IMG/VR virus record: IMGVR_UViG_3300046329_000019 | Span: 1-50,021 of that record | DNA: 50,021 bases | Reading direction: 5' to 3' (one strand) | DNA from: a virus | Shown: positions 1 to 50,021 of the stretch, one piece after another | How positions within the stretch are numbered: position 1 is the first letter of the stretch | Layout of the letters: every line of letters begins with the position of its first letter | Translations under genes and position numbers: made by a program | The notes under the pieces: model-generated | Told to the model about the DNA's origin: nothing | Seen by the model: the letters and a program-made list of their open reading frames with translations, nothing else | The model's database searches: none

Positions 1-58
1 ATAAATCGCAATAGCAACTGCAACTGCTAAAATGCATATTAGTGTGGCAAACATAATG

Positions 59-70
59 TATAATCTTTCT
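59..70 (+). promoter_or_regulatory. -10 box directly upstream of the micropeptide start
   Basis: TATAAT lies at 59-64, followed by 6 nt and then the ATG at 71. This is the same spacing as at several clear leaderless starts in the window. TG directly precedes the box without the usual extra base, so it is a weaker match to the extended -10 pattern. Confidence 0.35.
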
Positions 71-139
71 ATGAATACAATTCCTAATGAAATTAAAGCA
101 GAGTGTGGTTGCGAAAACTGCACTTGCAAGAATAACTAA
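71..139 (+). CDS. metallothionein-like cysteine micropeptide
   Basis: This is a 22-codon ORF, MNTIPNEIKAECGCENCTCKNN in two parts: an 11-residue lead and a tail holding C-G-C-E-N-C-T-C. The CxCxxCxC spacing matches the N-terminal metal-binding half of SmtA-type bacterial metallothioneins (known family), which suggests Zn or Cu binding. The rest of a normal metallothionein (a second Cys/His cluster) is absent. The frame is open back to an in-frame TAA at 2-4, so ATG at 32 or 56 are alternative starts. I chose 71 because a TATAAT box ends 6 nt before it, as in other genes here. It is short enough that chance cannot be excluded. Confidence 0.33.
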   Translation: MNTIPNEIKAECGCENCTCKNN

Positions 140-172
140 CACATCTCTTTGACCTTCTAAGGGGGTATAGAG

Positions 173-222
173 ACGATTAGACTTTATTATGCGTAATCTC
201 TCTAATAAGAGATATAAATCGT
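173..222. repeat. nested inverted repeat, possible 3' structure of the leftward transcript
   Basis: ACGATT (173-178) pairs with AATCGT (217-222), and inside them ATCTCT (196-201) pairs with AGAGAT (208-213). It lies just beyond the stop of the leftward HTH gene, so it could shape the 3' end of that transcript. There is no T-run on either strand after the stem, so it is not a standard terminator. I see no gene in 140-230. Confidence 0.3.
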
Positions 223-230
223 TTCTGGAC

Positions 231-407
231 CTATCTAGAGGTCAGTCCGTACTCTCTCAGCTTGATGTGAACGAGCTTTACAGATACATTTAGTTCGTTA
301 GCGATTTCGCCAACTTCTTTTCCTTCTACAAGGTATGCATTACGTAGCCAATCTTCACTCTGATGTGGTTTGGTGTCTCTAAATGCATTAATTTCTTTGC
401 TTTCCAT
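231..407 (-). CDS. small helix-turn-helix protein
   Basis: This is a 58-aa protein whose C-terminal two thirds read as a helix-turn-helix: a helix around DWLRNAYLVEG, then EVGEIANELNVS followed by VKLVHIKLREYGL, typical of sigma-region-4-like or resolvase-like HTHs. The likely role is DNA binding, for example as a small phage regulator. A longer frame begins at 446, but ATG at 407 has AAGGAG seven bases upstream and is the better start. It is the second gene of a leftward pair, 76 nt after the zinc-ribbon gene, and probably shares that gene's promoter. The target is unknown. The inverted repeats at 769-827 in the divergent control region are an obvious candidate operator, by position only. 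Confidence 0.6.
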   Translation of the reverse strand: MESKEINAFRDTKPHQSEDWLRNAYLVEGKEVGEIANELNVSVKLVHIKLREYGLTSR

Positions 408-483
408 GTCTCTCCTTATGGTTAATTTTAAAATTCGACGGTACATAGTGAACGCAGTTCACCCTGATGCTTTCTGAAGCGTA

Positions 484-696
484 TCACCATTTGCCAATAG
501 GACATTTAGCTTTCTCAAGCTTTGTCTTTAGCTTCATAATACATCCACAGTGATAACACAGTTGTTTGGGAGTAAGCCATTCACATCCTTGGCAGATAGC
601 AAATCTGCGATCAACTTCCGATTGGTCCTTATCGTAGTTGTTTGGATTAAGAAGGTCCCAAGGCTTTACTTCTCTGTCTCCTGTATTGTCTGTCAT
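484..696 (-). CDS. small phage zinc-ribbon protein (copy 1)
   Basis: This is a 70-aa protein with six cysteines at about C35, C38, C47, C50, C52 and C65, in the pattern CxxC...CxxCGC...CPxGKW. That pattern is a common small zinc-binding protein of tailed phages whose role is not known to me. The N-terminus carries a PWDLLNPN motif. A paralogue with PWDMLNPN and the same cysteine pattern is encoded at 14404 on the other strand, inside the tail cluster. This copy is first in a leftward two-gene unit. Its ATG follows TGA-TATTAT by 6 nt with no Shine-Dalgarno site, which predicts a leaderless mRNA. Confidence 0.72.
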   Translation of the reverse strand: MTDNTGDREVKPWDLLNPNNYDKDQSEVDRRFAICQGCEWLTPKQLCYHCGCIMKLKTKLEKAKCPIGKW

Positions 697-711
697 GTAT
701 ATATAATATCA
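697..711 (-). promoter_or_regulatory. extended -10 promoter of the leftward pair
   Basis: Read on the minus strand, TGA-TATTAT occupies 711-703, followed by 6 nt (702-697) and the ATG at 696. This is the same layout as the rightward leaderless promoters. No clear -35 is seen. Confidence 0.5.
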
Positions 712-768
712 TATCAGGGATAGTGGGAATTGTAAATACCCCCAAAATTTAAAAACGTTATAAAACTT

Positions 769-827
769 AACACATATCTACCTTATTTGGATATATAGAT
801 TATCCATGTGTTGGTAGATAGGGTGTT
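769..827. repeat. nested inverted repeats in the divergent control region
   Basis: The outer arms are AACAC-A-TATCTACC (769-782) and GGTAGATA-GG-GTGTT (813-827), with 8 bp perfect plus 5 bp after a small bulge. An inner pair GGATA (789-793)/TATCC (801-805) sits in the loop. The repeat lies between the leftward pair and the rightward gene at 942. That position suits an operator bound by a dimeric regulator, or a structured RNA. No gene is seen in 697-941. Confidence 0.45.
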
Positions 828-926
828 TGGTTACTCTATATCGCCGCTTTTATTTTTCGAAGAACTCATATCACGACGAACTCTATTTTCCGCCTAGCTT
901 GTATACATCATATAGAAAAAAGCGAT

Positions 927-932
927 TATAAT
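927..932 (+). promoter_or_regulatory. -10 box before the membrane-protein gene
   Basis: TATAAT lies 9 nt before the ATG at 942. It lacks the TG extension, and the start lacks a Shine-Dalgarno site, so the transcript may be leaderless or nearly so. Confidence 0.45.
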
Positions 933-941
933 TGTACTATT

Positions 942-1334
942 ATGACAAACGATCAACTGAATATGCTTGCTGGTGTAGCCAGCTCTATTGGTATCATAAT
1001 TGGTGCCTGGTTTATGCTTGTAAAGTTAATTAAACCATTATTCACTAGAACGTTTAAACTATTTGACACCTGGGAATCATTTATTAAGGACTGGGCAGGG
1101 GAAGATGAAGCACCTGGCAGAGATAGAATCCCAGGCGTTATGGAAAGACTAAACCGCATTGACGGTGAATTAAAACACAATGGCGGTTCATCAATAAAAG
1201 ATCAGGTTGCTAGACTTGAAAAAGAGTTAAAAGTAGCAGATCAGTTACGCAAAGAAACTAATGAAAAAATTGATCAGATCCACGAACTTCTAAAAAACCA
1301 AAACATCAAGTCGTCAAACTCTAAAAAGTCCTAG
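942..1334 (+). CDS. single-TM membrane protein, holin-associated (DUF2746-like)
   Basis: This is a 130-aa protein with one hydrophobic helix at about residues 8-30. It continues with a linker containing DWAGEDEAPGRDRIPGVMERL and the motif LKHNGGSSIKDQV, then a charged coiled coil to the end (about 75-115). The segment PGVMERL...NGGSS(L/I)(R/K)D is a hallmark of small actinophage membrane proteins (DUF2746-type) often found near lysis genes and called holin-like. Topology suggests membrane anchoring with a long cytoplasmic tail. It is monocistronic here, with AT-rich DNA on the right, and the NlpC/P60 hydrolase is 5 kb away. A role in lysis is inference from family context. Confidence 0.65.
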   Translation: MTNDQLNMLAGVASSIGIIIGAWFMLVKLIKPLFTRTFKLFDTWESFIKDWAGEDEAPGRDRIPGVMERLNRIDGELKHNGGSSIKDQVARLEKELKVADQLRKETNEKIDQIHELLKNQNIKSSNSKKS

Positions 1335-1502
1335 GCGATTATATTATTATATATATAAAGCTATATAGCTATCTTTAATATCTTAATATCTAATATCTCT
1401 TATATATAGATATATATTATATACACAATTAACTTTTGTCAAGCCCTTTTTATGTTAAATTCATGTAAATTTTTCATAACGATTATTGGCACCCCTACAT
1501 AT
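1335..1502. repeat. very AT-rich tract with palindrome and TAATATCT iterons
   Basis: The stretch 1340-1430 is almost purely A/T. It holds a perfect palindrome AGCTATATAGCT (1359-1370) and three copies of TAATATCT at 1376, 1384 and 1391, with the last two sharing one base. Such easily melted DNA with short iterons can be a replication origin, a regulator-binding site or a protein-bending element. I see no ORF in it. Which role applies cannot be told from sequence. Confidence 0.45.
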
Positions 1503-1510
1503 GCTATAAT
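1502..1510 (+). promoter_or_regulatory. extended -10 promoter driving the short hairpin RNA
   Basis: TGC-TATAAT (1502-1510) is one of the cleanest extended -10 elements in the window. The predicted start, 6-7 nt downstream at about 1516, coincides with the first base of a 16-bp hairpin, and no ORF follows before the terminator. Confidence 0.55.
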
Positions 1511-1515
1511 TTATT

Positions 1516-1580
1516 AAGACTAGTGCTCAGGTTTGTCTCTCATACCCACTACCCTGAGTGCTAGTCTTTTTGCATTTTTT
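1516..1580 (+). ncRNA. candidate small RNA: promoter-proximal hairpin ending in T-tract
   Basis: The arms AAGACTAGTGCTCAGG (1516-1531) and CCTGAGTGCTAGTCTT (1553-1568) pair over 16 positions, 14 Watson-Crick and 2 G-U. They enclose a 21-nt pyrimidine-rich loop and are followed by TTTT (1567-1570) and TTTTTT (1575-1580). An extended -10 promoter ends 5 nt before the stem. The transcript would be about 55-65 nt and consist only of the stem-loop and terminator tail. Alternatively it is a plain terminator for the gene at 942 with a coincidental promoter. The two G-U pairs mean the minus strand would form a weaker hairpin, favouring rightward RNA. Confidence 0.45.
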
Positions 1581-1582
1581 GA

Positions 1583-1591
1583 TGCTATAAT
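1583..1591 (+). promoter_or_regulatory. extended -10 promoter, first tail block
   Basis: TGC-TATAAT ends 9 nt before the ATG at 1601. It lies immediately after the T-tract of the hairpin unit, so it opens the first tail transcription unit. There is no Shine-Dalgarno site, so a leaderless mRNA is predicted. Confidence 0.55.
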
Positions 1592-1600
1592 TAGACTACT

Positions 1601-1987
1601 ATGACATCATGCTGCCCTGAAACCGAATTTGGAGCTGATCCGTTTAATCTTAAATGGACAGTTGTACGTGGAGACACATCTCCGCTTCGTGTTGAATTCC
1701 TTGAAACTGATGAGGTTACCCCATTTGATTTGACTGGATGGTCTTGGACTGCCAGTGCCTATGATTTTAAGGGCGACGTCACTGACGAACTAGAAGTAGT
1801 AGCTGGAGACGGATACGTCTTGATTACAATTCCAGCAGAAATAGCATCCTATTGGGGTACAGGGTACAACAAGAAGGTTGCAGAATTAGCATTTGATCTC
1901 CAGGGAACTAAGACTGACGGAACCGTATGGACACCAGTTATTGGCACTATCTCTGTACTTGGAGACGTTACAGGAGGTAGTCTATAA
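1601..1987 (+). CDS. BppU-N-like tail/baseplate protein
   Basis: This 128-aa protein has the sequence features [26 protein letters not shown] and a C-terminal [14 protein letters not shown]. This order (W-x-V-x-R-G-D, then D-L-T-G-W/Y) is typical of the beta-sandwich N-domain of siphovirus baseplate upper proteins and related structural proteins. Related proteins occur at 7428 and, with a weaker match, at the N-terminus of 3152. It opens the tail block behind a -10 box with no Shine-Dalgarno site. Its stop overlaps the next ATG (TAATG), suggesting coupled translation. The exact place in the virion is unknown. Confidence 0.6.
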
Positions 1988-2316
1988 TGCCAACAATTAA
2001 AGTTATACCAATGCCAGGAGTTTCAGTACCAGGCCCAGTAGGTCCTCCAGGACCACGTGGTTATCAAGGTGACACAGGTCTAACAGGACCAGCAGGACCA
2101 ACAGGACCAAAGGGTGACACTGGCAATCAGGGTCCACAGGGATTGCAAGGTATTCAAGGTCTAGTAGGGCCACAAGGAGAACAAGGTCTTCAGGGTATTC
2201 AGGGTCTAAAAGGAGACCAGGGTATTCAAGGACAACCAGGTGTTGTCATTCTAACTCAAGCTGAGTATGATGCATTAACTCCAACTCCAGGCACTCTATA
2301 CGTAATTTCGATCTAG
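1987..2316 (+). CDS. collagen-like tail protein
   Basis: This is a 109-aa protein made mostly of about 23 Gly-X-Y triplets (residues about 16-86) rich in GPQ, GIQ and GLQ. A C-terminal cap reads [18 protein letters not shown]. Phage collagen-like segments form trimeric triple helices that act as stalks in tail fibres. The cap is a recurrent short domain after such repeats. Its start overlaps the upstream stop and follows GGAGGT. It is probably the stalk partner of the next gene (2324), whose N-terminus is a tail-type beta motif. Confidence 0.8.
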
Positions 2317-2323
2317 GAGTAGT

Positions 2324-3109
2324 ATGCTTATTGACGACGCTAAGAGAATATTCTTTGGCACTACAGAAATAGAGCGATCATACCTAGGATCTACCCTAGT
2401 TTGGCAAAAGCCACCAGTAATGATTAAATCAAGCAATGTAACAACTGCTTCTGATTTTACAATTGGTGGGGCTGTCACCAGAGACATGTCAAGCATGTCA
2501 AAAACTACGCCTGATTCAAGATATGCAGGTACTGGAACTTTGACATCCACAAGAAGCTACTGGGAAGACTGGCGTGATGATGTATTTGACCAATGGGGAT
2601 TCTTCTACATTTATGATCCTGCTACCAATACCTCGCTTTCTCCAGTATTGCAAACAATTAACCAGCCAAATGGCGTAATTGCAACTGAGACATTTAACTT
2701 TAACTCAAGAGTCTTTACCATTAAGCATGGTTATGCTGTAGAGGGTATTTATAAGATTGACGTATCTGTTGATGACAAGCTACCGTTCCAATTTGGAACA
2801 GATGGAAACATTGGCTCTGACATTGGAACAATCAATACTAATCTAACTTATGACTTTACCAAGGGTACCAACATCATGAAGCTGCACTATAACAGAAATG
2901 CCCAATCTGGTAGCTCAACAGAAATTTTCTACACATACATGGTTCCTTATGAGGCAAACCTAAATCAGTCAGTATCACCATTCGTAGTATCACGAGTTTC
3001 TGACGATCTGGCTATATACTCAAACCCAATCAGGTATGGAATAACCACTTACGTAGCTAAGCTTAACGACGTAAAACAGTGGATTGTAAACGACTTGCAA
3101 ATAGTCTAA
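2324..3109 (+). CDS. tail fibre / minor tail protein
   Basis: This 261-aa protein begins with RIFFGTTEIERSYLGSTLVW, the short beta element (I-x-x-Y-L-G-S-x-x-V-W) that opens many phage minor tail and lectin-type proteins. The rest is a beta-rich Ser/Thr/Tyr domain without a fold I can name. TAGGAG precedes the ATG. It directly follows the collagen-like gene, so it may be the distal knob. No catalytic motif is seen. Confidence 0.55.
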   Translation: MLIDDAKRIFFGTTEIERSYLGSTLVWQKPPVMIKSSNVTTASDFTIGGAVTRDMSSMSKTTPDSRYAGTGTLTSTRSYWEDWRDDVFDQWGFFYIYDPATNTSLSPVLQTINQPNGVIATETFNFNSRVFTIKHGYAVEGIYKIDVSVDDKLPFQFGTDGNIGSDIGTINTNLTYDFTKGTNIMKLHYNRNAQSGSSTEIFYTYMVPYEANLNQSVSPFVVSRVSDDLAIYSNPIRYGITTYVAKLNDVKQWIVNDLQIV

Positions 3110-3125
3110 AACCAATGTAGCAACA

Positions 3126-3134
3126 TGCTATAAT
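3126..3134 (+). promoter_or_regulatory. extended -10 promoter with leader
   Basis: TGC-TATAAT lies 17 nt before the ATG at 3152, with AAGGAG (3140-3145) in between. This is a leadered version of the promoter. Confidence 0.5.
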
Positions 3135-3151
3135 AAAACAAGGAGTGATTT

Positions 3152-3835
3152 ATGGCTTTTCCAGGAAAGTATGATTTTAATTATTATAAGGGAGATACCC
3201 TAGAGTTTAAGGTGTACCCAAAAACTACCACAGGACAGCCATTCAGTCTAGAGGGATATGCAGCAAGCTTTAACCTTGCAACCTCAAGAGGACTTCCTGA
3301 AAATCAACTAATCACTGCCTACTCTCAAATATCTCCAGACAAGACTCACATCGTTTGTGCAATCACGCCATCTGAAGGAAATGAGCTAATTCCTGGAACA
3401 ACTTATGTCTATGACATTGAGGTCAGAAACATGACAGCAACACCATACCCACTTGTATATACTTTGCTAAATGGTAACATTTCTATAACTGACCAAGTTA
3501 CTAATATCACTGAGCCTGTTGTTACTATTCCTGCTCCTGTAACAGCACTGAGCCTAACAGAAAATCCAGAAGGAACTCTAGTTGCAACCTGGACTGCACC
3601 AGCAACAGGATCAGCACCAACATCATATAAGGTTTATGGTAAGGCACCAGCTCTAACTGTAACTGAATATATTTTGATTGACACAGTTACTGCTCCAACA
3701 AACACTTTTACAGCAACAACGATTCTTGGATTCCCAGTACAGCCAGGCACTGAATACTTTGTCAAGGTTGCATCGGTTAATTCAGCTGGAGAGAACACAA
3801 CGGTTGTTGAAGACAGCGTAACTACGGCGGTATAA
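3152..3835 (+). CDS. tail protein with BppU-like and fibronectin type III domains
   Basis: This 227-aa protein has two parts. Residues 1-120 resemble the BppU-type N-domain (YKGDTLEFKVY, then LEGYAASFNLA). Residues about 128-225 form a fibronectin type III domain: PVTALSLTENPEGTLVATW, SYKVYGKA and YFVKVASVNSAGE. FN3 domains are common carbohydrate- or surface-contact modules in phage tails. It has its own promoter and a good Shine-Dalgarno site. One base separates its stop from the next ATG. Confidence 0.7.
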   Translation: MAFPGKYDFNYYKGDTLEFKVYPKTTTGQPFSLEGYAASFNLATSRGLPENQLITAYSQISPDKTHIVCAITPSEGNELIPGTTYVYDIEVRNMTATPYPLVYTLLNGNISITDQVTNITEPVVTIPAPVTALSLTENPEGTLVATWTAPATGSAPTSYKVYGKAPALTVTEYILIDTVTAPTNTFTATTILGFPVQPGTEYFVKVASVNSAGENTTVVEDSVTTAV

Positions 3836-3836
3836 C

Positions 3837-4460
3837 ATGGCAGACGTAATTTTATCAACAGAAGAGCTTTCAGTATTTGGTGGACCAACATCAATCAATG
3901 TTGATATTGACTTTGGGCCTACTGGTGCTCGTGGAAGTAGAATCTACGGAGTAGAGGCAGATCCCAGAGTAATTGCTACAGAAAAGCCAGCAGATGTTCA
4001 AAACTATGATATTGCCATGGTGATCTCACCATCAGAGTCAGACTACCTAACTGTATATCAGAAAATTGGAACATCCCCAGAAGACTGGATTCAGTTTGCA
4101 TCGCTAGTTCCAAACGTATACAGCATTAAGACAAAGGTAACTTTTACAGATGGTGTAGCAACAGGTCTATTACCAGTATCTGATTTGTTTACCCTTGATG
4201 CTTACACCGTAGATCAATTTATGGTACAGCTAACTATTGAAAATGCAGCAGCAGCAACAACACCAACACTGTTAAAGCCAATGTCAACAGGCTACTCACT
4301 TTCTATTGCATCAGTTGGTGCAAAAAAGTACTTGGTTATCAAAACAACAGCAATTGAATATAATGCAGCGACCCTGTCATGGACACCAGTTGCTGGAGAA
4401 AGAGTTGCACACCTATTTGTAACATCAGTTGACGGAATCCTAGATGAGGTGACTCTATAA
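3837..4460 (+). CDS. minor tail protein with GPTGARGS motif
   Basis: This 207-aa protein has an N-terminal segment VDIDFGPTGARGSRIYGVEADP, which I recognise as a recurrent opening of actinophage minor tail proteins. It is followed by a beta-rich body. The GPTGARG piece is a vestigial Gly-X-Y element. It sits in a tight run of tail genes (1 nt gaps). Specific function is unknown. Confidence 0.55.
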   Translation: MADVILSTEELSVFGGPTSINVDIDFGPTGARGSRIYGVEADPRVIATEKPADVQNYDIAMVISPSESDYLTVYQKIGTSPEDWIQFASLVPNVYSIKTKVTFTDGVATGLLPVSDLFTLDAYTVDQFMVQLTIENAAAATTPTLLKPMSTGYSLSIASVGAKKYLVIKTTAIEYNAATLSWTPVAGERVAHLFVTSVDGILDEVTL

Positions 4461-4461
4461 A

Positions 4462-5235
4462 ATGCCAGAAGCAATTGGTCCATTATATGAAACTCAGGTA
4501 CCTTCGTACACTGAGGCAGCAGACATTAGAAAAGCCTTTAACCTATATCACTATGGTACAGAAGACGTTCCAACCACAGAGGCTGAGATACTTCCAAACT
4601 CTATGGCAGGCTACATCCGTGATACGCTTGACGCTATTGATGCTGTAGTTGTTGGTGCGTCTACAATCAATAATCTTGGACCTACAGAAAACGTAAATGA
4701 CCTAACAGTAACTGGTGTTTATCACAGCACTTCGTCACCTACAACAAATCTTGGCTATCCATCAACAACCGCTGGTCTTCTAAACTTTTGGCTAAGCTCA
4801 GCAAACAATTCTTATTACCAGACATACATTACAAATGCTGCAGATTCTGGAAGCACATTCTATTGGAGATCTGGACTAAAGGTTCAGACTACTCTAACCT
4901 GGGGTGCTTGGCAGCAGGTATCTAAAGATGGACACGTACACGACAACAGATACTATACTCAGTCTCAAATCAATGCCAAAATAAACCCAGTCACTGCAGC
5001 ATCAAAGGCAGTAGTAACTGATTCAACAAATAGGGTCACGACTCTAGACACCGTAACAGCAACAGAGCTTGGATACTTGGCAGGAGTTACATCAGCCATT
5101 CAAACTCAGATTGATGGCAAGGCAGCAACAGAGCACCTACACCCAACATATTACTTGAAGAGCGAGACTGCAAAAGTTACAGTAAATCAGAATGCACCGT
5201 CAAGTCCTGCAGTTGGCGACCTCTGGTTCTGGTGA
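4462..5235 (+). CDS. tail fibre protein with fibre-shaft repeats
   Basis: This 257-aa protein starts with MPEAIGPLYETQVPSYTEAA followed by a conserved-looking DIRKAF...YHYGTEDVP region, which probably docks it to the tail. The middle (about 60-155) resembles the short fibre domains that end in W-x-x-W-x-x-V (TWGAWQQV). It is followed by shaft-like repeats with H-V-H-D-N-RYYT and H-L-H-P-T-YYL histidine patches, a common tail-fibre signature. The C-terminus reads SPAVGDLWFW. Role: adhesion or fibre shaft. Confidence 0.65.
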   Translation: MPEAIGPLYETQVPSYTEAADIRKAFNLYHYGTEDVPTTEAEILPNSMAGYIRDTLDAIDAVVVGASTINNLGPTENVNDLTVTGVYHSTSSPTTNLGYPSTTAGLLNFWLSSANNSYYQTYITNAADSGSTFYWRSGLKVQTTLTWGAWQQVSKDGHVHDNRYYTQSQINAKINPVTAASKAVVTDSTNRVTTLDTVTATELGYLAGVTSAIQTQIDGKAATEHLHPTYYLKSETAKVTVNQNAPSSPAVGDLWFW

Positions 5236-5240
5236 TATAA

Positions 5241-6563
5241 ATGGCAACAGTATATAGTGCCAAAGATGCTAATGGTTTTCGATTAAGAATTGACTACACT
5301 GCAACCACCCCAGGAACAGGAAGCACAAGCACAAGTCCAAGATCAACAGTATCTGGAACAATGTATTTGGAATCAACCGTTGCTGGAGAATATTTCACTA
5401 GCTGGACGCTAACGACTTGGTTAAATATCTGGGGTAGCGGTTCAACAACAGACACATACCCAATTGATAAAAATCAACAGTTTAGCATTGCCAACCCATC
5501 GTCAGGAACCACTAGGGTTACTCTAGGAACTTTTACAAAAACAATCTTTCACGACACTACAGATGGAACAGGTTATTTTTATCTATATGCCTATGTAGAC
5601 GCTGATACTAATGCTGGATACGTTCCTGCAAATATTTACTATGGGCCAACTCAGTTTACGCTTCCAACACTTGCACCACCAGTTCCTCAATTCAGCTACT
5701 CTTATTGGGCAGCAGGTGGATCAAACACTCCAACTGGTGGAACTGTAAATTCAGGAACCACAATTACCGTTGGTAGCCCAGGAACAAAGACTGGATATAC
5801 TTTTAACTACTGGAATGCGTTTGACTATACAAACGCTGTTGAGGGAGCTTATCTTGGAAATGTTGGCTCTGGTGGGAGCTGGACTATAGATAGAGCAACT
5901 AGGTTTTTTGCATCTTGGTCAGTAATTCAGTATACTGCTACGTTCTACTCAGATGGTAATGTCAGCAGCACACAACAGGTTGATTATGGATCTTCCGCAA
6001 CAATGCCAAACGCATCAAAGTCTGGATACTCTTTATCTGGATGGTCATACGGAGGTACAGTATACCCTGTTGGCTCAAGCGGTCCAACACAGACTAGCAA
6101 CTTAAGCTTTACAGCAGTTTGGGTAGCTTTAACACCTGGATTCACTGATGAGACAATATCTGGAACTGTAGTCATTAATAAAAATGTTAATGAATTAGCT
6201 GATAGAAGCTTTTCTGCAACAAACGCAACTTCGTATTCTCTGTCTTATGCTGGAACTGGCCTTAACCCAACATCCTGGCTAACCATTGATAACTCTGGGA
6301 ATCTTTCTGGAACAACCAATGTTGCTGGCACCTATACATTTAGGGTAAATGCAACTGGACCAGGTGGAGCAGCATCTTCAAATATAGCAACTCTTGTAGT
6401 CAGATACCCTGGTAAGAGAATTAACTCTTCTTTTGCCCCAACGACATTCACAACGGCAAAAAGATACGCCCCAGGCGAATCAGGAGCCGATGGTCAAGGC
6501 TGGAAGCCTCTTAGCTTTATGAAACGCTGGAGCGGATCTGGTTGGGTAGACTTAACTAATTAG
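5241..6563 (+). CDS. multidomain adhesin with InlB B-repeat
   Basis: This is a 440-aa protein. Residues 1-150 form a beta-rich domain resembling the DUF859-type N-region of siphovirus structural proteins. Residues about 152-293 hold two Listeria-Bacteroides (InlB B) type repeats, marked by GYTFNYWNAF and the stretch ATFYSDGNVS...GYSLSGWSYGG. Residues about 300-388 form an Ig-like putative domain (WLTIDNSGNLSGTTNVAGTY). The C-terminus ends FMKRWSGSGWVDLTN, a K/R-W-x-G-x-x-W motif also seen at 15428. Likely role: surface adhesion. Its last 8 bases overlap the end of the convergent hydrolase gene. Confidence 0.65.
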   Translation: MATVYSAKDANGFRLRIDYTATTPGTGSTSTSPRSTVSGTMYLESTVAGEYFTSWTLTTWLNIWGSGSTTDTYPIDKNQQFSIANPSSGTTRVTLGTFTKTIFHDTTDGTGYFYLYAYVDADTNAGYVPANIYYGPTQFTLPTLAPPVPQFSYSYWAAGGSNTPTGGTVNSGTTITVGSPGTKTGYTFNYWNAFDYTNAVEGAYLGNVGSGGSWTIDRATRFFASWSVIQYTATFYSDGNVSSTQQVDYGSSATMPNASKSGYSLSGWSYGGTVYPVGSSGPTQTSNLSFTAVWVALTPGFTDETISGTVVINKNVNELADRSFSATNATSYSLSYAGTGLNPTSWLTIDNSGNLSGTTNVAGTYTFRVNATGPGGAASSNIATLVVRYPGKRINSSFAPTTFTTAKRYAPGESGADGQGWKPLSFMKRWSGSGWVDLTN

Positions 6564-7149
6564 TCTCTATTAGAGTTCTATAGCTAACCTTAGAATAGCT
6601 ACCACCAAATGAGTCAACATCTTCAATTCTAGTAACATGTCCACGCTTTGGAGCATGAATCATCTTACCATCACCAATATAGATTCCCACATGGTATGCC
6701 TGCTTAGATCCATTGTATTTAAAAACAACAATGTCACCTGGCTTTGGCGTTTTTGTTTTTGTGCCTGCATCATCCTGAGCAGAAGCACGGTGCTCTAGGC
6801 TAATACCCTGTTGTTCATAGAACCATAGCACAAGACCAGAACAGTCCCATCCGCTAGGAGTTACCCCAGAGAATACATACCATGTCTTATTTACGTAAGA
6901 GTTTAGCTTTTTTATTGTTTTATTCATTAGGGCAGTGTCAGCTTCTAATTTTCTAGCAGCTTCTGCCTCAGCCTCAAGCTGGGTCTGCTTGATTCTCTGA
7001 GCCTCAAGCATGTTAAGAATGCTTTGTCTTTGATAGACATTTGCACTATTTACATACTCTTCTTGGGTCATTTGCCCTACCGCAGGGGTAGAGCAGGTAG
7101 TCATGGTAAGTCCAAAGACCACCATTGCAGCAATTTTCTTGCGATTCAT
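6556..7149 (-). CDS. secreted NlpC/P60 cell-wall endopeptidase (lysin)
   Basis: This 197-aa protein has an N-terminal signal sequence (NRKK, then a hydrophobic stretch 6-18, possible cleavage after AVG25) and a coiled coil at about 38-82. The NlpC/P60 domain begins at about residue 83. The catalytic cysteine is in DCSGL (C103), with histidines in HVGIYIGDG (H153) and IHAP (H165). The family hydrolyses peptide cross-links of peptidoglycan. It is encoded against the tail genes and converges on 5241-6563 with an 8-bp overlap. AAGGAGGT stands 5 nt before ATG. A Sec signal on a phage lysin implies export without a classical holin, or a signal-arrest type release. It could also be a host-derived hydrolase. 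Confidence 0.88.
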   Translation of the reverse strand: MNRKKIAAMVVFGLTMTTCSTPAVGQMTQEEYVNSANVYQRQSILNMLEAQRIKQTQLEAEAEAARKLEADTALMNKTIKKLNSYVNKTWYVFSGVTPSGWDCSGLVLWFYEQQGISLEHRASAQDDAGTKTKTPKPGDIVVFKYNGSKQAYHVGIYIGDGKMIHAPKRGHVTRIEDVDSFGGSYSKVSYRTLIETN

Positions 7150-7219
7150 TGCTACCTCCTTTTTATTCTTTTCGTAGTTACAGTACTAAGGTTCTAGTAC
7201 CTTGGCGACAATATTTTTA

Positions 7220-7297
7220 TTAGTGCGATAGCAATAAAATTGTCTGTTGTTGAGAGTTAGTTAGGATTTCAACATTGTTGTCACTTTGTTTAATCAT
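7220..7297 (-). CDS. 25-codon leader ORF before the lysin
   Basis: A short ORF of 25 codons starts MIKQSDNNVEIL and ends QTILLLSH. It is preceded by a near-perfect AAGGAGGA 4 nt before the ATG. It lies between the lysin promoter and the lysin gene on the same transcript, ending about 70 nt before the lysin ATG. The strong ribosome site argues it is translated. It may act as an attenuator leader peptide, a coupling ORF or a small lysis regulator. No known family is recognised, and it is not long enough to span a membrane. Confidence 0.5.
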   Translation of the reverse strand: MIKQSDNNVEILTNSQQQTILLLSH

Positions 7298-7313
7298 TTG
7301 TCCTCCTTAGAAC

Positions 7314-7336
7314 AAAAACTTCCTTTAAGGGGAAGT
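7314..7336 (-). terminator. leader hairpin with short T-run (possible attenuator)
   Basis: On the minus strand ACTTCC pairs with GGAAGT (plus 7331-7336 and 7318-7323) around a 7-nt loop. It runs directly into TTTTT (7318-7314). It begins only a few bases after the predicted transcription start and before the leader ORF. It is a weak intrinsic terminator or an mRNA-stabilising 5' stem. Confidence 0.4.
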
Positions 7337-7345
7337 CGTTTAATA

Positions 7346-7374
7346 ATTATAGCACTTTTTCAGGATTTGGTCAA
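7346..7374 (-). promoter_or_regulatory. near-consensus sigma-70-type promoter of the lysin unit
   Basis: Read on the minus strand: TTGACC (7374-7369), 17-bp spacer ending TGC, then TATAAT (7351-7346). This is the only promoter seen here with both a consensus-like -35 and the extended -10. It points at the leader ORF and the NlpC/P60 lysin. Confidence 0.8.
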
Positions 7375-7412
7375 TATCTGTTAATCTATTTATACATCCA
7401 AAACTAATATCA

Positions 7413-7421
7413 TGGTATAAT
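7413..7421 (+). promoter_or_regulatory. extended -10 promoter, leaderless
   Basis: TGG-TATAAT ends exactly 6 nt before the ATG at 7428. The normal start point would be the A of the ATG. There is no Shine-Dalgarno site. Confidence 0.6.
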
Positions 7422-7427
7422 TTATTT

Positions 7428-7823
7428 ATGGCTAGAGGATCTAATGTTTATAGTGTTGGCAATGTACCACCACAAGTTGAGTGGACTGTTGTCCGTGGCG
7501 ATACCGCCGCTTTCAGAGTATACGTAACAGACGATGCTAAGTCACCGCTAAATATCCCAGATTGGGAAATCTCTGCCAAGATCAAGAGACCAACCGCACT
7601 GGCGGATGCAGGAGTCATCACTGATGCTGCGTCAGTAATCTTTACACTAACTCCAGAAGCACAGCTAACTGACGGTCCTGGAGAATTCACAGTATCTCTT
7701 CTATCATCACAGTCTCTAGTCCTGCAAACAGGAGATATCTTCGATGTTCAGCTAACAGACCCATTGCATGTCTGGACAGTTTGCCAGGGTAAATTAATTA
7801 TCCTGGAAGACGTAACTGACTAA
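7428..7823 (+). CDS. BppU-N-like tail/baseplate protein, paralogue of 1601
   Basis: This 131-aa protein has [17 protein letters not shown], then IPDWEISAKIK, and a C-terminus ending GKLIILEDVTD. The WTVVRGDT core is the same as in the protein at 1601, and the length is the same, so they are paralogues. It starts the second, larger tail block, across from the lysin, behind a promoter that predicts a leaderless mRNA. The stop overlaps the next ATG. Role: virion structural, probably baseplate or fibre docking. Confidence 0.62.
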   Translation: MARGSNVYSVGNVPPQVEWTVVRGDTAAFRVYVTDDAKSPLNIPDWEISAKIKRPTALADAGVITDAASVIFTLTPEAQLTDGPGEFTVSLLSSQSLVLQTGDIFDVQLTDPLHVWTVCQGKLIILEDVTD

Positions 7824-8134
7824 TGGCAAAAGCTGTAATTTTTGATAAGCTCAATGGAAAACTATCTAGCCTAAAAAACTCAGATTACTATATTTCTAGA
7901 GTAACCTATTCAGCATATAATGCAGTACTAAAAACTATTGGAATTAGGTCTAGCAAAATACAGACCGTAGACTATCCAACATCAACAATATCTTACCCAA
8001 AAGTAACTGCAAGACCTGAATCAGTTCTACCATTCAGGGTAAAAATTACAAATATTATGGTTGAGGGCTATGGACCAAACAACCCACCACCAATTGGAAT
8101 TGCAGTCATTGGTATTAATAACTATATTCTCTAA
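7823..8134 (+). CDS. small tail-associated protein
   Basis: This 103-aa protein has a C-terminal segment FRVKITNIMVEGYGPNNPPP followed by IGIAVIGINNYIL that looks like a conserved beta element of small actinophage tail-cluster proteins. The N-terminal half has a VTYSAYNAVLKTIG region. The start overlaps the upstream stop (TAATG), so it is probably translated together with the BppU-like partner. Function unknown. Confidence 0.5.
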   Translation: MAKAVIFDKLNGKLSSLKNSDYYISRVTYSAYNAVLKTIGIRSSKIQTVDYPTSTISYPKVTARPESVLPFRVKITNIMVEGYGPNNPPPIGIAVIGINNYIL

Positions 8135-8145
8135 CATTTAAACAA

Positions 8146-8154
8146 TGCTATAAT
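8146..8154 (+). promoter_or_regulatory. extended -10 promoter, leaderless
   Basis: TGC-TATAAT ends 6 nt before the ATG at 8161, with no ribosome site in between. Confidence 0.6.
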
Positions 8155-8160
8155 ACATAT

Positions 8161-8628
8161 ATGGCTAATGTGTCCCTTAATAACCTAAAAACACGCTTTG
8201 AGACTGGTGATCGTCCTACTGGAGCAGATTACGTAGATCTCATTGATACCCTTGCAGCCAAGTCAACAGACTTAGGCACAGGCGGTAGCAACGAGGTTAT
8301 TGAGAACAACTTAGAGCACACAGTTTACGGCATTGAGAATGCAACCATCCTAGAGACATTGAATGCATCTCAATGGAGATTGGTAAAGTACATAGTTTCT
8401 ATTTCAAAAACTGACGGTGCAAACAACAAATTTTTTGCTACAGAATTATCTGTACTTATTGACGGAGAAGATATTAGCGTCACAGAGTACGGAGTAATGG
8501 ACAATGATGGGGATATTGGAACCGTTGATGTCTCAAGGACTGGGGATACCCTAACACTAAGAGTTACCCCAAATCCACTAGTTAAGCCAGTCACTGCACG
8601 ATACGCTCGTATAGGACTTAAGGCATAA
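8161..8628 (+). CDS. tail protein with cyanophage-type C-terminal beta domain
   Basis: This 155-aa protein has a short helical N-terminus (LNNLKTRFETGDRPTGADYVDLIDTLA, in two parts a common phage tail opening). Its C-terminal domain of about 85 residues is marked by LVKYIVSISKTDGANNKFFA, SVTEYGVM and LTLRVTPN. The same domain ends the next protein (8648), and I recall it from structural proteins of T4-like cyanophages. It may be a free knob partner for the longer fibre. It is expressed from its own leaderless promoter. Confidence 0.62.
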   Translation: MANVSLNNLKTRFETGDRPTGADYVDLIDTLAAKSTDLGTGGSNEVIENNLEHTVYGIENATILETLNASQWRLVKYIVSISKTDGANNKFFATELSVLIDGEDISVTEYGVMDNDGDIGTVDVSRTGDTLTLRVTPNPLVKPVTARYARIGLKA

Positions 8629-8647
8629 ACCCCCAAGGAGATAACAA

Positions 8648-10396
8648 ATGGCTACAGTTACCAAAGACTTTAAGGTCAAAAATGGTATTAAGGTCCAGGG
8701 AGATGCGAACATTGATGGTTCGCTCTACGTTGGTGGACCTAATGCAACCGTAAACGGTTCAGACATTATTACAGAGGACATCATTACTGGTGGTACTCAG
8801 ACAAACATTGCAGTAACATACGATGCAGTAAACAAGGTTGTAAATTTTGTTGCTGAAAACGGTATTGCAGACTCAACAACAGACGAGCTTGATGAAGGTC
8901 AAAACAATCTGTACTTTACTGACACAAGAGCTATTGCAGCAGCAGCACAAGGTCTAAACAATGGAACTCACACCAACATCACTGTAGACTATGACGGCAT
9001 TGCAAACTCAATCAGCCTTACTGGGGCAGTAACATATACAGATGAAGATGCACGTAATGCAATTTCTGGAACAGGTGGTGTTTCATACGACCCTGTGCTT
9101 GGTGAGATTTCAGTTAATCGTACAACTGTTGATACCTGGTATGACCCAGCTGGAGCAGCATCAACTGTCGCAGGAGATCTAACAACACACATTGCTGATA
9201 AGTCTACTCACGGTGTTACTGGAGACATCGTTGGTACATCAGATACACAGACACTTACAAACAAGACTATTGGCGACACACTAACTTTTGGCATGATTGG
9301 ATCAATTGGTTCAACAGACAATGACCTAACCCTATCAGCTACTGGAGACATCCTTCTAAATGCAGCTGGCTCAAGCTACCTACAATCAGTTTCAGCTGGA
9401 AATAAGATTATTACTCAGGCAGAACTGGATGCAGCAGTATCTGGTCTTTCATGGAAGCAAGCAGTAAACCTATTTGCAACTAGCAATATTCCGCTAACAG
9501 GTTCATCTAACAGCGTTGCTATTGACGGTCACCCAGCACTAGATGCAGCAGATACTGGTTACAGACTTCTTCTTACCGCTCAAACAACAGCAGTAGAAAA
9601 CGGTATTTATGTCTATACAGACAACGGAACATCTTATACACTAACACGTGCTACAGACTCAGACACAACAGAAGAGCTTGTGGGTGCTGCAGTATTCGTA
9701 ATGGAGGGTACTAACTATGCAAACACATCTTGGGTACAGAACAACCACTATGAGACATCGTTTGCTGACCTAGTTTGGATTCAATTCTCTGGACAGGGTG
9801 AGTATGTCGCTGGCACTGGAATCACACTTGACGGCAACATCATCAAGATTGATGAGACTACAACAGCTACTCGTACATATGCAGAATCAGTTGCAGATGC
9901 AGCAGAAGCTGCAGCCGTAGTAACATCAAATGCATACACAGACTCAGCAATTGTTACAGCGGTAAATGCTATTGACACTGACGATATTGAAGAAGGAACT
10001 ACAAACCTATACTTCACAAACTCTCGTGCAGTAACAGCCCTAGAGGCAGTAACACCAAACTTTGTTGAAATTGAGTACAACTCAGTAGCAAAGCAGGTAG
10101 CTGCTTCAGCTGGAGCATTTGCAACATTGCCAACGATTGCATACTCTTTTGCAAAAGCTAGCTACCGCTCAGCAGAATTTTTGGTAAAGCTTGCCTACGG
10201 AACCCACACTGAGCTATCAAAAGTAGTTCTTACACTAGACACATCTGATAACGTTGCAATTACAGAATACGCAATTGTTGGAACCAATGGATCGCTATCA
10301 CTTATCTCAGCAGATGTAGTTGGTTCAGATGTAAACCTAAATGTAACTCCAAACAGCGATGCTACCGTAATTGTAGTTGGAACGCTCCTAGCTTAA
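8648..10396 (+). CDS. long tail fibre with NLYFT repeats
   Basis: This is a 582-aa protein. The N-terminus TKDFKVKNGIKVQGDANIDG is a docking segment shared with 10406. The body has at least two copies of a D-E-x-E/D-G-x-x-NLYFT-x-x-RA repeat (at about residues 78-98 and 442-462) and segments such as TLTNKTIGDTLTFG, known in cyanophage fibres. Residues about 505-582 form the same C-terminal beta domain as 8161 (SAEFLVKLAYGTHTELSKVV, AITEYAIVG). AAGGAGA precedes the ATG. Likely a receptor-contacting or whisker-like fibre. Confidence 0.72.
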   Translation: MATVTKDFKVKNGIKVQGDANIDGSLYVGGPNATVNGSDIITEDIITGGTQTNIAVTYDAVNKVVNFVAENGIADSTTDELDEGQNNLYFTDTRAIAAAAQGLNNGTHTNITVDYDGIANSISLTGAVTYTDEDARNAISGTGGVSYDPVLGEISVNRTTVDTWYDPAGAASTVAGDLTTHIADKSTHGVTGDIVGTSDTQTLTNKTIGDTLTFGMIGSIGSTDNDLTLSATGDILLNAAGSSYLQSVSAGNKIITQAELDAAVSGLSWKQAVNLFATSNIPLTGSSNSVAIDGHPALDAADTGYRLLLTAQTTAVENGIYVYTDNGTSYTLTRATDSDTTEELVGAAVFVMEGTNYANTSWVQNNHYETSFADLVWIQFSGQGEYVAGTGITLDGNIIKIDETTTATRTYAESVADAAEAAAVVTSNAYTDSAIVTAVNAIDTDDIEEGTTNLYFTNSRAVTALEAVTPNFVEIEYNSVAKQVAASAGAFATLPTIAYSFAKASYRSAEFLVKLAYGTHTELSKVVLTLDTSDNVAITEYAIVGTNGSLSLISADVVGSDVNLNVTPNSDATVIVVGTLLA

Positions 10397-10405
10397 GGAT
10401 AAACA

Positions 10406-11941
10406 TTGGCTCAAACAGTTGATAAGAACTTTAAGGTAAAACATGGCTTAACCGTTCTTGAAGGCGGTAGCTTTGGTGGACCAGTTATTGTTCCAAACCC
10501 AACTCTATCAATTCACGCAGCCACTAAGGCATACGTTGATGCAATGGGCGGTGGTGGTGGTGCTGGTAGCATTATCGTATCAGATACTCCACCCATTGCA
10601 GCAGTAGATGGTGCAGGTTGGTATGACTCAACAACTGGAAGACTTTACATCAAGTACGATACGTTCTGGGTTGAAGTAAATACAAACGCAAATGGAACTA
10701 GAGGACCAGCAGGTCCAGTGGGAGATGTTGGTCCTGTTGGACCGCAAGGTCCACAAGGTATTCAGGGAAATCGTGGTGTTCAGGGTATCCCAGGCCCACA
10801 GGGTATTCAGGGACCAATTGGAAACACAGGCTTGCCAGGTCCTCAAGGTATTCAGGGATATACTGGAAATCAAGGCCCACAAGGTATTCAGGGTGAGGTG
10901 GGACCTATTGGTCTTCAGGGACCACAGGGAATCCGTGGAGAGCAAGGGCCAAAGGGCGATACTGGACCTCAAGGACCAATTGGTAATCAAGGTATTCAGG
11001 GGCCACAGGGTGTAAAGGGCGACAAGGGTGATATTGGATTAACAGGTCCAGCAGGCCCAACAGGACCCCAGGGAATCCAGGGTATCCAAGGAGTTAAGGG
11101 TGACACAGGACCACAAGGTTTGTCTGTTGTATTTTGTGGAACAGTTCCAACTTTTGCACAATTGCCAGCAACAGGACTAACAGTAAACGATGGATGGCTC
11201 GTTGAGGCAGATAATAACCTTTATGTTTGGGATGGATATGGATGGGTAAACGTTGGATCAATCGTTGGGCCACAGGGTGCCACAGGACCACAAGGTATTC
11301 AGGGGCCACAGGGTGAAACTGGGCCAATGCCAGATGTTTCATACCTAGCCCCACTTGACTCACCAAATTTTGTTGGAGCTTCAACATTTATTGGTACGGT
11401 AGATTTCTCAACAGCAACAGTATCTGGAATAGATGCCCTTCCACTTCAGGCTGCACATAATGGAGAGTATCTAACTACAGATGGTACTAGTGCAACATGG
11501 GCACCATTAGTGCTAGACAAAGCAATTAATGATCTAACAGATGTGACATCATCTAGTCCAATAGATGGACAGTTCATTGTATACGACAATGCAACAGAGA
11601 CATATATCAATAAGACAGTTGACACACTTGCATCAAAAATATCTTTTAATCAACAAACTGGAACATCATATACACTAGTCCTATCTGACAAAGATAAACT
11701 TGTTGAGCTTAACAATACTGCAGCAGTATCTCTGACTGTCCCATCAGATACAACAGCAGATTTTCCAATCGGAACATCAATATCTTTACTACAGGTTGGC
11801 TTAGGGCAGGTGTCTGTGACTCCTGGATCTGGAGTTACCATAAATTCAACACCTGGTTTAAACCTTAGAACTCAGTGGTCATCTGCCACACTTATAAAAC
11901 GAGCCGCCAACTTGTGGCTGCTATCAGGAGATCTAGACTAA
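10406..11941 (+). CDS. collagen-like tail fibre (TTG start)
   Basis: This 511-aa protein starts at TTG with AAGGA upstream. The N-terminus VDKNFKVKHGLTVLEGG matches that of 8648, a shared docking domain. A middle repeat of about 47 uninterrupted Gly-X-Y triplets spans residues 97-237 with many GPQ-GIQ pairs. It is followed by a short beta domain with LYVWDGYGWVNVG, a second short collagen run (about 288-308) and a C-terminal domain (TSYTLVLSDKDKLVELNN...). The arrangement fits a trimeric stalk. Its stop overlaps the next ATG. Confidence 0.8.
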   Translation: MAQTVDKNFKVKHGLTVLEGGSFGGPVIVPNPTLSIHAATKAYVDAMGGGGGAGSIIVSDTPPIAAVDGAGWYDSTTGRLYIKYDTFWVEVNTNANGTRGPAGPVGDVGPVGPQGPQGIQGNRGVQGIPGPQGIQGPIGNTGLPGPQGIQGYTGNQGPQGIQGEVGPIGLQGPQGIRGEQGPKGDTGPQGPIGNQGIQGPQGVKGDKGDIGLTGPAGPTGPQGIQGIQGVKGDTGPQGLSVVFCGTVPTFAQLPATGLTVNDGWLVEADNNLYVWDGYGWVNVGSIVGPQGATGPQGIQGPQGETGPMPDVSYLAPLDSPNFVGASTFIGTVDFSTATVSGIDALPLQAAHNGEYLTTDGTSATWAPLVLDKAINDLTDVTSSSPIDGQFIVYDNATETYINKTVDTLASKISFNQQTGTSYTLVLSDKDKLVELNNTAAVSLTVPSDTTADFPIGTSISLLQVGLGQVSVTPGSGVTINSTPGLNLRTQWSSATLIKRAANLWLLSGDLD

Positions 11942-13038
11942 TGGCCTTTAGAAGAATTGGATCATCATCTGTTTCTAAAAAAATAGAAACAGACTTTTCC
12001 GTAGAAGAAAACATCCTATCAATACCAATACTTGAAGGTGAATCAAGAAAAACATCAAAGGGGACTAAGTGGAAGTCACTTAGAGGATCCTGGACAAAAA
12101 CTTTATCTGGAAATGCAACATCGTTATCAGCATCATCAACATACCCAATGGCAGTTGTGGATGCCCTATCACCAAATGTCTTGATTACACTTAATGATAT
12201 TGGAAATGGATCTGGTGCTTCATTTTGGGTAACTGATGCTGGAAACTGGTGGGGAGTTGGAACATTTCAACAGCCAGAAGACTGCAACTGTTCTCAGTAC
12301 CAGTATGAGTGTAACTGCTCTACATCAAACTATGAATGCAACTGTTCAACATACACTTATAGCTGTAATTGCTCAACATATACCTATACCTGTAACTGCG
12401 TTTCATATACCGTTGAATGCAACTGTACCATAACATATGTGTCACAGTGCGATTCTTATGGCTGCAATAATTACGGCTGTAGAGGGTATGGAGTAACTGG
12501 ATACTATTTCTGTGGAACAGCGGATAGGCCACAAATTTGTGCTAGCTATGGATGTAGCTCTGGATATGGATGTACTGGATATGGCTGCCAAGGATATGTC
12601 AGAGTTCCACAGTTTAACTGTCAGCAATGTCCAAGAGAAGAGTGTAACATATGTGAAGGGACTAGCTGTCAGACATGCCAGGGTCAAAGTTGCCAAACAT
12701 GTCAGAGTACAACTTGTCAAACTTGTGTTGGAACATCTTGCCAAACATGTTATCCACAATATGTTAGGCTTATCCAATCTTCAGCCAATACAATATCAAC
12801 AGTTGCATCTTGGCTTTTTAGTAGTATAATTAGATCAATAAAGGTTAAAACCTTGAATAAGAGAATTACAGTAGAAGCTTTCTCAGACGCATCATCTACC
12901 ATAAAGATAGATACGTCAAAGGTCTACGACTCAACAACAGCAGCTCCAACAACAACCTTTGGGCTATTAATTAGCCCATCTAGCTACAATGAAACAAAGA
13001 ATGCCAAGAGCATCAAAATTGAAAGGAATAAGCAATGA
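11941..13038 (+). CDS. cysteine-rich repeat tail-cluster protein
   Basis: This is a 365-aa protein. I take ATG at 11941 (overlapping the upstream stop, TAATG) rather than the earlier in-frame ATG at 11875. Residues about 114-275 hold 32 cysteines in three repeat types: a 9-residue unit C-N-C-S-T-Y-T-Y-x (five copies), a Y-G-C-x-x-Y-G-C region, and an 8-residue unit C-Q-T-C-x-G-x-S (about four copies). The flanks are ordinary beta-rich sequence ending SYNETKNAKSIKIERNK. The spacing suggests a disulfide-laddered or metal-binding stalk. I do not recognise a named family. The position between a collagen-like fibre and small tail ORFs argues for a virion component. Confidence 0.7.
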   Translation: MAFRRIGSSSVSKKIETDFSVEENILSIPILEGESRKTSKGTKWKSLRGSWTKTLSGNATSLSASSTYPMAVVDALSPNVLITLNDIGNGSGASFWVTDAGNWWGVGTFQQPEDCNCSQYQYECNCSTSNYECNCSTYTYSCNCSTYTYTCNCVSYTVECNCTITYVSQCDSYGCNNYGCRGYGVTGYYFCGTADRPQICASYGCSSGYGCTGYGCQGYVRVPQFNCQQCPREECNICEGTSCQTCQGQSCQTCQSTTCQTCVGTSCQTCYPQYVRLIQSSANTISTVASWLFSSIIRSIKVKTLNKRITVEAFSDASSTIKIDTSKVYDSTTAAPTTTFGLLISPSSYNETKNAKSIKIERNKQ

Positions 13039-13259
13039 GCTTACCAGAAATCCCAGCACTAGAGCCAATCGACAGAGTTTTTAGTCCATATGACTTTGCA
13101 GTAATTGTTGATGGAGTAGTGCACATTATTATGAATACTGCTCCACAGCAAGCAGCAGTCTACGCCAGACAGCCAAAGTTTGTTCAGATCCAAAGAGGAA
13201 CTGTGCTAGAAGGTTACGAGTACGACGAAGCAACTGGAACATTCTCACAGCCAGAGTAG
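13035..13259 (+). CDS. small tail-cluster protein with VDG domain (copy 1)
   Basis: This 74-aa protein overlaps the upstream gene by ATGA. Its core, YDFAVIVDGVVHIIMNT, then QPKFVQIQRG and a G-x-x-Y end, matches the C-terminal half of 13986 (YNLAIVLDGEVMDVIRA, SPTFVVFNSS). This is a small alpha/beta module found in phage structural clusters. Function unknown. It may be a cofactor or chaperone of the cysteine-rich protein because of the translational overlap. Confidence 0.5.
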   Translation: MSLPEIPALEPIDRVFSPYDFAVIVDGVVHIIMNTAPQQAAVYARQPKFVQIQRGTVLEGYEYDEATGTFSQPE

Positions 13260-13267
13260 TGCCAATC

Positions 13268-13276
13268 TGATATACT
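13268..13276 (+). promoter_or_regulatory. extended -10 promoter (TATACT form)
   Basis: TGA-TATACT lies 23 nt before the GTG start at 13300, with AGGGG in between as ribosome site. Confidence 0.45.
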
Positions 13277-13299
13277 ATATTTAGATAGGGGTAGTCTGC

Positions 13300-13986
13300 G
13301 TGAAATTTATAAAATTTGCTTCAAACAAAGCTTACAAAAATGTTGGAGAGCCAGTTCCAATGAAAAGGGTTCTTCCAGAATGGTATAAGAAAGCTGAAAG
13401 CACTTACCCAGATAAAGACGGCAATGACATGCCAGGTTTAAAAACATGTATGCCATACACAGACATGATGATGGCAGGATATGCCCTAGTCATTCCAGTG
13501 GATATTTCTGTATCTAAAAAAGATAATGGGGAGCTAAGCATTGAGTGGGATAGAGAGAGTCCAGCTGGACATTTTATATCTGAAAGACCGAAAGAGCTTG
13601 GAGCAACAATGCCAAGACCATATGGTTTTGCACCAAACCATTTAGTATTTTCTGGAAGGTGGGGATGGAAGACACCAAAAGGATGGTCTACAATTGTAAC
13701 CCACCCTTTTAATAGGGTAGATCTTCCATTTCATACAATATCGGCATTCATGGACTCTGACGAATTTCACGGTGCAGGCAACATCCCATTTTTTATTCGT
13801 GAGGATTTTGAGGGCATAATTAAGGCAGGAACACCATTTGCACAAGTTATTCCAGTAAAAAGAGCAGTGTGGAAAATGGTAAACGACCCATCAATTATTG
13901 ACCAAGTTGAAAAGCATGTAAATATTGTTAGAAACGACAGCACTCCATATAAAAAGGTTATGTGGCATAGAAAGAAGTATGACTAA
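13300..13986 (+). CDS. conserved phage protein of unknown function
   Basis: This 228-aa protein has a GTG start. It is not beta-fibre like: it has a compact, Trp/Pro-rich sequence with KRVLPEWYKKAE, LKTCMPYTDMMMAGY, GWKTPKGWSTIVTHPFNR, IPFFIREDFEGIIKAGTPF and QVIPVKRAVWKM. I recognise the layout from uncharacterised proteins of marine myoviruses and from DUF6065-like proteins (HP-x-NR, then D, then G-x-P-x-x-Q-x-I-P), but I cannot assign a reaction. It starts a small unit with 13986 (TAATG overlap) and the zinc-ribbon gene 14404. Confidence 0.6.
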   Translation: MKFIKFASNKAYKNVGEPVPMKRVLPEWYKKAESTYPDKDGNDMPGLKTCMPYTDMMMAGYALVIPVDISVSKKDNGELSIEWDRESPAGHFISERPKELGATMPRPYGFAPNHLVFSGRWGWKTPKGWSTIVTHPFNRVDLPFHTISAFMDSDEFHGAGNIPFFIREDFEGIIKAGTPFAQVIPVKRAVWKMVNDPSIIDQVEKHVNIVRNDSTPYKKVMWHRKKYD

Positions 13987-14450
13987 TGAACTTATTTGAC
14001 AAGATTCTAAAAAGTGACTATGTAAAGAAGCCAGAAAAGCTTTTGACAAAGCCAAAGGTTGATCCAAGCTATATACAACTAACAACCTTGCAAATGCTTC
14101 AGCTATTTTTTATAAACAAGCTAATCCTTGGAAAAAACGGAGCAGAGGAATACGCTAATGTTCTTGAAAGAAATGCTAAGAAGAGGCATCAGGAACACCA
14201 GGCTTCAGATCCACTTACAAACAGGGAACCAGAAAATATAAAGGCTTACAACCTAGCCATCGTCCTTGACGGAGAAGTCATGGACGTTATCCGTGCACAG
14301 GAAAATCTAGCAGACATACTTCTTGCATCTCCAACCTTTGTAGTATTTAATTCTTCAGAAACAAATGTAAAAGTTGGCGGCACCTATAAGGGGGGAAAGT
14401 TCTATGACGAATCAGGACAAGAACTTACCAAAGATTCCACCACTATCTAA
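13986..14450 (+). CDS. small protein with VDG domain (copy 2)
   Basis: This is a 154-aa protein. The N-terminal half is helical and charged (LFDKILKSDYVKKPEKLL, LQMLQLFFINKLILG). The C-terminal half (about 85-145) is the same module as 13035: YNLAIVLDGEVMDVIRA, LLASPTFVVFNSS, VGGTYKGGKFY. Its start overlaps the preceding stop, and its last 47 bases overlap the next gene in another frame. Function unknown. Confidence 0.55.
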   Translation: MNLFDKILKSDYVKKPEKLLTKPKVDPSYIQLTTLQMLQLFFINKLILGKNGAEEYANVLERNAKKRHQEHQASDPLTNREPENIKAYNLAIVLDGEVMDVIRAQENLADILLASPTFVVFNSSETNVKVGGTYKGGKFYDESGQELTKDSTTI

Positions 14451-14676
14451 GCCAGCTAGACCATGGGATATGTTAAATCCCAATGTTGGAAGGGTTTCAA
14501 AAGAGGTTAGTGATGAAAGAATGTCAATTTGCGAATCTTGCCCATTCCTTTTTAAGTTAAGTAAGCAGTGCAGAAAATGCGGATGCTTGATGAATCTAAA
14601 AACACAGCTACCGCATTCATCTTGCCCAGTTGGCAAATGGGGAAATGCTGCAGCAGAAGAAATCCAAGAGTCCTAA
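14404..14676 (+). CDS. small phage zinc-ribbon protein (copy 2)
   Basis: This is a 90-aa protein. I chose ATG at 14404, preceded by a GGGGGGAAAG ribosome site, over an in-frame ATG at 14374. Cysteines lie at about C43, C46, C56, C59, C61 and C74 in CxxC...CxxCGC...CPVGKW, the same as the protein at 484. The PWDMLNPN motif is also shared. Zinc binding is expected from the pattern. It overlaps the upstream gene by 47 bp. Its role in a tail cluster is unknown; it may be a regulator or assembly factor instead of a virion part. Confidence 0.72.
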   Translation: MTNQDKNLPKIPPLSKPARPWDMLNPNVGRVSKEVSDERMSICESCPFLFKLSKQCRKCGCLMNLKTQLPHSSCPVGKWGNAAAEEIQES

Positions 14677-14680
14677 ACCC

Positions 14681-14689
14681 TGATATAAT
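14681..14689 (+). promoter_or_regulatory. extended -10 promoter, leaderless
   Basis: TGA-TATAAT ends 8 nt before the ATG at 14698, and there is no Shine-Dalgarno site. Confidence 0.55.
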
Positions 14690-14697
14690 TATATACT

Positions 14698-15381
14698 ATG
14701 GCAACCATTGACTTTCCAAACAACCCAGCAATTGATGAAATCTTTTCTGCAGCAGATAGATACTGGAAATGGAATGGCACTACCTGGAACGCCCTTGATA
14801 TATCACAAAAGCTAGAAGTATCAACAACAGACAGTATAGATACACCAGGAGTTCTTTTTGTAGGAGATGCCGAACCAGCATTTGGAACTTATGGAGAGGG
14901 AGATCTCTGGAGCGACACAGATGATGATGCTGGACTAACAGAGTTTATCTATACTGGTCCAGAGCAGCCAGAAAATTTTGGGGTAGATACCCTATGGATT
15001 GACACAGATGAACCAGATCTTCCACTAATCTATTCAGACAATGAACCACCAGAATACACAACAGTTGAGGGTGACTACTGGGTTGATCTTGACGACACTT
15101 TTGGAACACAGTTCCTACAATCAGAAATTGAACCAAGCCCAGAGGATGCAGAGTTCTGGGTTGACCTTGCGTCAGAAGAAGGCTTTGTAGATTACAAGAG
15201 TCTATTTGAAAATGGTGCAGCCCAATATACTGAGCTAGCAGAGTTGCCTACCCCAGCAACATATCCAGGAATGATTGCTTACGTAACAGACGTTAAATCT
15301 TTATATCTATCATCTGGCCAGTCATGGGAGAAGATATATCCAACAAGTGACGCTGAGGCGTTGGTGTGGATGGGTCTTTAA
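14698..15381 (+). CDS. acidic tail protein with W-D-D repeats
   Basis: This is a 227-aa, strongly acidic protein. The N-terminus has RYWKWNGTTWNAL, a carbohydrate-module-like W-x-W-x-G-x-x-W motif. The middle has four degenerate repeats of about 30 residues: EGDLWSDTDDD, VDTLWIDTDEP, EGDYWVDLDDT and DAEFWVDLASE. The C-terminus reads GMIAYVTDVKSLYLSSGQSW, again a short phage tail motif. The Asp clusters could bind calcium. Transcribed from a leaderless-type promoter and ends a unit before another promoter. Confidence 0.6.
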   Translation: MATIDFPNNPAIDEIFSAADRYWKWNGTTWNALDISQKLEVSTTDSIDTPGVLFVGDAEPAFGTYGEGDLWSDTDDDAGLTEFIYTGPEQPENFGVDTLWIDTDEPDLPLIYSDNEPPEYTTVEGDYWVDLDDTFGTQFLQSEIEPSPEDAEFWVDLASEEGFVDYKSLFENGAAQYTELAELPTPATYPGMIAYVTDVKSLYLSSGQSWEKIYPTSDAEALVWMGL

Positions 15382-15392
15382 ATATTTTATTA

Positions 15393-15401
15393 TGGTATAA
15401 T
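15393..15401 (+). promoter_or_regulatory. extended -10 promoter
   Basis: TGG-TATAAT is followed after 6 nt by an ATG (15408) that opens a 9-codon ORF overlapping the true start at 15428. GGAAGG within it serves as ribosome site for 15428. Confidence 0.55.
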
Positions 15402-15427
15402 AAACAAATGGAAGGTGTTGCTGTAGC

Positions 15428-16057
15428 ATGTCGTTAAAACGTTGGAATGGATCCGAATGGGTTGTCGTTGCTGGTTCTCGTCCAGGACCACAGGGTCCTA
15501 CTGGACCTGCAGGTCAGTCAGCTACCGTATCTCTTGGAACAGTAAACACAGTTCCTGCAGGCGGTAACGTTGAGGTAACAAACACAGGAACCCCACATGC
15601 AGCAGTTCTAAACTTTACTCTTCCGTTAGGTGCTCAAGGTCCAGCTGGTCCTGCAGGTGCTAACGGTTCACCAGGTGCACAAGGTACTCCTGGAATTAGA
15701 GGATCTTATAACTTTACAGGCATTGCAAATCCAACAGGACTAAACCCAGCAAGTCCAAATGGTCTAGATAACTATCTAAACACCACAACTGGAGACTGGT
15801 TCCAGTATAACTCAAGTACAGAACAGTGGACTCTACAGGGAAATATCAAGGGACCACAGGGTACCCAGGGTATTAAGGGAGACACAGGACCAACAGGTCC
15901 ATCTGGAAATGAATTGGCAAACGCTATTCTTGAAGAAACAGTTGTTGCAAGAGTAGACGCAATGCTAAACCTAGGTTTGTACTACCCAAAGTACACAAGC
16001 ACTTTAACACAAACGCAGCTAAATAGCAGGTTTGCAGCATCAAGTTTCTTATTTTAG
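15428..16057 (+). CDS. collagen-like tail protein
   Basis: This is a 209-aa protein. It opens LKRWNGSEWVVVAGSRPG, the R-W-N/S-G-x-x-W docking motif seen at the end of 5241. Three short Gly-X-Y runs (about 20-29, 70-92, 139-158) alternate with beta segments such as ATVSLGTVNTVPAGGN and a W-F-Q-Y-N-S-S-T region. The C-terminus is YPKYTSTLTQTQLNSRFAAS. The likely role is a short fibre or linker. GGAAGG lies about 10 nt upstream of ATG. Confidence 0.7.
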   Translation: MSLKRWNGSEWVVVAGSRPGPQGPTGPAGQSATVSLGTVNTVPAGGNVEVTNTGTPHAAVLNFTLPLGAQGPAGPAGANGSPGAQGTPGIRGSYNFTGIANPTGLNPASPNGLDNYLNTTTGDWFQYNSSTEQWTLQGNIKGPQGTQGIKGDTGPTGPSGNELANAILEETVVARVDAMLNLGLYYPKYTSTLTQTQLNSRFAASSFLF

Positions 16058-16068
16058 GAGAATAAACA

Positions 16069-19000
16069 ATGGCAAGAAGACAGATTGAACACGCATACTA
16101 CGAGTTCTTCCCAGCTGAAAACAAGCTGGTAATTCCACGCATCGTAAGACAAGACCGTCTTATGCTCATCACCAATACCACTGCTGGTAAGGTGATCTAC
16201 AACTTCTCCGACAACACACTTAACGCACATGAGTTTACAGTAACCAACACAACTGGTGCAAACCCATATACAACCATCATCCTAAAGTACGCTTGTGGAA
16301 GCATGAATGCCAACGACGAACTTGCCATCATCGTTGACGAGCCAGCTGAGACAGTAACCTTTACAGAGCCACTACTTGATGGTGTAAATAAGCTTCGTGT
16401 AGCAGCACCACAGTCCCTAATGGATACCGACTTTGAGTATGGTGTTCAGGGATCAAAGTGGGAAGCCCTAGTTCTTACAGCTAACTACCCATCATTCTTC
16501 TCTCGTGCAACTGGAGGTAACTCATTTGACCTACAGTCTATGACTGGTAACGGAGCTTCTCCACGATCACAGGTTACCGTTACAGTAACTAACCCAGCTA
16601 CAGATCTTGCTCCAGGTAACGTTGTATCTATTCAGGACACCACAAATCCTCTAGCAGAAGGTACATTCCCAGTAGAAACAGTAACAGATGGTGGATACAC
16701 ATTTACGTATACTGCATCTGGTGTTGTTTCTGGAAACATCAAGGATGGAAACCTAACTACCGTTAGCGGTGGTGGAATCTTCGATAACGCCCACATTCCA
16801 GGTGGAAATGACGTATCAGGTCTACAGGGTTGGTCAGCAACATCTGACGAAGCAGCGAACTCAACTATTACAGTTGTAACAAGCACAGCTCACGGACTTC
16901 TTCCTGGAACCCCAATCATGGTTGGAAATCAAAACCCATCAAACCCACTAAAGGGTGCATGGAGAATTTTCAACATTTCAACACCAAACTCTTTCAAGTT
17001 TAAGGTTCCTTTCCAGGTTGCTAACCCAATCAACACACAAGCATCTGGACTATATGCAAAGCCAAATGGCTATGTTCAGCACCGTCCAAACGATGGTGGT
17101 GTTATCCTAAGCACAACTGACAACGTTTGTGGTGTTCGTGTAATTCGTCAGACTCGTCGTAACTTCCGTTACCAGTCTGGTAAGGCTATGCAGTTCTCAA
17201 CTGGTGTTAAGTTCACACCATCATTTGACGTAGATGAGCTAACAGTTTCTGGTGTTCTTCCAGGAAACCAAACAGTAACGGTTAGAACTATTCAAGACCA
17301 CGGTATGCAACCAGGAGCTAGAATCAAGCTTGAGGGTGTTACTACAGCTGGAAGCTACAACCCATGGAATGGTAATTTTGTTGTAACTGGTGTTAATGGA
17401 ACAAACGAGTTCTCTTACACCATGGTTCTTACACAAGAACTATCAGCTACAGACCAATTCCCAGGCGGTATTGACGTAAGCGTTACCGTATACCAATGGG
17501 AAGGTGCTGCAACACGTACAGGTCTATTCAATGACCAAAACGGATTTTTCTTTGAATACGATGGTACTTACCTATACGCAGTTCGTCGCTTTACCAAGAA
17601 GAACCTATTTGGTACAGTTGCTGTAACCAAGTTCTCAAACACTATTACTGGCAATGGAACTAGATTCCGCAAGCAGTTGCTAGTTGGAGATCAAATCGTT
17701 ATTAAGGGTGCTAACTACACCGTTGCCGAAATTGCATCAGACACTAACATGAAGATTACTCCTGCATATAAGGGAGACACCAACCAAAATGCTAGATACC
17801 TAATTACACAGGAAATCCGTGTACCACAGACAGAGTGGAACGTTGACCGCATGGATGGTTCTGGTCCTTCTGGATATGCTCTAGACACATCAAAGATGCA
17901 GATGGCTTACATTGACTATACATGGTATGGTGCTGGATTCATTCGCTTTGGATTCCGTACAACTGAGGGTAATATCATGTATGCCCACAAGATGGCTAAC
18001 AACAATACCAACACAGAAGCCTACATGCGTTCAGGTAACTTGCCTGCTCGCTACGAGGCAATCAACTCACCATTCTTTAGCACCAAGCTAAAGGCTGGAT
18101 CTTCTGGTATCGTTGGTGCTGCACTTAATCCAACAGAAATTGTTATGTATGTTGACAGCGTTAAGTACTGGCCATCATCTGGATACCTAATCATCAAGGA
18201 TGACTCAGCTGTAGAGCTTTGCTCGTACACAATTACAAACAGAAATTACAATGAGCTTGCTCAGGGATACCCAGTAAATATTAACCGTAGACAGCCTATG
18301 GTTTCTTACCTACAGGGAGAGCCAGTAGAGCTTACTGGAACATCTGCATCAGTAACCTTCCGTCCAGATAACACCATCACAAATGGTACTGGAATTCCGC
18401 AGGTATCTGTTCAGACAATTACTAATACCTGTGCTCCTGTAATTAGCCACTGGGGATCATCTATTATTATGGATGGCCGCTTTGACGATGACAAGAACTT
18501 CATCTTTACAGCTGGTATGCAGCGATTCATGAACATCAACGGTTCTGGTGAAGTTACAGCTAGAATTGCATCAAAGTCAGCAACTGGTGGTGTGGCAACT
18601 CTTACAACAACAGTTAACCACAACCTACAGGTTGGCTACCCAATTAAAGTTTCAGATGTTACAACCAGAGCACTGATTACTTCCGTTCAAAGACAGAACA
18701 CATCAACGTGGCTTATCACTACATCTGGTGCTCACAACTTCGTTGTTGGTCAAAATGTTGATATTCTGAACACAGTAACATCTAGAACAAACTTGAATGG
18801 AAGCACCAACACCTCAGCAGTTACTACTATCTTGAATGGTGAAAGAGCAGTAGCAACAGTTCCATCTGCTAATACCTTTACTATCACTCTTGCTGGAACA
18901 TATGGTTACGCAGCTCAAGCTCAAGCTTCAAACGCTACCGCAGTTGAAAGCACGACATTTAACGGTACATACACAGTATCTTCAGTAACAAGCAATACTA

Positions 19001-19632
19001 TTCAGTATTCGATTGCATTTGCAACTGCTGTTCCAGCATCTATCGTTACACCTAACGGTACTGCAGTGCAGTCATTCGGTACCACAGCAGTAGCTAGACC
19101 ACTTCTATCAATTAGAATTGCTCCATCTGCAGATAACGGTATTGGAAGAAACTACGGTATTCGTGAGACACTAAACACCATGCAGCTTCAATTGCAGTCT
19201 CTTGGTATTCTAGCTCAGGGTGCGTTCCTTATCCAGGGTATCTATAACCCAGCATCATTCCCAACAGGCTTACAGCTTCCGAATGACTGGGAAAGGGTTA
19301 GAGTTCCTGGTGGATCATTGGCACAGGTAATCTATCACGATAATACTGGAACCATTGGTTCAACAGTTACAAACCCAGTTACATCAATTGTTGGTGGAGA
19401 CCAGGCGTTTGCATTCTATACTGACGGTACTGGTGGTAGCAACTACTCATCAACAACATTTGATCTATCTAAGGTTCGTGACCTTGGTACCTCAATTCTT
19501 TCTGGAGACGGTAATGCTCAGGCACCAGGATACCCAAATGGACCAGACATTCTAACCATTGTTGCAACAAACCTTGGTCTGACATCTGGTGACATTACAG
19601 CACGTCTATCATGGACAGAAGCACAGGCTTAA
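16069..19632 (+). CDS. large baseplate/tail structural protein
   Basis: This 1187-aa protein has TAGGAGAA before the ATG. The N-terminus IEHAYYEFFPAENKLVIPR and the segment RRNFRYQSGKAMQFSTG resemble large structural proteins of T4-like cyanophages. Several repeats of the type A-H-G-L-x-x-G-x-x-I/V (about residues 281, 431 and 855-960) look like beta-sandwich modules. The central stretch AYIDYTWYGAGFIRFGFRTT looks conserved. It uses more CGT and C-ending codons than neighbouring fibres, as expected for an abundant protein. No enzyme motif is seen. It probably forms a baseplate or tail-tip platform to which the fibres attach. Confidence 0.65.
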   Translation: MARRQIEHAYYEFFPAENKLVIPRIVRQDRLMLITNTTAGKVIYNFSDNTLNAHEFTVTNTTGANPYTTIILKYACGSMNANDELAIIVDEPAETVTFTEPLLDGVNKLRVAAPQSLMDTDFEYGVQGSKWEALVLTANYPSFFSRATGGNSFDLQSMTGNGASPRSQVTVTVTNPATDLAPGNVVSIQDTTNPLAEGTFPVETVTDGGYTFTYTASGVVSGNIKDGNLTTVSGGGIFDNAHIPGGNDVSGLQGWSATSDEAANSTITVVTSTAHGLLPGTPIMVGNQNPSNPLKGAWRIFNISTPNSFKFKVPFQVANPINTQASGLYAKPNGYVQHRPNDGGVILSTTDNVCGVRVIRQTRRNFRYQSGKAMQFSTGVKFTPSFDVDELTVSGVLPGNQTVTVRTIQDHGMQPGARIKLEGVTTAGSYNPWNGNFVVTGVNGTNEFSYTMVLTQELSATDQFPGGIDVSVTVYQWEGAATRTGLFNDQNGFFFEYDGTYLYAVRRFTKKNLFGTVAVTKFSNTITGNGTRFRKQLLVGDQIVIKGANYTVAEIASDTNMKITPAYKGDTNQNARYLITQEIRVPQTEWNVDRMDGSGPSGYALDTSKMQMAYIDYTWYGAGFIRFGFRTTEGNIMYAHKMANNNTNTEAYMRSGNLPARYEAINSPFFSTKLKAGSSGIVGAALNPTEIVMYVDSVKYWPSSGYLIIKDDSAVELCSYTITNRNYNELAQGYPVNINRRQPMVSYLQGEPVELTGTSASVTFRPDNTITNGTGIPQVSVQTITNTCAPVISHWGSSIIMDGRFDDDKNFIFTAGMQRFMNINGSGEVTARIASKSATGGVATLTTTVNHNLQVGYPIKVSDVTTRALITSVQRQNTSTWLITTSGAHNFVVGQNVDILNTVTSRTNLNGSTNTSAVTTILNGERAVATVPSANTFTITLAGTYGYAAQAQASNATAVESTTFNGTYTVSSVTSNTIQYSIAFATAVPASIVTPNGTAVQSFGTTAVARPLLSIRIAPSADNGIGRNYGIRETLNTMQLQLQSLGILAQGAFLIQGIYNPASFPTGLQLPNDWERVRVPGGSLAQVIYHDNTGTIGSTVTNPVTSIVGGDQAFAFYTDGTGGSNYSSTTFDLSKVRDLGTSILSGDGNAQAPGYPNGPDILTIVATNLGLTSGDITARLSWTEAQA

Positions 19633-19644
19633 CAGGGAGATACG

Positions 19645-20310
19645 ATGCCAGATTTTTCTACACTACAGACACAGGTAAACATACTCAAGCTTCAGATTGA
19701 TGCACTAAACACATCAACACTGAATGCTGAGCAGATTCTGTATCTATCGCAAACACTAGCAACTCTGGCAAATACCCTTGGAGTTGACGATATCATTGCA
19801 GCAACTGCTGCAGCGGTAGCAGATGTTGAGCAGGCAGGTGTAGATACAATTGCAGTTGTAGAAGGCACAGCAAATGGTGCTTTGGTTGTTGATCTTCAGG
19901 ATTCCTACAACACTCTTCAAGCAGCATACAACAACATCAATCCACGTGTAACCTCTTTGGAGGCATTGAGCACATCACAAGAGTCTGCAATTGCCACTGC
20001 TTCTGCAGCTGCTGCTGCCGTAGCGGTAAACCCATGGGAAGTTATAACCGAAAGCAGAAACATCTTTGACAAAGATAGGCTGTTTGTAGTTCCAGCACCA
20101 AACTTAGTACTGACACTGCCACCTGGTCCAAATATCGGAGCCACCATTGAGGTTGTTGACGTAGCTGGTACCTCTGGAACTCAGAGCTTTATTATTGAAC
20201 GAAGCCTGCAAAAGATCCAGGGGCTTGATGAAGATCTTACATTTAACGTAAATGGACAGGCTATTAAGCTTGTCTACAGCGGAACTACATATGGTTGGAG
20301 GATCGTATAA
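19645..20310 (+). CDS. coiled-coil plus beta-knob tail protein
   Basis: This is a 221-aa protein. Residues 1-130 are helical: QTQVNILKLQIDALNTS, YLSQTLATLANTLGVDDII, then a long Ala-rich coiled coil. Residues about 133-221 form a beta knob (WEVITESRNIFDKDRLFVV, then LPPGPNIGATIEVVD, ending TYGWRIV) typical of fibre tips. The first 60 residues are similar to 21647, so both likely dock on the same partner. The stop overlaps the next ATG. Confidence 0.58.
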   Translation: MPDFSTLQTQVNILKLQIDALNTSTLNAEQILYLSQTLATLANTLGVDDIIAATAAAVADVEQAGVDTIAVVEGTANGALVVDLQDSYNTLQAAYNNINPRVTSLEALSTSQESAIATASAAAAAVAVNPWEVITESRNIFDKDRLFVVPAPNLVLTLPPGPNIGATIEVVDVAGTSGTQSFIIERSLQKIQGLDEDLTFNVNGQAIKLVYSGTTYGWRIV

Positions 20311-21227
20311 TGGCTAGCCTAAAAAGACTTATTAACCTAAGCTCAGGTATTGATAATACAGAGCTTGCAAACCTTGGAATTACTGGAACTGGTCTTGGTA
20401 TTACCCCAGCATCTCTTGGAGTTACCAATGCAGAAGATAGATTATTCAAAGAAGTAACTGATGGCTCACGTAGACCACACATGATCCCAACAATTTCATC
20501 AATGCACTATAGAAATGGTGGATGGTCATATGGTTGGTCAAATAGCGATCCATGGACAAACTACTACAACTATTTCAACGGAGTCATTGACTGCGAAAGA
20601 GCATTTTGGATGGCATTGGGAACAAACACTAGACAGAATACTCTAGGATATTCAGATACTGGTGAAAACAGAGTTATTGAGTATGCTACTAACTCAGTGG
20701 TTGGTGGATTTGAGGTTGTTTCTATTTTAGATAACAGAAGCAACTACAACCCAATTAGATTCAGAGTAATGTTCCTAAGAAATCACCACCCAACTACAGC
20801 AAAGAGCGTTTCTGTATGGGGTCACTATTCAGCATACTGGTCTTCTGGATATGAAGGATCAGGATTTGCTGTTGGATTCCCAAATACCAATGCTACTTAC
20901 CAGAATACAACTGGAATCAACTGGAGCATTTACGGTCAAAGAACTGGTGGAAACTCAAACTATACTTGGGGTCACACCTTTACCATTCCTGCAAAAACAA
21001 CGGTAGCTGTGCTTCAGACATCTAGCGGATACTACTGGAGATCAAACCAGCACCTAATGAACAACAAGTTCTACGATCTTCACAACACGTTCTCAGACTT
21101 CTGGATTCAGCCAGACCTAAAAATGACACAAGCTGCATCAATCTATAATGACCACAATAACGAATACAACGTTTACAACTCATATAGAATCTGGAATAAG
21201 ACAGCAGAATTGTTTGGAGAGAGATAA
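20310..21227 (+). CDS. receptor-binding-like tail fibre protein
   Basis: This 305-aa protein starts at ATG 20310 (overlapping the upstream stop, TGGAGG upstream), with an earlier ATG at 20295 less likely. The sequence is rich in Trp, Tyr and Asn (GGWSYGWSNSDPWTNYYNY, SVWGHYSAYWSSGYEGSG), the composition of carbohydrate-binding fibre tips. The N-terminus LKRLINLSSGIDNTELA may dock the tip. It is followed directly (TAATG) by a fibre-assembly-type gene, as is usual for receptor-binding proteins. No named domain is recognised. Confidence 0.6.
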   Translation: MASLKRLINLSSGIDNTELANLGITGTGLGITPASLGVTNAEDRLFKEVTDGSRRPHMIPTISSMHYRNGGWSYGWSNSDPWTNYYNYFNGVIDCERAFWMALGTNTRQNTLGYSDTGENRVIEYATNSVVGGFEVVSILDNRSNYNPIRFRVMFLRNHHPTTAKSVSVWGHYSAYWSSGYEGSGFAVGFPNTNATYQNTTGINWSIYGQRTGGNSNYTWGHTFTIPAKTTVAVLQTSSGYYWRSNQHLMNNKFYDLHNTFSDFWIQPDLKMTQAASIYNDHNNEYNVYNSYRIWNKTAELFGER

Positions 21228-21607
21228 TGCGTTACGTAAGATTTAGTGAACTTGGAATCCAAGAAGAAACCATTCTGTCAGAAGAAAAGCCAGGAGACGA
21301 CTGGCATGAAGTTCCAGAAAACAATGATGGCAAACTATATAAACTAGTTTCTGGAAAAGCAAAAGCAATGACAGAGACTCAACTTAATACACACAGAGCA
21401 GAGCTTGAAAAAGAAGCAACCGTATCTTTTGTAAGACGAGAAAGATCTAGACTACTAATGGAGTCAGACTGGACACAGCTTCCATCATCAAATCTGTCAG
21501 ATGCAAAAAAGATTGAATGGGAAGCATATAGGCAAACACTTAGAGATCTTCCATCTACGGTAGGTCCTGACCTAGGCTATAGCTTTCCAGAGGCCCCACG
21601 GCACTAA
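21227..21607 (+). CDS. tail fibre assembly chaperone-like protein
   Basis: This 126-aa protein has a C-terminal half with RRERSRLLMESDWTQLPSS, KIEWEAYRQTLRDLPS and a final FPEAP. The pattern R-x-x-L-L-x-x-S-D-W-T-Q...W-x-x-Y-R-Q-x-L-R-D-L/I-P is diagnostic for phage tail fibre assembly proteins (XkdW/Caudo_TAP-like families). The N-terminus is a variable region that would recognise the specific fibre. It is translationally coupled to the fibre at 20310, its likely client. Confidence 0.75.
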   Translation: MRYVRFSELGIQEETILSEEKPGDDWHEVPENNDGKLYKLVSGKAKAMTETQLNTHRAELEKEATVSFVRRERSRLLMESDWTQLPSSNLSDAKKIEWEAYRQTLRDLPSTVGPDLGYSFPEAPRH

Positions 21608-21613
21608 ACATTG

Positions 21614-21622
21614 TGCTATAAT
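21614..21622 (+). promoter_or_regulatory. extended -10 promoter with leader
   Basis: TGC-TATAAT is followed by AAGGAG (21631-21636) and the ATG at 21647. Confidence 0.5.
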
Positions 21623-21646
21623 TAACCCTGAAGGAGTAAAATAATC

Positions 21647-21979
21647 ATGCCGAATGCAGCAACATTATTAAACCAAGTTGAACTTGTCAAGGACAAGATT
21701 GACGAGCTATCTACTGCTGCTCTAGACTCACAAGATCTAGTTTTCCTAGCTAAGGCTCTAGAAGCCATTGGAAACCTTCTTGGTGTAAATGACGTAATTG
21801 GTATTACCAATCAGTCAATCCTAGAGCTTCAGAATGCTTCAAGCGGTCAGATTAGCAACATCGCAAACGCTGGTTCAAACCAGGTAGACGCTGTTATTAC
21901 TTCTGGTCAGCAACAGATCTCTCTAGTACAGAGTGCTGTTGATAACTATGCACTATACGTAAACATGGGAGTGATTTAA
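21647..21979 (+). CDS. helical tail-cluster protein, paralogue of the 19645 N-terminus
   Basis: This is a 110-aa, almost wholly helical protein: LLNQVELVKDKIDELSTAA, LVFLAKALEAIGNLLGVNDV, then a coiled coil with N-A-x-S-x-Q-I repeats. It aligns with residues 1-75 of 19645 but lacks the beta knob. It could form a trimeric coiled-coil connector for the knob protein encoded next (21983). It has its own promoter and Shine-Dalgarno site. Confidence 0.5.
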   Translation: MPNAATLLNQVELVKDKIDELSTAALDSQDLVFLAKALEAIGNLLGVNDVIGITNQSILELQNASSGQISNIANAGSNQVDAVITSGQQQISLVQSAVDNYALYVNMGVI

Positions 21980-21982
21980 CAT

Positions 21983-22300
21983 ATGGCTACAATAAGCTTA
22001 CCAAACAGACTTTTCGCTGGTGTTCTAAACACAGCTGAAACACAGATCTATACAGTACAAGCAGGAGAGACAGACGTTGTTACCTCTCTAACCCTAACAA
22101 ACCTTACAGATGCCGCACAGACAGCTTCAGTAAAGCTTGCAGGTGTATTCTTTATCAAGAACATTGACTTGGCACCTCGCCAGATCACAGTTTTTGACTT
22201 TAAGCAGGTATTGAACGCTGGAGACGCAATCCAGGTTAGTTCTTCAAATGCAAACGCAGTGAGCCTGTTTATTTCTGGCGTTAAAATAACAACAGTTTAA
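21983..22300 (+). CDS. beta-sandwich knob protein (copy 1)
   Basis: This 105-aa beta protein has VVTSLTLTNLTDAAQTASV, IDLAPRQITVFDF, LNAGDAIQVSS and VSLFISGVKI. This strand pattern (T-N-L-T, then G-D-x-I/L, then S-G-V-x-I/V) recurs in 27636, so the two are paralogues. Such small beta proteins are common near phage fibres and resemble trimeric knob domains. No catalytic residues are evident. Confidence 0.5.
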   Translation: MATISLPNRLFAGVLNTAETQIYTVQAGETDVVTSLTLTNLTDAAQTASVKLAGVFFIKNIDLAPRQITVFDFKQVLNAGDAIQVSSSNANAVSLFISGVKITTV

Positions 22301-22323
22301 TTTTTTAGTAGGAGAATAACAGT

Positions 22324-23832
22324 ATGGCAATTGTAAATAGCCTTAACCAGATTTACATCCCAGGCATTGACAATCTAGTCTCTAGCAACGTGGATGCTGC
22401 ACTGACAGCAAGCGGAACCCTTGACGCTATTAATACCAACCTTCAGATTGGCGGTAGCATTGAGGACCTTCAGGATGCGGTAGTAGCACTAAACTCTGGC
22501 GTAGCAAATTTGCCATCAGTAGATCCTCTACCAACCTTTGCAACATACACAAACAGAGACAACACTCCATACTGGAACATCTATGACTCATACATGCAGC
22601 CACTAGATGCTGGATACCAGAATACAGACTCTGAACTTCACTCACCATGGACTGGTATTAATTATACTAACGGAAACTTTGGTTCAAGCTCATGGACAAG
22701 CTACTGGATGGGTGGTACGCCTATGATCTCGGCAGACTGCCACCAGAGCTACAACATTGCTCCAGGATATGCTGTTACAGTTGCAAAGAATCCAGATTCA
22801 GTACAGACTTGGCAGATGCGATGGGGTGTTGTAATTGGTAAAACTGGAAAGAGACAGAGATTCTCTCTATACTTAAACAACAATGACCTAAGAATTAATG
22901 CTCGTGGTATTCCAGAAGGACACTTCGAAAAAGTGTTGCTGAACGATTCACAATATGCAACATGGGCCAACGGAACATCGTATGGTATGGTTGGCTACAA
23001 CGATAGAACTCAAACTCTTGTTGTTGTAGAAGCAAAGGATACATCAAACAACTATCGCATGCACATCTGGAGAAACAACGGAAAAGCCAGATCACTTAAC
23101 GTAGACAACTATCAGGTTGGACTACTACACAACTTCTTGAAAGAAGCAAAGTCTGGACTACCTGGAGATGACCAAACAGCATCAGTACTAAGCTATCAAT
23201 ATAAGGATTTCCAGTGGCAAGCAAACTCATCCCAAAACTACAATGAGTCCAGATACCGTATGCGTGTTATTCCTGGTGATAATGGAATCATTGGTATGGT
23301 TAGAATGGTACCATCTAACGTTACCCACTATGCCACATATACTCCATCATCTTCAACCCTAAACACAAGCTTTAATACCATTGGTCTTACAACATCATAC
23401 GGCATGGATCAGGGCGACAGATACGGTATGCGTCACAACATCACTTGGGACAATAACTGGGTTGCTGCCTATTCAGCATACTACTACTATGGTTCTGGAA
23501 TCAACGTTCACTTCATTGACGCAAGAGATCCACGTAACTACTTCATTGGACAAAATGGTGACACCAACAATGGTTGCCAGCTAGTCCCTTATGGACAAGA
23601 TAAGTTTATGTTTAACAGATCAGTAGAAAACGCAGACGGTAACATTGGTATGAGACTATTCATCATTGATCCAGAGGGTGCAAAGAATGGTAGAGTTACC
23701 AGCGGAACAATTTCTAATGGATCTACAATAGGTCTAACAAACAATATCCAAGTAGGTATGTTTGACACAAGATACACATCAACAGACTATCCAGTTCTTA
23801 TGCCTGTGGCACACTGGAGAAAGGTAAGCTAA
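22324..23832 (+). CDS. large tail fibre, duplicated pair member 1
   Basis: This is a 502-aa protein. The N-terminus (NSLNQIYIPGIDN, then a helical segment) docks it. The body is rich in Trp, Tyr and Asn. Blocks shared with 24559 include YATWANGTSYGMVGYNDRT, NYNESRYRMRV, MVPSNVTHYATY, RHNITWDNNWVAAYS and GCQLVPYGQDKFMFN. Together these cover residues about 200-460, while N-termini and some loops differ. It is a probable receptor-binding fibre. TAGGAGAA precedes the ATG. A small acidic ORF follows after 4 nt. Confidence 0.65.
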   Translation: MAIVNSLNQIYIPGIDNLVSSNVDAALTASGTLDAINTNLQIGGSIEDLQDAVVALNSGVANLPSVDPLPTFATYTNRDNTPYWNIYDSYMQPLDAGYQNTDSELHSPWTGINYTNGNFGSSSWTSYWMGGTPMISADCHQSYNIAPGYAVTVAKNPDSVQTWQMRWGVVIGKTGKRQRFSLYLNNNDLRINARGIPEGHFEKVLLNDSQYATWANGTSYGMVGYNDRTQTLVVVEAKDTSNNYRMHIWRNNGKARSLNVDNYQVGLLHNFLKEAKSGLPGDDQTASVLSYQYKDFQWQANSSQNYNESRYRMRVIPGDNGIIGMVRMVPSNVTHYATYTPSSSTLNTSFNTIGLTTSYGMDQGDRYGMRHNITWDNNWVAAYSAYYYYGSGINVHFIDARDPRNYFIGQNGDTNNGCQLVPYGQDKFMFNRSVENADGNIGMRLFIIDPEGAKNGRVTSGTISNGSTIGLTNNIQVGMFDTRYTSTDYPVLMPVAHWRKVS

Positions 23833-23836
23833 TATA

Positions 23837-24109
23837 ATGAAACTACATTTTGAATTTGAAGGTGCGATTGCCGAAATCGGAGATTTTGGACAATACGAAG
23901 CACCAATTGAGTCAGTATTGCCTCACAGATTTGAACTAAAGGACGGAATCGTAATTGATAAGTACGATGGCGTTTCTGACGAAGAGGTTAAGGTAATTGA
24001 CCACGCAGCAGCAACCAAGGCTGCCCTAGAGCACGTAGATGCAGATGGCAATCCAGCACCGCTAGATCCACCACCAGCACTAGATGCAATTAGTCCAGAG
24101 GAAGTATAA
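23837..24109 (+). CDS. small acidic ORF after fibre 1, chaperone-like by position
   Basis: This 90-aa acidic protein (EFEGAIAEIGDFGQYEAP, VIDKYDGVSDEEVKVIDHAA, ending in Pro-rich PLDPPPALDAISPEEV) overlaps the next ATG. It holds the position that fibre-assembly chaperones take behind their fibre, as at 21227, but lacks the W-T-Q/R-D-L-P signature. Function is inferred from context only. Confidence 0.42.
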   Translation: MKLHFEFEGAIAEIGDFGQYEAPIESVLPHRFELKDGIVIDKYDGVSDEEVKVIDHAAATKAALEHVDADGNPAPLDPPPALDAISPEEV

Positions 24110-24546
24110 TGCCGATTACACAGACACCAACACCAGTAGTCCCAGCACTATGGACCTACACATACCTTCAGGCTCCACTGGATGGCCAAGGACAGACTTA
24201 TTTCAACATCCCTTCATCTTTTGTTGATCTTGGCTCAAAGTCCTCTGGAACCCTATCCTTGGACCTCTCAGTGTCTAATACCTTTAAGGTGGTAGCAGCT
24301 GGAAACTTTGCAGTGACCTTTAACAATGTTGCAGACACACCAAACTCTGCACAATTTTGGCAACTAGAGATTAAGGGTGCAGGTTCACGCACTATCACCT
24401 GGCCAACATCTATTATTTGGGATGGTGGAGGAGCTTCTAACATTGCACCTGTGCTATCATTAGATACAACAGTTCTAAACTTTTACACAAGAGACAATGG
24501 GACTACAGTGTATGGTGCATACGCATACGCAGACCTAAAGATTTAA
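24109..24546 (+). CDS. beta-rich fibre-tip protein
   Basis: This 145-aa protein shows the strand order of a phage knob domain: GTLSLDLSVSNTFKVVAAGN, AVTFNNVADTPNSAQFWQLE, GSRTITWPTSIIWDGG and VLNFYTRDNGTTVYG. This pattern (D-x-S...F-x-V...I-T-W-P-x-x-I-x-W-x-G-G...L-x-F-x-T) is common at the C-termini of tail fibres in many phages. Here it is a stand-alone gene between the two duplicated fibres. Confidence 0.6.
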   Translation: MPITQTPTPVVPALWTYTYLQAPLDGQGQTYFNIPSSFVDLGSKSSGTLSLDLSVSNTFKVVAAGNFAVTFNNVADTPNSAQFWQLEIKGAGSRTITWPTSIIWDGGGASNIAPVLSLDTTVLNFYTRDNGTTVYGAYAYADLKI

Positions 24547-24558
24547 GGAAGATATCAT

Positions 24559-26094
24559 ATGGCTATTTCTACAAGCAGCAACGGAGTTCTACTGCCAGGA
24601 ATTGAAACTACAATTCAGGATGCAGCAACATCGGCAATTGACGATAACAGTCTACTTAGTACAATTCTGCTAAACTCATCAACTGCAACTGGGCTGTCAG
24701 CTATTACTACTAGCGTTACTGCTGTTCAGTCTAAGTTGGAAACTGACGTAGTTACAGAAAAGCCATATCCAACATTTTCAGTATACTCAAACTATAACAA
24801 TGGTCCAGCAATGATGGTGTACGACAGCGATATGAACCCAATTACTGGTGGAGTATTGCAGTCAGATACTCAAATTCAAGATGGATATAGAGGCAGAATG
24901 TACACTAATGGTGGATTTGGCTCTGGTTCTGCTGGAGCATCCTACTACTGCATGGCAACTCCATATAACCAGGCAGATGGACACTGGCTATTGAACATGC
25001 CAGGATCAAGCTATGGAAATAACCACCTATTCTCTTTCGGTGTAAACCCAGATGAAGTAAACAATACCTTCCCATACTTTGGTGTAAATATTGCTGAAAA
25101 GGGTGTTAGAGCACGTTATTCACTTTCTATGAACGGTGTTAACATTGGAATTTACCCAAGGGGCGGAAGAAGCCCACTAGAGCTACTTGGACTTCAGTCT
25201 TCAACATATGCCACTTGGGCAAACACTAACAATCAATCATGGGGCATGATTGGATACAACGACAGAACTCGTAGACTTGTTGTTATTGAGCCAAAGGATG
25301 GTTCAAATAACTACAGAATGCACGTATGGAGAAATACTAGCGTATCTCTAAATCATAAGAACTACACTGTTGGAACACTTCACACATTCTTGTCAGAAGC
25401 AAAAACCGCTTCTACTCCAGCTGCAACTACAACAGCAAAGTACTACTACTACAACGACTTTACTTGGCAGCAAGACAACTCACAGAACTACAACGAGTCA
25501 CGCTACCGCATGATGGTTACCGTTGGAGACAATGAGTATATTGGTATGACTAGGTTCACACCATCAAATGTTACTCGCTACTCAACCTTCCTACCAAACA
25601 TTGCAGCAACAACTGGATTGCTTGAAACTAAGAATGGCGTGTCTCACACTACATCCTATGGTATTGAGCAGGGTGGTCACTATGGAATTAGAAATAACAT
25701 CACCTGGGACAATAACTGGGTAGCGTCTTATTCTCCATACTACTACTACGGTTCAGGAATGAACGTTGTGTTTAGCGAAGTTGCAGACCCTAGAAACTAC
25801 TACACTGCACAACAGGGAAATACCTCTATGGGATGTCAGCTAGTTCCTTTTAGAGAAGACAAGTTTATCTTTAACACATCAGACTCTAACAACGATGGTA
25901 ACGTTGGTGCAAGACTCTACATTGTTGATCTTGGTGGATACAAGAAGTTTGGTAGAAGTCCAAATGGAGATACTATTGTAAACGGCCAGGGAATTTCTCT
26001 GCAGTACACAACCTTTACCTATTCGTTTGATACCAGATACACTAGCACAAACTATCAGGTACTGCTTTCTCCAAAGTCCTGGACAAAGGGGTAA
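24559..26094 (+). CDS. large tail fibre, duplicated pair member 2
   Basis: This is a 511-aa paralogue of 22324. Shared blocks include YATWANTNNQSWGMIGYNDRT, NYNESRYRMMV, TPSNVTRYSTF, RNNITWDNNWVASYS, YYYYGSGMNV and GCQLVPFREDKFIFN. The N-terminal 100 residues and the segment around FLPNIAATTGLLETKNG differ most. A second receptor specificity or a heteromeric tip is plausible. AAGGAAGAT precedes the ATG. It is followed by a small ORF (26104), repeating the fibre-plus-small-ORF layout of copy 1. Confidence 0.65.
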   Translation: MAISTSSNGVLLPGIETTIQDAATSAIDDNSLLSTILLNSSTATGLSAITTSVTAVQSKLETDVVTEKPYPTFSVYSNYNNGPAMMVYDSDMNPITGGVLQSDTQIQDGYRGRMYTNGGFGSGSAGASYYCMATPYNQADGHWLLNMPGSSYGNNHLFSFGVNPDEVNNTFPYFGVNIAEKGVRARYSLSMNGVNIGIYPRGGRSPLELLGLQSSTYATWANTNNQSWGMIGYNDRTRRLVVIEPKDGSNNYRMHVWRNTSVSLNHKNYTVGTLHTFLSEAKTASTPAATTTAKYYYYNDFTWQQDNSQNYNESRYRMMVTVGDNEYIGMTRFTPSNVTRYSTFLPNIAATTGLLETKNGVSHTTSYGIEQGGHYGIRNNITWDNNWVASYSPYYYYGSGMNVVFSEVADPRNYYTAQQGNTSMGCQLVPFREDKFIFNTSDSNNDGNVGARLYIVDLGGYKKFGRSPNGDTIVNGQGISLQYTTFTYSFDTRYTSTNYQVLLSPKSWTKG

Positions 26095-26103
26095 TCCATA
26101 ACC

Positions 26104-26406
26104 ATGCTTTACTACGCAAAAGTAATTGATGGAAAGATTGAGGCTTACGGTCCAGCAGGAACTGTATTTCCAAACGTATCTTTTCCACTAGAGGGACCAG
26201 ACGATGATTTTCTTGCAGAAAACAATGCTGTAAAGGTATTGTCTACTATTGAGCATGACTCGTCAACTCACAAGCTAGAATTCACAGAGCCATACATCCT
26301 TGACGGCAAAGTTTATCACGTAAAGCTTACCAAGTTTACTAAGTCAGAAGCAACAGCAATCTCTAAAGCAATTGCAGAATTCGAAGCCCTCCAGGGAGGA
26401 AAATAA
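26104..26406 (+). CDS. small ORF after fibre 2, chaperone-like by position
   Basis: This 100-aa protein starts LYYAKVIDGKIEAYGPAGTV, resembling the N-terminal YAxVxDGxVxxxGP domain of tail fibre assembly proteins. It ends with a helix, EATAISKAIAEFEALQGGK. It lacks the W-T-Q/R-D-L-P tail of 21227. The position directly behind the second large fibre supports an assembly role for that fibre. The next gene's TTG start abuts its stop. Confidence 0.5.
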   Translation: MLYYAKVIDGKIEAYGPAGTVFPNVSFPLEGPDDDFLAENNAVKVLSTIEHDSSTHKLEFTEPYILDGKVYHVKLTKFTKSEATAISKAIAEFEALQGGK

Positions 26407-27624
26407 TTGTTATCAAATCAAAGATCAATCTACAGAAAGCCAAGACTTAACCAGTTTGGCCTTCAGCTATGGCTAGATGCAGCAGCAGACCAGAACTTTA
26501 CAGTTGTAAACGTTGGCGGAACTGATAAGTGTACCGTAGCTAAGGAAAGATCTCAGTATTTGAGAGAGTTTATCCAATCAACTCCAGACTATGCACCTGC
26601 ATATGTAGCAGGAGCCATTAACTCATTGCCAGCCCTAAGATTTAACGGTGTAGACCAGTTCATGAACTTCTCTGACCAAACAATGTCATGGCTAAATAAT
26701 ACATCATTCACAATTTTTTACGTTGCAACAAAGACTACCAAGACAAACACATCAATGGTTTTTGGAGGTAGCTCAACTGGAATTAGATCAAACTTTGCAT
26801 TAGGATATATTGCTCCAAACACATACAGAGTTGTATATGGACAAGATGACCAGAACGCAGTAGTTCCTACAGTAGCTCCAGGAGACCCAGAGCTTTATGT
26901 AATTACATACGACATCACTGACAATAGTCGTGAAATTAGACGTAACGGTATTACCGTTGGTATTGGTGCATCTAATGGCCCACTAATAAATATGACTGAC
27001 CAAACACTTGGAAAGTACCTATCAACATACGGACAATTTGACTTGGGAGAAATTGTTATTTATAACCGTGCCCTTGAGTCATATGAGCGTACACAGGTTG
27101 AGCGTGACCTAGCATCTAAGTGGACAATTACAGATGCACTTATTGTTGTTAACCCTGAGCCAGAGCCAGAAGTTCTTCCACAAATTCTAACTAAGGTCGT
27201 GGCTATGGAAATGATTCCTGGTCAGCCACCTACAGCACAGATTGGTACTGCACCAACTGAAGCAGTTGGAGTAGAGGGAGAGCCAGGATATATCCCTGCA
27301 CAGCCTGCTAGCCCAGACTACGTACCAGCTGACCCAGGAACTGCAGACACATACTTCTACAAGATTGATGGACTGCTTAACCCTAGCCTATCTCTAACAA
27401 AGGGAATTACCTATATCTTCAATATTGATGCTGTAGGATACCCTCTAAGATTCCAGACAACATCTGGGGCTTACGACTCTCTAACAGAGTACACTAATGG
27501 TGTAACTAATGCTGGAGACGACGTAGGAGCTATTACATGGGCTGTTCCAACAGATGCACCATCGACCCTGTACTACGTATCTGAGACAGAGCCAATGATG
27601 GCTGGAACCATTTCGATTGTTTAA
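26407..27624 (+). CDS. LamG-like lectin with C-terminal cupredoxin-like domain (TTG start)
   Basis: This 405-aa protein starts at TTG directly after the upstream stop, with GGAGGA upstream. Residues about 10-235 form a concanavalin/LamG-type fold: LQLWLDAAADQNF, LPALRFNGVDQF, SFTIFYVAT, LGEIVIYNRALESYERTQVE. A Pro-rich linker (about 245-310) leads to a C-terminal domain (about 315-405) with LSLTKGITYIFNIDAVGYPL, YTNGVTNAGDDVG, VPTDAPSTLYYVS and PMMAGTISIV. This is the layout of phage cupredoxin-like domains, but at the four copper positions (His, Cys, His, Met) it appears to have Tyr, Ser, Glu and Met. Likely a virion adhesin. Confidence 0.7.
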   Translation: MLSNQRSIYRKPRLNQFGLQLWLDAAADQNFTVVNVGGTDKCTVAKERSQYLREFIQSTPDYAPAYVAGAINSLPALRFNGVDQFMNFSDQTMSWLNNTSFTIFYVATKTTKTNTSMVFGGSSTGIRSNFALGYIAPNTYRVVYGQDDQNAVVPTVAPGDPELYVITYDITDNSREIRRNGITVGIGASNGPLINMTDQTLGKYLSTYGQFDLGEIVIYNRALESYERTQVERDLASKWTITDALIVVNPEPEPEVLPQILTKVVAMEMIPGQPPTAQIGTAPTEAVGVEGEPGYIPAQPASPDYVPADPGTADTYFYKIDGLLNPSLSLTKGITYIFNIDAVGYPLRFQTTSGAYDSLTEYTNGVTNAGDDVGAITWAVPTDAPSTLYYVSETEPMMAGTISIV

Positions 27625-27635
27625 GGCGGTAGAAG

Positions 27636-27968
27636 ATGTCATATAATCCAACCAGATTCTTTGGACCACAAACATTAGTGCCACTTCCAACTAACCCAAT
27701 CAAAGTCTTTGCAAACAAGGGTATTATCAAGAGCATTCTAATTACAAACCTAACTAGCGGTATTGTTAGATATTCTATCTACCTTGCTCCAGCAGGATCA
27801 GATGCTCAGGACTGGAATAAGATTTATCCAGAACAGTTTATTGGAGAAAGAACAACAGAAAATAAGGAATTGTCTTTAGTTGTTAATCCAGGAGATAAGC
27901 TCTACATGACTGGTGCCATACCAAATAGCCTTATTGCAACAGTATCTGGTGTTGAAGTAATCTCCTAA
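27636..27968 (+). CDS. beta-sandwich knob protein (copy 2)
   Basis: This 110-aa protein resembles 21983 with longer loops: IKSILITNLTSGIVRYSIYL, a variable GSDAQDW loop, LSLVVNPGDKLYMTG and LIATVSGVEVI. This is a common small beta protein next to phage fibres. It follows the lectin gene after 11 nt with AGGCGG before the ATG. It ends the transcription unit; a new promoter begins within 30 nt. Confidence 0.52.
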   Translation: MSYNPTRFFGPQTLVPLPTNPIKVFANKGIIKSILITNLTSGIVRYSIYLAPAGSDAQDWNKIYPEQFIGERTTENKELSLVVNPGDKLYMTGAIPNSLIATVSGVEVIS

Positions 27969-27989
27969 CTTTACTTTCTGCCCGATTTG

Positions 27990-27998
27990 TGGTATGAT
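27990..27998 (+). promoter_or_regulatory. extended -10 promoter (TATGAT form)
   Basis: TGG-TATGAT lies 40 nt before the ATG at 28039. A short TGCC/GGCA stem (28006-28018) sits at the predicted 5' end of the RNA. Confidence 0.45.
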
Positions 27999-28038
27999 TT
28001 ATATCTGCCAAAACGGCATTTAAAATGAAAGAGATGAC

Positions 28039-28272
28039 ATGTCAACAAACTTTTTAGAACTACTGGACATTAATGAAGTAAAAGATCTAATCTCAGATGA
28101 GATCAAGAAGCTAGCCTTGGATGCATATACTGCAAATCTAAACAAAGCAATCATTGTAGCAACTGAAGGCGAAGATTCAACAAATCTAGAGCAGCTTGCC
28201 CACAAGGTTGGGCAGATTGAGGAAGTAATCAAGATTTATCAAGAAGAGCTTGAAAGACTGAACACTCTATAG
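28039..28272 (+). CDS. small helical tail-cluster protein
   Basis: This 77-aa helical and acidic protein (LLDINEVKDLISDEIKKLAL, LEQLAHKVGQIEEVIKIYQE) is probably a coiled-coil oligomer. Its gene forms a single-gene transcription unit bounded by a promoter and a strong terminator. Expression apart from its neighbours suggests a non-stoichiometric or assembly role. No family is recognised. Confidence 0.5.
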   Translation: MSTNFLELLDINEVKDLISDEIKKLALDAYTANLNKAIIVATEGEDSTNLEQLAHKVGQIEEVIKIYQEELERLNTL

Positions 28273-28283
28273 CATTAATGAGG

Positions 28284-28310
28284 TCCCCTGCTAAAAGGCA
28301 GGGGATTTTT
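28284..28310 (+). terminator. intrinsic terminator
   Basis: The stem TCCCCTGC / GCAGGGGA (28284-28291, 28298-28305) has a 6-nt loop and is followed by TTTTT (28306-28310), 12 nt after the stop of the helical protein gene. Confidence 0.9.
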
Positions 28311-28319
28311 CATTATCTA

Positions 28320-28328
28320 TGATAAAAT
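28320..28328 (+). promoter_or_regulatory. extended -10 promoter (TAAAAT form)
   Basis: TGA-TAAAAT is followed by AGGAGA and the ATG at 28344. It restarts transcription right after the terminator. Confidence 0.45.
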
Positions 28329-28343
28329 GTACTAGGAGAAACT

Positions 28344-29216
28344 ATGACTACTAGAATGCAACAACGCTACGGCCTATCAACCCAATGGACCGCAATCAAC
28401 CCCACACTTGCAGTAGGAGAGATGGGTCTAGAAATAGACACACAAAAGTTTAAGCTTGGTGACGGAGAGACCCCATGGCTAACCCTTCCATACTTTCTAA
28501 ATGAAGATCTTGCACCAGACGTGTCAATTCTTTTGGCCTCAGCAATGGAAAGCATTCAGCTAGAAATTGCAAATGCAGTGTCAACAGCGGTAGCAGGATT
28601 AGTTGATTCGGCACCAGCAGCACTTAATACTCTCAACGAGCTTGCAGCAGCAATCAACGACGATGCAACATTTGCTAACACAGTAACTACAGCTCTTGCC
28701 AATAAAGCAGCAACTGATCACTCACACACATTGGACTCTCTAGCAGACGTTGATGTTTCTGAAGCAATTACAGGCCAGGTCCTTAAGAAGAATGCAGATG
28801 GATCTTGGGGGCCAGCAGCGGTAGCCACAACATTCAGCTATAGCGAACTATTGGATCTACCAACAAGTTTTCCACCATCTGCACACACCCACGATGCCTC
28901 AGAAATTTTGAACACCGTTAAGACAGTAACAGCAGCCACGTATTCTACAGTAGCATCTGACAACGGCAAGATTATAATCTTAAACCCATCTACAACAATT
29001 ACAGTTACCATTGACGATGTCCTTTCTGCTGGTCAAAGAATTGATCTATACCTAAGAGGTTCTATGGCAACGTTCGTTGCAGGATCAGGAGTAACGATAG
29101 AGGGAGCTGGTGCAACTGGGGTATCCCTAAAGATGGCAACAAGATACACCCCATCTAGCATTATCTATGTATCTCCTGGAGTATATGCTTTAGTTGGATC
29201 TGTAGAGACAGTTTAG
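28344..29216 (+). CDS. tail fibre with Mtd-N-type docking domain
   Basis: This is a 290-aa protein. The N-terminal domain QQRYGLSTQWTAINPTLAVG followed by EMGLEIDTQKFKLGDGETPW matches the major tropism determinant N-terminal domain (Mtd_N type), which anchors trimeric receptor-binding proteins. It is followed by a shaft repeat, APAALNTLNELAAAINDDAT, H-S-H and H-T-H patches, and a C-terminal beta tip (STVASDNGKIIILNPSTTIT...). The tip does not look like a C-type lectin and no reverse transcriptase is nearby, so retroelement-driven variation is not indicated. Confidence 0.72.
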   Translation: MTTRMQQRYGLSTQWTAINPTLAVGEMGLEIDTQKFKLGDGETPWLTLPYFLNEDLAPDVSILLASAMESIQLEIANAVSTAVAGLVDSAPAALNTLNELAAAINDDATFANTVTTALANKAATDHSHTLDSLADVDVSEAITGQVLKKNADGSWGPAAVATTFSYSELLDLPTSFPPSAHTHDASEILNTVKTVTAATYSTVASDNGKIIILNPSTTITVTIDDVLSAGQRIDLYLRGSMATFVAGSGVTIEGAGATGVSLKMATRYTPSSIIYVSPGVYALVGSVETV

Positions 29217-29225
29217 TTGGTATAG

Positions 29226-30566
29226 ATGTCTCCACTACTTATACCAATTGGAACCTTGGGATCAACAAAAGAAAAGCTTCAGCCATACTGGCTATCCATA
29301 GCCAACTGGTCAAAGACAGTTGAAAAGTATGAGTTTGCTCAAGACGTAGAGATTGACTCATCTGGAAACTCTTATCTATCAGGTGTTGATAGCGATACTG
29401 TTGGCAATATGCTGTTCATTAAGTATGATCCACTTGGCCAACCAATCTGGCAAAAACAGTTTTTCCAAAATGGTCAAGAGGCATACTCCAATGCATTCTC
29501 ATCAGACTCATCTGGAGGATTCTATTCTGGAGGCTGTGCTAGGGTTGCATCTGGTGGCAAGCTGTATGCCACTGTAGTTAAGTTAGATTCGTTTGGCTCA
29601 ATTGTTTGGCAGAAGAACATTGGAGATGGAGTTCAGGATTACAACAACTTCTATAGCAAAGTTATTGACACTGATAACTCTGGAAACTCATATACCACTT
29701 CACACACGAGAATCTATCCACCAGAAAATCCAAATGCAAGCTATACTGTAACATACTTGCATAAACTAAATTATTCAGGAGCATTGCAGTGGCAAAGACG
29801 ACTTATGCACCCATCAGATGCATCCGTAAATCTCACTGACGTAGCAGTTCACAAAGCCAGCGGAAACGTTTACGTGGGCGGCACACATGATAACGGTGGA
29901 TTTACTTCATCAAGAGCTACAGTAGCTCAGTTTAATTCATCTGGCACATTCCAGTGGACAAGAGAGCTCAGTGCAAATGGATCTGGATATAGCTCCGTAA
30001 CAGCAATTAACACAACAGCTGCAGGAGATGTTATTGTAATGGGCTACTACTATGAAACATCAATCGAACCCTTTATTGCAAAATTTAATTCATCAGGCAC
30101 TTTGCTCTGGCAAAGAACCACTACAAATGTGTTTGTCAGATATATGGAAGAAGACGCATTGGGTAATCTATACTTTTCTGGATACGATGGAGTTGACTAT
30201 GTGGCAGCACTGTTTAAGTATAGTAGCAGCGGAAGCCTGATCTGGCAAAGAAGAATCCTAAACTTTAAGTTTAGAACAATGACAGCTTTTAGGGTTAATT
30301 CAAATAATGACATATTCTTGTCTGGATCTGGAATTGTTGGTCTATACGACAACGCAATGACGCTGATAAAGCTACCAGGAGATGGGTCTTTAGTAGGAAC
30401 CTTTGGTCCAATCACATACGTTGCTGGATCTTTTACAGAAAACGCATACTCTAGATCATGGATCACAAGCTCAACGTATTCTGTAACGGCAACGGTGCCA
30501 ATTTCCGACGGAACTCACACTGGAGAAAACATATCTTTGGTATATGACAGAAAGAATATTAAGTAA
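29226..30566 (+). CDS. beta-propeller tail protein (SBBP-like repeats)
   Basis: This 446-aa protein has at least six repeats of about 45-60 residues of the form K-x-D/N-x-x-G-x-x-x-W-Q-K/R, then D-x-x-G-N-x-Y-x-S-G, for example IKYDPLGQPIWQK, VIDTDNSGNSY, FNSSGTFQWTREL, EEDALGNLYFSGYD and FKYSSSGSLIWQRR. This is the SBBP/PQQ-like beta-propeller pattern. It likely forms a rigid disc for sugar or protein binding. The last 80 residues form a separate beta tail. The stop overlaps the next ATG. The ribosome site is weak (TTGGTATAG before ATG). Confidence 0.7.
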   Translation: MSPLLIPIGTLGSTKEKLQPYWLSIANWSKTVEKYEFAQDVEIDSSGNSYLSGVDSDTVGNMLFIKYDPLGQPIWQKQFFQNGQEAYSNAFSSDSSGGFYSGGCARVASGGKLYATVVKLDSFGSIVWQKNIGDGVQDYNNFYSKVIDTDNSGNSYTTSHTRIYPPENPNASYTVTYLHKLNYSGALQWQRRLMHPSDASVNLTDVAVHKASGNVYVGGTHDNGGFTSSRATVAQFNSSGTFQWTRELSANGSGYSSVTAINTTAAGDVIVMGYYYETSIEPFIAKFNSSGTLLWQRTTTNVFVRYMEEDALGNLYFSGYDGVDYVAALFKYSSSGSLIWQRRILNFKFRTMTAFRVNSNNDIFLSGSGIVGLYDNAMTLIKLPGDGSLVGTFGPITYVAGSFTENAYSRSWITSSTYSVTATVPISDGTHTGENISLVYDRKNIK

Positions 30567-30859
30567 TGGCTATATACATTGGACCAAACGAACAGTATCC
30601 AAGATATGTTGGAGATATAATCCTTGAAAACCGCTTGTGGTCATTTGGAGATCAGCTACCAGATGGCTGGGCTGAGGTAGAAGAATCAGAGGTTCCAGAG
30701 CAAAGACCAGGATACACGATGGTTGAAGATTTCCCAAATTTTGTAGATGGAAAATACATTAGATCTTGGTCATTTATTAAGAAAACTGATGAACAGATTG
30801 AAAAAGAGCAACAGCACCAACAAGAGCTTTTTCAGAGAAAGAATGGGCTTGTTTTGTGA
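30566..30859 (+). CDS. small acidic ORF after the propeller protein
   Basis: This 97-aa protein has an N-terminus AIYIGPNEQYPRYVGDI, an acidic centre (GWAEVEESEVPEQRPG) and a C-terminal charged helix (EQIEKEQQHQQELFQRK). Translationally coupled (TAATG) to the propeller gene, it is the fourth small ORF directly behind a fibre-type gene. Assembly help for its upstream partner is inferred from this repeated layout. Confidence 0.45.
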   Translation: MAIYIGPNEQYPRYVGDIILENRLWSFGDQLPDGWAEVEESEVPEQRPGYTMVEDFPNFVDGKYIRSWSFIKKTDEQIEKEQQHQQELFQRKNGLVL

Positions 30860-30880
30860 TAAACTATACCTGGAGCAATT

Positions 30881-33800
30881 ATGACAAACCCATCTAACCT
30901 ATACGCAGAAAAAATTTTTGGAGAGCATCCACTAGCCCTGTGGGCACTTGATGACAAGGTTGATTTTGTATCCCTTATTGACAATAATGAAAAGGCAATG
31001 TCTGGGTGGACTATCACAAATGGCTCATTTCTATTCAACGTCAACCTTTCAGCACAGGTGCCTGACTCCCCAATTGTTGGGGTAACTACTGATGGCATAG
31101 AGCTTGTAACTATCACTAGTCCAGTAGTGATAAACTCATCGTTATTGGATCAAGCCAAAAATACTATTAATATTTCAACCCATTTCAAGACATCTGCAGA
31201 GGTTGTCGTAAAGCTAGGATACAAGATTGGATCAGCTACACCAGTAACGGAAACCTTTAATTATGTTCCTGGAAACCAGGACGAGTGGGCATTCTTATCA
31301 AAGTCATTTAACCTACCAGCAACCTCATCAAACATATCGTTGTACATATCAATACAGCAAACTGTTGATATCACTAGCGAGTTTTACTTTAATAACCTAA
31401 GCTTTGCTCAGTGGTCAGAGGCACAAAATGCGGTATCATCTGGAGTAGTTCCACAACCATTAACGTCATACGAAAGCATTAACCTTCCAAGTACTGTAAT
31501 GGCCATTCCTGCACAGTCATACGGTCTGACAAACAATGATGGATATTATTTAGCATCAGAAAATAGGCTATATTCCATTAATGAAGGCTTTCCAATTATT
31601 TACGGTGCATCTAATCTAACCAAGGTAACCCCATCGGGCAGCGACTTGCCATCATTAATTATTCCAGGACTTGGCTTTTTAAATGACGTTGGCAGATACG
31701 TTGACATGACAGCAGAAATGTGGATAAGGATAACTCCAAAATCAAGTGATAGCGAGAGAATCTTTGGACCAATTGCTTCTAGCGATGGCATCTACGTGCA
31801 GGGTGAGTTCTTGGTTATTAAGGTTGGAAACTCTATTGGATCTTACTTTGTTGGTGAGTGGGGTAGACCAATGCTACTACACTTTAGAGTCTCTGTGAAT
31901 ACTGCCAGCTTGTTGCTAGATGGAGAACAGGTTATCTCAATAACCACAAACACAGAATCTCTGTTATTGCCAAAACCATTCTTAAACAACAAGAGCCAGG
32001 ATTGGCTAGGTTTCTATTCTTATGACACTATTGAGTCAATGGAGATTGACTGTGTTGCAATATACTCTTATCAGATTCCAGAGCTAGTAGCAAAAAGAAG
32101 ATTCGTATATGGGCAGGGCGTAGAATTCCCAGAGCTATCAAGCTCATCATTAATAGGTGCATCAACCTTCATTGATTACAAGGTGTCAAACTACGCAAAC
32201 AACTATCTATATCCAGACATGGGCAGATGGACCCAGGGAATTATAGATAACGCAATCGTTGAGAACAACGTATTGAGACCACCCAAATATACAACTCCAG
32301 AAGTTGTGTTTAATAACAAAAACATAACGACAGAAGAGTGGCTTGCCAAGTCATCCCTATCTGACGGTAACGAACTTTTTGCATCAGTAGACCTGACACT
32401 TGGGAATAGTCCTTCAAAGTCTGGCGGATATCTATTCTTCCCAAAGCTTAGCTTCTTGGCTGGAGAGCTAAGCGGATTCTATGGAGTATTTAAGACAGAC
32501 TCAACTGACAGTCAAATTCTAATCAGGGTTGAGAATGAATCAGAGAAAAGTAGCTTTACAATCAGTGCAGAAAACACTAAACTCAAGTACGAGCTAGCAA
32601 CAGCATCTGGTCAGGCTATTACACAATACTCAGAAGAAAAGCTTGAGCCTGGTATTTTCTTCGCAGCAGGAATTGATATTAACAAGTTTTCATCAACATT
32701 TGGTGGTGCAATCACTAAGTTCTTTGGTGCATCTGGAAAGTTATCGGCATACGTTGGCGGACAGAAGAGTTTTGAAAAAACATTTAAGGGTAGAATATAT
32801 AAGATTGGATTCTCCACACGTAGAAACCTTAACAAGATATCTTACCTAATCAAGAGCAATGGAATGATCGCTGTATTTGAGGGTGACGATGTTTTCATAA
32901 ATGCAGGAGTTGCATCTACCACGCAATGGGACAGCACCTATCTTGGTGGTCTACCAGCAACTACTAGCTGGGATTCAGTGGCATCTGCTGGATCAGTTGA
33001 CTCACAGATAATCTTTGAAGTAATTAATCACATTGCTAGCTATACCCTAAACCCAAGAATGTATCTTGGATCGTTCATCCTTGACGTATCAGCAGACTCA
33101 TATTGGCAGGACTACGTGCCACTAGCAACACTAGCTAAAGCCGTGGTAAATGCTGACGGAGAGCAAGTACAAACATTAGACTTTGTACAGTTTAACGTTA
33201 GTAATCCAGTTCTACCAATATATGCCAATGGAAAATACGACACATCTGACGCTCAGGTAAGAACATATGTTACTTTCCAATATATAGCCACAGGCCCAAA
33301 CTCAGGCTCTGATAACTTTATCTACACTCAGCCACTACCAAAATCTGGCATTGTTGAGCCTGGTTCGCTTTGGCTACTTACCAAGTACGAGGTTGTAGAC
33401 GGAGCAATAATTTACTTGCCACAAGACACTGCATTCAGTCAGCTAGCAATAGTAATGCATGTTGAGATTGGATCAAAGGCAATAGTTAGCAGTCCTATTA
33501 AGATTAAGTCATTGCAGCTAGCTTCTCAAGCCCTATCATCAATTGGTCCAACTAACATTTCAACTCGTTTTGGTGACACCTTGGCTGCATACACTATGCG
33601 AGGAATTTATCCAGACTATAAAGCAAAAAACCCAGTATCTATTTACAAGGGGTCAACTCCATATCTTTACCTTACAAATAATAGCGGTATCCAAATGCGA
33701 GGAATGCTGGAATCAACGAAGAGACGAGGAATTAGGTCAAAGGTTAATCCACAAAGATCAGACTTATACCGTGTTGGAGCAATTCAGGTATTGTCAAAAT

Positions 33801-34441
33801 ATCCTGAAGAAACGTTCCCAGTAGCACCACAAAAGTTGATCACCATTAGTGCAAAGAATAAAAAGGTGTCACTATATGTTGAAGCTGCAAATGCTAGCCA
33901 GACTCGTGGACGTGCCTACATGCTTAACGATAAGACTGGTCTACCTGAGCCAACCATATTCTTCTACCTAAATGGAAACATTGTCAAGGACCTATACCTA
34001 ACACCAAATAATTGGAATATGCTTGGTATTCAGTTCCAGGAAAGCCTAGACTTTAACTCAATTGAGGGCTACTTAGACATTACAGGACCGCTACTAGTCC
34101 ACGGCATGTCAAACTACAGACTGACATCTAGCCAAGACTCACTGACATCAATCCTAAGAACATGGTCACAGGTTAGAACCATGATAGACAAAGATGGTTC
34201 AGATGTTACCTACTGGGGCGACTTTACTGGAGAATTTAGTGGACCAATAGTTTCCTGGGAAAACATTCTATACATCCCAACACTAAAGACATACCTCTTT
34301 GATCCACGTGTAGTCTATAGACTTTACACAGGAACTAATAAGGTTATCGTTGGCGATGATAATAAATTAAGGTTTAATAGCTACTCATACAAGGTATATA
34401 ATGATATATCTTGGAAATCATCTATACTAACAGCTGTTTAG
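30881..34441 (+). CDS. large minor tail protein with LamG-like region
   Basis: This 1186-aa protein has an N-terminus LYAEKIFGEHPLALWALDD, which I recognise as a frequent start of very large actinophage minor tail proteins. Residues about 260-410 look like a LamG/concanavalin domain (AEMWIRITPKSSDSERIFGP, HFRVSVNTASLLLDGEQVI, CVAIYSYQIPELVAKRRFVY). A second similar region is at about 480-660. The C-terminus ends RLYTGTNKVIVGDDNKLRFN. GGAG precedes the ATG. It is the last gene of the fibre array, next to the portal unit, so it may link fibres to the tail tip. Confidence 0.65.
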   Translation: MTNPSNLYAEKIFGEHPLALWALDDKVDFVSLIDNNEKAMSGWTITNGSFLFNVNLSAQVPDSPIVGVTTDGIELVTITSPVVINSSLLDQAKNTINISTHFKTSAEVVVKLGYKIGSATPVTETFNYVPGNQDEWAFLSKSFNLPATSSNISLYISIQQTVDITSEFYFNNLSFAQWSEAQNAVSSGVVPQPLTSYESINLPSTVMAIPAQSYGLTNNDGYYLASENRLYSINEGFPIIYGASNLTKVTPSGSDLPSLIIPGLGFLNDVGRYVDMTAEMWIRITPKSSDSERIFGPIASSDGIYVQGEFLVIKVGNSIGSYFVGEWGRPMLLHFRVSVNTASLLLDGEQVISITTNTESLLLPKPFLNNKSQDWLGFYSYDTIESMEIDCVAIYSYQIPELVAKRRFVYGQGVEFPELSSSSLIGASTFIDYKVSNYANNYLYPDMGRWTQGIIDNAIVENNVLRPPKYTTPEVVFNNKNITTEEWLAKSSLSDGNELFASVDLTLGNSPSKSGGYLFFPKLSFLAGELSGFYGVFKTDSTDSQILIRVENESEKSSFTISAENTKLKYELATASGQAITQYSEEKLEPGIFFAAGIDINKFSSTFGGAITKFFGASGKLSAYVGGQKSFEKTFKGRIYKIGFSTRRNLNKISYLIKSNGMIAVFEGDDVFINAGVASTTQWDSTYLGGLPATTSWDSVASAGSVDSQIIFEVINHIASYTLNPRMYLGSFILDVSADSYWQDYVPLATLAKAVVNADGEQVQTLDFVQFNVSNPVLPIYANGKYDTSDAQVRTYVTFQYIATGPNSGSDNFIYTQPLPKSGIVEPGSLWLLTKYEVVDGAIIYLPQDTAFSQLAIVMHVEIGSKAIVSSPIKIKSLQLASQALSSIGPTNISTRFGDTLAAYTMRGIYPDYKAKNPVSIYKGSTPYLYLTNNSGIQMRGMLESTKRRGIRSKVNPQRSDLYRVGAIQVLSKYPEETFPVAPQKLITISAKNKKVSLYVEAANASQTRGRAYMLNDKTGLPEPTIFFYLNGNIVKDLYLTPNNWNMLGIQFQESLDFNSIEGYLDITGPLLVHGMSNYRLTSSQDSLTSILRTWSQVRTMIDKDGSDVTYWGDFTGEFSGPIVSWENILYIPTLKTYLFDPRVVYRLYTGTNKVIVGDDNKLRFNSYSYKVYNDISWKSSILTAV

Positions 34442-34443
34442 TA

Positions 34444-34452
34444 TGGTATAAT
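34444..34452 (+). promoter_or_regulatory. extended -10 promoter, leaderless (head unit)
   Basis: TGG-TATAAT ends 7 nt before the ATG at 34460. It starts the portal unit directly after the last fibre gene. Confidence 0.6.
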
Positions 34453-34459
34453 AGTGGTT

Positions 34460-34837
34460 ATGAATACTGAAAAATTTAGAGTTCCTGGTCAAATCGGTGA
34501 ATCAAAAGCAACAGTTATTGACAACGGTGCCAACTGGGGAATCTACATCTGGAAGAAGGCTAACGGCAAGCCTTTCACAGATGGACATGGAAGTGTTTTA
34601 AACATTCCGTCCCATAGGGGTGACCTACTTCAGATTCAGAAACTAGAGCGAGCAGCAAAAGAGCTTGGTCAAGAAAACGGTTCTTACGAGTTTTATCCAG
34701 GTATGGGCAGAATCTCAGAGGAAGAATACTCAGAGCAAGTAGACAGAATGAAGCAGGGACTAATCCCAAACCTAAACGACTTAGGTGCTGTAATGGCTGC
34801 AAAGAAGACTCTGGAAATGTATGGAGATGACGAGTAA
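34460..34837 (+). CDS. conserved small protein upstream of portal
   Basis: This is a 125-aa protein. A GTG codon at 34454 also opens the frame, but it sits inside the predicted promoter spacer, so ATG 34460 is preferred. Features are ATVIDNGANWGIYIWKKANG, GSVLNIPSHRGD and a C-terminal helix LGAVMAAKKTLEMYGDDE. It is translationally coupled to the portal gene (TAATG). No family is recognised; it could be a capsid vertex or portal-associated factor. Confidence 0.5.
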   Translation: MNTEKFRVPGQIGESKATVIDNGANWGIYIWKKANGKPFTDGHGSVLNIPSHRGDLLQIQKLERAAKELGQENGSYEFYPGMGRISEEEYSEQVDRMKQGLIPNLNDLGAVMAAKKTLEMYGDDE

Positions 34838-36456
34838 TGACTGAATATGTACACGCCTTCACACCAGAGTTTGAGCCAGAGGTAGATCCATTCAAGGAGC
34901 AAGACCCATTCTCAAAGTCTTGGGATTTGCTAAAAGGTCTAAACGGCCTAGAGAAAAACTTTAAACGTCGCTCAGACAGAATGTCAAAAGCTGACTTTGT
35001 TGTAAGCGGAAATAACGTTGACACCACTGACCTAGGATACCAAGACAGTGCTCTTGCAATCAACCGTGGTGTAAATGGGGCATACTCAAAAGAGATTAAC
35101 CCAGGAACTGTATTCAGAAATGGCTACGGCATCTTTGACGTTATTACCCCACCATGGAACCTATACGAACTTGCCAACTACTACGACACATCATTTGCAA
35201 ACCACGCAGCCATTGACGCTAAGGTAGAAAACATTGTTGGACTGGGATATGACTTCCACGCAACAAAAAGAACAATTATGGCACTTGAGTCATCTGAAAA
35301 CCAAAGTGCAACAGAGAAGGCTCGTAAGCGTATTGAACGAGCAAAGCTTGAGCTACGTGATTGGCTAGAAACTCTAAATGACGATGACTCGTTTACCAAC
35401 ACAATGACCAAATTCTACACTGATGTCCAGTCAACTGGAAATGGATACCTTGAAATTGGAAGAACAGTTAGCGGAGACATTGGATACCTAGGACACATTC
35501 CAGCAACAACAATGCGTGTACGCAGACTACGTGATGGTTATGTTCAGATTATTGGACAGAAGGTTGTTTACTTCCGTAATTTTGGGGCAAAGAACAAGAA
35601 TCCACTAACCACAGATCCAAGACCAAACGAAATCCTACACTTCAAGTCTTACTCACCACTAAACACTTTCTATGGTGTTCCAGACATCATGTCAGCAGTA
35701 TCATCTCTATATGGTGACCAGATGGCATCACAGTACAACATTGACTACTTCAAGAACAAGGCTGTTCCTCGTTATGTTGTAACTCTAAAGGGTGCAAAGC
35801 TATCTGAAGAAGCAGAGGACAAGATGTTCCGTTTCCTACAGACAAGCCTAAAGGGCTCAAACCACCGTACTCTATATATCCCACTACCAGGAGACTCAGA
35901 CACAAACAAGGTTGAGTTTAAGATGGAGGCGGTTGAGAATGGAACACAGGAAGCTTCTTTCAATGAGTATCGTCTACGCAACCGTGACGACATTCTGGTT
36001 GCTCACCAAGTGCCACTATCAAAGATTGGTGGAGGAGATTCTTCAGCCATTGCTGCAGCCCTTGCCCAGGATCGCACCTTTAAAGAGCAGGTAGCCAGAC
36101 CTGCACAGACCAACCTTGAAAAGCTACTAAGTAAGATTATCAAGGAAAAGACAGACCTTCTAGAGTTCAAGTTCAATGAGCTAACTCTGACGGATGAGAT
36201 TGCTCAGTCACAGATTCTTGAGCGTTACGTTAAGAACAAGATTATGGTTCCTAACGAAGCTAGAAATATTCTTGGACTTCCACAGATGGATGGTGGAGAC
36301 GAGCCACTAGAGCTAAGCCCACGCCAAGCTGCAGATTCTAAGGGTAATATGGCAGGCAACAAGGAGAGAGATGCTGAGAGAGCAAACAACTCATCAGACT
36401 CCTCTGCAACTGTTGCTGGTAGGAATCCAAAAGGTGAAGGAAGAGCATCAAGCTAA
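34837..36456 (+). CDS. portal protein
   Basis: This 539-aa protein has the hallmarks of HK97/PBSX-type portals: an N-terminal clamp, the region YYDTSFANHAAIDAKVENIV, the long central GYLEIGRTVSGDIGYLGHIP, HFKSYSPLNTFYGVPDI, YFKNKAVPRYVVTLKG, a Q-V-P-x-x-K-I-G-G motif and the C-terminal EARNILGLPQMDGGDEPL. The portal forms the dodecameric DNA channel at one capsid vertex. The last 60 residues are disordered and charged. It is followed by the protease gene 62 nt later. No terminase precedes it, which is unusual. Confidence 0.9.
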   Translation: MTEYVHAFTPEFEPEVDPFKEQDPFSKSWDLLKGLNGLEKNFKRRSDRMSKADFVVSGNNVDTTDLGYQDSALAINRGVNGAYSKEINPGTVFRNGYGIFDVITPPWNLYELANYYDTSFANHAAIDAKVENIVGLGYDFHATKRTIMALESSENQSATEKARKRIERAKLELRDWLETLNDDDSFTNTMTKFYTDVQSTGNGYLEIGRTVSGDIGYLGHIPATTMRVRRLRDGYVQIIGQKVVYFRNFGAKNKNPLTTDPRPNEILHFKSYSPLNTFYGVPDIMSAVSSLYGDQMASQYNIDYFKNKAVPRYVVTLKGAKLSEEAEDKMFRFLQTSLKGSNHRTLYIPLPGDSDTNKVEFKMEAVENGTQEASFNEYRLRNRDDILVAHQVPLSKIGGGDSSAIAAALAQDRTFKEQVARPAQTNLEKLLSKIIKEKTDLLEFKFNELTLTDEIAQSQILERYVKNKIMVPNEARNILGLPQMDGGDEPLELSPRQAADSKGNMAGNKERDAERANNSSDSSATVAGRNPKGEGRASS

Positions 36457-36502
36457 TTTTTCAAAAATGCCAGTTTTTGTAACAATTGTGTAAAATATGC
36501 TC

Positions 36503-36508
36503 TATAAT
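36503..36508 (+). promoter_or_regulatory. -10 box of the protease/scaffold/capsid unit
   Basis: TATAAT ends 9 nt before the ATG at 36518. It lies inside the extended frame that would begin at 36497, which argues against that upstream start. Confidence 0.45.
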
Positions 36509-36517
36509 GGTACTAGT

Positions 36518-37843
36518 ATGACTATATCAAAAGCTCATTGGGATACTGAGGGCGACAACGTTCGCCTCTCAATGCCGTTCAACAAAGTTGATCAGGAACG
36601 TCGCATCGTTTCTGGATTTGCTACACTTGACAACGTAGACCGCCAGGCGGACATCGTTACAGCTGAAGCATCTATGAAGGCCTTCTCAAAGTTTCGTGGT
36701 AACATCCGTGAAATGCACCAGCCACTATCAGTTGGCAAGATGGTAGCTTTTAAGGAAGACAAGTACTTTGACCCAGAGACAAAGAAATTCTATAGCGGCG
36801 TTTACGTATCTGCATATGTTTCTAAGGGTGCACAGAATACTTGGGAGAAAGTACTAGATGGTACCCTTTCAGGTTTTTCAATTGGCGGTAGAATGAACAA
36901 GTGGGATGACGCAATTGATGAAAACCTTAACAAGCCAATCCGTATCATTAAAGAGTACGACTTGGTAGAGCTATCACTAGTTGATAGCCCAGCTAATCAA
37001 TTTGCAAATGTTCTATCAATTGAAAAGGTAGACGGAGTAGACATGGTCAAGGGAGACCTAGCTGAGACAGTAGTTGAAAATGTATTCTGGGACAAGGACA
37101 ATGGTATTGTCACCCTTTCAGAAAATGATGTTGAGCAAAGTCCTATCTCTGGATTGCCAATGACAAATATAGGTTTCGTTGAAAAGACGGATACAGAAAA
37201 ATCAGAAATGATCAAGTTCTTAGTTGATAGTGCTAAAGGCATTAAAACTGAGATTAACAAGGAGGTAGGTCCTATGACTGAAACAACAAATGACATCGTA
37301 GAAAAATCTGACGATGTAGTTGAAGAAGCACAGGTCGCTCCAGAGGCAGAAGCAACAGCTGAAACAGCAGATGTAGCAGTAGAGAAGTCAGCTGACGCTG
37401 ACGAAGACGACAAGCCAGGTGCCGTTGAGTCTGAAGATTCAGATGAAGACGACATGGCAGAAAAGTCAGAGACTACTGAGACAGAAGAAGAGGTTGTAGC
37501 TAAGTCTGACGACACCTTTGAGACTGCAATTGCAGATGTCAAGGATGTTGTTACCAAAGCCTTTAGCGATCTAACTGCAGTTGTTCAAGCACAAGCTGAA
37601 CAAATTGCAGAACTAAGCAAGTCTCTCATTAGTGCAACAAGCGAAATCGCTTCTGTAAAGAACGAAGTAGCAGCAACTAAGAGCAACTTCGATGAGTTTG
37701 GAAAGAGAGTGGACGCTGTAGAAGCTGACACTGCTTTCCGCAAATCTGGCGATCTCGGCGAGATCGTGCAGGATCAACCAGAACTGGTTGAAAAATCCCT
37801 ATGGGGCGGACGTTTCCTCAAAACTGCCGATTTATTTAAATAA
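36518..37843 (+). CDS. prohead maturation protease fused to scaffold
   Basis: This 441-aa protein is read from ATG 36518. An in-frame ATG at 36497 overlaps the -10 box and is rejected. Residues about 12-165 are a phage prohead serine protease of the XkdF/S78-related type: VSGFATLDNVDRQADIV, catalytic His67 in REMHQPLSVG, Ser121 in LSGFSIGG, and the closing ELSLVDSPAN. Residues about 250-345 are very acidic and low complexity. About 345-410 is a coiled coil (SDLTAVVQAQAEQIAELSKS), as in scaffolds. The C-terminal basic tip SLWGGRFLKTADLFK may bind capsid. An internal ribosome site (next entry) predicts a separate scaffold. Confidence 0.85.
   Translation: MTISKAHWDTEGDNVRLSMPFNKVDQERRIVSGFATLDNVDRQADIVTAEASMKAFSKFRGNIREMHQPLSVGKMVAFKEDKYFDPETKKFYSGVYVSAYVSKGAQNTWEKVLDGTLSGFSIGGRMNKWDDAIDENLNKPIRIIKEYDLVELSLVDSPANQFANVLSIEKVDGVDMVKGDLAETVVENVFWDKDNGIVTLSENDVEQSPISGLPMTNIGFVEKTDTEKSEMIKFLVDSAKGIKTEINKEVGPMTETTNDIVEKSDDVVEEAQVAPEAEATAETADVAVEKSADADEDDKPGAVESEDSDEDDMAEKSETTETEEEVVAKSDDTFETAIADVKDVVTKAFSDLTAVVQAQAEQIAELSKSLISATSEIASVKNEVAATKSNFDEFGKRVDAVEADTAFRKSGDLGEIVQDQPELVEKSLWGGRFLKTADLFK
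37259..37843 (+). CDS. nested in-frame scaffold protein (internal start at 37274)
   Basis: Within the protease gene, AAGGAGGT (37259-37266) stands 7-8 nt before an in-frame ATG at 37274. This is the best ribosome site in the region and would yield a 189-aa protein equal to the C-terminal scaffold part (MTETTNDIVEK... to DLFK). Nested protease/scaffold genes sharing a C-terminus are known from lambda C/Nu3 and related phages. Seen: the site and frame. Inferred: actual use. The interval given includes the ribosome site. Confidence 0.7.
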   Translation, partial: KEVGPMTETTNDIVEKSDDVVEEAQVAPEAEATAETADVAVEKSADADEDDKPGAVESEDSDEDDMAEKSETTETEEEVVAKSDDTFETAIADVKDVVTKAFSDLTAVVQAQAEQIAELSKSLISATSEIASVKNEVAATKSNFDEFGKRVDAVEADTAFRKSGDLGEIVQDQPELVEKSLWGGRFLKTADLFK

Positions 37844-37869
37844 ACAAAACATCACTAGGAGGTGACAAT

Positions 37870-39012
37870 ATGTCGGAACAAGAAATTATTAAGAACAACC
37901 CAGACGCAGCAGGAGCTGATTCTGGACTATACAATGGAGAAGGTGCATTCGCATCTGGTTCAGCAGCAGGCAACAATGTTCCAGGTAACTACGGTAACGC
38001 AGGTGCTCTGGGCAACATCCCTACTGCAAACTTCGGAGTAACAACTGGACCAAACGCAATCAACCCTTCAGGTGATGCAGGTAGTGGTATTCTTCGCCCT
38101 GAACAGGCACGTCGTTTTATTGACTACGTATGGGATGCAACAACTCTCGCCAAGGACGGTCGTCGTGTAACCATGAGAGCTAACACAATGGAGCTTGAGA
38201 AGGTTAATGTTGGAGAGCGTGTTATCCGTGCAGCTGCACAGGCTAACGGTGACTACACCAACGCAGGAGCGACATTCACAAAGGTAGAGCTTACCACACG
38301 CAAGATTCGTCTTGACTGGGAAGTATCTGCTGAAGCTATCGAAGACGGTATTGAAGGCGGTGCACTAGAGGACCACTTGGTTCGTCTAATGACCAACGCT
38401 TTCGCTAACGACATCGAAGATCTAGCAATCAACGGAACTGGAAACTCAGCTGACGGTGCATTCCTTGGAATTATGGACGGTTTTGTAAACCGTGTTAAGA
38501 CCAATGGCGACGCACACGAGGCTGTTGTAACCGTTTCTGACGACAACTGGACTGTAGACGCATTGCAGAAGGTTATTCTTGCAATGCCTCGTAAGTACCG
38601 TGCACTTAAGAACAACCTTAAGTTCTACGCTGGTACTGACGCATTCCAGGGAATCGTTAAGAACAACGGTACTCTAGCAGACGCAGTTGCTGAGGCATTC
38701 GCTGGCCAGCTTCCAGGTTCAACCCAGGCTAACCGCCAGGCTTACCTAGATGGAACTGGACAGACTTTCGGTGGAGCACGTACTACTCGTGTTCTAGGCA
38801 TTGATGTACAGGAAGTTCCTTACTACCCTGCAGGTTATGTAGATCTTACATTCCCTCAGAACCGTATTTGGGGATTCCAGAGAGACATCACTGTAAACCG
38901 TGAGTACAAGCCAAAGAAGGACACCATTGAGTACACCGTATTCGTAAGATTCGGCGTTCAGTGGGAAGAAGAGGATGCAGTAGCATTCGCTGACGCTGCT
39001 GCAGATGCTTAA
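37870..39012 (+). CDS. major capsid protein (HK97 fold)
   Basis: This 380-aa protein follows AGGAGGTGA, the strongest ribosome site in the window. After a Gly/Asn-rich N-arm of about 70 residues come FIDYVWDATTLAKDGRRVTM, KVELTTRKIRLDWEVSAEAI (a typical K-I-x-x-x-x-x-V-S-x-E...D spine-helix entry), LVRLMTNAFANDIEDLAING, an A-domain with ALQKVILAMPRKYRALKNNL, and the C-terminal VQEVPYYPAG...FVRFGVQWEEEDAV. Arg codons are mainly CGT/CGC, unlike the AGA-rich fibres, fitting very high expression. A terminator follows the stop. Confidence 0.92.
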   Translation: MSEQEIIKNNPDAAGADSGLYNGEGAFASGSAAGNNVPGNYGNAGALGNIPTANFGVTTGPNAINPSGDAGSGILRPEQARRFIDYVWDATTLAKDGRRVTMRANTMELEKVNVGERVIRAAAQANGDYTNAGATFTKVELTTRKIRLDWEVSAEAIEDGIEGGALEDHLVRLMTNAFANDIEDLAINGTGNSADGAFLGIMDGFVNRVKTNGDAHEAVVTVSDDNWTVDALQKVILAMPRKYRALKNNLKFYAGTDAFQGIVKNNGTLADAVAEAFAGQLPGSTQANRQAYLDGTGQTFGGARTTRVLGIDVQEVPYYPAGYVDLTFPQNRIWGFQRDITVNREYKPKKDTIEYTVFVRFGVQWEEEDAVAFADAAADA

Positions 39013-39031
39013 TCTGTAACAGTATCCTTTT

Positions 39032-39069
39032 AGAGGGGGGCAGGGGTTTCGGCTCCTGCCCTCTTTTTT
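39032..39069 (+). terminator. intrinsic terminator after capsid gene
   Basis: The stem GGGCAGG / CCTGCCC (39038-39044, 39055-39061), extendable by AGAG/CTCT with a bulge, is followed by TTTTTT (39064-39069). Confidence 0.9.
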
Positions 39070-39075
39070 AATATC

Positions 39076-39084
39076 TGCTATAAT
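39076..39084 (+). promoter_or_regulatory. extended -10 promoter with leader
   Basis: TGC-TATAAT begins 7 nt after the capsid terminator. AAGGAGGA precedes the ATG at 39111. Confidence 0.55.
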
Positions 39085-39110
39085 TAATAAGAACATACAA
39101 GGAGGAATTT

Positions 39111-39524
39111 ATGTCAGAAGATCTATTTAACGAAGACGTAAAGCCAGAAGCTGTAGTTGAAGAGGCACCAGTTGTCGAAGAAGCTCCAGTGGTAGTTGAA
39201 GAGCCAGTAGAAGCACCAGTAGAAGACGTAATCGTTGCTGAGGAAGAGGTTAAAGAATCTCCAGCCCTAGCTCCAGTTGAAAACGGTACAATTGGTTCAA
39301 CAACAGTTAAATCAAAGAAGTCAGCCCCTAAGAAGGTAGAGACTGTAACAGAGCCAAAAGACACAGTTGCAATCAAATCAACAAAGAACGTTGTTTGGCA
39401 GGGTGTTGGTAAGGTAAGCCGTGGCATTAATATTGTCGCTAAGGCTGAAGCAGACCAATGGCTAACAAGAAACCACATTACATTGCTAACCCCTGAAGAG
39501 GTTGCCAAGGAGTACAACAAGTAA
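39111..39524 (+). CDS. small head-associated protein with acidic repeat arm
   Basis: This is a 137-aa protein. Residues 10-50 are low-complexity V-E-E-A-P-V repeats. After a Lys/Ser linker, the C-terminal 50 residues form a compact conserved-looking unit: TKNVVWQGVGKVSRGINIV, then ADQWLTRNHITLLTPEEVAK. The W-x-G-V/I-G-x-L/V-x-x-G-x-N-I/V motif is typical of small proteins after the capsid gene in actinophages. Possible head decoration or connector adaptor; exact role unknown. The stop overlaps the next ATG. Confidence 0.6.
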   Translation: MSEDLFNEDVKPEAVVEEAPVVEEAPVVVEEPVEAPVEDVIVAEEEVKESPALAPVENGTIGSTTVKSKKSAPKKVETVTEPKDTVAIKSTKNVVWQGVGKVSRGINIVAKAEADQWLTRNHITLLTPEEVAKEYNK

Positions 39525-40441
39525 TGGAAATTTTGAGGGTTCCACCATATCCTATCACAACAACATGGACTCTACCAGATGCTAACTATGCATACATTGT
39601 TTATGTTGAGGATTTGGTGGACCACTCAATTGAAGAGACTACTATCACCTCAAGTGCAACAGGCGTTGTTGTATATACACTGCCACTGTCAAAGGTGCAG
39701 TACGACAGAAGCTTTCTAATCCGCTTCTATGATGCAGAACACGAACACGTAATCTACGAGTCTAACCTAGACATTGTTCGTCCATATGTAAATCCAGCAG
39801 AACTTGCTACAACTGGTACAGCCTCTGAAGTAGCAGAGTATAAGATGTATGAGCTAATTGCAAGATCAATTATTGACACCTACACAGGCACTGGATTCTA
39901 CAACCATAAATCAATCTTCCAGACAAATGGATCTGGAGCAGACTACCTTCCAGTATGGAGAGATGCAAACCGTGTACTAAAGGTATACGAAAATGATGTA
40001 CTGGTTTTTGACGTTGACAGAGATCCAACACTAAATGCTTATGAGTATAAGGTGACTTTGGATAACTCAGCAATCTATAGAACAGATGCAGATTCTGTAA
40101 ACAGACTTTCTGGTAGCCCAATTAATCTACCAACATCACGTGGAGACCTAGCTTGGGGCAACCTAAGATACGGTGCTTTCAATGCCAACTATGACTACCT
40201 ATTCGTGCTTGACGAGGGCTTCCGTGCAATCCCAGCAGACATTGAAAAAGCAACAATCATGCTGATTGATGACCTTAAGTGCGGTAGACTAGACTACTAT
40301 CAGAAGTATGTAACTTCATATAATACTGATCAATTCAGAATCCAGTTTGACAAGAAGATGCTAGAAGGAACAGGTAATTTAATAGTAGACAAGATACTTG
40401 ATAAGTATATGAAGTCTATTACTAAAGTTGGGGTGCTATAA
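39524..40441 (+). CDS. head-tail connector (adaptor) protein
   Basis: This is a 305-aa protein. The N-terminal half is beta-rich (WTLPDANYAYIVYVEDL...). The C-terminal half is helical with EVAEYKMYELIARSIIDTYT, TIMLIDDLKCGRLDYYQKYV and the end LIVDKILDKYMKSITK, resembling adaptor proteins that bind the portal ring. The position after capsid and before the stopper, tail-completion and terminator genes matches this role. Translationally coupled on both sides (TAATG). The fusion of a beta domain to the adaptor is uncommon. Confidence 0.65.
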   Translation: MEILRVPPYPITTTWTLPDANYAYIVYVEDLVDHSIEETTITSSATGVVVYTLPLSKVQYDRSFLIRFYDAEHEHVIYESNLDIVRPYVNPAELATTGTASEVAEYKMYELIARSIIDTYTGTGFYNHKSIFQTNGSGADYLPVWRDANRVLKVYENDVLVFDVDRDPTLNAYEYKVTLDNSAIYRTDADSVNRLSGSPINLPTSRGDLAWGNLRYGAFNANYDYLFVLDEGFRAIPADIEKATIMLIDDLKCGRLDYYQKYVTSYNTDQFRIQFDKKMLEGTGNLIVDKILDKYMKSITKVGVL

Positions 40442-40890
40442 TGGCATACTGCGAACCTACTGATTTTATCTACCCAATGCAGGCAGATATCTACTACCCT
40501 ATTGTTGAGCAGGGTGCTTACGGAAACGTAAAGAAGCAGTGGATGCTTGACAGAACAATTGCTGGAAATTTTGTGGTAGCTGGATCAGCACTAAAAGAAG
40601 AGATAAAGCCAAACGTAAACATTACACAGTCTGGACTTATCTCTGGAAGATCCAAGAGTGACCCAAGATTCTCAAGCAGAGAACAAGCTTCATCAATAAC
40701 CAATATCATTATTACGAACATCCGTGATAAGAATGGTAACCACCTATACAAAGAGACTGCTGGCGTTAGAGTCGGAAAGTCAACAATTTTTGAGATTGCA
40801 ACTGTTGAGCCATTTACTGGTCCCTTTGGCGGTGTGGAATACTGGAATATTGTTCTACGTCGTTCAGAGAACCAGGCCTCAGATGTTTAA
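40441..40890 (+). CDS. head closure / stopper protein
   Basis: This 149-aa beta-rich protein begins MAYCEPTDFIYPMQADIYYP and continues with KKQWMLDRTIAGNFVVAG and EQASSITNIIITNIRDKNGN, ending in VEPFTGPFGGVEYWNIVLRR. The size, beta content and location just after the adaptor fit the SPP1 gp16-like stopper family. Assignment relies mainly on gene order. It overlaps the next gene by 8 nt. Confidence 0.6.
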   Translation: MAYCEPTDFIYPMQADIYYPIVEQGAYGNVKKQWMLDRTIAGNFVVAGSALKEEIKPNVNITQSGLISGRSKSDPRFSSREQASSITNIIITNIRDKNGNHLYKETAGVRVGKSTIFEIATVEPFTGPFGGVEYWNIVLRRSENQASDV

Positions 40891-41563
40891 TGTAGAATAC
40901 GACTCAACTCAGTTTGTTAAGGAAATGCAGAACATTGTAGAATACTCTGCTGGATTTCTTGATGGTGTGCAAAGAGGCAAGACCACCCTCCTAAAGAAGC
41001 TTGGCTCAACAGTAACTGAATTACTAAACAGCTACGTTGACTCAAATGCAAGGGTAGATCCAGGAATGCTACACCACGTTTATGAGTGGGATAAGACTGG
41101 TAGCCCAACAGCAAGACTATTTGACATTAACTATGTAGTAACTGGAGCAGGCTTATCAATTAACTCAACTTTTAGACAGTCTAACTCAATTAAGAATGGA
41201 TCAAACACACCATTCTATGACAAAGCAAATATCATGGAAAATGGAATACCAGTAGTTATTAAGCCATCAAAGTCCAGCGTTCTAGTGTTTAAAGATGGCG
41301 ATGAAGAAATCTTCACAAGACAGCCAATCTCAGTAGCCAATCCAGGTGGAACAGAAGTTGTTGGTGCGTACGAAAAGACCTTCAGATCATTCTTTGATAA
41401 CTACTTCACTCAGGCTTTTATGCAGTCTAGCGGAATGTCTAGATACTTTGAAAGACCAGAAGTGTTTGCAAAAAATCTTAGAGCAGCTAAGCGTGGTGGA
41501 AGAGCCCTAGGCGTAACCACTGGCTTCCGCTGGGTATCTAACGCAGAATCAGGAATCCTATAA
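40883..41563 (+). CDS. neck / tail-completion protein
   Basis: This 226-aa protein starts at ATG 40883 (ATGTTTAA overlap with the upstream stop). An upstream in-frame start at 40724 would overlap the previous gene by 160 nt and is rejected. Features are STQFVKEMQNIVEYSAGFLD, the helical TTLLKKLGSTVTELLNSYVD, HHVYEWDKTGSPTARLFDIN and a C-terminal RAAKRGGRALGVTTGFRW. Pattern and position match HK97 gp10-like neck or minor capsid proteins. Confidence 0.62.
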   Translation: MFNVEYDSTQFVKEMQNIVEYSAGFLDGVQRGKTTLLKKLGSTVTELLNSYVDSNARVDPGMLHHVYEWDKTGSPTARLFDINYVVTGAGLSINSTFRQSNSIKNGSNTPFYDKANIMENGIPVVIKPSKSSVLVFKDGDEEIFTRQPISVANPGGTEVVGAYEKTFRSFFDNYFTQAFMQSSGMSRYFERPEVFAKNLRAAKRGGRALGVTTGFRWVSNAESGIL

Positions 41564-42114
41564 TGACCATATACTATCCACCTAGTTTTATTAATGCATA
41601 CCTCCAAGAGAAGGTATCAGAATACTTTAAATCAAATCCACTAGATGGCTTTGACGGAGATACAACAATGCCGTTCTTCCCAACAAGCCCAACTGACATT
41701 AACTCTATGTTTGACACATTCCCAAATGGCAATGGTCAATTTGCGGTTTACGACAGAATGCTTAAAATGCGTAGGTCCCCATTTCCACACAATAAGTCAG
41801 AGCAGTTACTCTACTACTTCTATGCAACTGGACAGAATCCAATTCCATTCATGATTGAGCTAACCCAGCTAGTCCAAGACCTACTTGATCGTGAAGACGA
41901 GTCAGCCCAGGAGCTTAACCAGTGGATTGCAAACAAGCAAAATTCAGCAAGCCCAATGGTTGACGATGCTGGCAATAAGCTGCCACTGCCATTCTTTCAC
42001 CGTATACGCATATATCAGTTAGAAGAGACCAGGGACCTAATTGACTTTGCCACAGCCAGGACATATGCTGGTAACAAGATAATCATAGATTACGACTGGC
42101 ACAAGTCAGAGTAG
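41563..42114 (+). CDS. tail terminator protein
   Basis: This 183-aa alpha/beta protein (FINAYLQEKVSEYFKSNP, FPHNKSEQLLYYFYATGQN, FMIELTQLVQDLLDREDE, FFHRIRIYQLEETRDLIDFA) lies last in the connector run, just before the tail tube. This is where siphophage tail terminators are encoded. Its start overlaps the upstream stop. Function is assigned by order and general fold look. Confidence 0.6.
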   Translation: MTIYYPPSFINAYLQEKVSEYFKSNPLDGFDGDTTMPFFPTSPTDINSMFDTFPNGNGQFAVYDRMLKMRRSPFPHNKSEQLLYYFYATGQNPIPFMIELTQLVQDLLDREDESAQELNQWIANKQNSASPMVDDAGNKLPLPFFHRIRIYQLEETRDLIDFATARTYAGNKIIIDYDWHKSE

Positions 42115-42125
42115 TGTAAAAAGAC

Positions 42126-42134
42126 TGGTATACT
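42126..42134 (+). promoter_or_regulatory. extended -10 promoter inside an inverted repeat
   Basis: TGG-TATACT lies within AAGACT (42121-42126)...AGTCTT (42136-42141). The tail-tube ATG is 58 nt downstream with AGAGGTG before it. Confidence 0.45.
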
Positions 42135-42192
42135 TAGTCTTGAGGAAACACGCCTTTTTTATACAAATCCATATAAAGAAGAGGTGAAAAAT

Positions 42193-42885
42193 ATGGCATA
42201 TACACACAGAGGTTCTGCTACCAACATTATCGTTGGTGCCGCATCATTGTTCACATACGAAGGTCCAGACGGCCTTGGTGGAGACTTAGCAGTATCAGAT
42301 CTTCCAGATTACGAAGCTGGAAAGTCTTTCCGTGAGTCTCTACAGGTTGGTGCTTCTGCATCAAACAACTGGCTAAGCACTGATGGCTTCCGTAACGTTG
42401 GTTATACAATGAACGGTCTAGAGCTACAGTTCCAGCCTGACTTCGGTGAAGTACAGGTTGACCAGATTCTTGACGTTGCAAAGCTTTACAAGCAAGGTAT
42501 GCAGGTTAACCTGAATACAGCTTTTGCTGAAGCAACACTTGAGAACCTATTGTTCGCAATCGCAGCTCCAACTGGCGACCTTTCTGACCTAACAGGTCTA
42601 GGAATCGGTGCTGGTTCACAAGAGCTAAACTTGACCGCTGGTCAGCTGGGCGAATGTCCAGTAGAGCGTGGTCTAGTAGCAATTGGTCCAGGTACAGGTG
42701 ACTGTGAAGCTGGTTCAAGCATTGAGCGTATCTACACAGCATTCCGTGCACTTTCAATTGAAAGCGTTACTGTTGGTGCTAAGCGTGACGAAGCAACAAT
42801 GTTTGAAGTAAGCTTCCGCTTGCTACCAAACTCAGACGGTTCATACGGTAAGATCGTTGACCGTGTAATCCCAGCTGCTGCTTAA
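42193..42885 (+). CDS. major tail tube protein
   Basis: This 230-aa protein is read from ATG 42193; the GTG at 42184 falls inside the AGAGGTG ribosome site. Features are THRGSATNIIVGAASLFTYE, WLSTDGFRNVGYTMNGLELQ, VQVDQILDVAKLYKQGMQVN, TLENLLFAIAAPTGDL and the C-terminal TVGAKRDEATMFEVSFRLLP. These form the typical tail-tube order of an N-arm, a beta-sandwich and a Q-V-D-Q loop. Arg and Gly codons favour CGT/GGT, fitting high expression. A strong terminator follows. Confidence 0.82.
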   Translation: MAYTHRGSATNIIVGAASLFTYEGPDGLGGDLAVSDLPDYEAGKSFRESLQVGASASNNWLSTDGFRNVGYTMNGLELQFQPDFGEVQVDQILDVAKLYKQGMQVNLNTAFAEATLENLLFAIAAPTGDLSDLTGLGIGAGSQELNLTAGQLGECPVERGLVAIGPGTGDCEAGSSIERIYTAFRALSIESVTVGAKRDEATMFEVSFRLLPNSDGSYGKIVDRVIPAAA

Positions 42886-42909
42886 TCGCAACAACTTACA
42901 ACTTAATAG

Positions 42910-42950
42910 AACTGCCCTGGCCTTTTCGGCTGGGGCAGTTTGCTTTTTTT
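42910..42950 (+). terminator. intrinsic terminator after tail tube gene
   Basis: The stem AACTGCCC / GGGCAGTT (42910-42917, 42933-42940) with an inner GGCC/GGCT pairing is followed by TTTTTTT at 42944-42950. Confidence 0.92.
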
Positions 42951-42958
42951 GGTATACT
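42950..42958 (+). promoter_or_regulatory. extended -10 promoter, leaderless
   Basis: TGG-TATACT overlaps the last T of the terminator and ends 6 nt before the ATG at 42965. The intervening AGTAGG is too close to the ATG to act as a ribosome site. Confidence 0.55.
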
Positions 42959-42964
42959 AGTAGG

Positions 42965-43636
42965 ATGGCAACTACAATATATAAATCTGGATCAATCCAC
43001 CTTATTGATGGAACAGAGATCCACATAACACCACTTAAGATCAAATACCTAAGACCATTCATGGATGTGTTTGAGACTATTGAATCATCCGTTGACGAAG
43101 ACGAAAGATTAGCCACGGTGCTAGAATGCGTCAGAATTGCCATGCAGCAATACTATCCACAGATCAAGACTATAGATCAGCTAGAGGACAAGATTCTAGA
43201 CCTATCAGCAGGAATTAGCCTGGGCGGTAGCGATGATGACAAAGATTCTAAGAGCAATAGCAATGATAAGTCAGATGGAAACACATGGAAAAAGACTGAC
43301 CTAGCTGCACTAGAATCAGAAGTATTCTTATTGGGTATCTGGAAAGACTACGAAGAGCTTGAGTCATCTATGTCTATGCCAGAGCTATCAGCCACTCTAA
43401 ATGCAAAACGAGAAGCAGAGTATGCTGAGAAAAAGTTCTTGGCTGCAATGCAGGGAGTAGACCTTGACGAACAGTCAGGTCGTAAGGCAGAAGATCCATG
43501 GGAAGCCATGAAGGCAAGAGTGTTTAGTCGTGGGCAGGCACAGGATTCAAACGACGTATTGGCACTACAAGGTCTTAATGCAGCCAAGCAAGGATTTGGA
43601 ATTGGCATGGGCCTTGACTACGAAAGAATTGGCTAA
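42965..43636 (+). CDS. tail assembly chaperone, long form (G+T domains)
   Basis: This is a 223-aa protein. Residues 1-90 (SGSIHLIDGTEIHITPLKIK, LRPFMDVFETIESSVDEDER, CVRIAMQQYYPQI) match the protein at 43696. After an Asp/Ser/Lys linker (about 88-108), the second domain (KTDLAALESEVFLLGIWKDY, ATLNAKREAEYAEKKFLAAM, PWEAMKARVFSRG) is the T-type part that contacts the tape measure. In most siphophages this long form is made by a -1 frameshift; here it is one uninterrupted frame. Low expression from a leaderless promoter would fit its minor stoichiometry. Confidence 0.78.
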   Translation: MATTIYKSGSIHLIDGTEIHITPLKIKYLRPFMDVFETIESSVDEDERLATVLECVRIAMQQYYPQIKTIDQLEDKILDLSAGISLGGSDDDKDSKSNSNDKSDGNTWKKTDLAALESEVFLLGIWKDYEELESSMSMPELSATLNAKREAEYAEKKFLAAMQGVDLDEQSGRKAEDPWEAMKARVFSRGQAQDSNDVLALQGLNAAKQGFGIGMGLDYERIG

Positions 43637-43653
43637 AAAACAAACATTGATTG

Positions 43654-43662
43654 TGTTATAAT
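43654..43662 (+). promoter_or_regulatory. extended -10 promoter with leader
   Basis: TGT-TATAAT is followed by a TGAAC/GTTCA repeat (43667-43681), AGAAGGAG and the ATG at 43696. Confidence 0.5.
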
Positions 43663-43695
43663 TGATTGAACATATCGTTCATTAGAAGGAGAACA

Positions 43696-44013
43696 ATGAC
43701 AACTACAATCAATGAATCAAAAACACTAACTTTAGTTGACGGCACAACTATCTCAGTACAGCCACTTAGAATCTCACTACTTCGCCCATTCTTGAAAGAG
43801 TTTGCAAACATCGCCGAGGTTGCAGCAGACAATGACAAGTCAATGGATGTTTTGATTAAGTGCGTACAGATTGCTATGAAGCAATACAAGCCTGAGCTAG
43901 CAGAAGACATTGCTAAGCTTGAGGACAATCTAGACCTTCCTACAGTTTACCAGATCGTTGAAGAAGCATCTGGAATCAAGCTGGGTGATGGTCCACTTGG
44001 TAGCGTTGCATAA
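43696..44013 (+). CDS. tail assembly chaperone, short form (G domain)
   Basis: This 105-aa protein has AAGGAGAA before the chosen ATG; the longer in-frame start at 43666 lies upstream of the ribosome site. It aligns throughout with residues 1-95 of 42965: SKTLTLVDGTTISVQPLRIS, LRPFLKEFANIAEV, CVQIAMKQYKPEL and ASGIKLGDG. It ends exactly where the long form enters its linker. It has its own promoter and a good ribosome site, so it should be the abundant form. Only 25 nt separate it from the tape measure, so no frameshifted extension is possible. Confidence 0.78.
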   Translation: MTTTINESKTLTLVDGTTISVQPLRISLLRPFLKEFANIAEVAADNDKSMDVLIKCVQIAMKQYKPELAEDIAKLEDNLDLPTVYQIVEEASGIKLGDGPLGSVA

Positions 44014-44038
44014 CGTTACCCCATAGGGATGCTGCTGA

Positions 44039-47000
44039 ATGACCGATATCCAATCTAACATAAGAGTCAATATTGATACTAGTGGTGCACTAGACTCAAT
44101 TAAGAATCTTCAGAGACAGATATCGGTCTTTCAGAGGCAAATGCAGGCCAGCTCTGCAGCCAATGCAGCAACAGCAAGCGACTTACAAAGATCACTAATT
44201 GGTGATATCAATGCAACAGGTAAGTTTGCAGCTAGACTACAAACAATCAAATCAAGCACAGAGTCATTTACTGCATCGCTTGAAAAGAACAAACTCTCAA
44301 TGGGAGAGTACTTCAGATACTCACTATCTGCAAGCAAAACTTTTGGTAAAAACTTTACAACCGAACTCAACACTATTGAGAAGGTTGCTCGTGAAAGAGT
44401 AAAGACTCTTCAAACACAATACGTATCTCTTGGTAGAGATGCATCAGGTGCCCTTAACGCAATCTCAGTTAGACCACTTGCACTTGATCTAAACGACCTA
44501 AGCACTAAGCAAGCTATTGTTGCACAAAAGCAGCAAATCTTTAATCAGCTACTTAGCCAGGGATCTACCAACCTTCTAAACTTTGGTAAGAATACACAGT
44601 GGGCTGGTAGACAGCTTATGGTTGGTTTTACCATTCCACTATCTGTATTTGGTTCAACTGCTGCTAAAGCATTTATGGATCTAGAAGAACAGACAATTAA
44701 GTTTAAGCGTGTCTATGGCGATCTAATGACACCATCAGCTGAGACTGATGAAATGATTGATCAGATCAAGACACTTGCTGAAGAATACACTAAGTACGGT
44801 GTTGCAGTTGCTGACACAATGCAGCTTGCGTCTCAAGCAGCAGCTATGGGTAAGAAGGGTGCTGACCTAACAGCCCAGGTAGCAGAAGCAACTCGTCTAG
44901 CAGTTCTTGGTAACGTAAGCCAAGAGCAAGCACTAGAGACATCAATCTCTCTTACCAATGCTTTTGGAATTGCAACTACACAACTTGCAGGCAAGATTGA
45001 TTTCCTTAACGCAGTTGAAAACCAAACCGTAACGTCAATTGAAGACCTTACAACAGCTATTCCAAAGGCTGGACCAGTAATCCAGCAACTTGGTGGAGAA
45101 GTAGAAGATCTTGCATTCTTCCTAACAGCCATGAAGGAAGGTGGAATTAACGCTTCAGAAGGTGCTAACGCACTTAAGTCTGGTCTAGCAGCGTTGATCA
45201 ACCCAACCACAAAAGCATCTGACATGCTTAAGGTATACGGAATTAACATCCGTGACATTGTATCTAAAAACGCAGGAAACGTAACTGGCACAGTAGTTGA
45301 CTTTGCCAAGGCCTTGGATGAGCTAAACCCAGTTGACCGTGCTCGTGCTATTGAGCAACTATTTGGTAAGTTCCAGTTTGCTCGTCTATCTACACTATTC
45401 CAGAACGTTATTCAGGACGGTAGCCAGGCAGCCAAGGTCATGGACCTCATGCAAGCATCCACAGCGGAGCTAGCAGCCCTGTCAAACAAAGAATTAAAAG
45501 CAGTAGAAGAATCTACTACCTACAAGTTTAAAGCCGCCATTGAGGAGTTTAAGGCTGCTCTAGCCCCTATTGGTGAAGAGTTCATGAAGCTTGTGACACC
45601 ACTAATCAAGTTTGGAACAAGCGTACTTGACGTATTTAACAATATGGGTGACACTGCCAAGGGATTCATTACAGGAACAATTGCAGTTCTTGGTGGCCTA
45701 GCTCCAGTAGCCCTAATGACGTTTGGTCTTGTTGCTAACGGTGCAGCAAACCTGATTAAGGCATTCCAATTCCTAAGAAATATTTTCTTGGGTGTGGGAA
45801 ACCAGTCAAACATTCTTGGTGAGCAGCTACAGTACATGACAGAAGAGCAGCTACGCTCTGAAGCAATTGCCGCATCACTTGAACAGACACACGCAAGACT
45901 GCCACAAATTTTTACATCTGAAGCAGCTGCAGTTGACGCACTAACCGCTGCGTATGACAGAGCCAATGCATCTGCTGCAAGATTCCAAGCTAGACCAATG
46001 CCAACTACAGTTGGTGGTCAGGGCAAGGTTGTCAAGGCAGCTACAGGTGGATTTATTGTTGGTCCAGGAACTGGAACATCAGACTCAATCGCTGCAATGG
46101 TTTCAAACGGCGAAGCCATTATTCCTGCAGATAGAGCAAAGCAGTATGCTGCACTCATTCAGGGTATTATTGCTGGAAAGATTCCAGGATTTGCAGAAGG
46201 AACAACTGGTGTAAACGTTGGTGGAAAGTCCTATGACACAAGAAGCAGAAGATCTGCAGATGCAATTCAACGTGAGGTTGATGCACTAGGAAAGCCAGTA
46301 GCAGAAATTATTGCACTGCTTGACAAGCTTGAGTCTCAGGGCACAATGACAGCAACTGCCCTAAGAAAGATGCCAGAGTTCAGGGCCATGAGGGGCGAAT
46401 CAGATGGACCAGAGATTCAGAGAGGCCACTTAACTAACAGACGAGAAGAAGGTGGACTAGCATATTACTCTGGATTAACCAGAGAAATGCTTAAAGACCA
46501 GAACCAGGGAACAAAGGGTGAGGGTCAGTTAATTCAGGAATTCCTCAGAGATTGGTCAGCAATCAAGGATGGGCTTCTTGCATCAGGTGAGGTTGGCCTA
46601 AGAAGAACAGGTGCCATTGGTCCAAGAGATACAGCGACTGCTGAACAGACTACCATCCTACAGGAACTTGACACAGAAATTGGAAAACTATCTGCAGAGA
46701 TTGCAAAAGAGCGTGGATCAAACAAGGTAACTGAGCAAGATATTGCCAATGCTGCAAGCATTGTGATTGACAGAGCAGCTAAAGATGCTGGTGCTAGAGG
46801 TCAAGTTGGACGAGGTCTTCAGGAAAGACGTGACACTGAGACAGCAACCAGACAAGTAATTGATTCAAAGAAGCTATCGACTGACATTGAAGCTGGCGAA
46901 GTTGATCTTAAGGCTGGAACAGTAACACTGGTTGACAAGAGTGGAAACACTGTTGGACGAGTATCAAATGATACAAGAACAAGAGCAAATGCTGCAGCTA

Positions 47001-50000
47001 CAGATGCTGAGCGTCGCTCAATTCTAGCAGGAGCAGCTTTCAGAAGCAGCACTGAGCCAATTCCTGGAACATCTGCATACACTGGATACAAGAGAAAATC
47101 AGCAGTTAGCCAAGACTATCTAGATACAGTGGTAGCTAAAGCACTAAACGTATCGTCTAAGGCAGCATCACCTTCAAAAGAGGTAATCAACGCAACTGAC
47201 AATATTGTTGACGCAGTAACTAGCACAATCATAGAGAGTGAACCAGAAGTCAGCCAGGCGATGGAGCAAACCATTACCAAGGCTGCAAGAAAGAGTTCAC
47301 GCTCATCACGTGCTGCAGGTGCAGTTGGTTCTGGATCACTAACTTATACAAAGGACACAAGAAGCGGCAAAGTTGTTTCTTCAGAACAGGCAGCAAACCT
47401 AGCAGCAGGACGTGCAGCAGGCATGAGCAGATACGTTGATGGAACAATGAAGTCTATGTCAACGTTGACAAATAGAGTTATTGGACTATCTGGAGCAATC
47501 AGCTCTGCAACTTTCTTGGCCTCAGCATTCGGCATTGAGCTTGGTGGCATTGGTCAGACAATCTTTGAAGTATCAAATGTTCTAATGATTCTTGGTACAA
47601 CAACCAGAGCCTTGATTGCATCTGAGAAAGCAAGACAGGTTATTACTGCAGCAACCACCGCATCTGACCTAATCAGTGCTGGTGGTGGAAGAAGAGGATT
47701 CTTCAAGAATCTAGCTAAGGGTGACGCTGTTGGAAGATTTGCAGGTGCAAAGAATGTTGCAGGAAACCTTGGCAATGTAGCCAAGAGTGCACTTGAGCCA
47801 CTTGGCAAGTTTGGAACAGCACTAACTCGTGTTGGTGGACTATTCTTTAGGTTCTTGCCAATTATTGGCACAGTTGTTACAGGCCTCACTATTGCAAATA
47901 CAGTAATTGAGAATGCAAGAAAACAGATTCAGGGTCTTGGAGATACTGCAAACCTTTCTGCAGACAAGATGGCAAAAGCAGGAGAGTTACTAAACTTTGC
48001 TGCAAAGAACATTAGCTTTAAGGGAAGCTTCGCAGGCACAGCTGGAGGATCAAGTCTACAGCAGCAATCAGACATTGAAGCACTTCGTGGCAATGATGAT
48101 TTCAAGAGTAGCTTTGAGACTCAGATCAATGCTGTTAAGGGTGCATCAAAGCAGCAAGCAGAGCTAGCCCTAAAGAGCCTATCAATTCAAATGGCTGCGT
48201 CTGGTGCACCAAAAGAAGCAGTAGACACAATGGTAAAGGCACTTGCTGCAGAAGCAGGAAGAAAGGATCTAGACCTAACCTTTACAAAGATTGACTTCTC
48301 TACAAAAGAAGGTCTTGCTCAGGCAACTACAGTTGCAGCAGATGCCGCTAAACTATTTAATAATTCATTCAAGACAAACTATAACCCAGGTGCATGGTTT
48401 GGTATTCAAAATGCAGAGATGTCAACTGCAACAGAAACAGTATCAGCACAGTTCACATCCCTATTCCAAGGACTGAAGGCTGGATTTGATGCTGGCACAC
48501 TAACCGCAGAAGAGTTCAACACACAGCTTGCAGCCATCTCTGGCCAGCTAGAGGGGATGAACTCGTCACAGCTTGCTCTAATCTTGCCAGGAATTCTAGA
48601 AGGCCTAGACATGAAGGATTCAGTCAAGGGAATCACCAATGTATATGACCAGCTATTGCTTGTCAAGTCAGCAGCAGCAGGAGTCAAGATTGACCCTACT
48701 GACATGGAAGCTTTTGTAGCTGCATCTAAAGAGGACTCAACACCAGAACAGTTAGCTGCAGCAAACGTTGCTCGTAGAAAATACAACAAGCTAATTACTG
48801 AAACAACAGTAGCACAGCAGGCAGCTAATGCAGAAGCACAGCTGATCTCTGAGCAACAGGAAGCAATCAACTCAGCAAACAACAGTCTGGATGAGCAGCT
48901 ATCAACACTTAAAGCACAAATCAGCACACACGACACACTGATTAGTCTTGGCTACTCTGAAGCAGAAGCTCAGAGAATTGCCTCAAATGCTATGTGGGCA
49001 ACAGCTATCGCTGCAGCAGCAGCAGAGGACCAGGCCGCAGGAGTAACTACCCAGGTTGATGGATTGCTAAAGAAGATGGAACTTATTGGCAAGCTTGATG
49101 CAAAGGTATCAAAGTACTCTGGCGGTGGTGGCGGTGGAGAAAAGAGCGACTACGAGAAGGCAGTTGAAAGCCTTAAGGAGCAGCAGTCAGAAGCATCCAA
49201 TACAACCAGAGCATACAGCAAACTGGTTTCTGCTGGATTCAGTGCTGCAGCAGCCTTTAAGTCAGCTAAGGATCCAATCTTGGCAGCAGCTCTAGCAAGC
49301 ACAAAGGTTGGAACAGGTGCCTGGAAAAAGCTAGTTCAGCTAATCAAGGATGCCAACAAGGCAGCGGCATCAAGAGAGCTAAAGGACCTATTAACCCAAA
49401 CCAAGGTAGACAATACTCTAACACAAAGCTTTACAAAGATTGTTCCTCTGCTATCCAAGATTGGTCTTTCAGCAGAGCAAATTAGCGATATCTTTAGCAA
49501 TCCAGTTATTGCACAGAAGTTCATTGACGATCTTAAAGATGGAAAGATTAACTCAAGAGATATCTATAACTATCTAAATGCACTAAAATCTGGTGTCAAG
49601 ATCAAGGTAGAGTTTGACAATGCAACACCAGAAGGACTACGAAACCAATTTGATACACTATACGACAATGCAATGAAGCAATTTGACGTACAGGAACGTG
49701 AAGTAGACAAGAAATATGCAGGTGAAATTTCAGCAGCAACTAAGGCAGTTGAGGCAGCTGAAAAGGCAGTAACAGCAGCACAAGACAAGATTGATGGGCT
49801 TCAGACTAAGGTAGAGGCAAAGCAACGTGAGATTGAGCTATCAATTGACAGACCTATTGAAGCACTAAACGATTCTATCTCAGCCATTGAGCGTGAGATT
49901 GAAATGCAGTACAACAGGCCAATCGCTGACCTACAAGAAGAGTCTTCAGACCTATCAAACGACCTTGCAATTATTGACAAGCAAGCAGAGTCAATTAACA

Positions 50001-50021
50001 AGAAGTACGATGACCAGCAAA
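44039..50021 (+). CDS. tape measure protein (5' part, runs off the window)
   Basis: An uninterrupted frame of at least 1994 codons starts at ATG 44039 (MTDIQSNIRVNIDTSGALDS). Early coiled-coil segments lead to the hallmark MVGFTIPLSVFGSTAAKAFM...FKRVYGD (about residues 192-228) and the TP901-type core (QAAAMGKKGADLTAQVAEAT, KEGGINASEGANALKSGLAA). Hydrophobic stretches lie near 540-575, 1145-1185 and 1262-1290. GGFIVGPGTGTSDSIAAMVS, followed by NGEAIIP, at about 672 is another family motif. A Gly6-type linker at about 1698 precedes long C-terminal coiled coils. The protein sets tail length and is ejected with DNA. No peptidase motif is seen in the visible part. Confidence 0.93.
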   Translation, partial: MTDIQSNIRVNIDTSGALDSIKNLQRQISVFQRQMQASSAANAATASDLQRSLIGDINATGKFAARLQTIKSSTESFTASLEKNKLSMGEYFRYSLSASKTFGKNFTTELNTIEKVARERVKTLQTQYVSLGRDASGALNAISVRPLALDLNDLSTKQAIVAQKQQIFNQLLSQGSTNLLNFGKNTQWAGRQLMVGFTIPLSVFGSTAAKAFMDLEEQTIKFKRVYGDLMTPSAETDEMIDQIKTLAEEYTKYGVAVADTMQLASQAAAMGKKGADLTAQVAEATRLAVLGNVSQEQALETSISLTNAFGIATTQLAGKIDFLNAVENQTVTSIEDLTTAIPKAGPVIQQLGGEVEDLAFFLTAMKEGGINASEGANALKSGLAALINPTTKASDMLKVYGINIRDIVSKNAGNVTGTVVDFAKALDELNPVDRARAIEQLFGKFQFARLSTLFQNVIQDGSQAAKVMDLMQASTAELAALSNKELKAVEESTTYKFKAAIEEFKAALAPIGEEFMKLVTPLIKFGTSVLDVFNNMGDTAKGFITGTIAVLGGLAPVALMTFGLVANGAANLIKAFQFLRNIFLGVGNQSNILGEQLQYMTEEQLRSEAIAASLEQTHARLPQIFTSEAAAVDALTAAYDRANASAARFQARPMPTTVGGQGKVVKAATGGFIVGPGTGTSDSIAAMVSNGEAIIPADRAKQYAALIQGIIAGKIPGFAEGTTGVNVGGKSYDTRSRRSADAIQREVDALGKPVAEIIALLDKLESQGTMTATALRKMPEFRAMRGESDGPEIQRGHLTNRREEGGLAYYSGLTREMLKDQNQGTKGEGQLIQEFLRDWSAIKDGLLASGEVGLRRTGAIGPRDTATAEQTTILQELDTEIGKLSAEIAKERGSNKVTEQDIANAASIVIDRAAKDAGARGQVGRGLQERRDTETATRQVIDSKKLSTDIEAGEVDLKAGTVTLVDKSGNTVGRVSNDTRTRANAAATDAERRSILAGAAFRSSTEPIPGTSAYTGYKRKSAVSQDYLDTVVAKALNVSSKAASPSKEVINATDNIVDAVTSTIIESEPEVSQAMEQTITKAARKSSRSSRAAGAVGSGSLTYTKDTRSGKVVSSEQAANLAAGRAAGMSRYVDGTMKSMSTLTNRVIGLSGAISSATFLASAFGIELGGIGQTIFEVSNVLMILGTTTRALIASEKARQVITAATTASDLISAGGGRRGFFKNLAKGDAVGRFAGAKNVAGNLGNVAKSALEPLGKFGTALTRVGGLFFRFLPIIGTVVTGLTIANTVIENARKQIQGLGDTANLSADKMAKAGELLNFAAKNISFKGSFAGTAGGSSLQQQSDIEALRGNDDFKSSFETQINAVKGASKQQAELALKSLSIQMAASGAPKEAVDTMVKALAAEAGRKDLDLTFTKIDFSTKEGLAQATTVAADAAKLFNNSFKTNYNPGAWFGIQNAEMSTATETVSAQFTSLFQGLKAGFDAGTLTAEEFNTQLAAISGQLEGMNSSQLALILPGILEGLDMKDSVKGITNVYDQLLLVKSAAAGVKIDPTDMEAFVAASKEDSTPEQLAAANVARRKYNKLITETTVAQQAANAEAQLISEQQEAINSANNSLDEQLSTLKAQISTHDTLISLGYSEAEAQRIASNAMWATAIAAAAAEDQAAGVTTQVDGLLKKMELIGKLDAKVSKYSGGGGGGEKSDYEKAVESLKEQQSEASNTTRAYSKLVSAGFSAAAAFKSAKDPILAAALASTKVGTGAWKKLVQLIKDANKAAASRELKDLLTQTKVDNTLTQSFTKIVPLLSKIGLSAEQISDIFSNPVIAQKFIDDLKDGKINSRDIYNYLNALKSGVKIKVEFDNATPEGLRNQFDTLYDNAMKQFDVQEREVDKKYAGEISAATKAVEAAEKAVTAAQDKIDGLQTKVEAKQREIELSIDRPIEALNDSISAIEREIEMQYNRPIADLQEESSDLSNDLAIIDKQAESINKKYDDQQ

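Follow-up and report, generated by a model that had tools for sequence, protein, structure and literature searches.

To our knowledge, few conserved structured phage RNAs have a promoter of their own. The pR'-tR' leader of phage lambda (6S RNA, Q) is about 194 nt long. In phage HK022, the put RNA forms short hairpins at the start of phage operons that act on RNA polymerase; there are two hairpins, and they must not terminate transcription. The skipping-rope RNA motif of Rfam is a long, phage-linked hairpin with a conserved terminal loop.

In actinobacteria, the B11/6C small RNAs are chaperone-independent and use their C-rich loops to act on G-tracts within the 5' UTRs of mRNAs, according to the account given in PMC10470900, which cites Mai et al. 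2019. In mycobacteria, no chaperone such as Hfq or ProQ has been identified (PMC10470900). Cluster A mycobacteriophages and Rhodococcus phage WC1 produce abundant intergenic non-coding RNAs of unknown function (PMC5712189, PMC10986025). The L5 and D29 RNAs arise from ~500 bp located behind Pleft, an early promoter, where a stem-loop terminator is not evident (PMC5712189). We found no reports of conserved structured RNAs with their own promoter from phages that infect uncultured actinobacteria of aquatic habitats. Here we describe a hairpin RNA from phages of actinobacteria that are uncultured and probably live in freshwater; it represents an undescribed family and probably serves as a small regulator directed at the host.

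The promoter-hairpin unit in the window

The window, meaning the whole stretch of DNA analyzed, spans the 50,021 bases of a virus record (IMGVR_UViG_3300046329_000019). To the left of the unit lie a pair of small ORFs on the minus strand and, on the plus strand, a small gene (942-1334) whose product showed weak holin similarity in a similarity search, and to its right are tail, baseplate, portal, protease, capsid, and connector genes on the plus strand. The first tail or structural gene encodes a phrog_1084-like protein of 128 aa (1601-1987, plus strand, E 2.9e-8). A second phrog_1084 domain, ~26% identical to the 1601 protein, forms the first ~118 residues encoded at 3152-3835, where it is fused to a fibronectin type III domain.

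The earlier note on this DNA had placed a promoter exactly at the base of a hairpin, and the layout was borne out. The promoter, P1, is an extended -10 of the form TGC-TATAAT (TGCTATAAT, 1502-1510, plus strand) that is conserved in relatives, and a start 6-8 nt past the -10 falls at 1516-1518, which is the stem base. The stem begins 5 nt after P1 and comprises 16 bp, including two G-U pairs, between a 5' arm at 1516-1531 (AAGACTAGTGCTCAGG) and a 3' arm at 1552-1567 (CCTGAGTGCTAGTCTT), both on the plus strand and both supported by covariation in the alignment of relatives. As had also been stated, it runs straight into a T-tract (1566-1570), a putative intrinsic terminator whose first two bases are also stem-paired. 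In the window, the G+C-rich stem is thus followed immediately by a run of T, as in an intrinsic terminator. The arms enclose a loop of 20 nt (1532-1551), the conserved part of which (GTCTCTCATACCCAC, 1535-1549) consists of a pyrimidine tract and a AUACCCAC core and is the likely effector. Based on the fold, the covariation, and the score of covariance model R1, we predict a small RNA of ~52-57 nt at 1516-1570 on the plus strand, made up of stem, loop, and U-tract.

No ORF was found between P1 and a second promoter, P2, in agreement with the claim that nothing is encoded there. P2 has the same extended -10, TGC-TATAAT (TGCTATAAT, 1583-1591, plus strand), and corresponds to the promoter for the tail genes that had been reported right after the hairpin. 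It lies 9 nt before the ATG at 1601, which would give the 1601 mRNA little or no leader.

The strand folds at 1514-1572 with -24.1 kcal/mol, compared to -9.4 for shuffles (z -6.5, 0/200). Model R1 scored the unit at 79.3 bits on the plus strand versus 17.3 bits on the minus strand, and the exact 14-mer of the loop occurs once within the window. A generic promoter and terminator scanner missed both P1 and the hairpin, since it accepts only promoters with a -35 box and loops of up to 8 nt; a scan based on consensus alone would overlook this promoter-hairpin unit.

Sites matching TGNTATAAT were overrepresented in the window, with 13 found versus 2.6 expected (0/100 shuffles). Most of the 13 are positioned 6-9 nt before an ATG or ahead of a ribosome-binding site, and since they mostly precede gene starts, the extended -10 is the ordinary promoter type of this phage. 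Only the site at 1502 leads into a strong hairpin without a gene start. Among the late genes, TGN-TATAAT promoters without a -35 were observed at 1583, 7413, 8146, 14681, 34444, and other positions; many of these extended -10s are 6-9 nt before the ATG and correspond to leaderless mRNAs, and others are followed by a short leader that contains a ribosome-binding site. On the minus strand at 7354-7297, TGCTATAAT is followed by an immediate 7-bp hairpin, TTTTT, a ribosome-binding site, and a 25-codon ORF (MIKQSDNNVEILTNSQQQTILLLSH). This element is upstream of a minus-strand gene (6556-7149) and resembles an attenuator leader, with a fold z of only -1.8.

The DNA at 1335-1501 and, in relatives, the 220 nt before P1 form an AT-rich gap averaging 76% A+T. 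It contains ATAAC-type repeats, with [GT]ATAAC present 6.2 times per kb versus 0.8 downstream. Exact DnaA boxes occur in a few records, including three copies of TTATCCACA in locus L026. This gap is possibly an origin or a regulator site.

Conservation of the unit in related phages

Relatives of gene 1601 in IMG/VR carry an upstream hairpin with a different stem and the same loop. We searched IMG/VR with the loop and then with promoter plus loop. When the loop 15-mer alone was used as a probe, many of the listed matches lay in a recurring context (ccgagacct...TCTCTCATACCCACactggagggt) that did not fold as the unit, and matches were therefore kept only with a flanking stem. Numerous further viral contigs, among them L038-L044 and L061-L067, also contain the 15-mer GTCTCTCATACCCAC; there it lies within another conserved context (ccgagacctatggggaggttaaacacag...actggagggtggtgtggg) that does not form the stem of the unit, and it is possibly coding and unrelated to the RNA.

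The searches and stem filter gave ~70 distinct units. Their stems are mostly 13-18 bp, their loops follow (U/A)GUCUCUCAUACCCAC(C), and their T-tracts vary in quality. The -10 is mostly 5-7 nt from the stem, and TGN-TA[TC][AC][AC]T is present at the right distance in 70/70 aligned units, with no conserved -35 box upstream of P1 across relatives. A second -10 and the start of a phrog_1084-like gene follow the unit in nearly all relatives, at ~46 to 87 nt from loop to gene start, and most have a short plus-strand ORF upstream. The upstream gene abuts P1 in L081 and L108, where the AT-rich gap is missing. In L027 and near-duplicate loci, the hairpin is directly followed by an ORF that carries its own ribosome-binding site, and P1 may thus read through there. 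A 209-codon ORF between hairpin and phrog_1084 gene (L027, L034, L091, L418) resembles a 2OG-Fe(II) oxygenase by eye. A search with the stem-arm 16-mer returned one chance match (L035) and one divergent true unit (L036), which has the loop UCUCUCUCAAAUCCCAC beside a very divergent, weakly phrog_1084-like gene.

The earlier note had proposed looking for stem covariation in relatives with the -10 included. On a MAFFT alignment built without structure, 89% of 1062 cells were paired and 15/16 pairs showed double changes (223 cells), with a covariation score of 0.63; shuffled controls scored 0.30 (0/500) and slid pairs no more than 0.16. These compensatory base changes exceed chance, as in a conserved structured RNA. 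The inner 13 pairs contained 102 G.U cells and 0 A.C cells, in a set gathered with a filter that accepts G-U pairs and so leans mildly toward a G.U excess. As an A.C cell is the G.U of the opposite strand, this pattern indicates that selection acts on the plus-strand RNA and not on DNA or a reverse transcript.

The loop (UCUCUCAUACCCAC) is nearly fixed across relatives and its AUACCCAC core is invariant in alignment A1, although the downstream proteins of RNA-bearing members aligned are only ~46-66% identical to that of the window. The little variation seen affects mainly the pyrimidine tract (C to U, small indels), and ACCCAC is fixed. Such a pattern would fit a 6-8 nt seed and a base-specific protein site equally. 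The earlier note missed the loop, which is the most conserved part and is not needed by a plain terminator.

A second set was anchored on the gene and gathered by neither stem nor loop. Alignment A2 of the 1601 protein identified at least 575 IMG/VR relatives, of which the best 80 were kept, and R1 detected the unit in 69/79 newly fetched loci among them. In the records from these best 80 with at least 130 nt upstream, the unit was present in 68/76: 65 contain a ATACCCAC loop no more than 140 nt away, two carry a variant loop (UCUCUUACCCACC), and in one the unit is displaced by an inserted ORF. All full-length units (68/68) carry TGN-TAT[AC][AC]T. In this alignment, which was fitted to the model, 91% of cells were paired and covariation was 0.61 versus 0.33 for shuffles (0/500). 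Column identity, calculated with one reverse-strand match among the rows, was ~96-100% for the loop core and most of the -10 and lower for the stem (mostly ~40-90%); the AUACCCAC core of the loop stood at about 98% per column.

Relatives that keep the stem and lack the promoter, which the earlier note had named as evidence against its reading, were absent among the 70 aligned and 68 gene-anchored units. Its further claim of a dedicated structured RNA and not a mere terminator agrees with the promoter being kept in all of these and with the loop being the most conserved part. The terminator itself holds for the T-tract in the window and not equally across the family, as the longest T-run is 3 or less in 20/70 units. 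Eight of the 76 gene-anchored relatives lack the unit. Two of these (L422 and L427) have an ordinary terminator hairpin in its place (upstream of 3001), without the promoter or loop motif, which suggests that a terminator is useful here and that the unit is something more; L410, L411, L413, and L420 have neither. On this comparative evidence, the promoter-hairpin unit is almost certainly an RNA element under selection, and the conserved, covarying, promoter-coupled family with its nearly invariant loop is real.

R1 found exactly one strong copy in each of 35/35 IMG/VR records, up to 118 kb in length. Since the unit is short and nearly always beside a gene family with at least 575 IMG/VR relatives, the RNA family is expected to be common. 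The capsid, portal, and protease are closest to those of Stanwilliamsviridae phages of Streptomyces (~38-57% identity), and WhiB was above the cut-off in 21/36 records and, among control genomes, was detected only in Corynebacterium. Together, these proteins indicate that the hosts are very probably Actinomycetota. The G+C content points to a probable freshwater setting.

In five cultured Streptomyces phages of the Stanwilliamsviridae, which have the closest capsid and portal, there was no convincing R1 copy (best E 0.64). INPHARED contained no relative of the 1601 protein, and blastn found no unit there. A loose promoter-plus-loop pattern gave only chance matches in bacterial and archaeal genomes, where R1 reached no better than E 0.16 (80 loci). 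Comparison of the window and 10 relatives to Rfam 15 (4227 families) with cmscan gave no match at the gathering threshold, and at E<=10 only unrelated animal lncRNAs matched 1400-1700 (E 3-5). A literature text search for the loop sequence returned no paper, and the literature on phage RNA structures did not turn up this hairpin family.

The proposed small RNA and rival explanations

We put the probability at about 0.5 that the unit is a phage small RNA gene of ~55 nt, the loop of which most likely acts in trans on the actinobacterial host. In the mechanism that we infer, RNA polymerase would start at the extended -10 of P1 with the first stem base as +1, the 13-18 bp hairpin would shield the 5' end of the RNA, and the polymerase would stop, in most lineages, at the U-tract directly behind the stem. 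The product would be a stable hairpin of ~55 nt whose ends are paired and whose fixed loop (pyrimidine tract and AUACCCAC) is exposed. A discrete short transcript of this kind is likely. The loop would be the working part, with a C-rich seed, (U)ACCCAC(C), able to pair with a host RNA at 5'-(G)GUGGGU(A); in the simplest model this is antisense pairing like that of the C-rich-loop actinobacterial small RNAs on G-tracts near ribosome-binding sites. Action in trans on a host partner is slightly favored. We also suggest, at a little under even odds, a family of minimal phage small RNAs that is widespread in phages of uncultured, probably freshwater, actinobacteria and acts on a single conserved component of the host, in the simplest case an RNA with a GGUGGGU site, in hosts expected to lack Hfq.

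Several observations support the small RNA. In both sets (70/70 and 68/68), the sequences place a promoter of its own with the start near the structure, the stem covaries, and the loop remains near-invariant despite diverging downstream proteins. It is present in 68/76 gene-anchored records, with one strong copy per record in 35/35. Changes in the loop fall in the pyrimidine part and ACCCAC is kept, which is the pattern of a short seed, and C-rich loops have a precedent (PMC10470900). Across 36 phage records, no second conserved site of complementarity was found, nor were targets clearly enriched in late transcripts (424 kb of downstream sequence), which suggests that the partner is probably not an mRNA of the phage itself. 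Among the possible uses that the earlier note had listed (sponge, antisense, decoy, packaging), antisense to the phage's own mRNA is therefore disfavored, and so is a cis-encoded antisense RNA, which would need long complementarity to a phage mRNA. Complementarity to E. coli rRNA reached at most 9 contiguous pairs including G-U, which we judged to be chance.

The constant place before one gene would also be expected of a cis element. Together with the poor U-tract in 20/70 units and the ORF right behind the hairpin in L027, both of which count against a small RNA, this linkage leaves a modest share of probability to a cis-acting attenuator or antitermination leader, in which the hairpin of the P1 transcript would stop or hold the polymerase until a phage factor or the loop switched it into the late operon, much as at lambda pR'-tR' with Q or with a put-type RNA of HK022. 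The unit always heads the plus-strand block of structural genes, and its RNA would form the exact 5' end of a read-through mRNA, in keeping with such a leader, as is the varying strength of the U-tract. However, P2 behind the hairpin already provides the first late gene with a leaderless start, more extended -10 promoters are located inside the late region, a hairpin with a U-tract would be an odd antitermination site, and eight gene-anchored relatives manage without the unit. Somewhat less probable is a loop bound by protein (a host RNA-binding protein, RNase, Rho/NusA, or a phage regulator), with the RNA as a decoy or sponge. Protein recognition would account for the loop variation as well as antisense pairing does, and the pyrimidine- and C-rich loop with small indels between tract and ACCCAC core, its fixed geometry on a stem of free sequence, and the lack of an RNA partner in the phage are consistent with it, but this evidence fits a host RNA target just as well and the protein partner is only hypothetical.

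A plain intrinsic terminator with a promoter that is incidental, serving to keep transcription from gene 942 out of P2 and the late genes, is improbable. The hairpin and T-tract are correctly placed for it and L422 and L427 carry an ordinary terminator hairpin at this place, but it would need neither the fixed promoter nor the near-invariant loop, and the T-tract, which a terminator requires, is less conserved. Even less probable is an element acting as DNA, with the loop as a double-stranded operator for a regulator of P1 and P2 or the hairpin as single-stranded DNA at a nearby origin. Its position between two promoters would suit this role, as would the AT-rich character of the DNA upstream, its ATAAC repeats, and the DnaA boxes of a few records. 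The inner stem, however, has G.U and never A.C, which indicates selection on the plus-strand RNA, the distance from loop to gene start is variable, and L081 and L108 have no AT-rich gap.

Comparison with known systems

A structural hint, a promoter set on a stem, has thus become a testable RNA family with a covariance model. Its invariant loop offers a direct handle on the host target, be it one complementary 8-9-mer or one bound protein.

Like lambda pR'-tR', the unit combines a promoter, a short RNA, and a terminator at the head of the late genes, but unlike that leader it has its hairpin at +1, a fixed loop, and a second promoter behind. Unlike HK022 put, it has one hairpin, usually with a U-tract. 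The skipping-rope motif was considered as well and gave no cmscan match at the gathering threshold or at E<=10. With the RNAs of cluster A phages and WC1 it shares an intergenic origin in actinophages, although no such covarying hairpin family is described there (PMC5712189, PMC10986025).

The unit does not belong to the 6C family, as it has one stem-loop, a longest C run of 3 (no C6 run), and no 6C match at E<=10. The 6C RNA is chromosomal and has two C-rich loops, whereas the phage RNA has one stem and one longer loop with a pyrimidine tract and AUACCCAC. Nevertheless, going by the account of 6C and B11 in PMC10470900, the phage RNA resembles them as a small hairpin RNA with a C-rich single-stranded loop in an actinobacterial setting.
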